Source: Chitinophaga pinensis
Lineage (GTDB): Bacteria > Bacteroidota > Bacteroidia > Flavobacteriales_D > Crocinitomicaceae
Direction of reading: 5' to 3'
DNA: 64,000 nucleotides
NCBI GenBank assembly: GCA_945863605.1
Contig: CAMAZP010000002.1
Span: 62,001-126,000 of the forward strand
The notes beneath the pieces are model-generated. The model was not told the origin of the DNA. It saw only the letters and a list, made by a program, of their open reading frames with translations, and did not search any database. Shown one piece after another: positions 1 to 64,000 of the stretch. Within the stretch, counting starts at the first letter, position 1. Each line of letters begins with the position of its first letter. Made by a program: the position numbers and the translations under genes.

Positions 1-118
1 AGTTAATCTGTATTTATTGAATGATTACAATATAAACTTGAAAACCTAATAAAATATAGAGTTTTTGCAGTTTCTTAATTGTTTATAGTTAATTACAATT
101 AATATTAATTAATGAATG

Positions 119-138
119 GTTGCACAACGGTTGCACAA
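119..138 (+). repeat. Left copy of GTTGCACAACGGTTGCACAA (two tandem GTTGCRCAA units)
   Basis: 18/20 identical to 8324-8343 in direct orientation; lies just upstream of the integrase -7-like box TATCTTTG (145-152). Confidence 0.7.
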
Positions 139-172
139 TTGTATTATCTTTGAGAATCAAATTATCAAAATA

Positions 173-1492
173 ATGGCAACAGTTAAGTATTTAGTGCGTG
201 GCACTTCAAACCCCTCAAAGATTTATGCAAGACTTTCAGACGGTCGTACAGATAATGGAGGTATTCGATTAATAGCAGACACAAACATTTTAATTAATCC
301 TAAATTTTGGGACACAAAAAAGGGAATGCCTAAACAAATGGCAGAAAACAGCGAGAAATTAAACCAAGAAACAGAATTAAAGGACTTAGATATTAAAATT
401 CTCAAAGAATACGCAAAAGCCAAAGGAACTGGAGCAACCATAAACAAAGATTGGTTAATTGATGTAATTGCAAAATTCAAGAATCCACTACTGGAGCAAA
501 AAACAGAATATTTGAAAGACTTAATCGAAGCCTATCAAACTGAAATGAAAACAAAGATTAATCCTAAAACTGGAAAACCAATTTCACACCTTACAATAAA
601 AAGTTTTAGCACTACTTTGATGAGGTTAAAGAAATTTGAGGAATACAAAAACAAACGTTTTTCAATTAGCGATGTTGATTTGACTTTCAAAAATGAATTT
701 GTAAAGTATGAAAGTGAAAAATTGTTGATTTCTCAAAATAGTATTTCAAAAGATATTCGACAAATAAAAACCGTTTGTTTGGATGCCAACGATAAAGGCT
801 TTTCAATTAGCGAACAATTACGTTCAAGAAAGTTCTACATAAAAGAAGAGCAAACAGCATTCGTAACCATTACAGAAAGTGAAATTGAACTAATCAAAAA
901 ATGCGATTTGAAAAAAGTCAACTACTTAGAGAATGCGAGGGACTGGCTAATTATTGGATGTTGGACTGGATGCCGTGTTAATGACTTAATGCAGTTGACA
1001 AATGATAATATTCAAATCACAACCAAAGGACAGAAATTTATTAGATACACCCAAAGCAAAACAAATAAACAAGTTGATATTCCTATTCATTCAGACGTTA
1101 ACGAAATACTGGAGCGTTTAGGAAATTTTCCCCGACCGATTTCAGACCAACGTTTTAACGAATGGATTAAAAAAGTATGTTTACAAAGTGGATTAGTTCA
1201 AGAAGTTCACGGAACAAGGCAAAACCCAACAACCCACCGCAAAGAAGTTGGAACGTTTCAAAAGTGGGAATTGGTACGTTCACACACTTGCAGACGTTCT
1301 TTTGCTACAAATCATTACAATAAGCTACCTAATAAATTAATAATGGCGGTTACTGGACATTCAACAGAAAAAATGTTGCTCAACTACATAGGGGAAACAG
1401 AAAACGACCATTTAGATGACTTTTTAAGCGTTTGGAACACACCAAAACCGAAAGACGAAAAGATTATTCAATTGAATGAGAAACAAGGTTAA
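173..1492 (+). CDS. Tyrosine recombinase / phage integrase family
   Basis: C-terminal RSHTCRRSFATNHY...MAVTGHSTEKMLLNYIG carries H-x-x-R and the catalytic Y; ORF track starts at 116 but MATVKYLVRG at 173 is a more typical start. Confidence 0.93.
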   Translation: MATVKYLVRGTSNPSKIYARLSDGRTDNGGIRLIADTNILINPKFWDTKKGMPKQMAENSEKLNQETELKDLDIKILKEYAKAKGTGATINKDWLIDVIAKFKNPLLEQKTEYLKDLIEAYQTEMKTKINPKTGKPISHLTIKSFSTTLMRLKKFEEYKNKRFSISDVDLTFKNEFVKYESEKLLISQNSISKDIRQIKTVCLDANDKGFSISEQLRSRKFYIKEEQTAFVTITESEIELIKKCDLKKVNYLENARDWLIIGCWTGCRVNDLMQLTNDNIQITTKGQKFIRYTQSKTNKQVDIPIHSDVNEILERLGNFPRPISDQRFNEWIKKVCLQSGLVQEVHGTRQNPTTHRKEVGTFQKWELVRSHTCRRSFATNHYNKLPNKLIMAVTGHSTEKMLLNYIGETENDHLDDFLSVWNTPKPKDEKIIQLNEKQG

Positions 1493-1498
1493 TTATAC

Positions 1499-2080
1499 CT
1501 AATTATTCCAAATATCAATCACTCTGTTATTTTCATTATTAATTGAGTCAATTTTCATTAAATAAATGGATTCATTATTTTCTTTAATCGAACGTGATGA
1601 AATAAAACCCAATGTAATAGCTGAAAAGGTTCTTGTTTCACCATCACTTAATATCGTTGTCGAGGGAAAAGTATAGTAATAACCAAAGGATTTTTTGCCA
1701 ATTCGCCAACCTTTCAAATCAACCGAAGAACCACTATTATTTTTTATAGTAACAGATTCGTTTTCTGTAGGTGTTGATACAACCATCGAAATGTAAACTC
1801 TATTTTTTTCAATATTTTCACAACTACAATGTTGTACAGTCCAATTTCCATTACTTATTTGTTGCTGTAATCCGTTATTCTCGCAAAAGTCAAAGAAAAT
1901 ATTGGTTGTGTCTACATTTTCAAGTCTTGAAACGACAGATAAATTTTCAAGTGCTACAATCCATTGGGATTTAAAACATTTACAATTTGTACAATCAACC
2001 TGTTCCTCTACTGGATTACATGAAGATATTACGAGGATAAATGCCGATAAAATAACCAAATTGAATTGAATTTTTTTCAT
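1499..2080 (-). CDS. Lipoprotein with lamin-tail-like (LTD) domain
   Basis: Lipobox LVISSC; ESVTIKNNSGSSVDLKGWRIGKKS...YTFPSTTILSDGETRTF resembles the LTD fold. Confidence 0.65.
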   Translation of the reverse strand: MKKIQFNLVILSAFILVISSCNPVEEQVDCTNCKCFKSQWIVALENLSVVSRLENVDTTNIFFDFCENNGLQQQISNGNWTVQHCSCENIEKNRVYISMVVSTPTENESVTIKNNSGSSVDLKGWRIGKKSFGYYYTFPSTTILSDGETRTFSAITLGFISSRSIKENNESIYLMKIDSINNENNRVIDIWNN

Positions 2081-2159
2081 AATTGAAAGCTATTATTGAA
2101 TTAATTTTATGTAAACTTAATTCTTTTTAACTTTATATCAAGTTATAATACTGGCGAAA

Positions 2160-3206
2160 ATGAATGACGAAAATAGAAAAAATGTTGCTATGAGGTTATG
2201 TTACAGCGTAACGTCCGATAATGTAGCAAAAATTTATTTAAATAATTTCAATGATTATTTATACCAAAATTCAGATAAGGTTGAGATAAATGGAATAGTT
2301 ATCGGAAACAGCATTGAAGATAAAATGCTGAAAATAAAAATGAGATTTCCTGATAAAAATGGAAACCCAAATATTAAAACAGCAATAGCTTGTGGAACAA
2401 GGGCAGGTTTTCCAATTACTGAATTAGATTTTATTGATAATCAATTAACTATTCTCAAAGGTTTGAGTTTTACTGATTTCGTGCAAAGAAAGAAATACGA
2501 AACTTATTTAAACTTCATTCAAAATAAAAAAAATCAACCTCAACCCGAACCAAAATTGACAAATACACCTCAACAACAAAACATTAAAAATCAACTACAA
2601 AAAGAAATAAATGGTTTTTCTTTCTTTCAAATTGATATTGTTGGTAGTATCGTAGTTGATGGAAAAATTTATGAAAATGTTACGCAACGAAACAACGATA
2701 GCATAATAACGACAGAAAACTGGAATGAAAGGAAATTAGAATTTTTCAATCAAAGAATGAGTAATTATGAAGATAGTTTTTCTCAAACTGAAAAAATAGA
2801 ACTTGAAATTGAAAATCTTAATAAAGAAGAGTTTGAAACAGACAACCATAAAATTCTAAAAAAAAGATATTTGGATTTATTGAATGATAAATTAAATAAC
2901 ACACCTCATCCACAAACACAAGAAAACGAAATTGAACATCCATTTTCGAGCAAAACAAATTTTGAATTATTCAAATATTTGGACGAATGGTTTAAACCAA
3001 GAGGTAAAAAAGCAAAATACACCTACATTTTTAATCATTTTAAAGATAATGATTTTGAACCTCTACTCTCTCAAAACACTTATTTAGAGTTCGTTATGAG
3101 TTTTAAAAACATTAAAATTGCAGACAGATTACAGGGTGCACCCTCTAATAAAATTGACGCTGAAATAAATAGATTAGTATCTGAATTTAAAAAATCGAAT
3201 AGTTAA
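2160..3206 (+). CDS. Hypothetical protein, element-borne
   Basis: 348-aa ORF; Q/P-rich linkers; no family recognised. Confidence 0.6.
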   Translation: MNDENRKNVAMRLCYSVTSDNVAKIYLNNFNDYLYQNSDKVEINGIVIGNSIEDKMLKIKMRFPDKNGNPNIKTAIACGTRAGFPITELDFIDNQLTILKGLSFTDFVQRKKYETYLNFIQNKKNQPQPEPKLTNTPQQQNIKNQLQKEINGFSFFQIDIVGSIVVDGKIYENVTQRNNDSIITTENWNERKLEFFNQRMSNYEDSFSQTEKIELEIENLNKEEFETDNHKILKKRYLDLLNDKLNNTPHPQTQENEIEHPFSSKTNFELFKYLDEWFKPRGKKAKYTYIFNHFKDNDFEPLLSQNTYLEFVMSFKNIKIADRLQGAPSNKIDAEINRLVSEFKKSNS

Positions 3207-3295
3207 GAATGTAATAGTTCTGTAATAGTTTGGGAATACTTTGGTAATTAATTGAAGTTAAGCAAGTTAGACCTTTGCTAAACATTTAAATATCA

Positions 3296-3592
3296 ATGTT
3301 TATGCAACAAATTCAACTATTTCAAGTAACGCCAAACGAACTGGCGAACTTAATTTCTGAAAGCGTTAAAACGCAAATTCAAGAACTGGTAAACGCTACC
3401 AATAAGGAGCAACCGAAAGACGAAAACGACCTACTTAGTAGAAAGGAAACCGCCGACTTTTTCAAAGTTAGTTTAGTGTCCATTCATGCGTGGATGAAAG
3501 ACGGTATTATTAAACCTTACAAGGTTGGAAATAGAACCTACTTTAAAAAGTCAGAATTGATAAATGTTGTTGAATCCTCAAATCGTTTTTAG
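3296..3592 (+). CDS. Excisionase-like helix-turn-helix protein
   Basis: LLSRKETADFFKVSLVSIHAWMKDGIIKPYKVGNRTYFKKSEL is a MerR/excisionase-type HTH. Confidence 0.85.
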   Translation: MFMQQIQLFQVTPNELANLISESVKTQIQELVNATNKEQPKDENDLLSRKETADFFKVSLVSIHAWMKDGIIKPYKVGNRTYFKKSELINVVESSNRF

Positions 3593-3594
3593 AA

Positions 3595-3792
3595 ATGGAA
3601 TCAACAAAAAAAGGGATGCCGTTAGACACCCCAAATTTATCAAATTATCGACTTACTGGCGAAAGTTTACCGACAGTTCAAAGATACAAAAATCATTCAT
3701 TTGTTGAATCATTCTTGAATCAATTCAATACGACAGACCGCCGTTTTTATACTGGTGCAATTGTGGAACTATCTAAACACTTGAAAAGATGA
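3595..3792 (+). CDS. Small hypothetical protein
   Basis: 65-aa ORF overlapping the next start (ATGA); operon context. Confidence 0.5.
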   Translation: MESTKKGMPLDTPNLSNYRLTGESLPTVQRYKNHSFVESFLNQFNTTDRRFYTGAIVELSKHLKR

Positions 3793-4028
3793 GAGGGACA
3801 CAAGAACAGCAGTTTCAAAAATGGTTTAATCGTGGAATCTTTACAATGAAACAAGTATCTGTAAAGACAGAAATAGACCGTGCGAACGTTTGTAGATTTA
3901 TTAGCAAAATGAAGCGTTCTAATAGCATTTATTTAGTGCGAAGAGGTATTTGTCCAATCACTAAAGATGTTGCAGGATTTTATACTACAAACTACAATTT
4001 GTATTTAACAAATAAAGGTTTGAAGTAA
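3789..4028 (+). CDS. Small putative HTH protein
   Basis: FTMKQVSVKTEIDRANVCRFISKMKRSNSIYLVRRG resembles a winged-HTH; TAATG overlap with the next ORF. Confidence 0.55.
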   Translation: MRGTQEQQFQKWFNRGIFTMKQVSVKTEIDRANVCRFISKMKRSNSIYLVRRGICPITKDVAGFYTTNYNLYLTNKGLK

Positions 4029-6388
4029 TGGAAACAGAAAACACACCTATTGAAGTTCTAAGGAATGAGGCTATAAATTCAGTTAGGGAACGATGTAATT
4101 CAAAGAAACAACTATTTGAGTTTACGGATGCTTACAAGTTAAAAGACCAAACGAAATACGCTACAAATCGAGATAAAACAATTCTCGAAGCCATTAAATT
4201 TTTAACTAAGAATCCACTACAAAAAAACGACTATTTCAAGTATGTTAATGCGTATTATTCAACTGGAATCAAACTAAATGAAAAGTATTTTCGACATAAC
4301 ATTGAAAAGCTAAATTCCTACTATAAAAAGATTGATGAAGCGAAGCATAACAATAAGAATTTAAATCCATTCAATCGGACTAATTACGAAAGTTATGCTT
4401 TGTTTATGGCACTCAAATTACAAGGTTGCTACATTGACAGCGATAACGATTTATTTCACTTAGAATTTAAAGACCATAGAGAATACAATCCACTATCTAA
4501 AATTCCAAGCGTTTTGCGTGGATGCCTACCTTTTGCAGTTAAAGAATACGACATAAAACGTGCTTTTCCCTCTTTCATTGATATTGAATTGAACACCGAT
4601 TTCAGACAAACAATTTATGATAAAATAAAAAAGTCAGATTTTGCGATGTACTTAAATTCAAATAATGAATCCAAAGTAAACATTGAACAAGCGAGAAAAG
4701 GATTTAAGCCTATTTACAGCGATTTAACGAATGAAGTTATAACAAGTGTTCGCTACAATGAAAAGGGACGTGCATTTAAAGATTTTACTAAATACGAAAG
4801 TGACTACATTCAAAAGTTTGTTGATGCAAATAAGTTGACCAATTTTGCAAGGTTGCACGATGGCGTTTTTGTACTGGAATCGACACAATGCGAAAAGCTG
4901 AAATTTGGCAAAGTTGAATTTTCAATCAAAGAAAGTATTGCACCCGAAATTACAAACGATGTTATTTCATTTTATCAATTCAATGATTTTGGCGAAGTTG
5001 AAACGTGTCCAACGATGTACGCCGACTTTTTAAAACAAGAAAATTTCATTCGTATTTCGACACCAGATGACAAAATCCAACTTTTAAAAAATACAAATAA
5101 TGTAGTTGATTTCTACAATCACAAAACAGATATTGTTTCATTTTTAGAAAGCGAGATAAACGAAATTGACGGCAAATCGGATGCAGTAAGAAATAAAATT
5201 GCAAGGGATAACAACAACGTATTACAGCAGTCATTTACATTATTAGAACCTAATCCACTAATTTATTATAAGGACACACGAACAAGTTTTGGACTACCTT
5301 TTGAGAATGGATTTTTCTACTTTGATGAGGTTGGAACAATGGAAATTAAACGAAAAGAATATTCAGAGGTAAACGGATTTTTTACACCTCATCCAATACA
5401 GAAAAGACAATTCGAGTACACGGATGACATAGGCGATTTTGAACTATTTATACAAAGAATTTCGACTGGAGTTAAAGAATATTCGAATACTACCATTGAT
5501 GACCGTAAAATTATTAAAGCGTTTTATTCAATGATAGGTTATTTGTGTCATAACTTCAAAATAAGAGATACAAGTCAAGCGATAGTCTTAACAGATGAGG
5601 GAGCGAATGACGAAACAAGAAACGGACGGCGTGGTAAAAGTTTAATAGGGGATGCCGTTAAACAAGTCGCAAAAGTTTTGCAAAAGGCGGGGGATGAGTT
5701 TAGAGGGGATTACATTCACAATTACGCAGACCTCGATAAAAGTTATAGTTGTTATTTAGTGGATGACGTACCCGCAAAATTTAATTTCAATCATTTATAC
5801 ACACCAATAACACAAGGTATAAACGTGCAACCAAAGGGAAAACAAGCCGTTCAAATCGAGTTTGAAGACAGCCCGAAATTTCTCATTACTTCAAACTGGT
5901 TAATTCGTTACGATGAGGATGACGCTTCTACAAATGCAAGGTTTACAGAATACAAAATCAAACCATACTACAATATTAATCACAGACCAAAAAACGAGTT
6001 TGAAAAATTATTTTTTGATGAGTGGGACGGCGTGGAATGGAACAAATACTATTCTTTTATTTTTAGATGCGTTCACTTGTTTTTAAATCGTGGTCTAATT
6101 ACAATCAAATACGATAAGACACTTGACAATTTTAACGCTTCATTTGGGAACGATGTCACAAGGGATGAGTTAGCGAGAATCATTGATGAGATTATCAATA
6201 TTGAAAGAGTAGTTGCATTTAGTGTTTCTGATTTTTTAAAGATTTACAACAAATACGATAATCCATTAAGAATTGAAAAGTTATTTCACAAGAACAATTC
6301 TAAAAAGCTAATTGATATTTATTTGAAAAGCGTTAACGGAAATCAATTTATTTACAATTCAAAGCATAAAAAATGGATGAAAGACTAA
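4028..6388 (+). CDS. Putative polymerase/primase (TV-Pol-like)-SF3 helicase fusion, replication protein
   Basis: SF3 Walker A NGRRGKSLIG, Walker B CYLVDD, sensor PKFLITSNW, Arg-rich TNARF; N-terminal half has A-family-like YDIKRAFPSFID (motif A) and FARLHDGVFV (motif C). Confidence 0.8.
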   Translation: METENTPIEVLRNEAINSVRERCNSKKQLFEFTDAYKLKDQTKYATNRDKTILEAIKFLTKNPLQKNDYFKYVNAYYSTGIKLNEKYFRHNIEKLNSYYKKIDEAKHNNKNLNPFNRTNYESYALFMALKLQGCYIDSDNDLFHLEFKDHREYNPLSKIPSVLRGCLPFAVKEYDIKRAFPSFIDIELNTDFRQTIYDKIKKSDFAMYLNSNNESKVNIEQARKGFKPIYSDLTNEVITSVRYNEKGRAFKDFTKYESDYIQKFVDANKLTNFARLHDGVFVLESTQCEKLKFGKVEFSIKESIAPEITNDVISFYQFNDFGEVETCPTMYADFLKQENFIRISTPDDKIQLLKNTNNVVDFYNHKTDIVSFLESEINEIDGKSDAVRNKIARDNNNVLQQSFTLLEPNPLIYYKDTRTSFGLPFENGFFYFDEVGTMEIKRKEYSEVNGFFTPHPIQKRQFEYTDDIGDFELFIQRISTGVKEYSNTTIDDRKIIKAFYSMIGYLCHNFKIRDTSQAIVLTDEGANDETRNGRRGKSLIGDAVKQVAKVLQKAGDEFRGDYIHNYADLDKSYSCYLVDDVPAKFNFNHLYTPITQGINVQPKGKQAVQIEFEDSPKFLITSNWLIRYDEDDASTNARFTEYKIKPYYNINHRPKNEFEKLFFDEWDGVEWNKYYSFIFRCVHLFLNRGLITIKYDKTLDNFNASFGNDVTRDELARIIDEIINIERVVAFSVSDFLKIYNKYDNPLRIEKLFHKNNSKKLIDIYLKSVNGNQFIYNSKHKKWMKD

Positions 6389-6392
6389 AAAA

Positions 6393-6722
6393 GGTTACAA
6401 CCGTTACGGTAGTTACAACCGTGGTTACAACCTTGAATCGCTATAAAACTTTATTTTTCAGTATTTTAAACCACTGGTTACGACCGTTACGACCATTTTT
6501 ACAATCATTATTTATACTTATAATACATAGTGTTTTTAATAGGTTTTTGTACTCTCATTTTATTTTGTGCGTAGAACTTGAAAATTACCGTAACGGTTGT
6601 AACCAACTATTTAATATTTTGATATTCAGATATTTACAAGTAGATGAGGTTGTAACCGAGGTTGTAACGGTTGTAACCAAATCGCATAACTATTTGCAAA
6701 TCAATAAATTAAGGTTGTAACC
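6393..6722. repeat. Opposed iteron clusters (GGTTACAACC/GTTACGACC and GGTTGTAACC) around an AT-rich spacer; candidate replication origin
   Basis: Left copies at 6393, 6411, 6423, 6476, 6485; reverse-complement copies at 6595, 6648, 6660, 6669, 6713; AT-rich spacer ~6495-6580. Confidence 0.8.
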
Positions 6723-6752
6723 TCATCCATTTTAACAATTATAACTATCATT

Positions 6753-7091
6753 ATGAATGAAGACACCACACCGATAATTACGGATGAAAACGGTAGAGAT
6801 ACCAAAGGACGCTTTGCAGTTGGAAATGTAGGAAAACCAAAAGGAGCGACCAATAAAACCACTAAGGATTTACAGAAATTTATTACTAATTTCCTGAATG
6901 AAAAATCTTTTGAAATTCCATTGATTTGGAATACCTTAGATGACAAAGATAAAGCAACTTTATTTCTACATTTATCAAAATTGGTTATGCCTAAACAATT
7001 GACAGATGAGGAACAAGAAACTGGAATAAGACCAATAATAATAAATTTAGGTAGTGGAATAAATCCTGAAACCAAAATGATTAACCAATAA
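6753..7091 (+). CDS. Small KGxxNK-motif protein (DUF5681-like)
   Basis: KGRFAVGNVGKPKGATNKTT; similar to 7337-7633. Confidence 0.6.
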   Translation: MNEDTTPIITDENGRDTKGRFAVGNVGKPKGATNKTTKDLQKFITNFLNEKSFEIPLIWNTLDDKDKATLFLHLSKLVMPKQLTDEEQETGIRPIIINLGSGINPETKMINQ

Positions 7092-7095
7092 GAAA

Positions 7096-7305
7096 ATGAA
7101 TGTTCAAATAAATACGTTCAATGAGTTAATAAATTTCATTGAATCCTCAAATTTAACTTTGGAGCAATACGACACCATTATAAGTAAAAGCCTTTATTTA
7201 TACATTGACACAAAGGATTTATCTAAACAGAATCTTATAATGGAACTCAAAGAATACTGGAGCAATTACAATAATCAACTTGAAAAGCCATTGTTCCTGA
7301 ATTAA
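7096..7305 (+). CDS. Small hypothetical protein
   Basis: 69-aa ORF in operon context. Confidence 0.4.
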   Translation: MNVQINTFNELINFIESSNLTLEQYDTIISKSLYLYIDTKDLSKQNLIMELKEYWSNYNNQLEKPLFLN

Positions 7306-7336
7306 CAAGTTTCTAAAGTAGAACAATATAGAAAGA

Positions 7337-7633
7337 ATGATACAACGACAAAAAACGGGGGGACGTGCCAAAGGAACACCCAACAAAGCGACAGTAGAAT
7401 TAAGGGAACGTTTTACTTCATTACTGGAATCAAACTTTGACACCATTCAAAGCGACCTCAACACCTTAGAACCAAAAGACAGAATCAAAACAATACTTGA
7501 AATATCAAAATTCGTTATTCCGACTTTAAAGTCAGTTGACCACCAAATCGAAACCGATTTACAAAACTTAAAATTTGACTTTGAACAAGAAGTTATCAAA
7601 GTTATAATCGTCCCACCAACGAAAGAGGTTTAA
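7337..7633 (+). CDS. Small KGTPNK-motif protein (DUF5681-like), paralogue of 6753-7091
   Basis: TGGRAKGTPNKATVELRERF...ILEISKFVIP. Confidence 0.6.
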   Translation: MIQRQKTGGRAKGTPNKATVELRERFTSLLESNFDTIQSDLNTLEPKDRIKTILEISKFVIPTLKSVDHQIETDLQNLKFDFEQEVIKVIIVPPTKEV

Positions 7634-8247
7634 ATGTATTTTAACAATAAAAGAAATAATCCAAGCATAACCAAAGAAGCTAGTGCGTAAACAGCTAAAG
7701 TAGTTGTACTAACTTGTTTTTGCAATAGGTTAGAAGTATTACAATGAGGACAATTCCAAACTTTAGATTTATCAATATTTGCGTAAAACTCTTTTTTACA
7801 AACCCCACAATTATAATTTTGAGTATTATCTTCTTTTGATTTAAAACCATTTAAATGGACTTGTTCAGTTGTAGTTGATTTTTTTAATGACTCAATTTTT
7901 TCATCTGTTAGAGAAACACACAAGCTAATCAATTCAATAATTTTAGAAATGTGAATATTTGCACTGGTTATTTCGTGTGATTTATCGAAAGCACCTATTT
8001 TTCTTCTTACTTCGATTTCAATTGTCGTTTTATTTTCGCTTACTTCAGAAAGGCTAATATCAATGTAAACACCCAAACTCAAAAATTCAGTTGCTTCAAA
8101 AGTGTATAAATTAAAAACTTCATTTTTAGAAGTGAATTTGTAAGCTTTATCTTTAGTAAGTGGAATAAAACCAATAGTTTCTTTTAACTTACTTATTGGA
8201 AAATCAATTGTAATTGTTTTTTTTGGATTTGGAAGAGCGCCTATCAT
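7630..8247 (-). CDS. Zinc-ribbon protein with C-terminal transmembrane helix
   Basis: CGVCKKEF...WNCPHCNTS followed by LAVYALASLVMLGLFLLLLKYI. Confidence 0.65.
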   Translation of the reverse strand: MIGALPNPKKTITIDFPISKLKETIGFIPLTKDKAYKFTSKNEVFNLYTFEATEFLSLGVYIDISLSEVSENKTTIEIEVRRKIGAFDKSHEITSANIHISKIIELISLCVSLTDEKIESLKKSTTTEQVHLNGFKSKEDNTQNYNCGVCKKEFYANIDKSKVWNCPHCNTSNLLQKQVSTTTLAVYALASLVMLGLFLLLLKYI

Positions 8248-8323
8248 AACTTAGTTTTTTATCAAAAATAATCAATAATGTTTAAGTTAGATTTTATTGC
8301 TGAAAATAGGGGTTTTTTATAAT

Positions 8324-8343
8324 GTTGCACAACCGTTGCGCAA
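8324..8343 (+). repeat. Right copy of GTTGCACAACCGTTGCGCAA
   Basis: 18/20 match to 119-138. Confidence 0.7.
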
Positions 8344-8344
8344 C

Positions 8345-8382
8345 AAAAAAGCCAACTAACTGAAAATCAATTAACTGGCTTT
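8345..8382 (-). terminator. Hairpin plus T-run downstream of tRNA-Cys
   Basis: AAGCCAGTTAATTGA-TTT-TCAGTTAGTTGGCTTTTTT on the minus strand. Confidence 0.65.
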
Positions 8383-8390
8383 TAAAAAAG

Positions 8391-8461
8391 AGGTCTCGTC
8401 CGGATTCGAACCGGAGTAGACGGTTTTGCAGACCGGTGCCTAGCCGCTCGGCCACGAGACC
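8391..8461 (-). tRNA. tRNA-Cys (anticodon GCA)
   Basis: GGTCTCG...CGAGACC acceptor stem, discriminator T, GGTTCGAATCC T-arm, CTGCAAA anticodon loop. Confidence 0.95.
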
Positions 8462-8484
8462 TTAGTGAGCGCGAAGATAGTGAA

Positions 8485-11400
8485 TTATTCTAATATTATC
8501 TTTTCGATACTAGAAGATTTTTCTGTCGTCAACAAAATCACATACTGTCCTTTTGCAAAATCACTACAATCAAAACTAGTTGTACCAATTGGAATTATGC
8601 TCCTATCAATTACTACTCTTCCTTCAACAGAAAAAACTGAAACCTCAACTTGTGATGATGTATTTACTGTAAATACGCTCGTCGAAGGATTCGGATAGAT
8701 AGAATAACTAAGAGCTTGTTCAGTTAAACTATTACAATTTTCAACAATAATGGATTGAGTTGCTGAGCTTGTACAACCATTTTGTGTGACAGTATAGACA
8801 ATTGGATGCGTTCCAATTCCAGCAACTGATGCTGTAAACAAGTTCGGTGCACTAATTCCATTTCCAGAGAAAGTTCCTCCAGCAGGTGTTACCTCTGTAA
8901 TCTCAAATTGAGCTGTTGTATCACAAATAGGATTAATAGCATCAAAAGTAACTACTGGTGCTGCGTTTACAACAATTGTAATTTGCGCACTTCCTGAACA
9001 TCCATTTTCAATAACTGTGTAAGTTACAGAAGATGATCCTACTCCAGCTATAGTTGGGCTAAAACTATTTGTTCCTGTAATTCCAGTGCCTGAAAATGTT
9101 CCCCCTGTTGGTGTAACTTGTGTAAGTAATATTGGGGTTGCGTTTTCACAAATTGGCGAAACAGCATCAAAGGTTACTGTTGGAACAGCATTGACAGTAA
9201 TTGTACCAAGTGCATTACCTGAACATCCATTTGGTGAAACATAGTTGTAAACTACACTGTTCGCTCCAATTAAACTAGTTGAAGGAGTAAATTGATTATT
9301 TATAATTCCTGCTCCAATATATGTACCTCCAGTTGGTAAACCATTGTTCAAATTAATTTGTGCTGCGTTGGCACATAATGAATTATAAGCGCCAAAAGTA
9401 ACAACAGGATTTGCTTCCACATTAATTGTTTGTGTTGCTGTATTTACACAATTGTTTCCATCGATGTATTGATAAGTAATTGTGTTTGTTCCAACTGCAG
9501 TTGAAGGGTTAAAAAGGGTGCCGTTTACTCCGGTGCCCGCGAAAGTTCCTCCTACTGGGGTTGCGTTCAACGTAAATGTATTTGCACTTTCACAAACGGT
9601 AGCAATAGCTGGGAAATCTACAATTGTTCCATTAATTGTAATACCAAAAGTTGCTATTGACTGAGGACAAGCACCAGAAGCTGCAATTGTATTAGTAACA
9701 ACATAAGACCCAATTGTTGATAAACTTGTATTAATTTCTCCTGTTTGTACATTTAAACTTAAGCCATTTGATGAACTAAAGATACCCAAACCTCCACCGT
9801 TTAGTAAAGTTACTTGTTGATTAGCATCATTTACACAAAACGCGGTGTTAGTATAGCTAAAGTCTGCAACCAAAGAGTTAGAAATTGATAATTGTTGAGT
9901 AGATGTATTTGGGCAAACTCCATTAGTTGTAAGAGTAATTATATACGTTCCTGCTAATGAACCTTGAATATTTACTTCTCCAGAAGAAGTATTTGCAAAA
10001 ACTAAATTGTTACTATTAGCACTGTAAGTTCCTGTAGAAACGGATGTTGGAATTACATTTTGACTACCTACACAAACTGTTCCGGATGGAAAGCTAAAAG
10101 TTGCATTATCCAACGGAATAGTACTCAAAGTTACACCTTGTGTTAAAGGGGCAACACAGCCGTTAGTGTTTGTATAGAGTAAGGTATATGTTCCTGCTTG
10201 TGTTGCAGTTATTGATGAATTAGTTTGATTTTGAATCAAAGTTCCATCCAAAAACCATTGAAAGCCTCCTATTGGTGTAGCTGCTGCAATTGTTGAACTA
10301 CTATTAATACAAAAGCTTGTTGGCCCTTGAGCAGCTATTGACGTTGATGTACTTGGTAAGTTTAAACTTACAATATAATCATTATTAGTGTTACAAGCAT
10401 AACCAGAAAAAACAGAAGGTAAGATAACGGCAGCATAATTTCCAGTCGACAAAAAATTATAATTAATAGAACCGTTTTGACAAGCATTAAACGTTGAGGA
10501 TGCCAAAATAGTAGGAGTTGCACAATTTGTAATATCCACTAATAATAAAGTATATGGAAACTCTGCAGATGCTGACCAAGTAACATTTCCAGGTACTCCT
10601 AATTGAAAACGATACCAATCCGTGTCTCTGTTACTGTTATCTGCCCATGCATTTCCAAACACCGTTTGTCCACAACTTAAATTATAATAAATTGGATTAG
10701 TTGAATTACACCCTCCATTATTATCAGTTCCACAGGTTTCATTTTCAAGCAATGAAGTTGAAGGTTGTGTTAAATTACATTGTGTAAATTGTTGTACACA
10801 TATATCAAAAGTAAGTGTGTTTGGAATATCGTCGAGATAATCATGAACTCTGATATAATAGACCTGCCCAACAATTAAATTATTTACTACTGAAGACTCA
10901 ACGTCACCTTCAAAAGTCACATCTGTACAATTAAGAGAAGTTAAACTAGCACATGAATTTCCAGAAAAAACTTGAAAAACCCCATCAAATTCTGTAGAGC
11001 CATCAACACTTATAGATGCACCAGCAGTTGTTGCTGTAAATTTATACCAAACATCATTATTTGCTGTTCCTGCGCAACCTACCTGAGATTGTGTTGCATA
11101 AGCAACAGTTCCTGTTGTATTTACACAACTTGCTCCTTGTGTTAAATTTACAGCTCCAATACATTCATCGTTTGCAGGAGCAGTAGCAACTGATGTATAT
11201 GTGTAAGAATCAATACCAATATAATCTGAATTGGCACCAGCAGAACCTGCATTTGTTACAAAATATCTAAATGCTACTCTTCCGTTAGTAGGTCCAGGAA
11301 GACCAGTTATTGTTACAGAATAAAGTGTCCATGTGCTTGGATAACCTGTTGTTGTAAGATTAGGATTTACACTTAATAATAAATTGGTATAAGTTCCAAC

Positions 11401-11814
11401 AGACGTTTCAGTTGTACCAACGTTTGTTCCATTTCCAGCATTACTAAAACGCAATTCCAAACGATCGGGGTAAACAGGTGTTACTCCACTTACTCGAGTG
11501 TAAAATGTAATTACATCTCCATTATTATAAGTTTGTGTAGGTGTAAACAACCAATTGCTTATTGTTGCAGGTGTTGCACTAGTTGTACTCTGGAAATTAC
11601 ATGAAAGGTAAGATGCTGGTGTTCCGGATTGAGCTGTGAAAGCCGAAACATTTCCTGCTCCCCATCCTACATTAGGGTTTGGCAACACACTATTATTAGT
11701 TACTAACCAGTCAGTCAAAGTTGTTAAATCTTCAAAGCCTTCAGAAAAAGACTGACAAAAAAGTGAAGTTGAAACACAAACTGCACTCAAAAATGTAATA
11801 ATCTTATTTTTCAT
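8485..11814 (-). CDS. Large secreted repeat protein with T9SS type A sorting domain
   Basis: Signal peptide; repeated GGTFSGTGI...VTYTV.NGC units; C-terminal YSIYPNPSTSVFTV...GQYVILLTT. Confidence 0.9.
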   Translation of the reverse strand: MKNKIITFLSAVCVSTSLFCQSFSEGFEDLTTLTDWLVTNNSVLPNPNVGWGAGNVSAFTAQSGTPASYLSCNFQSTTSATPATISNWLFTPTQTYNNGDVITFYTRVSGVTPVYPDRLELRFSNAGNGTNVGTTETSVGTYTNLLLSVNPNLTTTGYPSTWTLYSVTITGLPGPTNGRVAFRYFVTNAGSAGANSDYIGIDSYTYTSVATAPANDECIGAVNLTQGASCVNTTGTVAYATQSQVGCAGTANNDVWYKFTATTAGASISVDGSTEFDGVFQVFSGNSCASLTSLNCTDVTFEGDVESSVVNNLIVGQVYYIRVHDYLDDIPNTLTFDICVQQFTQCNLTQPSTSLLENETCGTDNNGGCNSTNPIYYNLSCGQTVFGNAWADNSNRDTDWYRFQLGVPGNVTWSASAEFPYTLLLVDITNCATPTILASSTFNACQNGSINYNFLSTGNYAAVILPSVFSGYACNTNNDYIVSLNLPSTSTSIAAQGPTSFCINSSSTIAAATPIGGFQWFLDGTLIQNQTNSSITATQAGTYTLLYTNTNGCVAPLTQGVTLSTIPLDNATFSFPSGTVCVGSQNVIPTSVSTGTYSANSNNLVFANTSSGEVNIQGSLAGTYIITLTTNGVCPNTSTQQLSISNSLVADFSYTNTAFCVNDANQQVTLLNGGGLGIFSSSNGLSLNVQTGEINTSLSTIGSYVVTNTIAASGACPQSIATFGITINGTIVDFPAIATVCESANTFTLNATPVGGTFAGTGVNGTLFNPSTAVGTNTITYQYIDGNNCVNTATQTINVEANPVVTFGAYNSLCANAAQINLNNGLPTGGTYIGAGIINNQFTPSTSLIGANSVVYNYVSPNGCSGNALGTITVNAVPTVTFDAVSPICENATPILLTQVTPTGGTFSGTGITGTNSFSPTIAGVGSSSVTYTVIENGCSGSAQITIVVNAAPVVTFDAINPICDTTAQFEITEVTPAGGTFSGNGISAPNLFTASVAGIGTHPIVYTVTQNGCTSSATQSIIVENCNSLTEQALSYSIYPNPSTSVFTVNTSSQVEVSVFSVEGRVVIDRSIIPIGTTSFDCSDFAKGQYVILLTTEKSSSIEKIILE

Positions 11815-12043
11815 CTTCTTTCTTTTTTTCTATTTTAATTTCTTTATTTGGACTTGTTTTAATTTTCTTGGGTTGGTTCCTAGTTGTATTAACCGTTTGG
11901 TTTTTATATACTTCACTCAATGGTTTTGCATTAGATTCAGAAGATTTTTTTTGCTTGTCATTGTTTGTCGTTGAATTAATCGTTTGACTGAACAAAGAAC
12001 TTCCCCAGAATAAAATCGATGCTAAAAAAAGGTATTTTTTCAT
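11804..12043 (-). CDS. Small secreted Lys-rich hypothetical protein
   Basis: Signal peptide MKKYLFLASILFWGSSLFSQ; overlaps the next gene. Confidence 0.6.
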   Translation of the reverse strand: MKKYLFLASILFWGSSLFSQTINSTTNNDKQKKSSESNAKPLSEVYKNQTVNTTRNQPKKIKTSPNKEIKIEKKKEDEK

Positions 12044-12121
12044 GATTATTTATTTTTTATTGTAACTCGAGTTTAAATTTAGTGTTTTATTTTCACTTGT
12101 TTTTAGGATAATTTCAACTTA

Positions 12122-13438
12122 TTACTTGATACTTAGTTTTTTTGTTTGTAAAACATTCAAGTTTTCGTCTGATATAACGACAAAATAATTACCACTTTTA
12201 AATTTATCAAGATTTATTGTTGACCCCGATGCTATTGACTTGTTGGCAACAATCGTTCTTCCTGTTATATCAATAATATGAATTGAATAATTTCCAACTG
12301 CATTGAATTCAACTGTTAATTTATCTTTTGTTGGATTTGGATAAATTGAAAAATCTAAAGATTTAATTTCATCAAAACCTACTATTTCACATGCCTCATC
12401 TACTGGACTTCCATCACAATAATCAATTGGATACAATGTTGCTGCTTGTAAAGGGCTATTTTCAGGTTGTAAAGCTGTTTGTGTGCATCCTAGTTGACGT
12501 ACTAAGAAATCTCTTACGAAGTTTACAGTAGTATCCATATAAGCCAAAGCTGCTACTGATGTTCCGGCATAAGGTACGTGAGGAGCACCTGAGAATGTGT
12601 AAAATTGGTGATCTAAACCAACAGCACAAGCTCTTTTGTGAATCATTCTACTTCCGTCCAAATACATCAATGGTGTACCTGGGTTAACAATTCCTCTATT
12701 GTATTTTACGGTTCCATCATTCGTTCCATGAATGGAGCACAAAGGAATATCACCAGCTTCTAACCAACTGTAGCGCGCCAAAGCCCCACATCCATTAATT
12801 ACTGCTTTCACATCCATTGAATAACCAGGATTTCCACTTGCGCCCTCTAAACCTCCTAGTGCTGCAATTGTAGATGCATTCAAATAATCTTCGATTTCAC
12901 ATTCTCTGTCTAAATATCCCACATGTAAAGCTGTAATTGCACCCGCAGAGCTACCTCCTATGTAAATTTTTGTTGTATCGATTTTATAAGTATTCGTCGT
13001 TTGCCTGTCTTTATAGAAGAAACGAATCGCAGCTCTTAAATCTTGTGTTGCTCTAACAACAGCTTTTACTGCATTAGCAGAGTCAAAAGGAAAGAATCCT
13101 AAGCGATAATCGATTGATGCACAAGCATACCCCTTTTTAGCAAAACGCTCAGACCACGTTTTAACATCGATATCCGTTTTGGAACCCCCAATAAAACTTC
13201 CACCATGCACCCAAATAATTAAAGGACGAGCTGGTTCTGTATCGCCAGTTGGTTCATAAAAATCTAATTTTAAAACAGTTGTTGCATTATTCCACGAAGT
13301 ATTTTGACCGTATGTAATATTGCTAATTGTAGTAAAATTAGGAAACACATCTTCTGCGTATCGACCTGTTTCACAAGGTGTTTGTGCGAAGGTAATTATA
13401 AAGGAAAAAATTGCAAAAAGTAAAGTAAAATATCTCAT
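12122..13438 (-). CDS. Secreted alpha/beta hydrolase (esterase) with T9SS sorting domain
   Basis: WVHGGSF oxyanion-hole motif, GGSSAGA nucleophile elbow; FSIYPNPTKDKLTVEF C-terminal domain. Confidence 0.9.
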   Translation of the reverse strand: MRYFTLLFAIFSFIITFAQTPCETGRYAEDVFPNFTTISNITYGQNTSWNNATTVLKLDFYEPTGDTEPARPLIIWVHGGSFIGGSKTDIDVKTWSERFAKKGYACASIDYRLGFFPFDSANAVKAVVRATQDLRAAIRFFYKDRQTTNTYKIDTTKIYIGGSSAGAITALHVGYLDRECEIEDYLNASTIAALGGLEGASGNPGYSMDVKAVINGCGALARYSWLEAGDIPLCSIHGTNDGTVKYNRGIVNPGTPLMYLDGSRMIHKRACAVGLDHQFYTFSGAPHVPYAGTSVAALAYMDTTVNFVRDFLVRQLGCTQTALQPENSPLQAATLYPIDYCDGSPVDEACEIVGFDEIKSLDFSIYPNPTKDKLTVEFNAVGNYSIHIIDITGRTIVANKSIASGSTINLDKFKSGNYFVVISDENLNVLQTKKLSIK

Positions 13439-13457
13439 GTTTTTAAGTTATGTATAG

Positions 13458-14777
13458 TTAAGGGAAAAGCGTTGCATCATAATTACCTGCATTTATTTGA
13501 TGCATAGTAGATTTATATTTTGTATTAATTGCTTTAATAAATTCATTTGCTAAGAGTGCGTTTCCTTTTGCATTGTAGTGAATTCCATCTAACGAGTAAG
13601 CACCACCAGAAACGAATTTAGCATTCATTGAAATTCCATTGTAAACAAATCCGTCTTTAAGATTTTCAGCAAACTTATCTGTTTCAACAATTGCCAAATT
13701 ATTTTGAATTGCTATGTTTTTAATGATTGTATTGTAAGCTGCTATTTGATTTCTTAAAGTCGATATTTCAGCTAATGTTAAAATGAATTCTGTTCTTAAA
13801 GGAAATAAAACACCCATTTGATTGCATTTAACTGAATCTAATGGAACACTCAACAATAATAACTCTCCTTCTAAAATTTGTCTTACTCCAAAATCATTAG
13901 CCGCTGGATCTTCAATCATAAACGGGTTACTTCCTATTTCAAAGAAAAAATTTATTGGGTTGTAAATATTATTTAAAGTTTGATTATCCGCTGAATCTAA
14001 ATTCAAACCATTCCATGGAATTGTTGTGAAGTAAGGCATTTGTGTAACATCTGGAATTGTTGCCACCACTCCTTTTGCACCATTTGCGGTCATCACCTGA
14101 ACTAAATTTGAGTAAGCCGATTCAAAGTTTGCAGTAGATGGAAGATTGTTGTTTTTTCCACCACTTTTTGCGTAATCCATCACGTCTTCGATTCCTAAAA
14201 AGATACTGAAAAAGGTTGGGTTCACGCCCATCACATTATCCAAGACACTAGAAGTTGTGCTAGAAGTCATTCTTTTAAAGAATGGATTTACATTGGCATA
14301 GGCATTGTTAGAAACATCCATTAACTTCAATCCAGGAATTCCAAAGTTTCCAAATTTGTTGCTTGCTGTATAAAGGTTATCATTCAAAACGGATAAATCT
14401 CCACCTGCTGCAATTCGAACTGGGGATAAAGAAGTATCTCCTTTACAATCTACTTTGTATCCTAATTTAAAAGGTGCCAATCCGGCTAAACTCACACCCA
14501 TCGAACTTTGGTTCACATAAGGTTGATTGAAAAAACCACCACCAATCGTTTTGAATTGTTCCGCAAGAATGTTGGCAACTGAATTTGTTTGACCTTCATA
14601 CGTTAAAGCATCATCCATATAACCTCCAGCGTGTCCGCCACCAATCATTACAAATCGAGTAGGATTCATTTCTCCTTGCTCTGGAGTTGTTGCTTCATAT
14701 TTTGGTTTACAAGCCGTTAAAACAACCAATAAACTAAAAGTGAAAATTGAAAGAATATTTCTTGTCATGACTACCAT
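13458..14777 (-). CDS. SGNH/GDSL-like lipoprotein
   Basis: Lipobox LTAC; IGGGHAGGYMDDALTYEGQTNSVANILAEQF and C-terminal DGIHYNAKGNALLANEF block. Confidence 0.75.
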   Translation of the reverse strand: MVVMTRNILSIFTFSLLVVLTACKPKYEATTPEQGEMNPTRFVMIGGGHAGGYMDDALTYEGQTNSVANILAEQFKTIGGGFFNQPYVNQSSMGVSLAGLAPFKLGYKVDCKGDTSLSPVRIAAGGDLSVLNDNLYTASNKFGNFGIPGLKLMDVSNNAYANVNPFFKRMTSSTTSSVLDNVMGVNPTFFSIFLGIEDVMDYAKSGGKNNNLPSTANFESAYSNLVQVMTANGAKGVVATIPDVTQMPYFTTIPWNGLNLDSADNQTLNNIYNPINFFFEIGSNPFMIEDPAANDFGVRQILEGELLLLSVPLDSVKCNQMGVLFPLRTEFILTLAEISTLRNQIAAYNTIIKNIAIQNNLAIVETDKFAENLKDGFVYNGISMNAKFVSGGAYSLDGIHYNAKGNALLANEFIKAINTKYKSTMHQINAGNYDATLFP

Positions 14778-16027
14778 TTATAAATAAACCCTATACCTGC
14801 TGCAATAGCTTTAGTAGTGAAAGTCCCACTTAAATTTGTTTCTTTATTGCTATCAGCTCTTGTGATTTGGGTGTAATAGCAAGATGCATCAATTGCAAAA
14901 TGCTCGCCTAATTCATAACCAAAGCCAAAAGTTCCATAAGCTCTATTTCCATCAGGTGTTTCGGGCGTAACGTAACCATCTTGAACGGGAGTCAAACCAT
15001 ATCCGCCACCGAAACGAACTTCTAAATTTTTCATCACTTTGTAAGAAGCACCCGCTCTAAAAGCAACAATGTTTTTATAATCTCTTGCTGATTTTGTATC
15101 TAGAAGTGATTCTGTATTGGTTTCATAATCAAACGCTAAAGTATCATACGCTTGCCAAGCAACATGATTGATGTCTAAAACAAAAGCCCATTTGTCATTC
15201 AATTTATAAGAAAGTCCGAGCGTGGTAACTTGTGGCAAAGGCAAACCACCAACAAATTTTCCGTCTGGGAAATTCGGATCTAAACCAAGTGGAACCGTGA
15301 ATGTTGCTTCTCCTTCGTCTAGATTCATTTGAACTTTTGATCGGAAATTTAAGCCAATTCCTAATTTTTCAGTTGCATTAATTTGAACACCTAAATTGTA
15401 ACCAAAACCTTGTGCTTTTCCTGCTAATTCTGCTTTTGCGAACGTTCCATCTTCAAATTGAACAGGAATGTCTTTTTGTAAATTAACATTACCTGTACTG
15501 TAAACAAAACCAGCTCCAACCCCAATTTTATCAGAAATTCGGTAAGAAATAGTTGGCTGAATAAAAATTGCTTTTAACTCCAAACGGGTAATTGCAAAGC
15601 GACCAATCCAGTTTTTTTCCCATTGAACAGTGCTTCCGAAAGGCGTGTAAGCTGCAATTCCTAGTTTTAATTTACCATCTTCTTTCAATTGAAAAAGACC
15701 ATATGCCGAGAATGGAGTACCTACAGGATTTTCTGTTCGATAAACGTCATTGGTAGCGGAATCAATGTACATTACGTTGGCAAAAATGGGCGTTGTGGCA
15801 ACGTTTACAGAATTTTCTTTCGCAAAAGCACTCGCTCCTGGGTTGAAAAATAAACTTGCGCCATCTGTTTGTAATGCTGTTCCCGCACAACCCATTGCTT
15901 GTTGTTTTTGCCCTTGGAAATTCACTTGAAAACCTTGTGAATAAGAAAAGGTGGATATTAAAATTAAAACCAAGAACAGGTAAAAACTGTAAATTTGTTT
16001 CATTGAATACATGATGAAGTCTATCAA
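14771..16027 (-). CDS. Outer membrane transporter, OmpP1/FadL/TodX family
   Basis: GAGTALQTDGASLFFNPGASAFAK; C-terminal barrel strand ending KW. Confidence 0.88.
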   Translation of the reverse strand: MIDFIMYSMKQIYSFYLFLVLILISTFSYSQGFQVNFQGQKQQAMGCAGTALQTDGASLFFNPGASAFAKENSVNVATTPIFANVMYIDSATNDVYRTENPVGTPFSAYGLFQLKEDGKLKLGIAAYTPFGSTVQWEKNWIGRFAITRLELKAIFIQPTISYRISDKIGVGAGFVYSTGNVNLQKDIPVQFEDGTFAKAELAGKAQGFGYNLGVQINATEKLGIGLNFRSKVQMNLDEGEATFTVPLGLDPNFPDGKFVGGLPLPQVTTLGLSYKLNDKWAFVLDINHVAWQAYDTLAFDYETNTESLLDTKSARDYKNIVAFRAGASYKVMKNLEVRFGGGYGLTPVQDGYVTPETPDGNRAYGTFGFGYELGEHFAIDASCYYTQITRADSNKETNLSGTFTTKAIAAGIGFIYKW

Positions 16028-16084
16028 ATGTAAGAATATTCATTAATAAATGTTAACTCAAAATAAAAATTTAACTAAAAACAA

Positions 16085-16942
16085 ATGATGCGATTATTAA
16101 TTCTAAGTTACCTTTTCTTTATTTCAACGCATATTTTTACTCAAAAAGAAAACGCTTTTGTGATTTACAAAGCAAATGGTAAAAAGGCTAGTTACAAGCA
16201 AATGAAAGTATTGGCGCTTGAAAATCAGTTGGTGTTTTTTGGAGAATTTCACGATAATCCGATTTCACATTGGTTAGAATATGAATTAATGCTTGACTTA
16301 TTCGCCGTGCATCAATCGAATTTAGTTTTGTCGTTTGAAATGTTTGAACAAGATCAACAAACTATTTTAAATGATTATTTAAATGGAAAACTGAATGACA
16401 GACAATTCAAAGACTCGTGTCGCCTTTGGCCAAATTATGAAACAGATTATAAGCCACTTTTAGATTTTGCAAAAGAAAAACAACTGAAAGCAATCGCTGC
16501 TAACATCCAACGGAAATATGCTTCGTTACTTTTTAAAAAAGGAAGGGCAGCTCTAGATACTTTATCTCCACTCATTAAATCGCAAATGGCTGCAGTTGAT
16601 TTTCCAATTGACACCACTCTTTCGCAATATCAGGCCGTGAAAGAAATGGGGGCACACATGGGAGCAAATATGGTGGAAGCACAAGCAATCAAAGACGCGA
16701 CAATGGCCAAGTTTATTCTAGCTGCAATGAAAAAAGACACTAGAGTCCTTCATTTCAACGGCGCTTTTCATTCGGATTTTAAACAAGGTATTTTGTGGTA
16801 TATCTGGAAAGAAAAACCCGAAACTAAAATTATGACTATTACAACGGTAACACAAAACAACATTTACAAACTAGAAAAAGAAAACGTTGGAAAAGCGGAT
16901 TTCATTATTTGTGTGCCTGAAACAATGACAAGGACACATTGA
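16085..16942 (+). CDS. ChaN family lipoprotein-like protein
   Basis: LVFFGEFHDNPISHWLEYELM...LSFEMFEQDQQ. Confidence 0.88.
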   Translation: MMRLLILSYLFFISTHIFTQKENAFVIYKANGKKASYKQMKVLALENQLVFFGEFHDNPISHWLEYELMLDLFAVHQSNLVLSFEMFEQDQQTILNDYLNGKLNDRQFKDSCRLWPNYETDYKPLLDFAKEKQLKAIAANIQRKYASLLFKKGRAALDTLSPLIKSQMAAVDFPIDTTLSQYQAVKEMGAHMGANMVEAQAIKDATMAKFILAAMKKDTRVLHFNGAFHSDFKQGILWYIWKEKPETKIMTITTVTQNNIYKLEKENVGKADFIICVPETMTRTH

Positions 16943-16975
16943 TAGATTAAGAATTAAATATCCTTAACTTTACAC

Positions 16976-17281
16976 ATGCGTGAAGAAGATAAACGTTCCT
17001 CAGACGAACAACCCTTAAAAGAAATCATTGATAAATTCTTAAAAGCTTACTCTTTAGAGCATAAGATGAAAGAATACGATGTGATAGAAAACTGGCCAAT
17101 TTTGATGGGAAAGGCAGTTGCTTTTAGAACGAAAGAAATTACAATTTCCAATAAAAGAATGCGCTTGGTTATCGATTCTTCTGTGATGCGTGAAGAATTA
17201 CTTTTCGGCAAACAACTAATCATAGATCGCGTGAACGATTTCGCTGGTTTTGAAATTATAAATGATATTTGGTTTGTCTAA
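16976..17281 (+). CDS. DUF721 domain protein
   Basis: ENWPILMGKAVAFRTKEITISNKRMRLVIDSSVMREELLFGKQLIIDRVN. Confidence 0.88.
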   Translation: MREEDKRSSDEQPLKEIIDKFLKAYSLEHKMKEYDVIENWPILMGKAVAFRTKEITISNKRMRLVIDSSVMREELLFGKQLIIDRVNDFAGFEIINDIWFV

Positions 17282-17394
17282 AAGGTATCTTTTTTTTGAG
17301 TATTCGCAGTAATACCAGTAAAATACTTTAATGTTGAAAATCAAGAATTTAATCGAAGTGAGAGCTATTTTGTAAATATTAGCGAACAATCTTC

Positions 17395-17562
17395 GGCCTT
17401 GAATTTCTAGGTTTTAATTACTGCAATGAAACTGGTAATTTTTAAAATTTCTGTAAGAACATTTTTGAAAAATTTCAGTTTCAGAAAGGAGTTAAAATTG
17501 TTCGCAACGAGTTATAACTATTTACAGAACAAAAAATTGCGAACAAAAAGAAATTCAGAGCC
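17395..17562. other. Predicted branched secondary structure in intergenic region
   Basis: Outer stem 17395-17408:17549-17562; inner hairpins 17428-17443:17467-17482 and 17498-17507:17537-17546. Confidence 0.45.
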
Positions 17563-17603
17563 TAGATTTTTTGTTTCTTTTTGATCATGTAAAAAGAAAG
17601 GCT

Positions 17604-18284
17604 TTATTTTTCAAACTGAAACAACCACTCATACAATTCATCCGATCTAAAAACGCGTTCTAAATCGCCATGATTTGCTCCTGGAACAATTGTAAATTTT
17701 AAATTTTCATCGGTACAAGCTTTGATAGCATTCACCATTTTTTGCGATTCACTTAAAGGAACAGCAGCATCTCTATTTCCATGTTGAATCCAGATTGGAA
17801 TCGTTGATAAAGCAGCGCCATCTTTTGGGTTTCCACCACCACAAAGTGCAACAGCAGCAGTTACAATTTCAGGGTAAGCACCCGCAAAACCCAAAGTTCC
17901 GTATGCTCCCAAACTCATTCCTGCAACATAAACACGATTGGTGTCCGTATCAAAAGTGCGTTGTACAAATTGTAAAACTGATAAGATTTTTTTTGGTTCC
18001 CAGGATTTTCCTGCAGGAACTTGTGGGGCAATAACAATAGCTGGTATGGAGCGACCTTTTTCTATTTCGTGGATAACTCCATATTTTTTAACGAGTTCTA
18101 GATTGTTACCCGACAGACTTCTTCCGTGTAAAAAAATTAAAATTGGTGGTTTGCTTTTTAATACGCTATCTGAAGGAAGATGCAGCCAAAAAGGATATTC
18201 TGCTTGATTATAAATGGGTTGTAATTGCGCTTTTGATACGAATTGAAAACTTAAAAACAAGAATAGAAGAATGCTTTTTTTCAT
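17604..18284 (-). CDS. Alpha/beta hydrolase (phospholipase/carboxylesterase-like)
   Basis: PILIFLHGRSLSGNN; VYVAGMSLGAYGT; GANHGD. Confidence 0.85.
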   Translation of the reverse strand: MKKSILLFLFLSFQFVSKAQLQPIYNQAEYPFWLHLPSDSVLKSKPPILIFLHGRSLSGNNLELVKKYGVIHEIEKGRSIPAIVIAPQVPAGKSWEPKKILSVLQFVQRTFDTDTNRVYVAGMSLGAYGTLGFAGAYPEIVTAAVALCGGGNPKDGAALSTIPIWIQHGNRDAAVPLSESQKMVNAIKACTDENLKFTIVPGANHGDLERVFRSDELYEWLFQFEK

Positions 18285-18374
18285 GGGGTACTAAATTAAG
18301 CCGAATAGCTAAAAGCTTGTGAATTAGTTGTCCACATCAAAAAAAAAGTTGCAAACAATAGCAATGGACTTCGA

Positions 18375-19064
18375 CTAGTTCATGTCAATTGGAGGGACAA
18401 CCTCTGGTATATCATTTTCTGAATCACGTTTCTTCAATAAATACCCTATTCCAAAACCACCACCAAAACCAAAACCAGTAGAAGCAACTTTTCGTGTTTC
18501 TACAAATAGATTTGCTGTCATATTATTTGAAAAAGAATAAGAAACTTTTGTCCCTAAAGAAACAGCATATTTGAGTTGACTGTAATTTTCTTTACGGTTA
18601 AACACCCAATCAATACCCAAAACATTTGCATAAGGAGCAATGTCCCAATGATATCCAATCGGAAAATGATAACTCACACCATCGGGACAAATCGTTAAAA
18701 GCACACCAGCTAAGGCACCCAAATAACCAAAATTAAAAGGATTATCGTCAGTATTACCTAAATCGTCTGTATTAGCTATTCCAGATATCAAACCAATAAT
18801 AAACATTGGTGGCCCAGCTAAAGAACCGATCGAGCCATGAATATGCGAGTAGCCATCTGTTCGGTATTGATACTCCAAATTATAATTCAATCCCAATTTT
18901 GGTTTCACCATCCATTCCATACTTACACCAATATTGAAATAATTATTTTTATCAATTATTCCAGTACTAGCTTTTCCGTATACATGAAAACGATGCTCAT
19001 TGAATTGTGCGTTTGAGTAATAAACATTTCCACAAATAACTAAAAGTAAAATCAGCTTTTTCAT
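18375..19064 (-). CDS. Hypothetical exported protein (barrel-like)
   Basis: Signal peptide, alternating aromatic strands. Confidence 0.6.
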   Translation of the reverse strand: MKKLILLLVICGNVYYSNAQFNEHRFHVYGKASTGIIDKNNYFNIGVSMEWMVKPKLGLNYNLEYQYRTDGYSHIHGSIGSLAGPPMFIIGLISGIANTDDLGNTDDNPFNFGYLGALAGVLLTICPDGVSYHFPIGYHWDIAPYANVLGIDWVFNRKENYSQLKYAVSLGTKVSYSFSNNMTANLFVETRKVASTGFGFGGGFGIGYLLKKRDSENDIPEVVPPIDMN

Positions 19065-19095
19065 CTTTGAAAAGTAGTAAAAAAATAATTGAAAT

Positions 19096-21222
19096 TTAAT
19101 TCCCTGGCCTGTAAACTCTTTCTGCGTTTTTGAAAATCGTTTCTTTATCTAAGGTCATAACTTTTGTTTGTTGTTTGATCCACAATTTTAACTGATCCGT
19201 ATAATGTTTGCTTTCTGGATGCGCTGATGCACCAAAATTTGCTAAGGTTTCCAATCTTGCAACACCATTCTTATCATATTCAACAATCATTGTGTAAGTA
19301 TCACCAACAAAACCTTCGAATTTTCCGTCGCTTTCTCTTTTTTTACTGTAATTTGCTGCCAAAGCATCAGGAAACCCAGGCATTGGATATTCCTCTGTTC
19401 CACGTCGAATCACTTGTATATCTTTCAAAGGAACTTTTATCGTTTTAAAATTCTTTAATAAGTGCGCTTTCGTATTTGTTACTGCTTCAATTAAAAGAGC
19501 TTCGTCTAAAGGAACACCTTCAATAAAATTTTCAACTCCAGCTTTACATTTAGTAAAAATATAATCGATTGTAACCATGAAATAAGTTGCAGCCATAGAT
19601 TCTGGATTTGCCACTTTATTCCAATTTTGCATTTCAACTAAAATATCTTTAATTTCAGGATATTTGTTTGCATCGACTTTATAAATCACTGAAATTGATT
19701 GTAAAAAGTTACCGTCTTTTGGGTATTGATTATCGAATTTAATACGTTTCATATCGTCGAAGTTGACGCGTTCTTTTTCTTCAATCAACTCCATAAAACG
19801 TAAACTTCTATTGTTGTCTCCAGTGCGATAATCCATGTGGTCGTCCCAATCACCTTTAAGCATTTTACTATCTTCACAAGTTGCACTGTAGGGTGTATTG
19901 TTCATGTTATAAACATAACCGCAATCTGGATTTTTTACTTGTGGTAATTCTTCTTGTTTATAAAATTCTGTCCAAACAGCCTTCGAAGTATTTCCTGGTA
20001 CCACTTTACTCCACTCAAAATTGGTAGTTCTTTTTGGTACTATTCCGTTGTCGATGTATAATAAATTTTGTTCCTTATCTGCGTATACGATATTGAAACG
20101 TGGTAAAGCATTCATTTTTAACGCATCGTAGAATTCGTCGTAATTTTTTGATTTACACATTTTCCACCACTGCTCGCCAGTTCTAAATTCATTCATTGCT
20201 CCCCATCGCAAAGAATAAAAATCACCTCCTGGAGATTCTAAAGTTGGTCCGATTACACTTTGATAAAACTTCTTTTTAACAGTTATTGCAGGTAACCATT
20301 TTGCAATTTTAACTTTCAATTTTGCTTTTTTCGCTGTCAAATCTTTGAATTTCCCGTCAAATTCATATTGCATTTTATCTTCTGGATTCATTTTCAATTT
20401 ATAGGTATCCACTAAATCGTATTTATTCCACGTATGCGACCAACCAAGATTTTCATTTGTTCCAACAAAAACGCTTGTTCCACCGTGAAACAAAGCTCCT
20501 AAAACGTTCATGCCCTCTTCGCTCACTAAATGTGCTTCATACCAAGAAAACAACCCTTCAAATTTTACGTGTGGATTTACTACTAAAATTGGATTACCAT
20601 TTTCAGATTTCAAATTATTAACCGCAAAAGCATTGGATGCAAATGTAACTCCTAATGTATCGTATTTCCCTGCGGTTACATCTTTCAACTGGTCTTGAAG
20701 TGCCGTAATCAATGCACCGATATAGTGAAAAGTTGCAATTGCATCTACTGGAGTGATTGGAAACGCTTTTTTAACCTTAACCTCTTTTGGATGAGCTGCC
20801 GCGTAATCATTCAACCCTTTGCAATAACCTTCCAAATATGCTTTAAACGCTGGACTGATTTCTTTTTCATAGCGCAATTTTGCTTGTTCTGCAGAACCTA
20901 AAAATTGAACCACAAAATCCATAACCGCACCCTCTTTTCCTTTCCACATGCCAAGCATTCCTTTAGAGGGTAATAGGTTTTCTTGTATGGTATTAAAATC
21001 ATCTTCTGCATTTGCCCAAGCTAATCCATAAGCAACATCACAGTCTTTTTCGCCATAAATATGCGGAACACCCCATTCATCCCTTACAATCGTTACATGG
21101 TCTTTGTAATTTCTTTGTTGTGAAACAACAGGTGACAGATTAAGTAAAATTAGTATAAAAGTTAATGAGTTAGAAATATCAAAAACCCAACGATTTTGTA
21201 TCATATGAAAGATTTTATGCAT
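19096..21222 (-). CDS. Penicillin acylase family (Ntn hydrolase)
   Basis: IVRDEWGVPHIYGEKDCDVAYGLAWANAEDDF; ASNAFAVNNLKSENGNPILVVNPHV; start may be 21204. Confidence 0.9.
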   Translation of the reverse strand: MHKIFHMIQNRWVFDISNSLTFILILLNLSPVVSQQRNYKDHVTIVRDEWGVPHIYGEKDCDVAYGLAWANAEDDFNTIQENLLPSKGMLGMWKGKEGAVMDFVVQFLGSAEQAKLRYEKEISPAFKAYLEGYCKGLNDYAAAHPKEVKVKKAFPITPVDAIATFHYIGALITALQDQLKDVTAGKYDTLGVTFASNAFAVNNLKSENGNPILVVNPHVKFEGLFSWYEAHLVSEEGMNVLGALFHGGTSVFVGTNENLGWSHTWNKYDLVDTYKLKMNPEDKMQYEFDGKFKDLTAKKAKLKVKIAKWLPAITVKKKFYQSVIGPTLESPGGDFYSLRWGAMNEFRTGEQWWKMCKSKNYDEFYDALKMNALPRFNIVYADKEQNLLYIDNGIVPKRTTNFEWSKVVPGNTSKAVWTEFYKQEELPQVKNPDCGYVYNMNNTPYSATCEDSKMLKGDWDDHMDYRTGDNNRSLRFMELIEEKERVNFDDMKRIKFDNQYPKDGNFLQSISVIYKVDANKYPEIKDILVEMQNWNKVANPESMAATYFMVTIDYIFTKCKAGVENFIEGVPLDEALLIEAVTNTKAHLLKNFKTIKVPLKDIQVIRRGTEEYPMPGFPDALAANYSKKRESDGKFEGFVGDTYTMIVEYDKNGVARLETLANFGASAHPESKHYTDQLKLWIKQQTKVMTLDKETIFKNAERVYRPGN

Positions 21223-21363
21223 GCATAAAGTTAGAAATTTAAAAAAGAAAAGAACTGTAAAATAATAGGGCGGTTAAAATAAATGAGAAAGATGAGTTTT
21301 GATTAGTGATATCAATTAATAAAATACCTATCAATCAAATTTCAATTCGTATCTTCGTTTTCT

Positions 21364-21840
21364 ATGGAAAAGAAATTTCAATTCAACTATCAGTTATTAG
21401 ATTCTTGGAAATCATTGGAGGAAGAAGAACGTTATTTGGTATCAAAAGCCTATGAAGCAATGAATCGAGCTTATGCTCCTTACAGTAAATTCAAAGTCGG
21501 CGCTTCTGCTCAGCTCTCTGACGGAACGGTCATTTTGGGAAATAATCAAGAAAATATAGCTTATCCTTCTGGACTTTGTGCCGAGCGTGTGGCTTTATTT
21601 TATGCTGGAGCTAACTTTCCAAATGAAGCAGTTGAAACGATTGTTATTGTAGCGAAAGGGGATTTAATGCCTGACAAACAGTTGCTTTCACCTTGTGGTT
21701 CGTGTCGTCAAGTGATGTTAGAAACGGAAAACAGACAACAAAAACCGATGAAAGTCATTCTTATCAATCAGGATGATCGAACAATGGTTATAGAATCTGT
21801 TCAGCATTTATTGCCTTTTGGCTTTGGGACTTTTGATTGA
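21364..21840 (+). CDS. cdd: Cytidine deaminase
   Basis: CAERVALF and PCGSCRQVMLE zinc motifs; AYAPYSKFKVGA. Confidence 0.94.
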   Translation: MEKKFQFNYQLLDSWKSLEEEERYLVSKAYEAMNRAYAPYSKFKVGASAQLSDGTVILGNNQENIAYPSGLCAERVALFYAGANFPNEAVETIVIVAKGDLMPDKQLLSPCGSCRQVMLETENRQQKPMKVILINQDDRTMVIESVQHLLPFGFGTFD

Positions 21841-21877
21841 AAAATGATTCCTTGTAATTTGAAAAGACACTAAAAAA

Positions 21878-21988
21878 GATTCCTCTTTTTTGTCGGAATG
21901 ACTTTTAGCGTGGATGATTTGGCGAAAATGCTTTGCATTTTCGAATTTTTCTTCAAGTCTAAAGTTATTGAGAGCAAAATGAGGAATC
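21878..21988. repeat. 111-bp concentric imperfect palindrome
   Basis: Terminal GATTCCTC/GAGGAATC; perfect central hairpin CGAAAATGC-TTT-GCATTTTCG; ~36/54 paired positions without gaps (counted by eye). Confidence 0.6.
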
Positions 21989-22079
21989 CATTTAAATCTA
22001 AACTACAAAATATTATTACAAACAAATGACAAAGAAAGCTATCCTTCGCATTATCTTTGTCGGCTAAAACATAAACAGT

Positions 22080-22718
22080 ATGAACAGTTGGTTTACCGTT
22101 AAAGTAAAATACACTAAACAATTAGAAAATGGAACATTCAAACGTGTTTCAGAACCTTATTTATTAGCTGCAATGACTTTTACAGACGCAGAAGCACGCA
22201 TCTATGAAGAACTTGGAACTACCATTCGTGGTGAATTTTTAGTGACAGGAATTGCACGCACAGATATTCACGATATTTTTCAATACGATGAGTCAGATAC
22301 TTGGTTCAAAGCAAAGATTTCTTACGATAAATTGGAAGAAGAAGGCGATAAAAAGAAAACGATTTCTCAAAACTTCTTAGTTTCTGCTGAAACAGTAAAA
22401 GAAGCTTATGAGCGTATCGTAGAAAGTCTTTCAACTTTAATGATTGATTATCAAATCACTCAAATTATTGCATCACCGATTGTAGATATTTTCCCATACA
22501 ATGATAGCGAAGTTGAATCGCCAGCAGCAAAAAGAATACTGCCAGAAATTGAGCACGAACCAAAAGCTGCAGGTAAAGTTTTCAGTGCTTCAGGTTCTGA
22601 TATCGATGACTTCGACGATGATATTGAAGAAGAAACAACTGAACAAAACAACGACGAAGACGAAGAGTTTGAAGGAAGTGAAATTTCTGATGAATATACA
22701 AACGAAGACGAAGATTAA
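22080..22718 (+). CDS. DUF4494 protein with acidic C-terminal tail
   Basis: WFTVKVKYTKQLENGTFKRVSEPYLLAAMTFTDAEARIYEEL. Confidence 0.88.
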   Translation: MNSWFTVKVKYTKQLENGTFKRVSEPYLLAAMTFTDAEARIYEELGTTIRGEFLVTGIARTDIHDIFQYDESDTWFKAKISYDKLEEEGDKKKTISQNFLVSAETVKEAYERIVESLSTLMIDYQITQIIASPIVDIFPYNDSEVESPAAKRILPEIEHEPKAAGKVFSASGSDIDDFDDDIEEETTEQNNDEDEEFEGSEISDEYTNEDED

Positions 22719-23365
22719 TGAGTGAATGGCTCAAAAAATTGCGAGATGAACATGGTAACTTTGACAAAGGTTCGCTAGAAATCACAGCTGGAAAAAACCC
22801 GTTTCATTTATTTTCAGAATGGTTTGATGAAGCCTATAACGTCAAAGAAAAAGAACCCAATGCTTTTGTGTTGAGTTCTGTCGATAAAGAAACGCTTCAA
22901 GCAAGTTCTCGCATTTTGTATTTGAAAGAATTACTCGATGAAAAATTCATTTTTTATACCAATTACAACAGCCAAAAAGGGAAGGAATTAGCTGAAAACC
23001 CTAAAATGTCAATGCTGTTTTTTTGGCCAACTTTACAACGCCAAGTGCGCATTGAAGGTTCGGTAGAAAAAGTAGAAGCATCTGTAAGTGATGCGTATTT
23101 TGCTTCACGACCGCGCGAAAGTCAACTAGGTGCTTGGGCATCTCAGCAATCTGAAATTCTTGAAAATAGAGAAGATTTAATCACCCGTTTAGAGTCATTA
23201 GAAAATCAATTTCCCAGTGAAGTGCAACGTCCACCGCATTGGGGAGGCTATGCTTTGAGTGCTACTCAAATTGAATTTTGGCAAGGTCGACCGTCGCGTT
23301 TACACGATCGTATTGTTTATGAAAACACCACAGACGATTGGAAAATTTACCGTAAAAACCCTTAA
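22718..23365 (+). CDS. pdxH: Pyridoxamine 5'-phosphate oxidase
   Basis: SRILYLKELLDEKFIFYTNYNSQKGKELAENP...FWQGRPSRLHDRIVY. Confidence 0.95.
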   Translation: MSEWLKKLRDEHGNFDKGSLEITAGKNPFHLFSEWFDEAYNVKEKEPNAFVLSSVDKETLQASSRILYLKELLDEKFIFYTNYNSQKGKELAENPKMSMLFFWPTLQRQVRIEGSVEKVEASVSDAYFASRPRESQLGAWASQQSEILENREDLITRLESLENQFPSEVQRPPHWGGYALSATQIEFWQGRPSRLHDRIVYENTTDDWKIYRKNP

Positions 23366-24597
23366 TGAAGCGATTTCAACCCTCCATACATACACTTCCA
23401 AATGGTGTGCGTGTAGTATATCTTTATGTACCAAACCAAGTTGCCCATTTGGGCTACTTTTTTGCCGCAGGTTCGCGCTTTGAAGCAGAAAACCAAGTTG
23501 GCTTGGCGCATTTTTTAGAGCATTGCGTATTTAAAGGAACACATAAGCGCAAAGCAATTTCTATTCTTTCTAGAATCGATTCTGTTGGTGGAGAATTAAA
23601 TGCCTACACAGCCAAAGAAGAAATGTGTTTACACGCCTCGTTTTCGAAAGAACATACCGCAAAAGCGATTGACTTATTGTCAGATATTTCGATTCATTCT
23701 ATTTTTCCCCCGAAAGAAATTGAAAAGGAAAAAGAAGTCATCCTCGACGAATTGAATTCGTATATGGACAATCCAGGTGAAAAGATTTTTGATGATTTTG
23801 AAGCAGAATTATTTAAAAATCATTCACTTGGAAACAACATTCTTGGGACGAAGGAAAGTGTTGAAAGTTTTACCTGTGCGGATTTAGAAAAATTTGTAAG
23901 TTCTTATTTCACTGCCGACAATTTGGTTATTGCTTTTGTTGGAAATGTTTCTTACTCGCGATTAGAAAAGCTGCTTTTAAATTCACTAGAAGGAATTCCA
24001 TTGACAGCTCAACGAAATGAAGTGGTGCCTTTTTTAGATTATAAACCTTTCCATATTCGAACGAAAGAAGCTAATTATCAAACTCACGGTGTAATTGGTG
24101 GAATGGCTCCGAGTTATAAAAGCGATAATCGAATTCCAATGTCCTTACTGATAAATTTATTGGGAGGTCCAGCTTTAAATTCGCGTTTGAATTTGACCGT
24201 TCGTGAAAAATATGGTCTTGCTTATACAGTTGAGGCAAGTTATAATACTTATGCTGACACTGGTTTTTGGCAAATTTATTTAGGTTCAGAATCTAAAAAT
24301 ATTGATAAAGCCATCGAATTGATTTACAAAGAAGTTAAATTACTGGAAACAAAAGAATTAACTTCAATTCAATTACATCGCGCAAAAGAGCAATTGAAAG
24401 GACATTTAGCTTTAGGAATGGATTCCAACTCTGGATTAATGCAAGGTTTAGGTAAAAGTATGTTGGCTTTTAATCAAATCGACACCTTGCAAGAAATGCA
24501 TCAAGGAATTGATAAAATAACAAGTAAACAACTTCTCGAGATGGCCGCAACGTTTATGAAAAGAGAAGCATGTTCAGAATTGATTTTTGATTGTTAG
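23365..24597 (+). CDS. M16 family zinc peptidase
   Basis: GLAHFLEHCVFKGT (HxxEH). Confidence 0.93.
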   Translation: MKRFQPSIHTLPNGVRVVYLYVPNQVAHLGYFFAAGSRFEAENQVGLAHFLEHCVFKGTHKRKAISILSRIDSVGGELNAYTAKEEMCLHASFSKEHTAKAIDLLSDISIHSIFPPKEIEKEKEVILDELNSYMDNPGEKIFDDFEAELFKNHSLGNNILGTKESVESFTCADLEKFVSSYFTADNLVIAFVGNVSYSRLEKLLLNSLEGIPLTAQRNEVVPFLDYKPFHIRTKEANYQTHGVIGGMAPSYKSDNRIPMSLLINLLGGPALNSRLNLTVREKYGLAYTVEASYNTYADTGFWQIYLGSESKNIDKAIELIYKEVKLLETKELTSIQLHRAKEQLKGHLALGMDSNSGLMQGLGKSMLAFNQIDTLQEMHQGIDKITSKQLLEMAATFMKREACSELIFDC

Positions 24598-24609
24598 GCT
24601 GTTCGAAAT

Positions 24610-24825
24610 CTATTCTTTTTTTTGAGTGAGGTAATATAAATTGACTAGTACAATTGCAACATTGGTTATAATAACTGGCACAGAACTTATTAAGGTTCCA
24701 TAAATAATGAAAAAGGCACAACCAAAGCTATTAATTACCCTTAAATAAGTGATTTTCTTCATTAGAAAAGAGATTAAAACCAAAGCCGAAGCTAAGTAAC
24801 CAATATAAGGTGTGTATTCTTGCAT
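24610..24825 (-). CDS. Small membrane protein, YgjV-like
   Basis: YIGYLASALVLISFLMKKITYLRVINSFGCAFFIIYG. Confidence 0.65.
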   Translation of the reverse strand: MQEYTPYIGYLASALVLISFLMKKITYLRVINSFGCAFFIIYGTLISSVPVIITNVAIVLVNLYYLTQKKE

Positions 24826-24913
24826 ACAAATCATTTTAGAAGTTGGAAAGATAACTTTTTTTGTTAGAATTGATGAATTAAAATTCCTTTTGTTTTTGAA
24901 TTATCTTTGCAAA

Positions 24914-25483
24914 ATGCTAAAACAACGATTAAGTATTTTCATTTCAGGTAAAGGTTCAAATGCCATCAATTTAATCAACAGTTTTAAAAATTCTTCCGAT
25001 TTAGAAATAGTATGTGTTTTATCAACTAAAGTAAATGAATTAGTTGAAAATGTATGTTTAAGTGAACATATCAAATTTGAATTGATAGCTTCAGAATCTT
25101 TTAATTCTAAATATTTAGTTGATTTTTGCGATAAAAACACTATTGACTGGGTTATTCTCGCAGGTTTTTTGAAAAAAATACCTATTGAGTTGATTCAAAA
25201 ATACCCAAATAGAATCATCAATTTACATCCTTCGCTTCTTCCGAAATTTGGAGGAAAAGGAATGTATGGAATGAATGTACACAAAGCTGTAATTGATGCA
25301 AAAGAACCAAAATCAGGAATAACGATTCATTTTGTAAACGAAGAATTTGACAAAGGTGAAATCATTGCACAATTTGAAACAAAGATTGTTTTTGGAGAAA
25401 CGGAGAAAAGTTTAGCGAAAAAAATTCACGATTTAGAAATAACTTTTTTCCCAAAAGTTTTAAGAGAATTGGTTACTCAGTGA
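24914..25483 (+). CDS. purN: Phosphoribosylglycinamide formyltransferase
   Basis: LSIFISGKGSNAINLI; INLHPSLLPKFGGKGMYG; start corrected from 24812. Confidence 0.92.
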   Translation: MLKQRLSIFISGKGSNAINLINSFKNSSDLEIVCVLSTKVNELVENVCLSEHIKFELIASESFNSKYLVDFCDKNTIDWVILAGFLKKIPIELIQKYPNRIINLHPSLLPKFGGKGMYGMNVHKAVIDAKEPKSGITIHFVNEEFDKGEIIAQFETKIVFGETEKSLAKKIHDLEITFFPKVLRELVTQ

Positions 25484-25494
25484 TTTGGAAAAAA

Positions 25495-27231
25495 TCACTT
25501 TGGAGCTTTAATGTACGTTTTTGAAAAGTCAATAATTCCAGAGGAATTTACCTCAATATCTCGTGCTCTGATGTTTACAATAATAAATATGTCTTCCGTG
25601 TAAAGAGGAACAACAGCAGCTTTATTCACTAAAATTTGATCGCATTGATTTTGTAAATTCATTTTCGTTTTAAGGTCTTTAACGATAATTGATTGATAGA
25701 AAAGCGAGTCAAAAGTTTTATTCTTGTAGCTATTCAAATTCAACATGTAATTATTTACCCCCTTATAATCACTAAAAAAAACACCTAAATATGACTCTGG
25801 ATCTGGATAATCTGAGACCCAACCAGCTTTCCAAATTTTTATTTTTTTATTTTGAATAAGCTTATTTTTTGTCGCAAAATCAGTGTTTTTTATTTCTATT
25901 TGAATACCTAAATTCTCTTTAATTTGTCGCGCCAATTCTTTATAATAATAATTGGTTAAACTCCCTTTTTTATATGACAAAACAAGACTAATTTTTGGGA
26001 ATATATTATTTTTTGAATAACCGGCGCTAGCTAACAATTTTCTTGCTTTTGTAGGGTCGAATGTTATGGCCTTGACATTTTTATCGGAATAAAAATCACT
26101 ATTTGGCACAAAGCCTTTTGACTCAATATTACCGTCTCCGTTTAAAACATTTAGCCATAATTTTTCTCTATCAATTGCATGATAAAAAGCTAATCTTACA
26201 CGTTCATCATTAAAGGGTTTTGAAGTACAATCAAATGCCAAATAATTTACTTTTATTCCTTTACGATACAAAATTCGGTGTAATAAATTTTGACCATCTT
26301 TAGCTTCTTTCAATGTTCCAAAAGCAAAATCTAAACGATCTAATGGTAATTGAAGTAAAAGATCTGTTTTTCCCTCTGAAAATAACAATTGTTCATTTCT
26401 CTTGATATTTGGTTTTAAAACGCGTATTTTATTCAAGAAAGGCAATTGATTACCAAAATTATCACGCCTCCAGTATTTTGGATTATTTAATAAAACAACC
26501 TCTTTAGAGTTGACAGTATGTAATTGAAATGGTCCAGTTCCAACAGGGTGATTTATACTGTTTTGTTTGTAATGTAAAAATGCCTTTTTTGAGAAAACAA
26601 CTATGTTTGGATGACACAATAAGCTTATGAAATTGTTAAAACTATTTGTTAATTGAATGGATATTGTTGAGTCATTTTTTATTTTGATTCCGCTTACACC
26701 TTCAGTTGGGAAACTGTATATTGATTTGTTTTTAAAATCTGATGAACCAACAATTTTACCAGTAAAAACATGACCAAGTTGATTTAATTTATTTCCAGAA
26801 CAAGCAAATTCTAGCGAAAATTTTACATCTTCCACTGACATTTTTTCAAGTTCTAAATCATTGTATTTATCTTTATGAAAAAACACATTCTTTCTTATTA
26901 TTAAATCTATCGTTTTTCCATTATTCTTAACGGTAAATTTTTTAGCTAAATGAGGAATAATTTTTTGAGATTTTAAATCTACTTTTAAGAGTGGCTCAAA
27001 AATATTTGATAACAATCTTTGATCGTGAAGGCCATTTGAATACAATGGGAAAAATGATTCTACAACTTCTGTTTCTACAAAAGAAATTTCTCCACCGTAA
27101 TTTTTACCTCCTTTAGCTAATTTACTTTTTAAACTTTCATCACAAGAGGAAAAAAACAAAAAAAATGTAACTAGACAAAATATCTTTGATAGGTAATTAA
27201 TTTCAACACTGATAAAAAAATGTTTAGTCAT
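25495..27231 (-). CDS. Oligopeptide-type ABC transporter substrate-binding lipoprotein
   Basis: FEPLLKVD, HPVGTGPFQL, YHAIDREKLW, AGWVSDYPDPESYL. Confidence 0.9.
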   Translation of the reverse strand: MTKHFFISVEINYLSKIFCLVTFFLFFSSCDESLKSKLAKGGKNYGGEISFVETEVVESFFPLYSNGLHDQRLLSNIFEPLLKVDLKSQKIIPHLAKKFTVKNNGKTIDLIIRKNVFFHKDKYNDLELEKMSVEDVKFSLEFACSGNKLNQLGHVFTGKIVGSSDFKNKSIYSFPTEGVSGIKIKNDSTISIQLTNSFNNFISLLCHPNIVVFSKKAFLHYKQNSINHPVGTGPFQLHTVNSKEVVLLNNPKYWRRDNFGNQLPFLNKIRVLKPNIKRNEQLLFSEGKTDLLLQLPLDRLDFAFGTLKEAKDGQNLLHRILYRKGIKVNYLAFDCTSKPFNDERVRLAFYHAIDREKLWLNVLNGDGNIESKGFVPNSDFYSDKNVKAITFDPTKARKLLASAGYSKNNIFPKISLVLSYKKGSLTNYYYKELARQIKENLGIQIEIKNTDFATKNKLIQNKKIKIWKAGWVSDYPDPESYLGVFFSDYKGVNNYMLNLNSYKNKTFDSLFYQSIIVKDLKTKMNLQNQCDQILVNKAAVVPLYTEDIFIIVNIRARDIEVNSSGIIDFSKTYIKAPK

Positions 27232-27414
27232 TTTGAATTGTTTGAATGAAGGATGGTCAGTTACTAAAACTTTAAAAAATTCTTTAAAATAATTATAGAT
27301 AAATCATCGAATTTAAAATTAAAAAATATTCAATTATAAAAAATTCTTGATTAAACTATTTCATCTTTAAATGGAATTATTTGAGATTCTTTTAATCCGA
27401 AATGTTTTTCACAA

Positions 27415-27447
27415 AAAAAGTCGATATTAATTTAATACCGACTTTTT
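27415..27447 (-). terminator. Rho-independent terminator
   Basis: AAAAAGTCGATATT-aattt-AATACCGACTTTTT. Confidence 0.7.
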
Positions 27448-27464
27448 CAAACTTCTTAAAAAAT

Positions 27465-28664
27465 TTAATTCAAATCTGGCATTTCTCTTGCGAAAGCAGG
27501 AATACCTGTAATATCCATTCCTGTGATCAATAAATGAATGTCATGTGTACCTTCGTATGTTACAACAGACTCTAGATTTGCCATGTGGCGCATCATAGAA
27601 TATTCACTTGTAATACCCATTCCTCCATGAATTTGACGTGCTTCGCGAGCTATATTCAATGCAATTTCAACATTGTTTCTTTTTGCCATTGAAATCTGAG
27701 CTGAAGTTGCTTTTCCCTCATTTCTTAATTGACCTAAACGTAATGTTAACAACTGAGCTTTTGTTATTTCTGTAATCATTTCTGCTAATTTCTTCTGAAT
27801 CAATTGAAATGCACCTATTGGAACATTGAATTGTGTTCTTTCTTTGGAATAGCGAAGAGCTTGGTCATAACAATCCATAGCAGCACCTAATGCACCCCAT
27901 GCTATACCAAAACGCGCCGAATCCAAACAGCTCAATGGTGCTCCAAGCCCAGATCTACCTGGTAGAATGTTTGTTTTTGGAACTTTTACATTAACAAAAA
28001 CCAACTCACCAGTAGCAGACGCTCTTAATGATAGTTTTCCATGCATTTCTGGAGTAGAAAATCCCTCCATTCCTCTTTCAACTATTACACCATGAATTCG
28101 TCCACTTTCGTCTTTAGCCCAAACTACAGCTATATCAGCAAAAGGAGCATTTGAAATCCACATTTTCGCGCCATTTAGAATGACATGATCACCAGCGTCT
28201 TTGAAGTTAGTTGTCATTCCTCCCGGATTTGAACCGTGGTCAGGTTCAGTTAATCCAAAACAACCCATCATTTCTCCAGTTGCTAATTTTGGTAAATATT
28301 TCACTTTTTGTTCTTCAGAACCGTATTTCCATATAGGATACATCACCAAGGATGATTGAACAGAGGCAGTTGAACGCAAACCTGAATCACATCTTTCTAA
28401 TTCTTGCATAATAAGTCCGTAAGAAATCTGATCTAGACCAGAACCGCCATATTGTTCTGGAATGTAAGGGCCAAAAGCTCCAATTTCTCCTAAACCTTTT
28501 AATAAATGAATTGGAAAGGTGGCTTTTTCAAAATGTTCGTCAATAATGGGAGAAACTTCTTTTTTCACCCATGCTCTTGCCGCATCTCTCACTAATTTGT
28601 GTTCGTCAGACAATAAATCGTCCATTGCATAATGATCTGGGTGTGTATACAAATCTGTTTTCAT
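27465..28664 (-). CDS. Acyl-CoA dehydrogenase (glutaryl-CoA dehydrogenase-like)
   Basis: PEQYGGSGLDQISYGLIMQELERCDSGLRS; CFGLTEPDHGSNP; QIHGGMGITSEY; YEGTHDIH. Confidence 0.92.
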   Translation of the reverse strand: MKTDLYTHPDHYAMDDLLSDEHKLVRDAARAWVKKEVSPIIDEHFEKATFPIHLLKGLGEIGAFGPYIPEQYGGSGLDQISYGLIMQELERCDSGLRSTASVQSSLVMYPIWKYGSEEQKVKYLPKLATGEMMGCFGLTEPDHGSNPGGMTTNFKDAGDHVILNGAKMWISNAPFADIAVVWAKDESGRIHGVIVERGMEGFSTPEMHGKLSLRASATGELVFVNVKVPKTNILPGRSGLGAPLSCLDSARFGIAWGALGAAMDCYDQALRYSKERTQFNVPIGAFQLIQKKLAEMITEITKAQLLTLRLGQLRNEGKATSAQISMAKRNNVEIALNIAREARQIHGGMGITSEYSMMRHMANLESVVTYEGTHDIHLLITGMDITGIPAFAREMPDLN

Positions 28665-28744
28665 TCTAAATTATTTTAAAGTGGTGCAAAAGTAAGTATT
28701 GTATTTATGACAAAGCAAGGTATTTCTAATTAATTTTGTACTTA

Positions 28745-29437
28745 ATGATCCCAATTTTTATAGCTCTTTTACATGAATTTAAATTGCTTGAAAGAGTAAC
28801 ACAAACAAATAATGTTTTATTGTTAATTATTATTTTGAGTTATATTCTAGTTGGATGGAGTGGCATGAATAGAAACGGGTTTATTAATCAATTGATAAAG
28901 AATTTTTTTAGAATAAGTCCAAAAGAGAACGATTTTAATGAGTCATTAAAAATTAATTTCGGTTCTTCTTTTCTGTTATTTTTGAATTTATTTATTTCAC
29001 TTAATTGTTGTTTTTTTCTTTTAGTTAAAAACTATTTTAGTTTTTGGGATGCTCTTATAGTTTCGTTAGTAACTTCTGTAATCTTCTTATCCTTACAACA
29101 GATAGGATACCGTTTTGTTTTATTATTAACAGGGAATCTCGATGTTTCAGCTGGTATTACCACTATCAATCGAAACACATGGCAATTTGGTGGGGTTTTG
29201 ATTTTAATTTTTGCAACAATTTGGACTTTAAACATTAAACAATACGAAACAATGAGTTATAGTTTTTTAATCCTTCTTTTTTTGCTATTGACTTTAAGGA
29301 TAATTAAAGGAATTTATTTTTCTTACAAAAAGAGGATAAAATGGTATTATTTTATTTTGTATCTTTGTACGCTAGAAATTACACCTGCTTTCATTTATTT
29401 AAAGACTGCATTCATGTACTTTCAGATGAAAATGTGA
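28745..29437 (+). CDS. DUF4271 membrane protein
   Basis: Multi-TM ORF directly upstream of uroporphyrinogen-III synthase. Confidence 0.75.
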   Translation: MIPIFIALLHEFKLLERVTQTNNVLLLIIILSYILVGWSGMNRNGFINQLIKNFFRISPKENDFNESLKINFGSSFLLFLNLFISLNCCFFLLVKNYFSFWDALIVSLVTSVIFLSLQQIGYRFVLLLTGNLDVSAGITTINRNTWQFGGVLILIFATIWTLNIKQYETMSYSFLILLFLLLTLRIIKGIYFSYKKRIKWYYFILYLCTLEITPAFIYLKTAFMYFQMKM

Positions 29438-29465
29438 TGGTTGAATTTTTTAAAATCGTCTAAAG

Positions 29466-30215
29466 TTGGCTATAAAAACAATCTTAGTTTCTCAACCAAA
29501 ACCTGAAGGAGAAAAATCACCTTATTTTGATTTGGCTGAAAAATACAAATTGAAAATCGATTTTCGTCCATTTATCAAGGTGGAAGGAATCGATGGGAAA
29601 GAGTTTCGCTCACAAAAAATTAATATTTCAGAACATACTTCTGTAATATTAACTTCAAAAGTTGCTGTCGATAATTTTTTTAGAATTGCAGAAGAAATTC
29701 GTTATGAGGTTCCTGAGTCAATGAAATATTTTTGTATTTCTGAAGCTGTTGCGTTGTATTTACAAAAATATGTAACTTACAGAAAACGTAAAATTTTCTT
29801 CGGAAAACAGACAATTAACGAACTTGCTGATGTGATGAAGAAACATAAATCCGAAAAGTTTCTTTTACCATGTACTGATATTCTTCGCGACAATATCCCA
29901 CTAACTTTAGAACAACAAGGAATGACGTTTACAAAAGTTGTTTTATACCGAACAGTTGCATCTGATTTGTCTGATTTAGAAGATGTATACTACGATATGC
30001 TCGTTTTTTTTAGCCCTGGTGGTATTGAATCCTTGTTTAAAAACTTTCCTGATTTTAAACAAAATCAAACTTCAATTGCAGCCTTTGGTCCAACAACCGC
30101 AAGTGCTGTTTTGAAACATAATTTAAGATTAGACGTTCATGCACCTCATCCAAAGGCACCTTCAATGGTTGGTGCTATCGAATTATTCATTAAAGAACAA
30201 TTGAAAAAGAAATAG
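29466..30215 (+). CDS. hemD: Uroporphyrinogen-III synthase
   Basis: ILVSQPKPEGEKSPY...VVLYRTVASDLSDLEDVYYDMLVFFSPGGIESLFKNFP; TTG start. Confidence 0.85.
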   Translation: MAIKTILVSQPKPEGEKSPYFDLAEKYKLKIDFRPFIKVEGIDGKEFRSQKINISEHTSVILTSKVAVDNFFRIAEEIRYEVPESMKYFCISEAVALYLQKYVTYRKRKIFFGKQTINELADVMKKHKSEKFLLPCTDILRDNIPLTLEQQGMTFTKVVLYRTVASDLSDLEDVYYDMLVFFSPGGIESLFKNFPDFKQNQTSIAAFGPTTASAVLKHNLRLDVHAPHPKAPSMVGAIELFIKEQLKKK

Positions 30216-30220
30216 TAAAT

Positions 30221-31174
30221 TTATTTCTTCAACATTTCTTCAACCCAACCTTTCCCCCAGTTTTCTATTTCTTCGTTAGACAATAACTCAGGGTAGAAAA
30301 TACGTTTTTGGAATCTTGGAGGTAAATATTTTTGCCAGTTCGTCCCTCCTGTTGCAGCTATATCACTTGTGTCTTTCGCTAAATATCTTACTGCTGATTT
30401 ATAATGAGCTAGAGGCCAATTGACATTTACATTAGTGTCGTTCATGCGCAAAACAGCTTTCACTTCTGCGTTAGCTTGCTCCTCCTTGCTTAAACGTAAA
30501 TAACTTTGCCACAAATTCTTACTTCTACATTTTTCACCCAAAGCAATAAAAGATGCTTTGTATTTTTCTTCAAATTGAATAAGTGTCAATGTTTTTTTTC
30601 CCGTTTCAACTTCCGTTGCACCCGCTTTCCAATATATGTGCTCAAACATAGAAACAATTGAATCACTTACTTTGTGTTTTTCCCTTTTTTCTTTGCTCAC
30701 TAGATTTACAAAATCGGTACTATAAATTTCAATTTCGCGGTATTGTGCAGACTGAAAACCACTTGCAGGAAGTAAAGACATCCTAAATTTCAAAAATTGG
30801 TTGCGATCCATACCATCAATCATTATTATGAAACTATCAATTAATGCATCAAAATAACGATTGATTCTAGTAACTCTTTCAATGAAAAAATTGGCATCCA
30901 TACTTTCTTTATTGCCAATTTGTTCAAATTCTAATAAAGCTAATTTGAAATATAACTCAGTGATTTGATGATACATAATGAAAACCATTTCATCGGGAAA
31001 TTTGGTCTTTGGTTTTTGCAAACTCAATAAAGTTTCAAGCTCAATATAATCCCAATAAGTTGTAACATCAGCGTGTAATAATCCATCTAAATACGAAAGT
31101 AAATCTTGACCTAAAGCACCATATTTTTCGTAAAGCAATTCAATTCGTTGTTTAATTTCAGGAGTGATTTCCAT
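30221..31174 (-). CDS. Tryptophan 2,3-dioxygenase family protein
   Basis: TTYWDYIELETLLSLQKPKTKFPDEMVFIMYHQITELYFKLALLE. Confidence 0.88.
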   Translation of the reverse strand: MEITPEIKQRIELLYEKYGALGQDLLSYLDGLLHADVTTYWDYIELETLLSLQKPKTKFPDEMVFIMYHQITELYFKLALLEFEQIGNKESMDANFFIERVTRINRYFDALIDSFIIMIDGMDRNQFLKFRMSLLPASGFQSAQYREIEIYSTDFVNLVSKEKREKHKVSDSIVSMFEHIYWKAGATEVETGKKTLTLIQFEEKYKASFIALGEKCRSKNLWQSYLRLSKEEQANAEVKAVLRMNDTNVNVNWPLAHYKSAVRYLAKDTSDIAATGGTNWQKYLPPRFQKRIFYPELLSNEEIENWGKGWVEEMLKK

Positions 31175-31252
31175 TATTTTGAGGTTAACTTATAATAACT
31201 TATTCGAAATTACATATTTTTCAGCTTTGATTATCTTTGACCAAATAATAAA

Positions 31253-32128
31253 ATGATAAATTATAATCCCAAAAATTGGATAACTCTGATTTTTTCGTTT
31301 GATAAAAGCGACACGTTTAGAATGTTATGGAAAGAATTAGTTTACATTGGACTTCTCTCCTTGCTAATCACTTTTCTTGAAATTCATTTTTTTCCGAAAG
31401 CGGAAGGACTTAAAAATTTGATGGCTGTATATTCGCTACTCGGTTTTGTGATTTCCTTGTTGCTCGTTTTTAGAACGAATACCGCTTATGATCGCTGGTG
31501 GGAAGGTCGAAAAATTTGGGGAGGAATCGTTAATGACAGTAGAAATCTTGCTTCCAAATTAAATGCGATTCTTGGAGAAAATAAAACTGAAAAGATTTGG
31601 TTCGCAGCAATGATTTCTAATTTTTCCTTTGCAAGTAAAGAACATTTGCGAGGAAGTTTTAATCTTGAAGATTTAGTAGTACAAAATGACCAAGATAAAT
31701 TAGCGATTCAAAATGCAGAACACAAACCTCTTTGGGTGATTAAACGATTACGGGAACGCATTTCAGAACTTTACAAAGAAGGTGTAATCAACCCGGAAGA
31801 TTTGTACGTTTTGGACAAAAACTTGAATGCTTTAATTGACGCAATTGGTGCTTGTGAACGCATCAAAAACACGCCAATTCCTTATTCGTATAGTTTGTTC
31901 ATTAAGAAATTTATCTTCATTTACGTAATCACTTTACCGCTGGCTTTCGTCAACTTGTTTGGCTATTATTCAGCTTTAATTGCCACTTTTGTATTTTACG
32001 CTTTGGTAAGTATGGAAGTCTTAGCAGAAGAAATTGAAGATCCTTTCGGTGAAGATGATAACGATTTACCAACCGACCAAATCAGTAAAACCATACGTAA
32101 AAATGTTTATGAATTGTTAGGCGTTTAG
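31253..32128 (+). CDS. Bestrophin-like/UPF0187 family channel
   Basis: LLVFRTNTAYDRWWEGRKIWGGIVNDSRNLA. Confidence 0.92.
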   Translation: MINYNPKNWITLIFSFDKSDTFRMLWKELVYIGLLSLLITFLEIHFFPKAEGLKNLMAVYSLLGFVISLLLVFRTNTAYDRWWEGRKIWGGIVNDSRNLASKLNAILGENKTEKIWFAAMISNFSFASKEHLRGSFNLEDLVVQNDQDKLAIQNAEHKPLWVIKRLRERISELYKEGVINPEDLYVLDKNLNALIDAIGACERIKNTPIPYSYSLFIKKFIFIYVITLPLAFVNLFGYYSALIATFVFYALVSMEVLAEEIEDPFGEDDNDLPTDQISKTIRKNVYELLGV

Positions 32129-32265
32129 TTTGAAGACTGAAAAGAAAAACACCAAATGACAAACATAATCTTTTTGATAAAATATATAACAAACATTTTG
32201 ATGTAATTGACATGCCAATATCTCTTCATTAACAATAATCCTTATTTTTGTCTAGTACAATAATT

Positions 32266-33807
32266 ATGGATAAAAACCAAGATTTACTCAATAGAAGAGA
32301 AGAAGCCAAACTCGGAGGAGGAATTGAGCGCATCAACAAACAACATCAACAAGGAAAATTGTCTGCAAGAGAGCGCGTTACAGTGCTTTTAGATGAAAAT
32401 TCTTTTCAAGAAATTGGGGCTTTTGTTGAACATCGTTCCAATGCTTTTGGTTTGGATAAAACACGTTTTCCTGGTGATGGTGTAATCACGGGTTACGGAA
32501 CAATTCACGGAAGATTGGTTTATGTTTTTTCTCAAGATTTTACCGTTTTGGGAGGTTCGCTTTCAGAAACACACGCAGCGAAAATCTGTCGCATCATGGA
32601 TTTAGCGATGAAAAATGGTGCGCCTGTTATCGGATTGAATGATTCAGGTGGTGCACGTATCCAAGAAGGGGTGGTTTCTTTAGCTGGATATGCTGATATA
32701 TTTTATAGAAATACACGTGCTTCTGGTGTGATTCCTCAAATTTCAGTAATTATGGGTCCTTGTGCAGGTGGAGCAGTTTATTCTCCAGCATTGACCGATT
32801 TCATTTTCATGGTAGAAGAAACTTCTTACATGTTTGTTACTGGACCAAATGTGGTGAAAACCGTAACGCACGAAGAAGTTACTTCAGAAGATTTAGGTGG
32901 CGCAAAAACACACGCTGAAAAATCGGGAGTGAATCATTTTACATCGAGTAATGACGTTGAATGCTTAAAACAAGTGCGTGATTTGGTGACTTACTTCCCA
33001 CAAAACGCTTACGAGCAAGCTCCTCAACCGAGCATTTACTCATTCAACAAAGCAAAACTAGAGCAGATTGGAAAAATTCTACCTGACAATACAAACATCC
33101 CATACGACATCCGCAAAGTAGTGGATTGCGTAATTGATGATACTAGTTTCCGTGAAGTTCAAGCTGATTATGCAAAAAATATTGTCGTTGGATTCGCACG
33201 TATCGAAGGAAGAACAATTGGCGTGATTGCCAATCAACCGGCAGCTATGGCGGGTGTTTTAGATATCGATGCGTCTAGAAAAGGGGCGCGGTTCGTTCGT
33301 TTTTGTGACTCTTTCAACATTCCACTTTTAGTGTTTGAAGATGTGCCTGGATTTTTACCTGGAACGGATCAAGAATGGCGAGGTATCATCACACATGGTG
33401 CAAAATTATTGTACGCATTTTCAGAGGCAACCGTGCCGAGAATTACGGTAATTACTCGTAAAGCTTACGGTGGCGCCTTCGATGTGATGAATTCAAAAAA
33501 TATCGGTGCTGACTTAAACTTTGCTTGGCCAACAGCAGAAATCGCTGTAATGGGAGCAAAAGGTGCAGCGGAAATTATTTTTAAAAGAGAAATTGCAACA
33601 GCTGAGGACCCGCAAGTAAAATGGTTGGAGAAAGAAGCTGAATACGCTGAAATGTTCGCAAATCCTTACCGTGCAGCAGAACGTGGAATCGTTGACGATG
33701 TCATCCTTCCTGAAGAAACGAGAGCTAAATTGATTGCTGGCTTCAAAATGTTGGAGAAAAAAGCAGAAACCTTACCAATGAAAAAACACGGGAATATCCC
33801 TTTATAA
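32266..33807 (+). CDS. Acyl-CoA carboxylase carboxyltransferase (propionyl-CoA carboxylase beta-like)
   Basis: [56 protein letters not shown]; start corrected from 32248. Confidence 0.95.
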
Positions 33808-33811
33808 TTAA

Positions 33812-33982
33812 GAATGTAGAATGAAGAATTTAGAATTGAAAGTGAAGAGATGAATTACAAATTGGAAAATTGCAGATTAATTTTATCATTCTCTCGTTCC
33901 CTCATTTCTCATTCTCTCATTCCCTCATAAAGTCCTATTCTCATAAAGTCCTAAAATCATAAAGTCCTATTGTCCTAAAATC
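33812..33982. repeat. Heptamer (GAATNNA) and octamer (TCATNNNN) degenerate tandem arrays
   Basis: GAATGTA/GAATGAA/GAATTTA/GAATTGA then TCATTCTC...TCATAAAG TCCTATTC TCATAAAG TCCTAAAA TCATAAAG TCCTATTG TCCTAAAA. Confidence 0.75.
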
Positions 33983-34002
33983 TTAACATCAAAACAAAAA
34001 AA

Positions 34003-34986
34003 ATGAAAAATCTAATCGAAGCCTTCCCGCAAAACATTATTGATGCAATTGCAATCGGAAAAGGTAAAACCTACCAACAACCAAAAAACGAAATTAAAAA
34101 CATCTTAATCTGTGGGTTGGGTGGATCTGGAATTGGTGCGAAAATCGTATCCAATTGGGTTCAAGACGAAATCAAAGTTCCAATTATTATCAGCAACGAA
34201 TATTCCTTGCCTGCTTTTGTAGATGCAAACACACTTGTTATCGGTTCTTCTTATTCAGGAAACACAGAGGAAACAACTATGAGTATCGCTGAAGCAAAAG
34301 AAATTGGATGTCACATCATTGGAATTTGTAGCGGTGGACATTTGGCTTCTTTCTGCGAAGAAAACGGTTATGATTATGTAATCGTTCCTGGTGGAAATCC
34401 GCCAAGAAGTGCATTGGCATTTTCTGTAGTTCAATTATTAGATATTTTAGCAAAATTAGGTTTAACAGCTGCTGCTAATGTAGATAAAATGAGAAGTGCA
34501 GTGGATTTATTAAATGCTGACAACGCTGAAATTCATGCTAAAGCAAAAGAAATTGCTGACTTCTTATTTGGTAAAGTTGGTATTTATTACGCTGAAACTA
34601 AATACGAAGGAGTAATCGTTCGTGCTCGTCAACAATTCAATGAAAATTCTAAATACTTAGGATGGCACCATACAATTCCTGAAATGAACCACAACGAATT
34701 AGTGGGATGGACAGGTGGTGATGCTCGTTTTGCACCACTATTCTTCTGCACAGGAGATTTACACCCAAGAAACCAAAAGCGTTTGGAAATTACAATGGCG
34801 CACGTTGAGAAAATCTGTGGTTCAATCTACAAATTAGAAGCAAAAGGTGACACATTTATCGAGCGTTCTTTATACTTAATAAACGTTGTGGATTGGGCGT
34901 CTTACTATTTATGTAATTTGAATGGTGCAGATATTATTGATATCGCAATCATCGATTACTTAAAAGGTGAAATGGCTAAATTCTAA
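34003..34986 (+). CDS. Bifunctional phosphoglucose/phosphomannose isomerase-like SIS protein
   Basis: ILICGLGGSGIGAKIV; SSYSGNTEETTM; MNHNELVGW. Confidence 0.9.
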   Translation: MKNLIEAFPQNIIDAIAIGKGKTYQQPKNEIKNILICGLGGSGIGAKIVSNWVQDEIKVPIIISNEYSLPAFVDANTLVIGSSYSGNTEETTMSIAEAKEIGCHIIGICSGGHLASFCEENGYDYVIVPGGNPPRSALAFSVVQLLDILAKLGLTAAANVDKMRSAVDLLNADNAEIHAKAKEIADFLFGKVGIYYAETKYEGVIVRARQQFNENSKYLGWHHTIPEMNHNELVGWTGGDARFAPLFFCTGDLHPRNQKRLEITMAHVEKICGSIYKLEAKGDTFIERSLYLINVVDWASYYLCNLNGADIIDIAIIDYLKGEMAKF

Positions 34987-35694
34987 ATGAATACAAACAA
35001 AAAAGTTACTTGTGAATTCCTAGGTCTCATTGATTACAAAGAGGCCTGGGATTACCAAGAAAAATTATTGAAAGAAGCAGTTGATTTAAAAATTGCTTTT
35101 AGAAATGGTCAAACGACCGAAATTCCTCAGAATTATTTATTGTTTTGCCAGCACCCACACGTTTATACCTTAGGGAAAAGTGGAAAACAAGAACATTTAT
35201 TGCTAAATGAAGAACAACTAACTGAAAAAGAGGCGAGTTATTATAAAATCAATCGTGGTGGTGATATTACCTATCACGGACCGGGTCAATTGGTTGTTTA
35301 TCCAATTTTAGACTTAGAACAGTTTTTTACCGATATTCATAAATACATGCGCTTACTTGAAGAAGCTGTTATTTTGACTTTGGCCGATTTTGGAATCGAA
35401 AGCGGAAGGGTTGAAGGTTTAACCGGTGTTTGGATTGAAGGTACAACTGCCCAAGCTCGAAAAATCTGTGCAATGGGTGTTAAATGCTCGCGTTGGGTTA
35501 CAATGCACGGCATAGGATTTAATATAAATACAGACTTAAATTATTTTTCTAATATTATTCCTTGCGGGATTGAGGATAAAGCAGTAACTTCAATGCAACA
35601 AGAGTTAGGGCATAAAATCGACCTAGAAGAAGTTAGCTCAATACTTTTGAATTACCTAACTAAACTATTTGAATTCAATATTAAAAATGATTAA
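34987..35694 (+). CDS. lipB: Octanoyltransferase
   Basis: RGGDITYHGPGQLVVYPI; CSRWVTMHGIGFNI. Confidence 0.95.
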   Translation: MNTNKKVTCEFLGLIDYKEAWDYQEKLLKEAVDLKIAFRNGQTTEIPQNYLLFCQHPHVYTLGKSGKQEHLLLNEEQLTEKEASYYKINRGGDITYHGPGQLVVYPILDLEQFFTDIHKYMRLLEEAVILTLADFGIESGRVEGLTGVWIEGTTAQARKICAMGVKCSRWVTMHGIGFNINTDLNYFSNIIPCGIEDKAVTSMQQELGHKIDLEEVSSILLNYLTKLFEFNIKND

Positions 35695-36922
35695 AAAACT
35701 ATTTCGTTTCCTACTTTACTTTATTTTACTTGTGTTTGTTGGACTAAATTTATTTATTGTCTTAACTGGACGTTATTATTTATACAGAGGAATATCAAAT
35801 ACATACTTGATAGGAAAAACTGGACCAACAATCTATGACTTAAATGTTTTTCCAAAAGCAACGATTGAAAATGCTGATAATTCATTTCTATGGAAAGAAC
35901 ACCCTCGTTTCAACAAAGCAAGTTTTACATTAAATGAAGAAAAATTCCACAAAAAATGGAAAACACAAGCGTTCTTAGTATTTCAAAACGACACTTTATT
36001 GTTTGAAAAATACTGGGGAACTCATAAACGTGAAACTGTTTCAAATTCTTTCTCTGCAGGAAAAACTGTAATCAGCTTATTAATTGGTATTGCCATTGAT
36101 AAAGGAATGATTAAAAGTGTTGAGGAACCTGTTGGAAATTATATTCCTGAATTTAAAGAAAACGGTAGAGACAAAGTAACTATTAGACACTTATTGTTAA
36201 TGGCTGCAGGATTTGAATGGGAAGAGAGTGGTGTAAATCCTTTGTCCGAAACAGCTGAAGCATACTACACAGATGATTTATACGGATTAGTGACCCGTCA
36301 AAAAGTAGTGGTTAAACCAGGAACAATATTCAACTATCAAAGTGGTGACACTCAAATTTTAGCTTTTGTTTTAAAGAAAGCAACAGGGAAAAAAATCTCC
36401 GAATTAACAGAAGAATGGCTTTGGAAACCAATGGGAGCAGGACAAGCAGCCTATTGGAGTTTGGATAAAGAAAATGGTGACGAGAAAGCATTTTGTTGTT
36501 TATATGCATCGCCAAGAGATTTTGCATTACTTGGATTTCTAATGTTGAACCAAGGAAGAATCGGAATAAAACAAATTGTTCCAGAATGGTATATGCAAGA
36601 AATGGTTAAAACACCACCTATCAAAACCGAAGAAGGAATAGTAAATACTCGCTACGGATTTCAAACATGGGTCTATCCAAATTTTGGAAATCCAGTTCAT
36701 TACTACCGCGGATTGGGTGGGCAATATATTATGGTAATGCCAAAAAATGGTAGAATGGTTGTGCGTTTAGGCCATAAAAAAACAAAAAACTATTTGATTC
36801 CAGAAGCGAAGAAAAATGATAAAGAATACTGTAAAGTAAACAATCAACGCGTTGGACACACATGGGATATTTTTTATTATCTTGCTATGGGTGAACGAAT
36901 TGCAAATAAAATTAAAAAGTAA
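35687..36922 (+). CDS. Serine hydrolase (class C beta-lactamase-like)
   Basis: SFSAGKTVISLLIGIAID (SxxK), FNYQSGDTQILAFVL. Confidence 0.9.
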   Translation: MIKKLFRFLLYFILLVFVGLNLFIVLTGRYYLYRGISNTYLIGKTGPTIYDLNVFPKATIENADNSFLWKEHPRFNKASFTLNEEKFHKKWKTQAFLVFQNDTLLFEKYWGTHKRETVSNSFSAGKTVISLLIGIAIDKGMIKSVEEPVGNYIPEFKENGRDKVTIRHLLLMAAGFEWEESGVNPLSETAEAYYTDDLYGLVTRQKVVVKPGTIFNYQSGDTQILAFVLKKATGKKISELTEEWLWKPMGAGQAAYWSLDKENGDEKAFCCLYASPRDFALLGFLMLNQGRIGIKQIVPEWYMQEMVKTPPIKTEEGIVNTRYGFQTWVYPNFGNPVHYYRGLGGQYIMVMPKNGRMVVRLGHKKTKNYLIPEAKKNDKEYCKVNNQRVGHTWDIFYYLAMGERIANKIKK

Positions 36923-37333
36923 ATGAAAGAGGAGCTTTTAGGACCAAAAGTTGAAAATGTAGGTGTTGCTGTTATTCAAAGTATTAACGAAGAAAATGAG
37001 AAGGAATATACAGTTTACCTGATTAGTTTGCGAGATGATATTATGGAGGGAATCATCGTTGCAAGTACAGGTTACGGTGAAAATACAACAACAGGTGAAA
37101 AAATAAAAACTTCTACTTTACGTCACGGAATAGAAGTGTTGCTTCCAAATGAAATTGCTAAGATTGAACCAATAATGCCAGAAGTTTTTGGGTTATCTAA
37201 TGAATTTTGGGTAAGTTTTTGGGTGGAAGATGTTTTGTATGACAAACGATTTGTTTTTCCAGCAGAATCGTTGATTGAAGAGAACTTCAAATACCTAGAT
37301 GTATTTAAAAGAAAAGGAGTCCTATTATTGTAA
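36923..37333 (+). CDS. Conserved hypothetical protein
   Basis: 136-aa ORF immediately after the previous stop. Confidence 0.6.
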   Translation: MKEELLGPKVENVGVAVIQSINEENEKEYTVYLISLRDDIMEGIIVASTGYGENTTTGEKIKTSTLRHGIEVLLPNEIAKIEPIMPEVFGLSNEFWVSFWVEDVLYDKRFVFPAESLIEENFKYLDVFKRKGVLLL

Positions 37334-37434
37334 AAATCAATCTTTAACATACAGTTTGAACGAAATTTATAACTTCTAAATAAATCAGTTTTATAATTTT
37401 ATTATAAATAATGTTCACTAATTATTATAAAAGT

Positions 37435-37971
37435 CTATAAATTCTTTTTCATTAGAATATCTGTTTGTGCATCTTCTCCGAGCATAAAAATATGTTTGTC
37501 AAATTCTTCGAAACCATTTTTCTGGTAAAATCGAAAGGCGCGTTTATTTTCTTCCCACACTCCTAGCCACACATTTTCATTGCCTTTTTCTCTTGCAATT
37601 TGAAAAGCGCGTTCCAACAGCAATTGTCCAATAGTTTTCCCTAGAAATTCTTTTAACACATAAATTCGCTCAATTTCAATAGAATTTGCGGTTTTTTGCT
37701 CGTTTTGCGCCGATTCACAATTAATTTTCAAATAACCAATTACCTCATTTTCCAAATAAGCAAAGAAAAATTCCGAATTTGGATTATTCAATTCTGCACT
37801 TAAACTTTCCAAAGAAAGATCATTTTCCAAGTAACTTGACATATTTTCTTCCGTGTTTACCTCCGCAAACGTTTCGTAAAATGTCAACCTCGAAATTGCT
37901 TGAAGCGCTTCGACTTCGTTGAGCGTGATTTTTTGGATGGAGACAGAATGCACAGAATCAATTCTATCCAT
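37435..37971 (-). CDS. GNAT family N-acetyltransferase
   Basis: EIERIYVLKEFLGKTIGQLLLERAFQIA...NVWLGVWEENKRAFRFYQKNGFEE. Confidence 0.9.
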   Translation of the reverse strand: MDRIDSVHSVSIQKITLNEVEALQAISRLTFYETFAEVNTEENMSSYLENDLSLESLSAELNNPNSEFFFAYLENEVIGYLKINCESAQNEQKTANSIEIERIYVLKEFLGKTIGQLLLERAFQIAREKGNENVWLGVWEENKRAFRFYQKNGFEEFDKHIFMLGEDAQTDILMKKNL

Positions 37972-39271
37972 AAATCGCATCAAAGCCCAACTTGATTTTT
38001 TCAAGTGCAAATTCCAAATCGCTTACTTGGTGTGCTTCAGAAATGAAACCAACTTCGTAACCGCTTGGACCAAAATAAACGCCTTCGTTCAATAAGAAAT
38101 GATGCAATTCATTGAATTTACTCATGTCCGGATTGATTTGACTTGCAGCTTGAATTTTTTTATTGCCGTTGAATGAAAACCAAAAAATAGAACCAATCGA
38201 AACGATTTCAACAGGATAATTATGTGCGTTTGCATGTTCGTTCAATTGAGAAACCATGAACTTCGTTTTTGCTTCTTGCTTTGCGTAAAAATCTTCTTGA
38301 GCACAAACTTCTAATTGAGCCAAACCTGCCGCCATTGCCACTGGATTTCCAGATAAAGTTCCTGCTTGATAAACAGGTCCTTCAGGTGAAACAAAGGCCA
38401 TCAATTCTTTTTTCGCACCGTAAGCACCAACTGGCAAACCGCCACCTATTATTTTTCCATACGTTACGATGTCCGGTTGAATGCCGTATAATTCAGCAGC
38501 TCCTCCAAATGAAACACGGAATCCAGAAATCACTTCGTCGAAAATCAACAACACTTTGAACTCCGTACACAACTCACGCAATTGATTCAAAAATACACCG
38601 GCTTGCAACAACAAACCATTATTCGCAGGAACAGGTTCAATGATTATACAAGCGATATCGTGGTGGTAATTTTCCAAACATGTGCGCAATGCTTCCAAGT
38701 CATTCAATGGTAAAACCAAGGTCTCATTTGCTAAAACTTCGGGTACACCAGCACTTGAAGAAGTTCCAAAAGTTACCAAACCACTACCAGCATTAACCAA
38801 TAAAGCATCTACATGACCGTGATAACAACCATCGAACTTCACAATTTTATTTTTTCCTGTTGCTCCTCTGGCTAAACGAATCGCTGACATTACAGCTTCC
38901 GTTCCTGAACTTACAAAACGTAATTTATCGATGAACGGAATTCGCTCTAAAATGAAAGCTGCTAATTCATTTTCCTTGCGTGTCGGTGCGCCAAAACTTG
39001 CGCCATTTTGCAAAGTTGAAACAATAGAATTGTAAACGTGCGGATGATTGTGTCCTAAAATAAGTGGCCCCCAACTGCAACAAAAATCGATAAATTCATT
39101 GTCGTCTTCGTCCCAAATACGAGCGCCATCACCTTTTTTGATAAATAACGGTGTTCCGCCAACAGACTTAAAAGCTCGAACAGGTGAATTTACACCTCCA
39201 GGAAAGAAATTTTTCGCTGTTATATATAGAGATTCTGAAACTGCTCTTTTAATTGGGGATTTGGTACTCAT
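37964..39271 (-). CDS. hemL: Glutamate-1-semialdehyde 2,1-aminomutase
   Basis: FPGGVNSPVRAFKSVGGTPLFI; FDEVISGFRVSFGGAAELYGIQPDIVTYGKIIGGGLPVGAYG. Confidence 0.96.
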   Translation of the reverse strand: MSTKSPIKRAVSESLYITAKNFFPGGVNSPVRAFKSVGGTPLFIKKGDGARIWDEDDNEFIDFCCSWGPLILGHNHPHVYNSIVSTLQNGASFGAPTRKENELAAFILERIPFIDKLRFVSSGTEAVMSAIRLARGATGKNKIVKFDGCYHGHVDALLVNAGSGLVTFGTSSSAGVPEVLANETLVLPLNDLEALRTCLENYHHDIACIIIEPVPANNGLLLQAGVFLNQLRELCTEFKVLLIFDEVISGFRVSFGGAAELYGIQPDIVTYGKIIGGGLPVGAYGAKKELMAFVSPEGPVYQAGTLSGNPVAMAAGLAQLEVCAQEDFYAKQEAKTKFMVSQLNEHANAHNYPVEIVSIGSIFWFSFNGNKKIQAASQINPDMSKFNELHHFLLNEGVYFGPSGYEVGFISEAHQVSDLEFALEKIKLGFDAIYG

Positions 39272-39279
39272 ATCTTAAT

Positions 39280-39305
39280 TATATTTGTGGAAGTTCACAA
39301 AAGTA
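39280..39305. promoter_or_regulatory. Divergent hemL/kynU promoter pair sharing a palindrome
   Basis: TATATTTG (+, 39280-39287) and TACTTTTG (-, 39305-39298); TTTGTGgaagttCACAAA at 39284-39301. Confidence 0.45.
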
Positions 39306-39322
39306 ACAATTAAAACGCGCTT

Positions 39323-40597
39323 ATGTTGTTTGAAAACACGCTTGAATTTGCTAAAAAATTAGACGCACTAGACCCATTACAAGATTTTCGTTCAAAATTC
39401 AATTTTCCAACTTTCCACGAGAAAACTGTTCGCTATTTTACCGGAAATTCCTTGGGTTTACAACCTAAAAAAGCGGTAGAATATGTCAACGAAGAGTTGC
39501 AAAATTGGGCAAAATTTGGGGTGGAAGGACACTTTTTAGCGAAACGACCTTGGTTTGCTTACCACGAAAATTTGACGCAACTAACTGCAAATGTGGTGGG
39601 TGCCTTGCCAATCGAAGTGGTGGTGACGCATTCATTGACAACGAACTTGCATTTATTGATGGTTTCATTTTACCAACCTAAAGGTAGAAGAACAAAAATT
39701 TTGTGCGAAGCAAAAGCCTTTCCAAGTGACCAATATGCCTTAGAATCACAAGTGAACTTTCACGGTTTATCCAACGATCATTTGGTGGAAATTGCTCCTC
39801 GCGAAGGTGAAAATTTAATTCGCTTGGAAGATATTTTAGCAAAAATCGAAGAATTAGGCGACGAATTAGCATTAGTGATGATTGGCGGCGTGAATTATTA
39901 CACAGGTCAATTATTTGATATGAAGGCGATTACAGAAGCTGGTCACAAAGTGGGAGCTTACGTTGGTTTTGATTTGGCGCACGCTGCAGGAAATATCAAT
40001 TTAAAATTACACGATTGGGGCGTTGATTTCGCAGCTTGGTGCGGTTACAAATATTTAAATTCATCTCCGGGTGGCGTTTCAGGAATGTTTGTTCACGAAC
40101 GTCACGCCAATAATAAAAATCTACCGCGATTCGCAGGTTGGTGGGGTTACAACAAAGAAAAACGTTTCCATATGGAACCAGGATTTGAGCCAATGCCAGG
40201 CGCTGAAGGTTGGCAGTTGAGCAATGCACCTGTATTGGGAATGGCTGTTCAATTGGCATCTTTGGAAATTTTTGAAGAAGCAGGAATGGATAGAATTGGT
40301 GCCAAAAGAGATTTAATGACAGCTTTCACGGAGTTTGTCATCGAAGATATTTCAGAGAAAAACAAGGAGAAATGTACATTTGAGTTAATCACACCAAAGG
40401 ACAAAACGCAACGTGGCGCACAACTTTCCATTCAAGCAAAAGGACAAGGAAAAGCACTGTTCAACGCACTTTCGGACTTGGGGGTTGTTGCCGATTGGCG
40501 AGAACCTAATGTAATTCGAATTGCACCCGCACCACTTTATAATTCTTACGAGGATTGCTATTGGTTTGGACAGTTATTAGAACAAGCGATTCAGTAG
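39323..40597 (+). CDS. kynU: Kynureninase
   Basis: YFTGNSLGLQPKKA; FDLAHAAGNINLKLHDWGVDFAAWCGYKYLNSSPGGVSGMFVHERH. Confidence 0.95.
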   Translation: MLFENTLEFAKKLDALDPLQDFRSKFNFPTFHEKTVRYFTGNSLGLQPKKAVEYVNEELQNWAKFGVEGHFLAKRPWFAYHENLTQLTANVVGALPIEVVVTHSLTTNLHLLMVSFYQPKGRRTKILCEAKAFPSDQYALESQVNFHGLSNDHLVEIAPREGENLIRLEDILAKIEELGDELALVMIGGVNYYTGQLFDMKAITEAGHKVGAYVGFDLAHAAGNINLKLHDWGVDFAAWCGYKYLNSSPGGVSGMFVHERHANNKNLPRFAGWWGYNKEKRFHMEPGFEPMPGAEGWQLSNAPVLGMAVQLASLEIFEEAGMDRIGAKRDLMTAFTEFVIEDISEKNKEKCTFELITPKDKTQRGAQLSIQAKGQGKALFNALSDLGVVADWREPNVIRIAPAPLYNSYEDCYWFGQLLEQAIQ

Positions 40598-40633
40598 TTT
40601 CTGTTTTTTTTTAAAACTAACTTTAAAAAAATT

Positions 40634-41197
40634 TCATTTACCATTCCAATTGGTCATGGTCATTTGAAGTCCAATTGAAGCAAAACTTTTTATGAATTCT
40701 GTTGCAATGTCAATTCGTGCAGGTAAATCTAAATTTTCTTCTTTCGTCCATTTTCCAAGAACATAATCTGCTTGTCTACCTTTTGCGAAATCACTGCCAA
40801 CACCAAAACGAAGACGTGCGTATTCTTGTGTGTTTAAAATAGCTTGAATATCTTTTAAACCATTGTGACCACCATCACTACCCTTTCCCTTCATACGCAA
40901 TTTTCCGAAAGGAAGGGCAATATCGTCTGTTATAACAAGTAAGTTTTCGATAGAAATTTTTTCGGTTTGCAACCAATAATTAACTGCTTTACCTGAGAGA
41001 TTCATGTAAGTTATTGGTTTTATTAATACAAAGGTTCTACTTTTATATTTCACATCAGCACGAAAAGCAGCTTTATTCAAAGTGAATGAAACTCCAAGTT
41101 CTTTCGCTAATGCATCAACAACCTTAAAACCAATATTATGGCGTGTCTCTTCATATTCTGCGCCTGGATTTCCTAAACCTACAATAAGGTACTTCAT
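40634..41197 (-). CDS. pth: Peptidyl-tRNA hydrolase
   Basis: MKYLIVGLGNPGAEYEETRHNIGF; KGSDGGHNGLKDI. Confidence 0.96.
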   Translation of the reverse strand: MKYLIVGLGNPGAEYEETRHNIGFKVVDALAKELGVSFTLNKAAFRADVKYKSRTFVLIKPITYMNLSGKAVNYWLQTEKISIENLLVITDDIALPFGKLRMKGKGSDGGHNGLKDIQAILNTQEYARLRFGVGSDFAKGRQADYVLGKWTKEENLDLPARIDIATEFIKSFASIGLQMTMTNWNGK

Positions 41198-41206
41198 AAC
41201 ACAAAT

Positions 41207-42085
41207 TTACCAGTTTGGACAACTGTTACAATCATTTTTTGTGTGAATATAAAATAATCCACCAAGAACAATTTCACCAGATGCGTAACCAAATCGTTGA
41301 CGGGCATGAGAGTCGTAATCATTTGGTCTTGTTTTTACTCGTGATTGCATTAAAAATCCACTTGCCGCATTCATTTGAACGTAAAAATGTTTAAAAAACT
41401 CGAATCTCCCACCCAAATGTGCAGAAACACCAAGACCTGACAAAGAAGCCGTTTCAATATCTTTTCTTCCAGCAAAAGTAAAATCGTTATAGCTTATGAT
41501 AGCGCCTGTAGAACCACCAAATAAGCTAGTAAAAGCAAAAGAACCTCCTCTGGAACGATACCAAACGCGAAGTTTTGCTATTTCAAGACGAATATAATTT
41601 AGTCCATTAGAATTTTCGTAATGAAAAGTTTCTTCATTAGTAATTATACTATCGCCGGCATATGAGCCAGACCAATTTGTGACATTGTCAACCCCCGAAC
41701 TAATTTTTCCAGTTAATAAATAAGGGGTATTATGTACCATTACATACTTCATGTGATCAAGCCCTAAAGATACATTCCAATTGTTTTTATAATTGTATCC
41801 AATTCTAAAATTAAATTGTGGAACGGTTAATTTTGTTGGATTAAAATATGTTTTTATGTCCTTAGATGGTCGATCTACTGCCTTAACCTTAGCTATTTTA
41901 AAATCATATCCATCTCCTACAAATTGAATGGTACTTTTAGTATATGAACTTAAATTGTATCCCCAAGAAACGTTTAATGTGCCAGATGCATTTGACTTTT
42001 TCGGTTTAGGCTTTTTATAGGGTTTGTATTGAGCACATAAACTCAAAGTAAAAAGACTAAGAAATAAAAAAATTATGATTTTCAT
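41207..42085 (-). CDS. Hypothetical outer-membrane-like protein
   Basis: Signal peptide, barrel-like strands. Confidence 0.6.
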   Translation of the reverse strand: MKIIIFLFLSLFTLSLCAQYKPYKKPKPKKSNASGTLNVSWGYNLSSYTKSTIQFVGDGYDFKIAKVKAVDRPSKDIKTYFNPTKLTVPQFNFRIGYNYKNNWNVSLGLDHMKYVMVHNTPYLLTGKISSGVDNVTNWSGSYAGDSIITNEETFHYENSNGLNYIRLEIAKLRVWYRSRGGSFAFTSLFGGSTGAIISYNDFTFAGRKDIETASLSGLGVSAHLGGRFEFFKHFYVQMNAASGFLMQSRVKTRPNDYDSHARQRFGYASGEIVLGGLFYIHTKNDCNSCPNW

Positions 42086-42768
42086 CTTGTAATGATTTTA
42101 ACCCATTCTTGTTGTTCTAAAATTCGTTCTAATCGATAATGAACTTGTTTATTAGCACTGTGCCATTCTACTAATCCGTACCCTTTAGCAAAATAAGATG
42201 TTGCTGACGCCCCACGAGATTCTTCTTTTTTGGTAAACGGATTTAATACTGTTAATTTCACGTTTTCATCAAATACAAGTGCATCTACTTTTTCTCCCAT
42301 TACATCAATCTTCCTATTTCGCTTATACTTACGTTTTACTTCTTTTATCATAATTGTAGAATCTGTAACTCCTTTAAACTTCACTGCAAACCAAGTCTCG
42401 TTTTTTAAATTCATCGGAAACAAAGTGTTTTTATAAAGTAACGATTTTTCTTTTTCTTTTTTAAAATTAACAACCATATGATCTTGAATATTCAAACTAT
42501 CAACATTATAATTTGTTGCTTCCAATAATCGACCATCACTAGCATATCGCTCTACGACTAAATGTTCTCCTTCTTTGTCAGTTACTGTGTAAATTCGACT
42601 AAACTCCTCCTCTAAACCTCTTGCAACATCGCGATACAAATACACCTTAGGAACTGAATCTAATTTATAAAAGTAAGCAACGTTAGGGTTATCTGAATAA
42701 AATTTTGGCGTATCAGAACACGACCAAAGTAAAACTCCAATTAGAAAAAATAAAACAAAAGATTTCAT
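42082..42768 (-). CDS. Hypothetical lipoprotein
   Basis: Lipobox LLWSC. Confidence 0.6.
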   Translation of the reverse strand: MKSFVLFFLIGVLLWSCSDTPKFYSDNPNVAYFYKLDSVPKVYLYRDVARGLEEEFSRIYTVTDKEGEHLVVERYASDGRLLEATNYNVDSLNIQDHMVVNFKKEKEKSLLYKNTLFPMNLKNETWFAVKFKGVTDSTIMIKEVKRKYKRNRKIDVMGEKVDALVFDENVKLTVLNPFTKKEESRGASATSYFAKGYGLVEWHSANKQVHYRLERILEQQEWVKIITR

Positions 42769-43688
42769 TATTTTGTCATTTTTAAGTAAGCAATTTCTTG
42801 TTCTGTTAAGTGGCGATAATAACCACGAGGTAAATCTTTTTTTGTCAGACCACCAAATTGTACACGGTCTAATTTTATTACTTGATAACCTAAAGCTTCA
42901 AACAGACGACGAACAATTCTGTTTTTCCCAGAGTGAATTTCTACACCAACTTCTTTAGATGTACCATTCTCTACGTATTCAACCTTATCAACTTTTGTTT
43001 TACCATCTTCAAGGTCAACGCCGTTTAATAATTTCTCTAAATCTTCTTTTGCCACCGATTTATTTAACTCAATATGATACATCTTAACAGCTTGGTAACG
43101 CGGATGAGTTAATTTTTTTGCCATATCTCCATCGTTAGTAAACAATAATAAACCCGTTGTTTCTCTATCCAAACGTCCAACAGGATAAATGCGCTCACGA
43201 CAAGCTTTACTAACTAATGACATAACTGTTTTTCTTCCGCGTGGATCATCCATGGTAGTAATAAACCCCTTTGGTTTATTCAGTAAAACGTAACGCTTTG
43301 TCTCTGCATTAATCGTTTCACCATCGTATTGTACAATATCACCTTGATTGATTTTATAACCTAATTCGGTCACAATTTTTCCATTTACAGAAACTACGCC
43401 TGTTTCAATCAATACATCAGCTTCCCTTCTTGAACACACACCAGCATTTGATAAATATTTATTCAAACGAATATTATCTTCACGAAAAGAAGGGAGGGGA
43501 TCGCCTTTTTTAACCTTGATTTTGTATTCAATATATTTACGCTTATCTCTCGCTGTGACAGCTTCATCTTTGCTGGCTTCTTTCTTAACAGAAGGTTTTT
43601 TTGCAGCAACGGTTGCTGTTTTTTTAACAATCGTTTTTTTGTTTGCTGACCCACTTTTTGTTGGGGATTTTCTTGTTGGCTTCATCAT
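42768..43688 (-). CDS. RluB/RsuA-type pseudouridine synthase with Lys-rich N-terminal extension
   Basis: S4 domain RLNKYLSNAGVCSRREAD; YPVGRLDRETTGLLLFTNDGDMAKKLTHP. Confidence 0.93.
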   Translation of the reverse strand: MMKPTRKSPTKSGSANKKTIVKKTATVAAKKPSVKKEASKDEAVTARDKRKYIEYKIKVKKGDPLPSFREDNIRLNKYLSNAGVCSRREADVLIETGVVSVNGKIVTELGYKINQGDIVQYDGETINAETKRYVLLNKPKGFITTMDDPRGRKTVMSLVSKACRERIYPVGRLDRETTGLLLFTNDGDMAKKLTHPRYQAVKMYHIELNKSVAKEDLEKLLNGVDLEDGKTKVDKVEYVENGTSKEVGVEIHSGKNRIVRRLFEALGYQVIKLDRVQFGGLTKKDLPRGYYRHLTEQEIAYLKMTK

Positions 43689-43779
43689 TAGATGACAAAG
43701 ATACTTAATTGAAATTTAATAATTAATGTTTACCAATCTACCACTAAATAGTAAAGTACAAATAATGTGTTTATATAAT

Positions 43780-44247
43780 TTACAACACCTTCAACGATAT
43801 CCCCATTTCAAAAGTAGCAACTATTTCGCCATTGGTGTTTTTTGCTATTACTTCAATTGTATCGTTAATCCTTTCACCTATTTCTATACTTTTTTTCACT
43901 GCTGCTGCAACAACATGTCCTTGATTGCTTTCAAAAAAGGTGTCCGTTTCGGCACGTTTAAGAAATTGAGCGTTCATTCCTTTGAAAGCAAACGATACTT
44001 TTTTGTTGTGTTTTTCAGTGAAGTAAAACACTTGAATTCCTCCGGCTACGTCAGCACCAACAGCCAATGCAGCAAAATACATAGAGTTTAAGTGATTCTT
44101 CGTTCTTCGGCGTAAACGAATTTTCAATTTTACTTTTTCTTCATTAATTTCCAATAATTGAGGACGAACAAAATGCATCATCGGAATTTTGAAAAATCCC
44201 AATAGAAACATTTTCCATTGCATACTTTTTAGTGTTACTTCCTTCAT
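43780..44247 (-). CDS. DUF4442/hot-dog thioesterase-like protein
   Basis: RRRTKNHLNSMYFAALAVGADVAGG. Confidence 0.8.
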   Translation of the reverse strand: MKEVTLKSMQWKMFLLGFFKIPMMHFVRPQLLEINEEKVKLKIRLRRRTKNHLNSMYFAALAVGADVAGGIQVFYFTEKHNKKVSFAFKGMNAQFLKRAETDTFFESNQGHVVAAAVKKSIEIGERINDTIEVIAKNTNGEIVATFEMGISLKVL

Positions 44248-44250
44248 ATT

Positions 44251-46887
44251 CTATCCTCCTGTTAATTTTTTTATTTCATGTAATTTCATCAACGCTTCCA
44301 CAGGCGTCAAGGTATTGATGTCAATGCTTATTAATTCATCGTGAATATTTTCTAAAACTGGATCGTTCAACTGGAAGAAACTCAATTGCATATTTGCCGT
44401 TTCGTTCAAAACTTCTTTCGTTGTTTTCTTACCTTTTGAACTGCTGCCCACACTCGCATGCGAACTTTCCAAATCCTTCAAAACTTGCTCGGCGCGTTGC
44501 ACCACAAAATTCGGCATTCCAGCCATACGTGCTACGTGAATACCAAAAGAATGGGCACTTCCACCTGGAACTAATTTGCGTAAAAAAAGCACTTTTTTAC
44601 CCATTTCTTTTACTGAAACGTTGTAGTTTTTGATACGCTCAAAACGCTTGTGCATTTCGTTGAGTTCGTGGTAATGCGTTGCAAACAAGGTCTTACTTTT
44701 CGCTTTTGGATTTTCGTGCAAAAATTCAGCAATCGCCCAAGCTATTGAAATTCCGTCATACGTACTTGTTCCACGCCCTATTTCATCCAATAAAATCAAA
44801 CTTCGGTCGGAAATATTATTCAAAATACTCGCCGTTTCGTTCATTTCTACCATAAACGTTGATTCACCAGAAGAAATGTTGTCCGAAGCTCCAACGCGTG
44901 TAAAAATCTTATCGACCAAACCAATTTTTGCAGCGTCAGCAGGAACAAAACATCCCATTTGAGCCATCAAGACAATCAAAGCCGTTTGACGCAAAATCGC
45001 ACTTTTACCACTCATATTTGGTCCAGTAATCATAATAATTTGCTGACTGTTGTTGTCGAGTAAAACATCATTTGCAATGTATTCTTCACCCAAAGCCAAA
45101 CGTTTTTCAATCACAGGATGACGACCATTTTTGATGTCCAACACCAATCCATCGTTGATTTCTGGACGATTGTATTTATTTTCAATAGCAACCTGCGAGA
45201 AAGAAAACAAGCAATCTAAACGTGCAATGACAGTCGCGTTGTGTTGAATCGGCTGAATGTAATCCGACATTCCAACTACTAAATCTTGAAACAAACGCGC
45301 TTCAATGGCATAGATTTTTTCTTCTGCGCCCAAAATTTTACTTTCGTATTCCTTTAATTCTTCCGTGATGTAGCGCTCAGCACTCACCAACGTTTGTTTG
45401 CGAATCCAATCTTCGGGAACTTTGTCTTTGTGTGTATTTCGAACTTCAATGTAGTAACCAAAAACGTTATTGAATGAAACTTTCAAACTTGGAATTCCTG
45501 TTCGTTCTGCTTCACGTTCTTGCAAGCGTTCCAAATAATCTTTTCCGTTGAAGGAAATTTCGCGCAGGTCGTCCAACTCTTGATGAAAACCTGAACGAAT
45601 AATAATTCCCTTTCCGATTTGTCCGGCTGGATCGTCGCAAAGATTGGTTTCTATCAACTGAATGAGCGTTTCACAAGGGTTCAATTGCTCCATCATTTTT
45701 TTCAGCGAAACAATTTTATTGTCTTGTAAAAGATTTTTAATCGGTTGAATTTGCAACAATGTTCGGCGCAAGTGCATCACTTCTTTCGGATTCACTTTTC
45801 CAACCGCTACTTTAGAAATCAATCGTTCTAAATCGCCTATTTCGCGTAAACGCTGTCCTAATTCAAAAGAAATTTCTTCGTTTTTAGTTAAATAGTCAAC
45901 TACATCTAAACGTTCGTTGATTGGTTTTTCGTCTTTCAAAGGCAATACCATCCAACGTTTCATCATCCGTCCGCCCATTGGAGTGTAGGTTTTGTCCAAA
46001 ATATCCGCAAGCGTTTTTGCATTTTCATTGGTTGAATACACCAATTCCAAATTTCGAATGGTAAAACGATCGAGCCACACGTATTTCTCTTCTTCGATAC
46101 GTGAAATCGCGGTGATGTGCCCTAATTTTTGGTGTTGATTTTCATTCAAATAATGAAAAACCGCACCTGCTGCAACAATCGCAAGCGACAAATTCTCGAT
46201 TCCGAAACCTTTTAAAGAACTCGTTCCAAAGTGTTTATTGAGGTTTTCGTTGGCGTATTCTGTGGTGAAAATCCAATCTTCCAAACGGAACGTGTAATGG
46301 TTTTCTCCAAATTGCCCTTGAAAATCTTTATTCCTGTTTTTCTGATAAATGATTTCGCTTGGTTCAAAACCACTTATTAATTTATCAATGTATTCTCTAT
46401 TTCCTTCAGCGACTAAAAATTCACCTGTAGAAACATCTAGAAATGCAACTCCGATTTCTTCTTTACCAAAGTGAATGGCACATAAAAAGTTGTTTTTTCC
46501 TTGTTCCAAAACTTGGTCGTTGAACGAAACTCCAGGTGTCACTAGTTCCGTAACGCCACGTTTCACAATCGTCTTGGTCATTTTAGGATCTTCCAATTGA
46601 TCACAAATCGCCACTCGTTGACCGGCACGTACCAATTTTGGCAAATACGTATCCAACGAATGATGAGGGAAGCCGGCCAATTCAATTTCAGCGGCAGTTC
46701 CGTTTTTGCGTTTTGTCAAAATGATGCCTAGAATCTTCGAAGTTTTGATTGCATCTTCGCGAAACGTTTCGTAAAAATCGCCAACACGAAACAACAACAA
46801 AGCTTCTGGATGACGCGCTTTGATTTGATTGTATTGCTTCATCAACGGGGTTTCCGCCACGCCTTTGTCATCAAAAGTTTTCGCCAA
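44251..46887 (-). CDS. mutS: DNA mismatch repair protein MutS
   Basis: [61 protein letters not shown]. Confidence 0.97.
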
Positions 46888-47006
46888 GGGAAATTGATTT
46901 TAAAATTGAAGCCTAAAGGTAAGGATTTTTTGGAAAAAAGTTTTACAGCATTTATCTAGAAGAGTCAAATAATAAAATTAATTTTCACTTATACTTCTAA
47001 AATTGA

Positions 47007-47471
47007 TTAATTCATCCACCAGGAATAAGCATTCAATGAAAATGCGATGATTAACCAAACCAAATACGGAAGTAAAAGCAATAATTTCCAATTACTTGAT
47101 TCGAAATAGTGAAGTATCAAAATCAATGAAATAAACAAAATTAATATTATGATCATTCCTAGAAATATCCAATGGAAATAAAAGAAAACTGGATTCCATA
47201 GTACATTCGAAAGAAATTGTAAAGTGAATAGGGTTATAAATCGCTTGTCTTTTAGTTTTTCTTTTTCATGAATAGTCAAATAAATGGTAAACAATAACAT
47301 AATTGTTGTCCAAGCTATACCAAAAGCCCATCCTGGTGGAGTCCAAGGGGCTTTGTTAAGTTGGATGTACCATTCATTTTCAATTGGACTAGAACCCATC
47401 AACAAAGAACCTAAAGCCAAAGCACCAAAATTGAGAATAAGAAAAAGAAAAAAAGTAAGTGACTTACTCAT
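47007..47471 (-). CDS. TspO/MBR family protein
   Basis: WYIQLNKAPWTPPGWAFGIAWTTI; FLSNVLWNPVFF. Confidence 0.93.
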   Translation of the reverse strand: MSKSLTFFLFLILNFGALALGSLLMGSSPIENEWYIQLNKAPWTPPGWAFGIAWTTIMLLFTIYLTIHEKEKLKDKRFITLFTLQFLSNVLWNPVFFYFHWIFLGMIIILILFISLILILHYFESSNWKLLLLLPYLVWLIIAFSLNAYSWWMN

Positions 47472-47570
47472 ACTGTTGATTCAAATAAAATATGGTTGCT
47501 TTTAAAGTTAAGGATAAAACTATTCAAAACACCTAGTTTTCTTAATTTAGCATACTCAAAAATTAAAAGT

Positions 47571-48863
47571 ATGAAATACGATCGAATTAATTCCGAATTA
47601 TACATTTCTAATAGAGCAAAATTTACTGCTCAAATGCACCAAGGAACACTAGCTGTCTTCAATTCAAATGATATTTATCCAGTTAGTGCCGACAGCACAA
47701 TGCCCTTTCAACAACACAGAGATATTCTAGCCTTATCTGGTGTTGATCAAGAAGAATCGATTTTAGTTTTATTTCCTGGTGCGAGTAATCCTGCTCATCG
47801 CGAAGTGCTTTTTTTGAAAGAAACAAGTGATTTGATTGCAATTTGGGAAGGTGAAAAGTTGACAAAACAAGCTGCATTTGAAACTTCAGGAATTAAAACG
47901 GTCTATTGGTTGCAACAATTCCCGACGATTTTCAAACAAATGATGGCAGAAGCAAGTGGTATTTATTTAAACACGAATGAACATTTGCGCGCTAATACTG
48001 AAGTTGAAACACGAGAAGATCGTTTTATCAAAAAAGTAAAACAAGATTTTCCAGCGCATCAAGTTTTTAAAGCTGCACCGATAATGCACAAAATTCGCTC
48101 GATAAAAAACGATATCGAAATCGAATTGATGCAACGTGCATGTAAAATTACTGAAGCTGGAGTTAGAAGATTATTAGGATTCATCAAGCCAGGTGTTTGG
48201 GAATATGAAATTGAAGCGGAATTAGCGCATGAATTTTTACGCAATCGTTCAAAAGGTTTTGCGTACACCCCAATTGTTGCATCAGGAAAAAACGCTTGTG
48301 TATTACATTATATTGAAAACAACCAACAATGCAAAAATGGTGATGTGATTTTATTAGATGTTGGAGCAGAATATGCAAATTACTCTTCCGATTTAACGCG
48401 CTGTATTCCTGTTAATGGAAAATTCACGACTCGTCAAAAAGAAGTTTACAATGCAGTGTTACATGTCAAAAAAGAAGCTGAAAAGTTATTGGTTCCTGGA
48501 ACAATTATGGCAGAATATCACAAACAAGTTGGATGCTTAATGGAAGAGCAATTAGTAAACCTTGGATTGATTTCAATGGAAGACATCAAAACTCAAAATC
48601 CAGATTGGCCAGCATACAAAAAGTATTTCATGCATGGAACTTCTCACTTTTTAGGTTTAGACACCCATGATGTTGGTTTGTGGTATGAGCCTATTCAAGC
48701 TGGAATGGTTTTCACTTGCGAGCCAGGAATTTATATACCAGAAGAAGGTTTAGGGATTCGTTTAGAAGATGATTTAGTAGTTCAAGAATCAGTCGCTCCA
48801 TTCAATTTAATGAAAGATATTCCTTTGGAAGCAGAAGAAATCGAAGCCTTAATGAACGCTTAA
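47571..48863 (+). CDS. Xaa-Pro aminopeptidase (M24B, aminopeptidase P family)
   Basis: LLDVGAEYANYSSDLTRCIPVNGKFTTRQKEVY; FMHGTSHFLGLDTHDVG; start corrected from 47496. Confidence 0.93.
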   Translation: MKYDRINSELYISNRAKFTAQMHQGTLAVFNSNDIYPVSADSTMPFQQHRDILALSGVDQEESILVLFPGASNPAHREVLFLKETSDLIAIWEGEKLTKQAAFETSGIKTVYWLQQFPTIFKQMMAEASGIYLNTNEHLRANTEVETREDRFIKKVKQDFPAHQVFKAAPIMHKIRSIKNDIEIELMQRACKITEAGVRRLLGFIKPGVWEYEIEAELAHEFLRNRSKGFAYTPIVASGKNACVLHYIENNQQCKNGDVILLDVGAEYANYSSDLTRCIPVNGKFTTRQKEVYNAVLHVKKEAEKLLVPGTIMAEYHKQVGCLMEEQLVNLGLISMEDIKTQNPDWPAYKKYFMHGTSHFLGLDTHDVGLWYEPIQAGMVFTCEPGIYIPEEGLGIRLEDDLVVQESVAPFNLMKDIPLEAEEIEALMNA

Positions 48864-48874
48864 TTTTCAGTCAA

Positions 48875-49642
48875 TTGTTACATTATTCAATTGAAGGCGA
48901 AGGAGAAACGCTCGTTTTTCTACATGGATTTTTAGAATCAAATTCGATGTGGGGTTATCTTGCGTTGGAAGAGTTGAATTTTCAAAAAATTTTTATTGAA
49001 CTTCCAGGTCATGGACAATCAGCTTTAACGCTAGACTCTGAAAATCCAAGTTTAAATTTCTTTGCCAATGAAGTTCAAGAAGTTCTTTCGTTTCTGAAAA
49101 TTGAAAAATTCTCAATTGTTGGTCATTCTTTAGGGGCTTATGTGGCTTTGATTCTAAAGGAACAAAATCTTGGTTGTCAAAAAGTTGTATTGTTAAATTC
49201 CAATTTTTGGGCAGATAGTGAACAAAAGAAAAAAGATCGTCTGCGCGTTGCTGAAATAGCCTTTAAAGCGAAAAAAGTATTCATTAACGAAGCAATTCCG
49301 AACTTATTTGGACAAGCTGAACTTTTTCAAAATGAGATTGAAGTTTTGAAAGAAGAAGCGATGAAAATTGAACCAGAATCGATTGCTTATGCGGCTTTAG
49401 CCATGCGACAAAGGAAAGATTATACGCAAATGATTGCCGAAAAACCTAGTGATTTTTTTATCATTCATGGAGCTTTAGATCGTTTGGTAACCACTGAGTT
49501 TTTGGTAGAAAAAACAAACAGTATTTTTAAAGAAAATTCAGAAAATCATTTGTTTATCCTCAAGGAAGCTGGGCACATGGCTCATATTGAGGCGAGCATT
49601 GAAGTGATGGAAATATTAGAGCTACTTTTGATTAATAGATAA
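48875..49642 (+). CDS. Alpha/beta hydrolase
   Basis: LVFLHGFLESNSMWG; IVGHSLGAYVAL; TTG start. Confidence 0.9.
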   Translation: MLHYSIEGEGETLVFLHGFLESNSMWGYLALEELNFQKIFIELPGHGQSALTLDSENPSLNFFANEVQEVLSFLKIEKFSIVGHSLGAYVALILKEQNLGCQKVVLLNSNFWADSEQKKKDRLRVAEIAFKAKKVFINEAIPNLFGQAELFQNEIEVLKEEAMKIEPESIAYAALAMRQRKDYTQMIAEKPSDFFIIHGALDRLVTTEFLVEKTNSIFKENSENHLFILKEAGHMAHIEASIEVMEILELLLINR

Positions 49643-49706
49643 AATTTTAAGTCACAAACTGTAAATAAATTACATTGACAATCAATGAATTTTGGTTGAT
49701 TAAGCT

Positions 49707-51359
49707 TTATTCCAACTCGCGTTTATAAAAAATAAACCCATTTTTTTCACCGATTCGTTTTATGTGCGGAAAGTTTCTTGTAAATTCTTCACTTCTCGTG
49801 TTTTTCATCACAAAGTAAACGGGTTTATCAATCGCACCAAAAATCAACCAATCTTCTCGATTTGAATTTAAGTTTTTGGTCGGTTTTTTTGCTGTATAAA
49901 ATAAATCTGCATAGCTTTTGAAACCAACCGTTTTCACGTAGCAATCTTCATTCTGACAACTTTTATAAAATTCAATCGCAGCGTTTTGTGTATATCCTTC
50001 CACTTTTGGAACAATCACCACAACAGTTGAATAAATGAATAAAAGTGTCGCAATCAACGAAGCAATAATTTGATTTTGTGTGTTAAATCGTTTGGAAAGA
50101 AAAATAAATAACAAGGCTACAAAAAACAAAGCACCAATCAAAAATTCAAAACCGGTCCAATGAACTTGAGCCTGTAAATTTCCAACAGCAAAATCATCTT
50201 TAATTACATTCATTTTGGTAATTTTTTCCTTGTTTATTGCCACAAATTGCAAGACAACTACAATCAAAGACCAAACGAATCCAAGTGAAAGCACCATAAT
50301 TTTAATCCATTTAGGCAGCGATTCTTTTTGTTCTAAAAGCTTGTAGATGTAAAACGCTGCTATAAAAGTGAGCGGAAAATAAGCCAAAGAGGAATAATGG
50401 ATGATTTTCGTTTTTACAATTGTAAATAAAATTAAAACCGTCCAAAGTAAAATCACCATCCACGTTTTAAATTCAAAGAAAACAAGTCGTTCGTCTTTTT
50501 GAAAGCGCTTGAAATATAAAAAGGCATAAATCGAAGCGGGGAAAACGCCAATAAAAAGTACAACAAAATGGTAAAATAAAAAGCCACCATGTCCAGCATC
50601 TTTCGTTTGAAAAAGGCGAACTTGATACACAAGAAAGTCTTTTACAATTCCGAGGTTTCCATTTAGCATTTGAAGAATAAACCAAAATCCACCGACGAAA
50701 AGAGAGATAATTAAAAACAATATTACTTGCCGCACATTAAATATCACTTTGAACTTTTTTACAATGAAATAAATCACTGTTACAAAACCAAAAACCAACA
50801 AAGCAACTGGACCTTTAGATAAAATGGCTAGACCAATAAAAAGAGCTGAAAGTCCAACGAATTGGTAGCGACGCGACATGTCGTTTGACCGTGTAAAAGA
50901 TGAAATAGTATAGATTCCAAGAAAGATAAATAGATTAAACCAAGGGTCGATAATTCCTGATTTGAAATAGATAAATGGTAAAATTGAGCAAGCGTAAAGT
51001 AAAACCCAAAGGAGTCCAAGTTTTGAATTTAAAATCGAACGTCCCAAACGGAAAAGCACTAATAAAGTCACAATTCCACAAATAGCATTTGGAAAACGAG
51101 CAGCAAATTCATTGATTCCAAAAACCTTCATCGAAAGCGCTTGCATCCAAATAAACAAAGGTGGTTTTTCCCAAAAAGGTAAATAGTTGATTTGAACCGT
51201 TAACCAATCATTGGTTACCAACATTTCGCGGGCCGCCTCTGCAAAATTTATTTCATCCCAATCAAATAAATGACTTTGACCAATAAAAGGAATGAAAAGA
51301 AAACTTCCGATTACGATGATTAAAATCTGGATTGTTTTGTCGGATAGTTTTGTCATCAA
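49707..51359 (-). CDS. Glycosyltransferase family 39-like (ArnT/PMT-type)
   Basis: LFDWDEINFAEAAREMLVTNDWLTVQINYLPFWEKPPLFIWMQAL, multi-TM. Confidence 0.88.
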   Translation of the reverse strand: MMTKLSDKTIQILIIVIGSFLFIPFIGQSHLFDWDEINFAEAAREMLVTNDWLTVQINYLPFWEKPPLFIWMQALSMKVFGINEFAARFPNAICGIVTLLVLFRLGRSILNSKLGLLWVLLYACSILPFIYFKSGIIDPWFNLFIFLGIYTISSFTRSNDMSRRYQFVGLSALFIGLAILSKGPVALLVFGFVTVIYFIVKKFKVIFNVRQVILFLIISLFVGGFWFILQMLNGNLGIVKDFLVYQVRLFQTKDAGHGGFLFYHFVVLFIGVFPASIYAFLYFKRFQKDERLVFFEFKTWMVILLWTVLILFTIVKTKIIHYSSLAYFPLTFIAAFYIYKLLEQKESLPKWIKIMVLSLGFVWSLIVVVLQFVAINKEKITKMNVIKDDFAVGNLQAQVHWTGFEFLIGALFFVALLFIFLSKRFNTQNQIIASLIATLLFIYSTVVVIVPKVEGYTQNAAIEFYKSCQNEDCYVKTVGFKSYADLFYTAKKPTKNLNSNREDWLIFGAIDKPVYFVMKNTRSEEFTRNFPHIKRIGEKNGFIFYKRELE

Positions 51360-51535
51360 TAGGAATTAATTTAATTGCAAATATACTAAGACCGTTGCAA
51401 AACCCCTTACTCATCGTTACTTCAAAAATTTATCATCTACCTAAAATTATACTTTAACCTTTAATAAATATTCGAATGAAGTTTTCTAAAATATGAAGAT
51501 AAAAGCAAAGAATTTTTTTATATAACTTTGAGAAT

Positions 51536-51608
51536 ATGAAACAACGAATTTATATTGACAATTCTTTTTGGTGGATTTTTAGAATTTGAAAAATATGAAG
51601 ACGACTGA
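51536..51608 (+). pseudogene. Remnant of PIN-type toxin N-terminus (frameshifted, truncated)
   Basis: MKQRIYIDNS then, after a frame change, FGGFLEFEKYEDD*; resembles MKQRIYIDTSVxGGxF toxin starts. Confidence 0.5.
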
Positions 51609-51747
51609 AAAACAATTTGATGCTGTAAACTTTATGCGTCAACAACGAAACAAATTGAGTGAGAAATTATCAAAAATGACTAAAGCTGAAATTTTAGAAT
51701 ACTTTAAAAATCGTGAGAAAAAAACGACTATTAAACCTAGTAACTAA
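51595..51747 (+). CDS. Small antitoxin-like protein (50 aa, not in ORF track)
   Basis: MKTTEKQFDAVNFMRQQRNKLSEKLSKMTKAEILEYFKNREKKTTIKPSN. Confidence 0.65.
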   Translation: MKTTEKQFDAVNFMRQQRNKLSEKLSKMTKAEILEYFKNREKKTTIKPSN

Positions 51748-51806
51748 TAGCTTTTTAATAAATTGTCAAAGTTCCGTTTGATATTTAGATTTATTTATAA
51801 AAAAAA

Positions 51807-51834
51807 AAACGACTAGCATCAACACTAGTCGTTT
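51807..51834 (-). terminator. Terminator hairpin
   Basis: AAACGACTAG-catcaaca-CTAGTCGTTT with flanking A/T run. Confidence 0.75.
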
Positions 51835-51854
51835 CTTGTTTATTAAAGTTTCAT

Positions 51855-52031
51855 TTATTTTTTCACGCCCGCATCGGAAACGTTCGTTGTAGTTGGAGTG
51901 TTGCTAACTGCTGTTTGCGCACCTGAAGCAACGACGTGACCCATTGGACATTTACCTGAACTTTGGGCAGAATCTTGTGCGTAAATCAAAGGGATTTGCC
52001 CCAAGAAAAGCACTAAAAATAACTGTTTCAT
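51855..52031 (-). CDS. Small secreted protein with GKCPMGH motif (58 aa, not in ORF track)
   Basis: MKQLFLVLFLGQIPLIYAQDSAQSSGKCPMGHVVASGAQTAVSNTPTTTNVSDAGVKK; own terminator. Confidence 0.6.
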   Translation of the reverse strand: MKQLFLVLFLGQIPLIYAQDSAQSSGKCPMGHVVASGAQTAVSNTPTTTNVSDAGVKK

Positions 52032-52272
52032 AATTTAGAAATTAATTAATAATTGGTAAAGTACGAAGGTACATACTATGGAATGTTACATACTATTGAT
52101 AATTTCTATACAGTCATTGATTTAGCTTATTTTGAGGTATGAATGCAAAGATTTTGATTTCAGATTTGTCAGAATAAGGTACTTTATTCTAAAAAAATCT
52201 ATCAAGCTATTTCACAACCAACTTTTAGTTTTTGAAATCAGAATCTTTAATTTATTTCCTTAATTTCGAGAT

Positions 52273-53151
52273 GTGAAATTTGCATCAAAACTTTTATTTC
52301 TTTTTTCGTTTCCCAGCTTTTTGATGGCGCAATCTTCCTTTTGGAAACCGGCAGATAGTTTGAATAAAGCGCGAATTATTACCAGTTCTTCGATTATTGG
52401 TGTGGGTTATTCAGGAAGTTTGATTGGTTTGCAAAGTGTATGGTACAACAATCCGTGGACCGGTTTTCATTTCTTTAATGATGGTGGAAATTGGTTACAA
52501 ATGGACAAAGCTGGACATGCATACTCAACCTATCAGATTTCTAGAAACATTTCGCAACTTTATCGTTGGGGAGGAATGAAATCTAAAAATGCAGATTGGG
52601 TAGGTGTTGGTTTGAGTTTAAGTTATATAACTTTCATAGAAGTTTTAGATGGATTTTCAGCCGAATGGGGATTTTCAGCCTACGATATGGCAGCAAATGT
52701 TGGCGGTTCAGCTTTATTTTGGGGACAAGAACGCTTGTTTAAACAACAGATTATTTTACCAAAATTTTCCTTTCACACTACTGAGTATGCAGCACTTCGA
52801 CCAGAAATTTTGGGAAGTACTTTTTCCGAACAATTATTAAAAGATTACAACGGTCAAACTTATTGGTTGAGTTTTTCTCCAGGAACAATGGGCGACAATA
52901 AATTTCCAAAATGGTTGTGTTTTAGTTTGGGCTACAGCGCAGACCAAAAAATTGTTGGTAGCGAAGAAACCTACTTAAACTATCAATCCAGAAGGGAATT
53001 TTTACTTTCGATGGATATTGATTTCTCCCGCATTCCAGTGAAAAATCACTTTTTAAAAACCGTTTTTAGCCAACTGAATTGCCTCAAAATTCCTTTTCCT
53101 GCATTGATTATTCAAGGAAATAAATTTGGTGCGAGGGGATTGTATTTTTAA
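52273..53151 (+). CDS. DUF2279-type protein
   Basis: MDKAGHAYSTYQISRNISQLYRWGG; EVLDGFSAEWGFSAYDMAANVGGSALFWGQE; GTG start. Confidence 0.8.
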   Translation: MKFASKLLFLFSFPSFLMAQSSFWKPADSLNKARIITSSSIIGVGYSGSLIGLQSVWYNNPWTGFHFFNDGGNWLQMDKAGHAYSTYQISRNISQLYRWGGMKSKNADWVGVGLSLSYITFIEVLDGFSAEWGFSAYDMAANVGGSALFWGQERLFKQQIILPKFSFHTTEYAALRPEILGSTFSEQLLKDYNGQTYWLSFSPGTMGDNKFPKWLCFSLGYSADQKIVGSEETYLNYQSRREFLLSMDIDFSRIPVKNHFLKTVFSQLNCLKIPFPALIIQGNKFGARGLYF

Positions 53152-54224
53152 GAAACTACATTTTTCTTCACCGCAACCTCAAACATCTTTGGCCAGAATT
53201 TTCCAGTCATGTACAGTTTTTTTGTTGATGCATTGTACGCTATTCCGTTTAAGACTTCTCCGTTTCCTTTTCCTTCTTGAACCAATTGTGTTGCGTCGAT
53301 TGTTGCTAAAACTTTTCCTGTTGCTGGGTCAATCACTGCGACATTGTTAGATGTCCAAATATTAGCATAAATTAAACCGTCAACGAATTCCAATTCATTA
53401 AGGCGAGCAATTGGTCCTTGGTCGGTGTACACTTCAATTGTGCGCTCAACGTCAAAGGTTTTAGGATTTCTAAAATAAATTCGTTCAGAGCCATCAGACA
53501 TAATTAAACTTTTTCCATCGTTACAAATTCCCCAGCCTTCACCAGTATAGGTAAATTCTTTAATAGATGTAAAATCACTTTTGTTGTAAACAAGACATTT
53601 TTGATTTTTCCACGTTAACTGATATAGTTCATCGCCCATAATCGTGATTCCTTCTCCAAAATGAGTAGCATCTAAGCCCATTTTTCTCACAATTGCACCT
53701 GTTTTCAAATCAACTTCTGCAATAATTGTTTCGCCATTTTGGTTCGGGTCGCCTGTTCCTTCAAATAATTTCCCTTCATTAAATTCCAAACCTTGCGTAA
53801 AGCTTGTTTCCAAATGCGGAAGTGAAGAAACGATTTCAACCGACCATTTTTCAGGAACAATATCAGAAAGAATGCGAATCAAACGTTGGTCGGAAAAAGA
53901 AGTTCCATCTTTTCTAAAAGCCACTATTTCAATTCCAAAGGCTCCAACTTGGAAATCCTTCGTATCCAAAGTGTAAGTAATCTTTCCTTTCGGTGCTGTC
54001 CAAGTATTTAATTTTTTTCCATTTATGGAAAGCTCTAGTTTTTGAATATCCTCGCTTACTTCAAAAGGAATTGGTAAGGTTTGACCGTGGGGAACAGCTA
54101 AATTTTCTGTGAAACTAAAACTAAAAGGAGGCGTCTCAGACGAAGTAGAATTTGGCATAACATACGGCAAAACAAAAGCTACAATCAGACCAATTATTAC
54201 AAGGTAGATTACATATTTTTTCAT
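53148..54224 (-). CDS. Glutaminyl-peptide cyclotransferase
   Basis: ETSFTQGLEFNEGKLFEGTG; LNELEFVDGLIYANIWTSN; LNGIAYN. Confidence 0.92.
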   Translation of the reverse strand: MKKYVIYLVIIGLIVAFVLPYVMPNSTSSETPPFSFSFTENLAVPHGQTLPIPFEVSEDIQKLELSINGKKLNTWTAPKGKITYTLDTKDFQVGAFGIEIVAFRKDGTSFSDQRLIRILSDIVPEKWSVEIVSSLPHLETSFTQGLEFNEGKLFEGTGDPNQNGETIIAEVDLKTGAIVRKMGLDATHFGEGITIMGDELYQLTWKNQKCLVYNKSDFTSIKEFTYTGEGWGICNDGKSLIMSDGSERIYFRNPKTFDVERTIEVYTDQGPIARLNELEFVDGLIYANIWTSNNVAVIDPATGKVLATIDATQLVQEGKGNGEVLNGIAYNASTKKLYMTGKFWPKMFEVAVKKNVVS

Positions 54225-54568
54225 GAATTTAATGTTTTAATTTCTTGAAGGATAGCTCGTCCATTAATCATTCCGTGGGTTTCAGAAAGAAAAACTTCAC
54301 CTTTATAAATTACGATTACTTGTGGCGATTGATGAACAACACCGCTTTTTGACTCAATTGCATTGGAGATATTTCTGAATTGAATTAAATCCAAATAATA
54401 CGAATCAAGTGCATCGTTCTCTAAAATCCCAGTTCCTTCAAAGCGAGACAAAGCCATCGTCGAAATCGAACAACGTGTGCTGTGTTTGAAAATCAATTGT
54501 GGTTTTTGATGACTTAAATTCCAACATTCTTGAAGTTGGTTTTCGTCTGTTAGTTTTATCCAAGCCAT
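54221..54568 (-). CDS. ytxJ: Bacillithiol system redox-active protein YtxJ-like
   Basis: IFKHSTRCSISTMALSRFE; HQSPQVIVIYKGEVFLSETHGMI. Confidence 0.85.
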   Translation of the reverse strand: MAWIKLTDENQLQECWNLSHQKPQLIFKHSTRCSISTMALSRFEGTGILENDALDSYYLDLIQFRNISNAIESKSGVVHQSPQVIVIYKGEVFLSETHGMINGRAILQEIKTLNS

Positions 54569-55590
54569 TAGAATCCGGGTGTAAATTGTTTTAAAAAGCG
54601 AAGGTCGTTTTCAGAATAAAGACGTAGATCTGTCACGCGATATTTTAATTGTGCAATTCGCTCGACTCCCATTCCGAAAGCAAACCCTGTAAATTCGTTG
54701 GAGTCAATTCCGCAAGCTTCCAACACATTTGGATCAACCATTCCACAGCCTAAAATCTCCAACCAGCCGGTGTATTTACACACATTACAACCTTTTCCAT
54801 TACACAAAGTACAAGACACATCAACTTCAGCACTTGGTTCCGTAAATGGAAAATAAGAAGGACGTAAACGAATTTGAGCTTTCTCACCAAACATTTCACG
54901 CGCAAAAAACAATAAGGTTTGTTTTAAATCAGCGAACGACACATTTTTATCAATGTATAAACCTTCAACTTGATGGAAAAAACAGTGCGCACGAGCAGAA
55001 ATTGCTTCGTTACGATACACTCTTCCGGGTGAAATAGTTCGAATTGGAGGTTTTGAAGATTCCATCACGCGTACTTGAACCGAACTTGTGTGTGTACGTA
55101 AAGCAATTTCATTTTCACCTTTTTGGATGAAAAAAGTATCTTGCATATCGCGAGCTGGATGTTCAGGTGGAAAATTTAATGCCGAGAAATTATGCCAATC
55201 ATCTTCAATTTCTGGTCCTTCTGAAACGATAAATCCAATGCGAGAAAAAATATCAATGATTTCTCTTTTAACCAAAGATAGCGGATGATGACCACCAACA
55301 GAGATCGCTTCTCCTGGTCTAGAAAAATCAAAATCAGTATTTTTTTCAGTTATTGAAGTTAAGTTTTCTTTATGATTTGCATAAAAATCTTCTGTTGCTT
55401 GACGTAAACTATTGATTAGTTGACCGACTTCTCTCTTTTGTTCGTTAGGAACATTTTTTAGTTCTGCGTATAAATCTTTGAGAATTCCCTTACTTCCTAG
55501 GTATTTGATTCGGAAAACTTCTAAATCTGCCGCAGAAGTAATGGAATATGCATTGATTTCTTGAAGAATTGCTTCAATTTGTATTTTCAT
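54568..55590 (-). CDS. pheS: Phenylalanyl-tRNA synthetase alpha subunit
   Basis: HPLSLVKREIIDIFSRIGFIVSEGPEIEDDWHNFSALNFPPEHPARDMQDTFF; start corrected from 55623. Confidence 0.96.
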   Translation of the reverse strand: MKIQIEAILQEINAYSITSAADLEVFRIKYLGSKGILKDLYAELKNVPNEQKREVGQLINSLRQATEDFYANHKENLTSITEKNTDFDFSRPGEAISVGGHHPLSLVKREIIDIFSRIGFIVSEGPEIEDDWHNFSALNFPPEHPARDMQDTFFIQKGENEIALRTHTSSVQVRVMESSKPPIRTISPGRVYRNEAISARAHCFFHQVEGLYIDKNVSFADLKQTLLFFAREMFGEKAQIRLRPSYFPFTEPSAEVDVSCTLCNGKGCNVCKYTGWLEILGCGMVDPNVLEACGIDSNEFTGFAFGMGVERIAQLKYRVTDLRLYSENDLRFLKQFTPGF

Positions 55591-55649
55591 TTGTTGAAAT
55601 TGTAACTTTTTTGACACAAACATTGTTTAAAACTGAAACAAGTTTGTTA

Positions 55650-56048
55650 ATGCAAATTTATAAGAAAAAAATAGCCCTCTTTCAATTAAAAGCATCAATT
55701 ATTAATGCTGGCGTTTTTTTACTTCTTTTTTTGGTGACTGCTTGTTATAAAAAACAAGATACTATTTTGGCTGTAATTGTTAAAAATGAGAGTGGTCAAG
55801 TTGTTGAAGATGCTTTAGTAGAATTAAAAGCTGAACCAACTATAATTGGCAACACTGTTACCATAAATATGGAAAAAATGACTGATAAATTAGGTGTTGC
55901 TTATTTTAATTTTAATGAACATTATGAGTCCGGACAAACAGGAGTTGCTGTGCTTAAAATAAAAGTAAAACAATTTGGGTTATATGGTGAAGGCATTGTA
56001 ACCGTGGAGCAAGAAAAAGTAAATGAGACTGTTGTAATTATAAATTAA
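55650..56048 (+). CDS. Small lipoprotein, member 1 of tandem family
   Basis: LVTACYKKQDTILAVIVKNESGQVVEDALVEL...QTGVAVLKIKVKQFGLYGEG. Confidence 0.75.
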   Translation: MQIYKKKIALFQLKASIINAGVFLLLFLVTACYKKQDTILAVIVKNESGQVVEDALVELKAEPTIIGNTVTINMEKMTDKLGVAYFNFNEHYESGQTGVAVLKIKVKQFGLYGEGIVTVEQEKVNETVVIIN

Positions 56049-56116
56049 TCGAACTGTTTAATTGTAAGTAAAAGATTTTTAAAAAAAAAGTGTAAATTTG
56101 GCAAGCTAAATATCAT

Positions 56117-56488
56117 ATGAAAAAAATAAATTTAATTCCAATATTGTTTGCTTTGTTGTTCTTACACAGCTCTTGCGAACCTAAAGACCCGGCAATATTG
56201 AAGGTATTTGTTCGATCATCTTCAAACCAATTAATAGGGGGTGCTAAAATTATAATTATAGGTGACCAACAATCAAATCCACCAACCTTAGATTTTGTTG
56301 ACACATCATTCACAAATAGCTCTGGTTTTTCTGTCATAGATATGGATGAGTACTTCAATACATCAGGTAAAGAAAATAGAACTGGTTATTTTGACATCAT
56401 TGTTAAATACAATAACAAAACGGCAACTGGATATGCTAGATGTAGGGTACATACTACATCTGTTGAAACAATTTATTTACCTAATTAA
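56117..56488 (+). CDS. Small lipoprotein, member 2 (diverged)
   Basis: LHSSCEPKDPAILKVFVRSSSNQLIGGAKIII. Confidence 0.75.
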   Translation: MKKINLIPILFALLFLHSSCEPKDPAILKVFVRSSSNQLIGGAKIIIIGDQQSNPPTLDFVDTSFTNSSGFSVIDMDEYFNTSGKENRTGYFDIIVKYNNKTATGYARCRVHTTSVETIYLPN

Positions 56489-56493
56489 TATTT

Positions 56494-56862
56494 ATGAAAA
56501 AATTATTTTTTATCTCTTCAATACTCGTTTTTTCTATATCGCTTAATTCGTGTAGAAAAAAAGGCGATACTATTGCAAACATTTATGTTAAAGATGAGAC
56601 AAACACTAGTGTTTCTGGTGCTATGGTTATTTTATATGGTACAAACACAGGCAGTACCCCTCAAGTTGTTGCAGTATTTGACACGATGTATACAAATGCA
56701 GCCGGTTTAGCTTCCTTTAATTTTAATGATATTTATCAATTAGGCCAAGCTGGTGTTGCTGTTTTAGATATAAAAGCACAGAAACTAAATAAAATTGGGC
56801 AAGGAATAATTAAAATTGAGGCAGAAACAATTAATGAAGAGACCATTTTTATTCAACCTTAA
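56494..56862 (+). CDS. Small lipoprotein, member 3
   Basis: NSCRKKGDTIANIYVKDETNTSVSGAMVILYGTNTG...QAGVAVLDIKAQKLNKIGQGIIKIEAETINEETIFIQP. Confidence 0.78.
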   Translation: MKKLFFISSILVFSISLNSCRKKGDTIANIYVKDETNTSVSGAMVILYGTNTGSTPQVVAVFDTMYTNAAGLASFNFNDIYQLGQAGVAVLDIKAQKLNKIGQGIIKIEAETINEETIFIQP

Positions 56863-56880
56863 TTTTACATAATTTAAAAC

Positions 56881-57264
56881 ATGAAAAAAATTTATTTTTT
56901 CTTCTTTTTAATTTTATTTGCTCAAATTTTTACTTCTTGTCGTAAAAAAAAAGAAACAATTGCTCATATATATGTTCGTGATGAAACTGATAACCCAGTA
57001 AATGAAGCATCTGTTATTTTGTACGGAACATCGACAGGTAATCCGATAGGTGGTAATGGTCCCGGTTTCGGTAATTTTAGAGACACTGTTATTTCAAGCA
57101 GTTCTGGATTGGCTGTTTTCAACCTAAGTGAATTATATCAATCTGGACAAGCTGGTGTTGCAATACTTGATATAAAAGCATTTAAGTTTAACAAACTTGG
57201 CATAGGTATCATTAAAATTGAACCCGAAAAAATAAACGAACAAACTATTACTATTCAACCATAA
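56881..57264 (+). CDS. Small lipoprotein, member 4
   Basis: TSCRKKKETIAHIYVRDETDNPVNEASVILYGTSTG...QAGVAILDIKAFKFNKLGIGIIKIEPEKINEQTITIQP. Confidence 0.78.
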   Translation: MKKIYFFFFLILFAQIFTSCRKKKETIAHIYVRDETDNPVNEASVILYGTSTGNPIGGNGPGFGNFRDTVISSSSGLAVFNLSELYQSGQAGVAILDIKAFKFNKLGIGIIKIEPEKINEQTITIQP

Positions 57265-57337
57265 AATTTGTTAATAATTAATTCTATTGATTTAATTACT
57301 AATTGTTATTATCGCTATTTTTACTAAAAATAAATAT

Positions 57338-57595
57338 ATGAAAAAAATTAAATTTTTAACCTTATCTGTTGGTTTTTTGATGCTATCATCATGTGTAACT
57401 AGCACATATATGGTTACAGACAATCCTGTTGGAACAAAAAAAGGAGTAGCTAAATTATCACTATTTGGTGCAGACAAAGACATAAGCTTAGAAAAAGCTT
57501 GTAAAAATGGTGAGATTACCAAAATTGGAACTGTAGAAGTAAGAACTACTTATTTTATAATTCCTTTTGTAAAAACAACTGTAACTGGTGAATAA
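57338..57595 (+). CDS. TRL-like family lipoprotein, copy 1
   Basis: SSCVTSTYMVTDNPVGTKKGVAKLSLFG...KIGTVEVRTTYFIIPFVKTTVTGE. Confidence 0.8.
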   Translation: MKKIKFLTLSVGFLMLSSCVTSTYMVTDNPVGTKKGVAKLSLFGADKDISLEKACKNGEITKIGTVEVRTTYFIIPFVKTTVTGE

Positions 57596-57612
57596 TTTTA
57601 AAAATAACTGAA

Positions 57613-57948
57613 ATGAAAAAAATATCTTACATAATAGGAGCAATTGGTTTTGTAATTACTATGAACTCTTGTGGAGTTACTACTCCTTTTATTGTTACAA
57701 ATAATGAAATTGGTGATAAAGTTGGAACTTCATCAACTATTTGTTTATTTAGTGGCGCAAGTCAAAATTCGGCATCTATGTCTCCAACAACTGGAAAAAC
57801 AGTTTTTCATGGCTTCATGTTAAATAAAAATTTTGGTATTGTTGAGGCGGCAGAAAAAGCTGGTATTTCAAAAATTGGTGCTGTTGATTACAAAGTAACA
57901 TCATATGTGTTTTTTGTAAAAAAAGAATTTATTGTAGCTGGAGAATAA
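57613..57948 (+). CDS. TRL-like family lipoprotein, copy 2
   Basis: NSCGVTTPFIVTNNEIGDKVGTSSTICLF...KIGAVDYKVTSYVFFVKKEFIVAGE. Confidence 0.8.
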   Translation: MKKISYIIGAIGFVITMNSCGVTTPFIVTNNEIGDKVGTSSTICLFSGASQNSASMSPTTGKTVFHGFMLNKNFGIVEAAEKAGISKIGAVDYKVTSYVFFVKKEFIVAGE

Positions 57949-57967
57949 TCATAAAAAAAATTATAAA

Positions 57968-58246
57968 ATGAAAAATTTAACAAAATTATCCGCGGTTTTA
58001 GTTTTAGCTGGTTTCCTTGGGTCTTGCTCAATTTCTGGACCTTTGATGGTAACGAATCACTCTTTAGGTGATAAAAGAGGTGAAGCTAGTAGAAAAATAA
58101 TTTTTAATATTACACTTGGTCAAACAGATCTTGGAGCTATAACAGCTGCTAAAAACGGTGGTATTAAAAAAATTGCAACTGTTGATTGGAAAGTTACAGG
58201 TGGTATTTTTTCTACAACTTATACAACCATTGTTACTGGAGAGTAA
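57968..58246 (+). CDS. TRL-like family lipoprotein, copy 3
   Basis: GSCSISGPLMVTNHSLGDKRGEASRKIIF...KIATVDWKVTGGIFSTTYTTIVTGE. Confidence 0.8.
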   Translation: MKNLTKLSAVLVLAGFLGSCSISGPLMVTNHSLGDKRGEASRKIIFNITLGQTDLGAITAAKNGGIKKIATVDWKVTGGIFSTTYTTIVTGE

Positions 58247-58263
58247 AATTAAACAATACAAAT

Positions 58264-58292
58264 AAAAAAGGCTGGTGAAAACCGGCCTTTTT
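58264..58292 (+). terminator. Rho-independent terminator
   Basis: AAAAAAGGCTGGT-gaaa-ACCGGCCTTTTT. Confidence 0.8.
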
Positions 58293-58368
58293 ATTTATAA
58301 ATAATTTTTTCACTTGAATTATTAAACAATTTATAAACTGGATTTGTGAAAAGATAAATCCTATCTGT

Positions 58369-58677
58369 TTAGGCTCTAATTTGTCTAATTTCTTTATTTT
58401 TCCCTTTAATTTCCTCCAAGCTACATAAAGCAAAATGATGGTCTAATGAGAGTTCATATTCTGTGAAGTCTACATATTCTTTCGCAACAATTTCATCCAT
58501 CAAATTCGTTTCTGGATTTTGTTTTTGTAGCAAATTAATAATGTGATTCAAAGCGGTAATATCCACAAAAAGTGTGGTCCAATAAGAAAGATTGTCCTTG
58601 ATAACGTTCGCCAGCAAACATACTTGTTGGTCAAAATCATTAAATCTTAATCCTTTAATTTCTAATTGCGTTTCCAT
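58369..58677 (-). CDS. Hypothetical protein
   Basis: 102-aa ORF METQLEIKGLRFNDFDQQVCLLANVIKDNL. Confidence 0.6.
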   Translation of the reverse strand: METQLEIKGLRFNDFDQQVCLLANVIKDNLSYWTTLFVDITALNHIINLLQKQNPETNLMDEIVAKEYVDFTEYELSLDHHFALCSLEEIKGKNKEIRQIRA

Positions 58678-58843
58678 AATCGTTTATTTTATAGTACAAA
58701 GGTAGACAGGTAGAACGTAATCTATTTACGCTTATGTTCAAACAATTAAAAAAGATCAATTTAATTTGATAAATGTTGAATGATAACGCTTGCAACGGAA
58801 AATTTAAGATTTCAAAATCCTTGAGATTGTTTACTTTTGTAAT

Positions 58844-59635
58844 ATGGCAGAAGAATCAAATATGTCTTTTCTACAGCACCTCGAAGAATTAAGATGGAGA
58901 TTAGTGCGCTCCGCTATTGCAGTAATTATATTTGGAACCATTATTTGGTTTTATCAGGAAAAAATCATGAATCAGATTTTTTTAAAAATGGTTCAAAAAG
59001 ATTTCATTACATTCAAAGCGCTTTGTAAAATTTTTGGTGTTTGTGTGGAAGATATACCTGTGAAAATGCAAAGTATGACTGTTTCTGGACAATTCTCATA
59101 TGCACTAATGTTAAGTATAATGGGAGGCGTTGTTTTAGCATTTCCTTTTATTTTTTATCAAATTTGGTCTTTTGTTAAACCAGGATTGAAATTCACTGAG
59201 AAAAAAATGGCAAAAGGAATTGTTTTTTATGTTAGTTTCTTGTTTTTTCTCGGAATTGCATTTGGTTACTTCATTGTTGCACCTTTAAGTATTCAGTTTT
59301 TTGGAACATTTACAATGAGTTCTAAAATTGAAAATATTTTCACCATTAATTCTTATATGAGTACAGTAATTTCAACTGTTTTTTACACCGGGTTATTCTT
59401 TTTATTGCCTGTTGTTTCTTATTTTTTAACTAAAATTGGACTATTTGATTCGGCTTTTTTGATTAAATTTAGAAAGCATGCTATTGTTGCTATTTTGATT
59501 TTGGCAGCGGTCATAACGCCACCTGATGTATTATCACAAGTTATAGTTTCTATACCAATTTTAATACTTTATGAAGTTGGGATTTATGTTGCAAAACGCG
59601 TAGAAAAAAATCAAAAAAACGAAAATAAATCTTAA
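58844..59635 (+). CDS. tatC: Sec-independent translocase TatC
   Basis: MSFLQHLEELRWRLVRSAIAVI; FPFIFYQIWSFVKPGL; AAVITPPDVLSQ. Confidence 0.96.
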   Translation: MAEESNMSFLQHLEELRWRLVRSAIAVIIFGTIIWFYQEKIMNQIFLKMVQKDFITFKALCKIFGVCVEDIPVKMQSMTVSGQFSYALMLSIMGGVVLAFPFIFYQIWSFVKPGLKFTEKKMAKGIVFYVSFLFFLGIAFGYFIVAPLSIQFFGTFTMSSKIENIFTINSYMSTVISTVFYTGLFFLLPVVSYFLTKIGLFDSAFLIKFRKHAIVAILILAAVITPPDVLSQVIVSIPILILYEVGIYVAKRVEKNQKNENKS

Positions 59636-59637
59636 TT

Positions 59638-62091
59638 ATGAGATGTATTGTTCTATTTTTTTTTATTTGTTTTTGCTTTGTTGGTGTTAGTCAGCAAACA
59701 ACCATTAAGGGAAGAATAATAGACGGCGTTTCGGGTGAAATTTTACCTTTCACTAAAGTTCGTTTTCAAAATTCAAAAATCGGTACAATTTCAGATTCCT
59801 TAGGGAATTTTTTATTAGAAACTTATTACGCTACAGACTCCATAACTTTTTCATATACTGGTTATTTAACGCAAACGAAAAAAGTAAAAAAAGATCAAAT
59901 AAATAGTTTTGAGATTAAATTATTTTTGCTAACAAACGATTTAGAAGAAGTAGTTGTGAAAGCGCCCGATGAACTTCCTTCAACGCGCTTACATAAATTG
60001 GTGGTGGCGAATAAACCTATAAATAATAAAGAAAAACTCGAAGCTTACGAATACGAATTATATAATAAAATTCAACTCGACCTCAACAACATCGGCGATA
60101 AATTTACAGAGAATGGAATTGTAAAACGACTCGATGTCATTATGGACTATTTGGATTCAACTGACGAAGGGAAAACCTATCTACCTGTAATTTTAACAGA
60201 ATCAATATCTGATTTTTATTTCAAAAATAAACCTAAACTCAAAAAAGAGGTTGTAAAAGCTACACGTATCACAGGAATTGAAAACTTACAAGTTAATCAG
60301 TTTTTGGGTGACATGTACTTGGATATCAATATCTATGATAACATATACGATTTGTTCTATAAATCATTCATCAGCCCCGTTGCGCCTTATGCTAGAAATT
60401 ACTACAAATTCTACCTAGAGGACTCCACTTTTATAGGTAAAAATTGGTGCTATAAACTTAAATTTATACCAAAAAGAACCGGAGATTTAACTTTCGAAGG
60501 CGAAATGTGGATTCATGACACAACCTACGCAATTAAAAGAATGAGTGCAAATATTTCTCCGGGTGCTAATTTAAATTTCATAACTGATTTTTACTTCGAG
60601 CAAGAATTTGAGCAAGTGGAAAAAGAAGTCTGGATGATGGTTGAAGAGAAATTGATTGCAGATATTCGAGTTACTGAAAACTCCAAATTATATGGGTTAT
60701 TTGGTCGAAAATATAGCAGTAGAAAAAATATCTTAATAAATCAAAAGCGCGATGAAGATTTTTATAAAAGTGACAATACCGTTGAATTTTTAGATAGTGC
60801 AAAATTGCGAAATGATGATTATTGGAACAAAATGCGACATCTTGATCTAAGTGCTCAAGAAGGAAATATCATCGAAATGGTAGATTCGTTACAACAAACA
60901 CGATTCTTTAAGACATTAAAAAACTTGACCTATTTAGCAAGTACAGGCTATGTTCTATTGGGTAAAATTGAAGTAGGAAGTGTGTTTTCGTTAGTTGCTT
61001 TTAATCCTGTTGAGCAATTGCGCCTTGGTCTAGCCTTGAGAACTTCAAATAATTTTTCTAAACGGATTGAGTTAGGGGGAAAAGTCGCTTACGGATTTGG
61101 TGATGAAAAATTCAAATACATGGGGCAAATTCGTTACAATATAACTCCAAAAAAACGTGGAATGTTGACTGGGTTTTATTCTTATGACATTGAACAAATC
61201 GGGCAATCTGCAAGCGCTCTTTCAATGGGGAATACGTTTACAACCGTTTTGAGCACTGCTCCATTTAACAAACTTACTTTTGTAAATAAAGCAGGATTGA
61301 ATATTGAAAAAGACATTAAAAAAGACTTTATTTTATTTACTGGTGCTGAATGGAAATCATTTATACCGCTTGGATTAGCAAATTACCAAAGGACTCAAGG
61401 ATTTGATACAATCTCTATTTCCAACATCAAAACAACAGAATTTATAGCTCGTATTCGATGGGCAAAAAACGAAGAATTCTTATCAGGATATTTTGATCGT
61501 ACAAGTGTAACAACAACTAATCCTGTACTTTCCTTTCAAACAATTATTGGAGTCAAAGGCATTTTAGGAAGTCAGTACAACTATCAAAAATTTGAGTTTC
61601 AATTTGAACATTACCGACACCTAGGAGTATTTGGCAGGTTATATTACGGATTTACTGTTGGTTACATCAACGGAAAAACTGCTTATCCATTTTTGAAAGT
61701 ACATGAGGGAAATCAATCACTTTACTTAATGTATAGCGCGTTCAATAAACTCAATTTCTTAGAGTTAATATCTGATAAATATGTGGGCGGTTTTATTGAA
61801 AATAAGTGGGGTGGCTTATTGTTTGACCGTCTACCGTTAATTAAAAAATTAAAATTAAGACTTGTAACTACAGGTAAATTTGTTTTAGGAGATGTTAGTT
61901 CGCGCCATCAATCTGAGATGTTAATGCCAACTTTTGTAAAGAAATTTAACAATATTCCTTATGCGGAAACAAGTGTCGGAATAGAGAATATTTTAAAATT
62001 TGGACGTATTGACTTAGTTTGGCGAATGACTCATCTTGATCCAGGTGTTAGTCCATTAGGAATCAGAGCTAAGTTGGTATTTAATTTTTAG
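59638..62091 (+). CDS. DUF5686/carboxypeptidase-like regulatory domain outer membrane protein
   Basis: TIKGRIIDGVSGEILPFTKVRFQNSKIGTISDSLGNFLLE; large C-terminal barrel. Confidence 0.88.
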   Translation: MRCIVLFFFICFCFVGVSQQTTIKGRIIDGVSGEILPFTKVRFQNSKIGTISDSLGNFLLETYYATDSITFSYTGYLTQTKKVKKDQINSFEIKLFLLTNDLEEVVVKAPDELPSTRLHKLVVANKPINNKEKLEAYEYELYNKIQLDLNNIGDKFTENGIVKRLDVIMDYLDSTDEGKTYLPVILTESISDFYFKNKPKLKKEVVKATRITGIENLQVNQFLGDMYLDINIYDNIYDLFYKSFISPVAPYARNYYKFYLEDSTFIGKNWCYKLKFIPKRTGDLTFEGEMWIHDTTYAIKRMSANISPGANLNFITDFYFEQEFEQVEKEVWMMVEEKLIADIRVTENSKLYGLFGRKYSSRKNILINQKRDEDFYKSDNTVEFLDSAKLRNDDYWNKMRHLDLSAQEGNIIEMVDSLQQTRFFKTLKNLTYLASTGYVLLGKIEVGSVFSLVAFNPVEQLRLGLALRTSNNFSKRIELGGKVAYGFGDEKFKYMGQIRYNITPKKRGMLTGFYSYDIEQIGQSASALSMGNTFTTVLSTAPFNKLTFVNKAGLNIEKDIKKDFILFTGAEWKSFIPLGLANYQRTQGFDTISISNIKTTEFIARIRWAKNEEFLSGYFDRTSVTTTNPVLSFQTIIGVKGILGSQYNYQKFEFQFEHYRHLGVFGRLYYGFTVGYINGKTAYPFLKVHEGNQSLYLMYSAFNKLNFLELISDKYVGGFIENKWGGLLFDRLPLIKKLKLRLVTTGKFVLGDVSSRHQSEMLMPTFVKKFNNIPYAETSVGIENILKFGRIDLVWRMTHLDPGVSPLGIRAKLVFNF

Positions 62092-62103
62092 TAATTTCAC
62101 CAT

Positions 62104-62835
62104 ATGAAGTTGTACACCACAAATATTCTTAAAACGTATAAAGGTAGAAATGTTGTTGATGGTGTTTCTGTGGAGGTAAATCAAGGTGAAATTGTTGGTT
62201 TACTTGGTCCAAATGGCGCTGGAAAAACAACAACTTTCTACATGATTGTTGGTTTAGTTAGTCCTGATGAAGGAAAAGTTTTCTTAGACGAGCAAGAAAT
62301 TACTGGTTTACCAATGTACAAGCGTGCCCAACTCGGAATAGGATATTTACCACAAGAGGTTTCTGTTTTTAGAAAATTGAGCGTTGAGGATAATATTATG
62401 GCTATTTTAGAAATGACCGATTTAAAAAAGAATGAACGCGAGGAAAAACTAGAGACACTTTTAAGTGAATTTCATTTAGCACACGTTCGAAAAACTCTTG
62501 GAAATCGGCTTTCAGGTGGAGAGAAGAGAAGAACTGAAATTGCACGTGCGTTAGCAACGAATCCAAAATTTGTTCTGCTTGACGAACCTTTCGCTGGTGT
62601 CGACCCAATTGCAGTGGAAGACATTCAAAGCATTATATCAGAATTAAAAAAGCGAAACATCGGTATTCTCATTACCGATCATAATGTACAAGAAACACTT
62701 TCAATCACAGATAGAGCTTACCTACTATTTGAGGGAAGCATCCTAAAATCTGGTACGGCTGAGGAATTAGCTGCCGACGAACAAGTTCGTAAAGTATATT
62801 TAGGTCAGAATTTTGTTTTGAGAAAGAAAGTTTAA
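62104..62835 (+). CDS. lptB: LPS export ABC transporter ATP-binding protein
   Basis: [59 protein letters not shown]. Confidence 0.95.
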
Positions 62836-62891
62836 CAGTGGAGAGTTTGTTTTTTGTAATTTTTTATAATTTGTGACCATTAATTGAACTT

Positions 62892-63638
62892 ATGAGACTA
62901 TACTTAAATCAAAAACAATACATTGAAACAAATGAACCTATAGATCTCTCGATTGGATTACAAACAGGAGAAAAAAATCTAAGAGCTTGGTATGTTAATC
63001 CCCCAAAATTTGAACCCGTAAGAGGAAATGGATTTATTGGTAGTGTTTTAGAGGGTGGATCTGTGAATTTTAGAGATGTTTTTTTTAATCCTCATGGACA
63101 TGGAACACATACTGAATGCCATGGTCATATTACACCTGAAATCGTTTCTGTCAATCAAAAATTAAAGAGTTATTTTTTTAAAGCCGCGCTAATAAGTGTC
63201 AAACCAATTAAATTAGAAAATGGTGACGAAATAATTACTAGAAATTTACTAGAATTGATGTTAAATGATTATGAACCGTTTGAAGCTTTGATTATCAGAA
63301 CATTGCCAAATTCGGTTGATAAATCGAGCAAAAACTATTCTGACACAAATCCTGCCTATCTAGATTTAAATGTAATCGAATTAATTGAACGCTTTGAAAT
63401 AAAGCACTTATTAATAGATCTACCATCAGTTGATCGAGAATCTGACGAAGGAAAATTAGCATTTCACCACGCATTTTGGAATGTTCCTGAAAATCCTAAT
63501 GACAAAACTATTACTGAATTAATTTATATAAATGATAGTGTCCCTGACGGATATTATTTGTTAGAATTACAAATGGCCCCGTTTGAAAATGACGCAAGCC
63601 CAAGTAGACCAGTTATTTACAGTATTTTATCTGTCTAG
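62892..63638 (+). CDS. Cyclase family protein (kynurenine formamidase-like)
   Basis: HGHGTHTECHGHI matches the cyclase-type HxGTHxDxxxH region; LLIDLPSVDRESDEGKLAFHHAFW. Confidence 0.8.
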   Translation: MRLYLNQKQYIETNEPIDLSIGLQTGEKNLRAWYVNPPKFEPVRGNGFIGSVLEGGSVNFRDVFFNPHGHGTHTECHGHITPEIVSVNQKLKSYFFKAALISVKPIKLENGDEIITRNLLELMLNDYEPFEALIIRTLPNSVDKSSKNYSDTNPAYLDLNVIELIERFEIKHLLIDLPSVDRESDEGKLAFHHAFWNVPENPNDKTITELIYINDSVPDGYYLLELQMAPFENDASPSRPVIYSILSV

Positions 63639-63651
63639 TGAAACACTGATT

Positions 63652-63960
63652 TCACTCACATATTCCTTTAAAAATTTCATCTGAATAAGTTTCATTAATT
63701 GAATTAACCAAAAAAGAGCGCTGTATTTCACCAGTTGCAGAAACAGTTAGCGATTGAGCTGGGAATTGATTATTAGTTGTAGAACTTAAAAATTCAAAAA
63801 CCACATCGTTCTTGATGAAATTCTTGAATTTTGAAAGTGAAATAGCTTGATTTTCAAAACAATAAACAAGGTATTCATTTATGTGGTTTTTTGCATTATA
63901 TCTTCGGCAATTACCAATGTTTTCAAATTCTTTTGTGCTACCTGTTGATTTAAAATTCAA
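63652..63960 (-). CDS. Hypothetical protein, probably 5'-incomplete at window edge
   Basis: ORF to stop at 63652; likely continues past base 64000. Confidence 0.45.
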   Translation of the reverse strand: MNFKSTGSTKEFENIGNCRRYNAKNHINEYLVYCFENQAISLSKFKNFIKNDVVFEFLSSTTNNQFPAQSLTVSATGEIQRSFLVNSINETYSDEIFKGICE

Positions 63961-64000
63961 TTGTGTATTGTTTTCACGTTGAATGCTGTCTGCGGAAATT

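Follow-up and report, generated by a model that had tools for sequence, protein, structure and literature searches.

A gene in the window (the whole stretch of DNA that was analysed, 64,000 nucleotides long) raises the question of whether a very small integrated element might be replicated by one protein of its own. The original prediction concerned positions 4028-6388, and an open reading frame of 786 amino acids (aa) was found exactly there, on the forward strand; its product is called P0001 below. In our reading, which we hold with good confidence, the gene initiates replication of a small tRNA-integrating mobile element, and it encodes a minimal, diverged A-family (TV-Pol-like) polymerase/primase joined to a superfamily 3 (SF3) ring helicase. 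That the protein is an active enzyme, and that the element replicates on its own and moves, is our inference from the evidence set out in the following sections.

A small element integrated at a tRNA gene

The host is a flavobacterium with a 3.09-Mb draft genome (G000). The element had been put at about 8.4 kb, a size borne out by the 8,413 bp that lie between 17-bp direct repeats at both ends, where the 3' end of tRNA-Cys is duplicated. A syntenic element (L066/L020) is integrated at tRNA-Leu in the Flavobacteriales MAG ZLKRG09, of the same genus, and its fusion protein is 79% identical to P0001. Related elements are found at tRNA-Ser (L063) and tRNA-Lys (L065), each with a tRNA duplication of its own of 15-16 bp; att duplications are present in these four elements at tRNA-Cys, -Leu, -Ser and -Lys. 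The existence of syntenic and related elements at other tRNA genes therefore points to a mobile family rather than a chance reading frame. In an empty-site comparison, synteny with the closest relative (G228) stops right past the left-flank gene. The features of the element are as follows.

C2:61973-61989: attL, copy of AAAAGAGGTCTCGTCCG, 28 bases ahead of window base 1
116..1492, forward strand: tyrosine integrase, 458 aa (Pfam Phage_integrase E=1.8e-8, Phage_int_SAM_5 E=8e-8; L066 integrase 65% identical)
2160..3206, forward strand: ORF348, 348 aa, function not recognised; C-terminal ~100 aa 78% conserved in L066
3296..3592, forward strand: HTH_17 (AlpA/excisionase-type) DNA-binding protein, 98 aa (PF12728 E=4.8e-11; 92% identical in L066, 52% in L004)
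3595..3792, forward strand: small conserved protein, 65 aa (78% identical in L066; third-position excess)
3789..4028, forward strand: small conserved protein, 79 aa (82% identical in L066, 48% in L064)
4028..6388, forward strand: polymerase-helicase fusion protein P0001, 786 aa (TV-Pol-like polymerase/primase domain and SF3 helicase)
6753..7091, forward strand: small conserved protein, 112 aa, N-terminus KGRF..GKPKGATNK (67% identical in L066)
7337..7633, forward strand: small protein, 98 aa, paralogue of the 6753..7091 product (44% identical protein in L063)
7630..8247, reverse strand: zinc-ribbon/membrane-type protein, 205 aa, cargo (zinc-ribbon matches, all weak)
8386..8402, no strand: attR, 17-bp AAAAGAGGTCTCGTCCG, overlapping the tRNA-Cys 3' end
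8390..8461, reverse strand: tRNA-Cys(GCA), the integration target (ARAGORN; Rfam RF00005)

The genes thus run from the tyrosine integrase through ORF348, the HTH_17 protein and two small proteins to the fusion protein. Iterons come next, then the genes of small conserved proteins and an opposite-strand cargo gene. Family searches with ORF348 returned zero matches, and the 79-aa protein is possibly a winged-HTH protein. The cargo gene is missing from L066, as is any homologue of an opposite-strand lipoprotein-like gene at 1499-2080 that weakly resembles a lamin-tail domain (PADLOC LTD model, E=1.7e-5). The second of the two paralogous small proteins begins with GGRAKGTPNK; both are kept in related elements and show weak similarity to phrog_8771. 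Pfam and other family searches recognised no capsid, relaxase or conjugation genes in the element.

Integrity and distribution of the fusion gene

The motif strings on which the earlier proposal was built (NGRRGKSLIG, CYLVDD, PKFLITSNW, TNARF, EYDIKRAFPSFID and NFARLHDGVFVLES) are all present in P0001 and are kept in its orthologues. These fusion orthologues are 79, 60, 60 and 49% identical to P0001, with both halves conserved. Compared with its 79% orthologue, the gene differs at 117, 81 and 278 first, second and third codon positions, respectively; it is intact and under purifying selection. Their retention in the orthologues, in a gene that shows the substitution pattern of coding DNA, means that the quoted motifs are not due to chance.

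Of 246 genomes of the family, 5 contain P0001-type fusions (G000, G179, G014, G024 and G027). The window's own genome aside, a sample of 398 genomes of the phylum held no full-length fusion and a sample of 395 genomes of the class no P0001-type polymerase domain. Searches of IMG/VR, phage and plasmid collections likewise returned no fusion; when IMG/VR was scanned with either the protein or alignments as the query, one helicase-type relative and zero polymerase domains emerged, and phage records held no full-length relative. The P0001-type fusion family thus looks rare.

This distribution bears on the idea that the element is a phage satellite, replicated by the fusion protein upon induction by a helper phage. 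With an integrase, an AlpA-type HTH_17 protein and a primase-helicase in 8.4 kb between 17-bp repeats, the element is similar to the core of the PICMI satellites (PMC10803314), and the PICMI/PICI core is indeed present here as PF00589, PF12728 and the fusion protein; the lack of recognised capsid, relaxase and conjugation genes would also fit. However, neither a packaging gene nor a helper was identified, IMG/VR yielded no relative of the fusion protein and phage records none over its full length, and the target is tRNA-Cys and not the fis site used by PICMI. We consider a satellite lifestyle less likely than not.

An SF3 helicase in the C-terminal half

5138..6388, forward strand: SF3 (D5/DUF5906-type) helicase and C-terminal region, residues ~371-786 (motifs; phrog_28855 E=8.5e-32)

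The C-terminal half had been credited with a textbook set of SF3 helicase motifs, and the set is complete. Walker A (NGRRGKS, residues 533-538), Walker B (VDD, 579-580), B' (595-604), motif C (PKFLITSN, 616-623) and the arginine finger (R638) follow in order and align with Bacteroidota DUF5906-containing homologues, that is, helicases of the DUF5906/D5 type. In SF3 helicases of the poxvirus D5 type, DUF5906 corresponds to the AAA+ helicase portion (PMC9611036). P0001 has no Pfam match and does not reach the DUF5906 cut-off, which its homologues L002, L023 and L040 pass (PF19263); the SF3 assignment is one made from sequence, on motifs and homology and not on the Pfam DUF5906 model.

A diverged TV-Pol-like domain in the N-terminal half

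4205..5032, forward strand: TV-Pol-like domain, residues 60-335; putative thumb helices, then R151 in the Arg hairpin, D175 in motif A, K202 in the reduced fingers and H277-D278 in motif C

The N-terminal half has zero sequence matches in Pfam, NCBIfam or the PDB, and PDB sequence and profile searches gave no relevant match. Its assignment was reached through conserved residues, intermediate sequences and a predicted structure. R151, R164, D175, Y197, K202, E257, H277 and D278 are invariant in a 24-sequence alignment that includes homologues down to 13-20% identity. The two sites expected to be catalytic, the motif-A Asp of DIKRAFP (D175) and the motif-C His-Asp of LHDG (H277-D278), are thus conserved throughout, as the original prediction required.

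Profile comparisons were made with an HMM of 14 stand-alone TV-Pol-like proteins, built without any P0001-type sequence. It retrieved L006, an orthologue that shares 60% identity with P0001, at E=1.4e-4, and L077, the intermediate, at E=5.8e-4; the best unrelated ORF among 696 stood at 0.27. When L077 was added to the model, L006 moved to 2.9e-8 and P0001 to 9.5e-4, and with the whole intermediate group P0001 reached 1.5e-17. A profile-profile comparison, made independently, gave E=1.5e-6. Taken at the level of sequence, these results argue strongly that the N-terminal domain is homologous to stand-alone TV-Pol-like proteins, to which L077 links it. Direct hhalign comparison with PolA of the same phylum was weak, with E-values of 0.002-0.5 and some profiles above shuffled controls. 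The case for a relationship to PolA itself is accordingly built on the ranking of folds, the order of the motifs and published work.

The TV-Pol family was described as having an N-terminal thumb of two antiparallel helices, a beta-hairpin ahead of motif A whose Arg is absolutely conserved, two metal-chelating Asp residues in the palm and, after the first palm strand, fingers with RxxxK in the first HTH helix and a conserved Asp, and as related to superfamily A polymerases (Iyer et al., 2008; PMC2579912). An AlphaFold model of the polymerase domain (mbf3d27e89f6a), built from 23 sequences with a plasmid-record row omitted, has a pLDDT of 79, with a core above 90; a full-length model with 5 orthologues (pLDDT 42) was discarded. 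In the retained model, two helices are followed by a beta-hairpin with R151, the D175 strand, the K202 helices, long helices, a hairpin turn with H277-D278 and a further strand. The two helices that would form the thumb are predicted at model residues 33-48 and 58-75 (pLDDT 66-89), and R151 sits in the predicted hairpin at model residues 87-94, ahead of motif A. Putative thumb helices, Arg hairpin and palm are modelled in A-family order, which is also the order given for TV-Pol in PMC2579912.

Foldseek comparison of the model with the PDB placed Pol I-type enzymes at ranks 1 to 3, and by our own count the top 50 comprised 42 A-family polymerases, 7 B-family polymerases and 1 reverse transcriptase. 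No PDB match was significant by itself (best E=0.14, TM 0.13-0.36), so the ranking supports the assignment without proving it. In a viral library the single significant match was a protein without a name (A0A499SAH4, E=6.8e-5); the Zamilon virophage replication protein ranked 23rd (E=0.15, prob 0.66, not significant). The fold check that had been suggested for this half therefore placed A-family polymerases first, with neither an AEP primase nor an unrelated fold among the PDB top 50. This result weighs on a different assignment, in which the N-terminal half would be an AEP primase or a reverse-transcriptase-like palm and not an A-family derivative. This type of SF3 helicase is usually paired with AEP domains, DIKxAF superficially resembles motif A of reverse transcriptases, and a DGR reverse transcriptase stands at Foldseek rank 29. 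Yet Pfam gave no AEP match either, the Arg of the hairpin precedes motif A and the His-Asp of motif C as in the A family, and relatives have RxxxK; we regard this assignment as highly improbable.

One qualification to the TV-Pol-like reading of the domain concerns the fingers. The insertion is present and K202 is invariant, and the Arg position of RxxxK is D or E in the P0001 clade; RxxxK is complete in L014, L044, L077, L004 and others. Because RxxxK is reduced to its Lys, P0001 is placed in a diverged TV-Pol-like branch and not among the canonical members, and with the fingers Arg lost its handling of nucleotides may differ from that of canonical TV-Pol. The predicted TV-Pol-like and SF3 architecture is thus upheld by motif order, profile links and fold ranking, with the provisos that the fingers motif is only partly kept (K202) and the PolA profile match is weak.

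The reduced fingers and missing Arg might also mean that the domain has lost catalysis and serves only in DNA binding or helicase loading, and some A-family-like proteins of mobile genetic elements have been reported as vestigial palms (PMC10061031). Nevertheless, all homologues retain both metal-binding Asp residues, together with the His of motif C, the Arg of the hairpin and the Lys of the fingers, and we consider a loss of catalysis unlikely.

The domain occurs in other settings as well. A second group within the 246 genomes of the family has the same N-terminal domain without an SF3 match. It includes proteins of about 900 aa (L014, L015, L019 and L077) in which the TV-Pol-like domain accompanies motifs such as QAYGRIRKN; these have no Pfam match, and the motifs suggest a helicase part of the SF2-like type. 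A stand-alone TV-Pol-like version lies directly 5' of an SF3 helicase gene in L053. Proteins of about 800 aa (L044 and L045; L067:6189-8585) combine the domain with a C-terminal half of no identified type, and L067 also carries a related integrase and an HTH_17 gene. Jumbo phages of 635-642 kb (LR756502.1, LR756504.1 and LR745206.1) contain TV-Pol-like matches at 26-29% identity.

Exchange of putative primase domains on one type of helicase

In other Bacteroidota, the same type of SF3 helicase is fused to Prim-Pol/PriCT or to BT4734-like_N domains; in L004, L011 and L013 it is followed by a stand-alone TV-Pol gene. A further arrangement is seen in L009, L010 and L012, where a stand-alone SF3 helicase gene precedes a Zn_ribbon_16/DUF6371 protein, which may be another primase-like partner. 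A priming role is argued for P0001 because AEP Prim-Pol and TV-Pol-like domains occupy the same slot on the helicase; the exchange of domains in one slot was the argument by which Iyer et al. predicted primase-polymerases (PMC2579912). That AEP and TV-Pol-like domains alternate on a single type of helicase in the same bacterial phylum is a clear example of primase replacement, and it bears on the origin of virophage primase-helicases.

The same slot gives rise to a narrower interpretation, in which the N-terminal domain does no more than synthesise short DNA primers, elongation is left to the host DNA polymerase III, and loss of the fingers Arg reflects loss of processive synthesis. The Prim-Pol/PriCT and BT4734-like position, the shortened fingers with K202 and no RxxxK Arg, and the fact that an 8-kb bacterial element can use host replicases all speak for it. 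Against it stand the invariant catalytic residues of the palm and the nearest characterised relative, CcPol, which is an active polymerase and needs MP to prime (PMC7581432). We take primer synthesis alone as a serious contender, a little short of an even chance.

A sister element in the same genome (L004; G000:C19:36000-50000) presents the same functions in two genes. Its integrase and HTH_17 protein are 58% and 52% identical to those of the window element, and the two elements share the helicase type and an A-family-like polymerase. L004 carries the SF3 helicase alone (529 aa) beside a 336-aa stand-alone TV-Pol, in which GRVHTPVT.., SLDVVTMQP, DRPAAKTKFFQILFG and SVHDE correspond to the hairpin Arg, the motif A Asp, RxxxK and HDE; the window element has one fused gene with RxxxK reduced. 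Pfam DNA_pol_A matches the L004 TV-Pol weakly (E=0.024), below the cut-off. Origin of the fusion by simple joining of the two L004 genes is disfavoured, as the tree (quick method, midpoint root) separates the L004 TV-Pol from P0001 into its other main group. A type I restriction methylase-like gene lies near L004. A Pinkberry virus protein (L099; OP947160.1:1695-2762) is 42% identical to the L004 TV-Pol over ~230 aa, and its annotation as 'DNA methyltransferase' is probably wrong.

A candidate origin and a proposed mechanism

6394..6721, no strand: candidate replication origin, with 10x GTTACRACC, 5 forward (6394-6494) and 5 inverted (6595-6721)

Directly 3' of the fusion gene lie two iteron arrays of opposite orientation around a centre (6495-6594) of 77% A+T. 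The 10 copies of GTTACRACC compare with 0.51 expected in the 64-kb window, and none occurs outside 6394-6721. The array of L066 has the same spacing and one extra copy; between the two elements, iteron bases are 98% identical and spacer bases 73%. A 115-aa ORF at 6373-6720 was ruled out as a gene, its substitutions being spread 23/22/23 across the codon positions. The iterons bound by SaPI Rep and by SCCmec Cch2 lie immediately 3' of the respective genes (PMC7581432), and because of this shared position the iteron region is likely, by analogy, to be the replication origin. Next to a 60% identical fusion gene, the ori-like region on its 3' side (L064:600-1115) has a different repeat (AAGTGTAAC type), which suggests that iteron specificity shifts along with the fusion protein.

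Judging by gene content and att repeats, the integrase and the HTH_17 protein most likely excise the element as a circle. From the layout of the iterons and the precedents of SaPI Rep and SCCmec Cch2, the helicase half would bind the iterons directly downstream of its gene, and two hexamers would assemble on the inverted arrays and melt the A+T-rich centre. The polymerase half could then prime, and possibly extend, new strands on the exposed template. In its fullest form this scheme would make one SSB-less polypeptide the origin-binding helicase, primer-independent primase and polymerase, with an A-family palm and reduced fingers, a proposal that we find plausible rather than probable. If true, a single chain would constitute a complete primase-helicase of A-family descent, with initiation directed by iterons. 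No SSB partner like the MP of SCCmec was identified in the element.

Comparison with known systems

Replication proteins of this kind are known from virophages and other mobile elements, and P0001 is a diverged form of them rather than a new kind. TV-Pols were predicted to be primase-polymerases in 2008 (PMC2579912), and as of 2020 CcPol was the sole biochemically characterised member (PMC7581432). The virophage TV-Pol-SF3 proteins (Sputnik V13, Zamilon) likewise combine a minimal N-terminal A-family-like polymerase with a C-terminal SF3 helicase in about 780 aa, and the elements that encode them are small and also carry an integrase (PMC2579912, PMC3671162). In contrast to these, the window element is bacterial, tRNA-integrated and without recognised capsid genes, and P0001 has no detectable sequence match to the virophage proteins, a reduced RxxxK and a helicase nearest to the Bacteroidota DUF5906-type SF3 enzymes.

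The CcPol-MP-Cch2 system of SCCmec also pairs a TV-Pol-group polymerase with an initiator helicase that binds iterons 3' of its own gene (PMC7581432). CcPol is unable to prime without MP (PMC7581432), an OB-fold SSB for which no gene was recognised here, and polymerase and helicase are one polypeptide in the window element. The Bacteroidota Prim-Pol/BT4734-like primase-helicases share the SF3/DUF5906-type helicase and the domain layout, whereas their N-terminal domain is of AEP type and that of P0001 is A-family-like. PICMI have the same minimal layout of integrase, AlpA-type HTH_17 protein and DUF5906 primase with 17-bp direct repeats (PMC10803314); they integrate at fis and the window element at a tRNA gene, with an A-family-like primase domain and no known helper. 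Set beside these systems, the compact element is a one-gene TV-Pol-like version with a recognisable candidate origin, and the related L004, in which the same functions are split over two genes, provides a natural control in the same genome.
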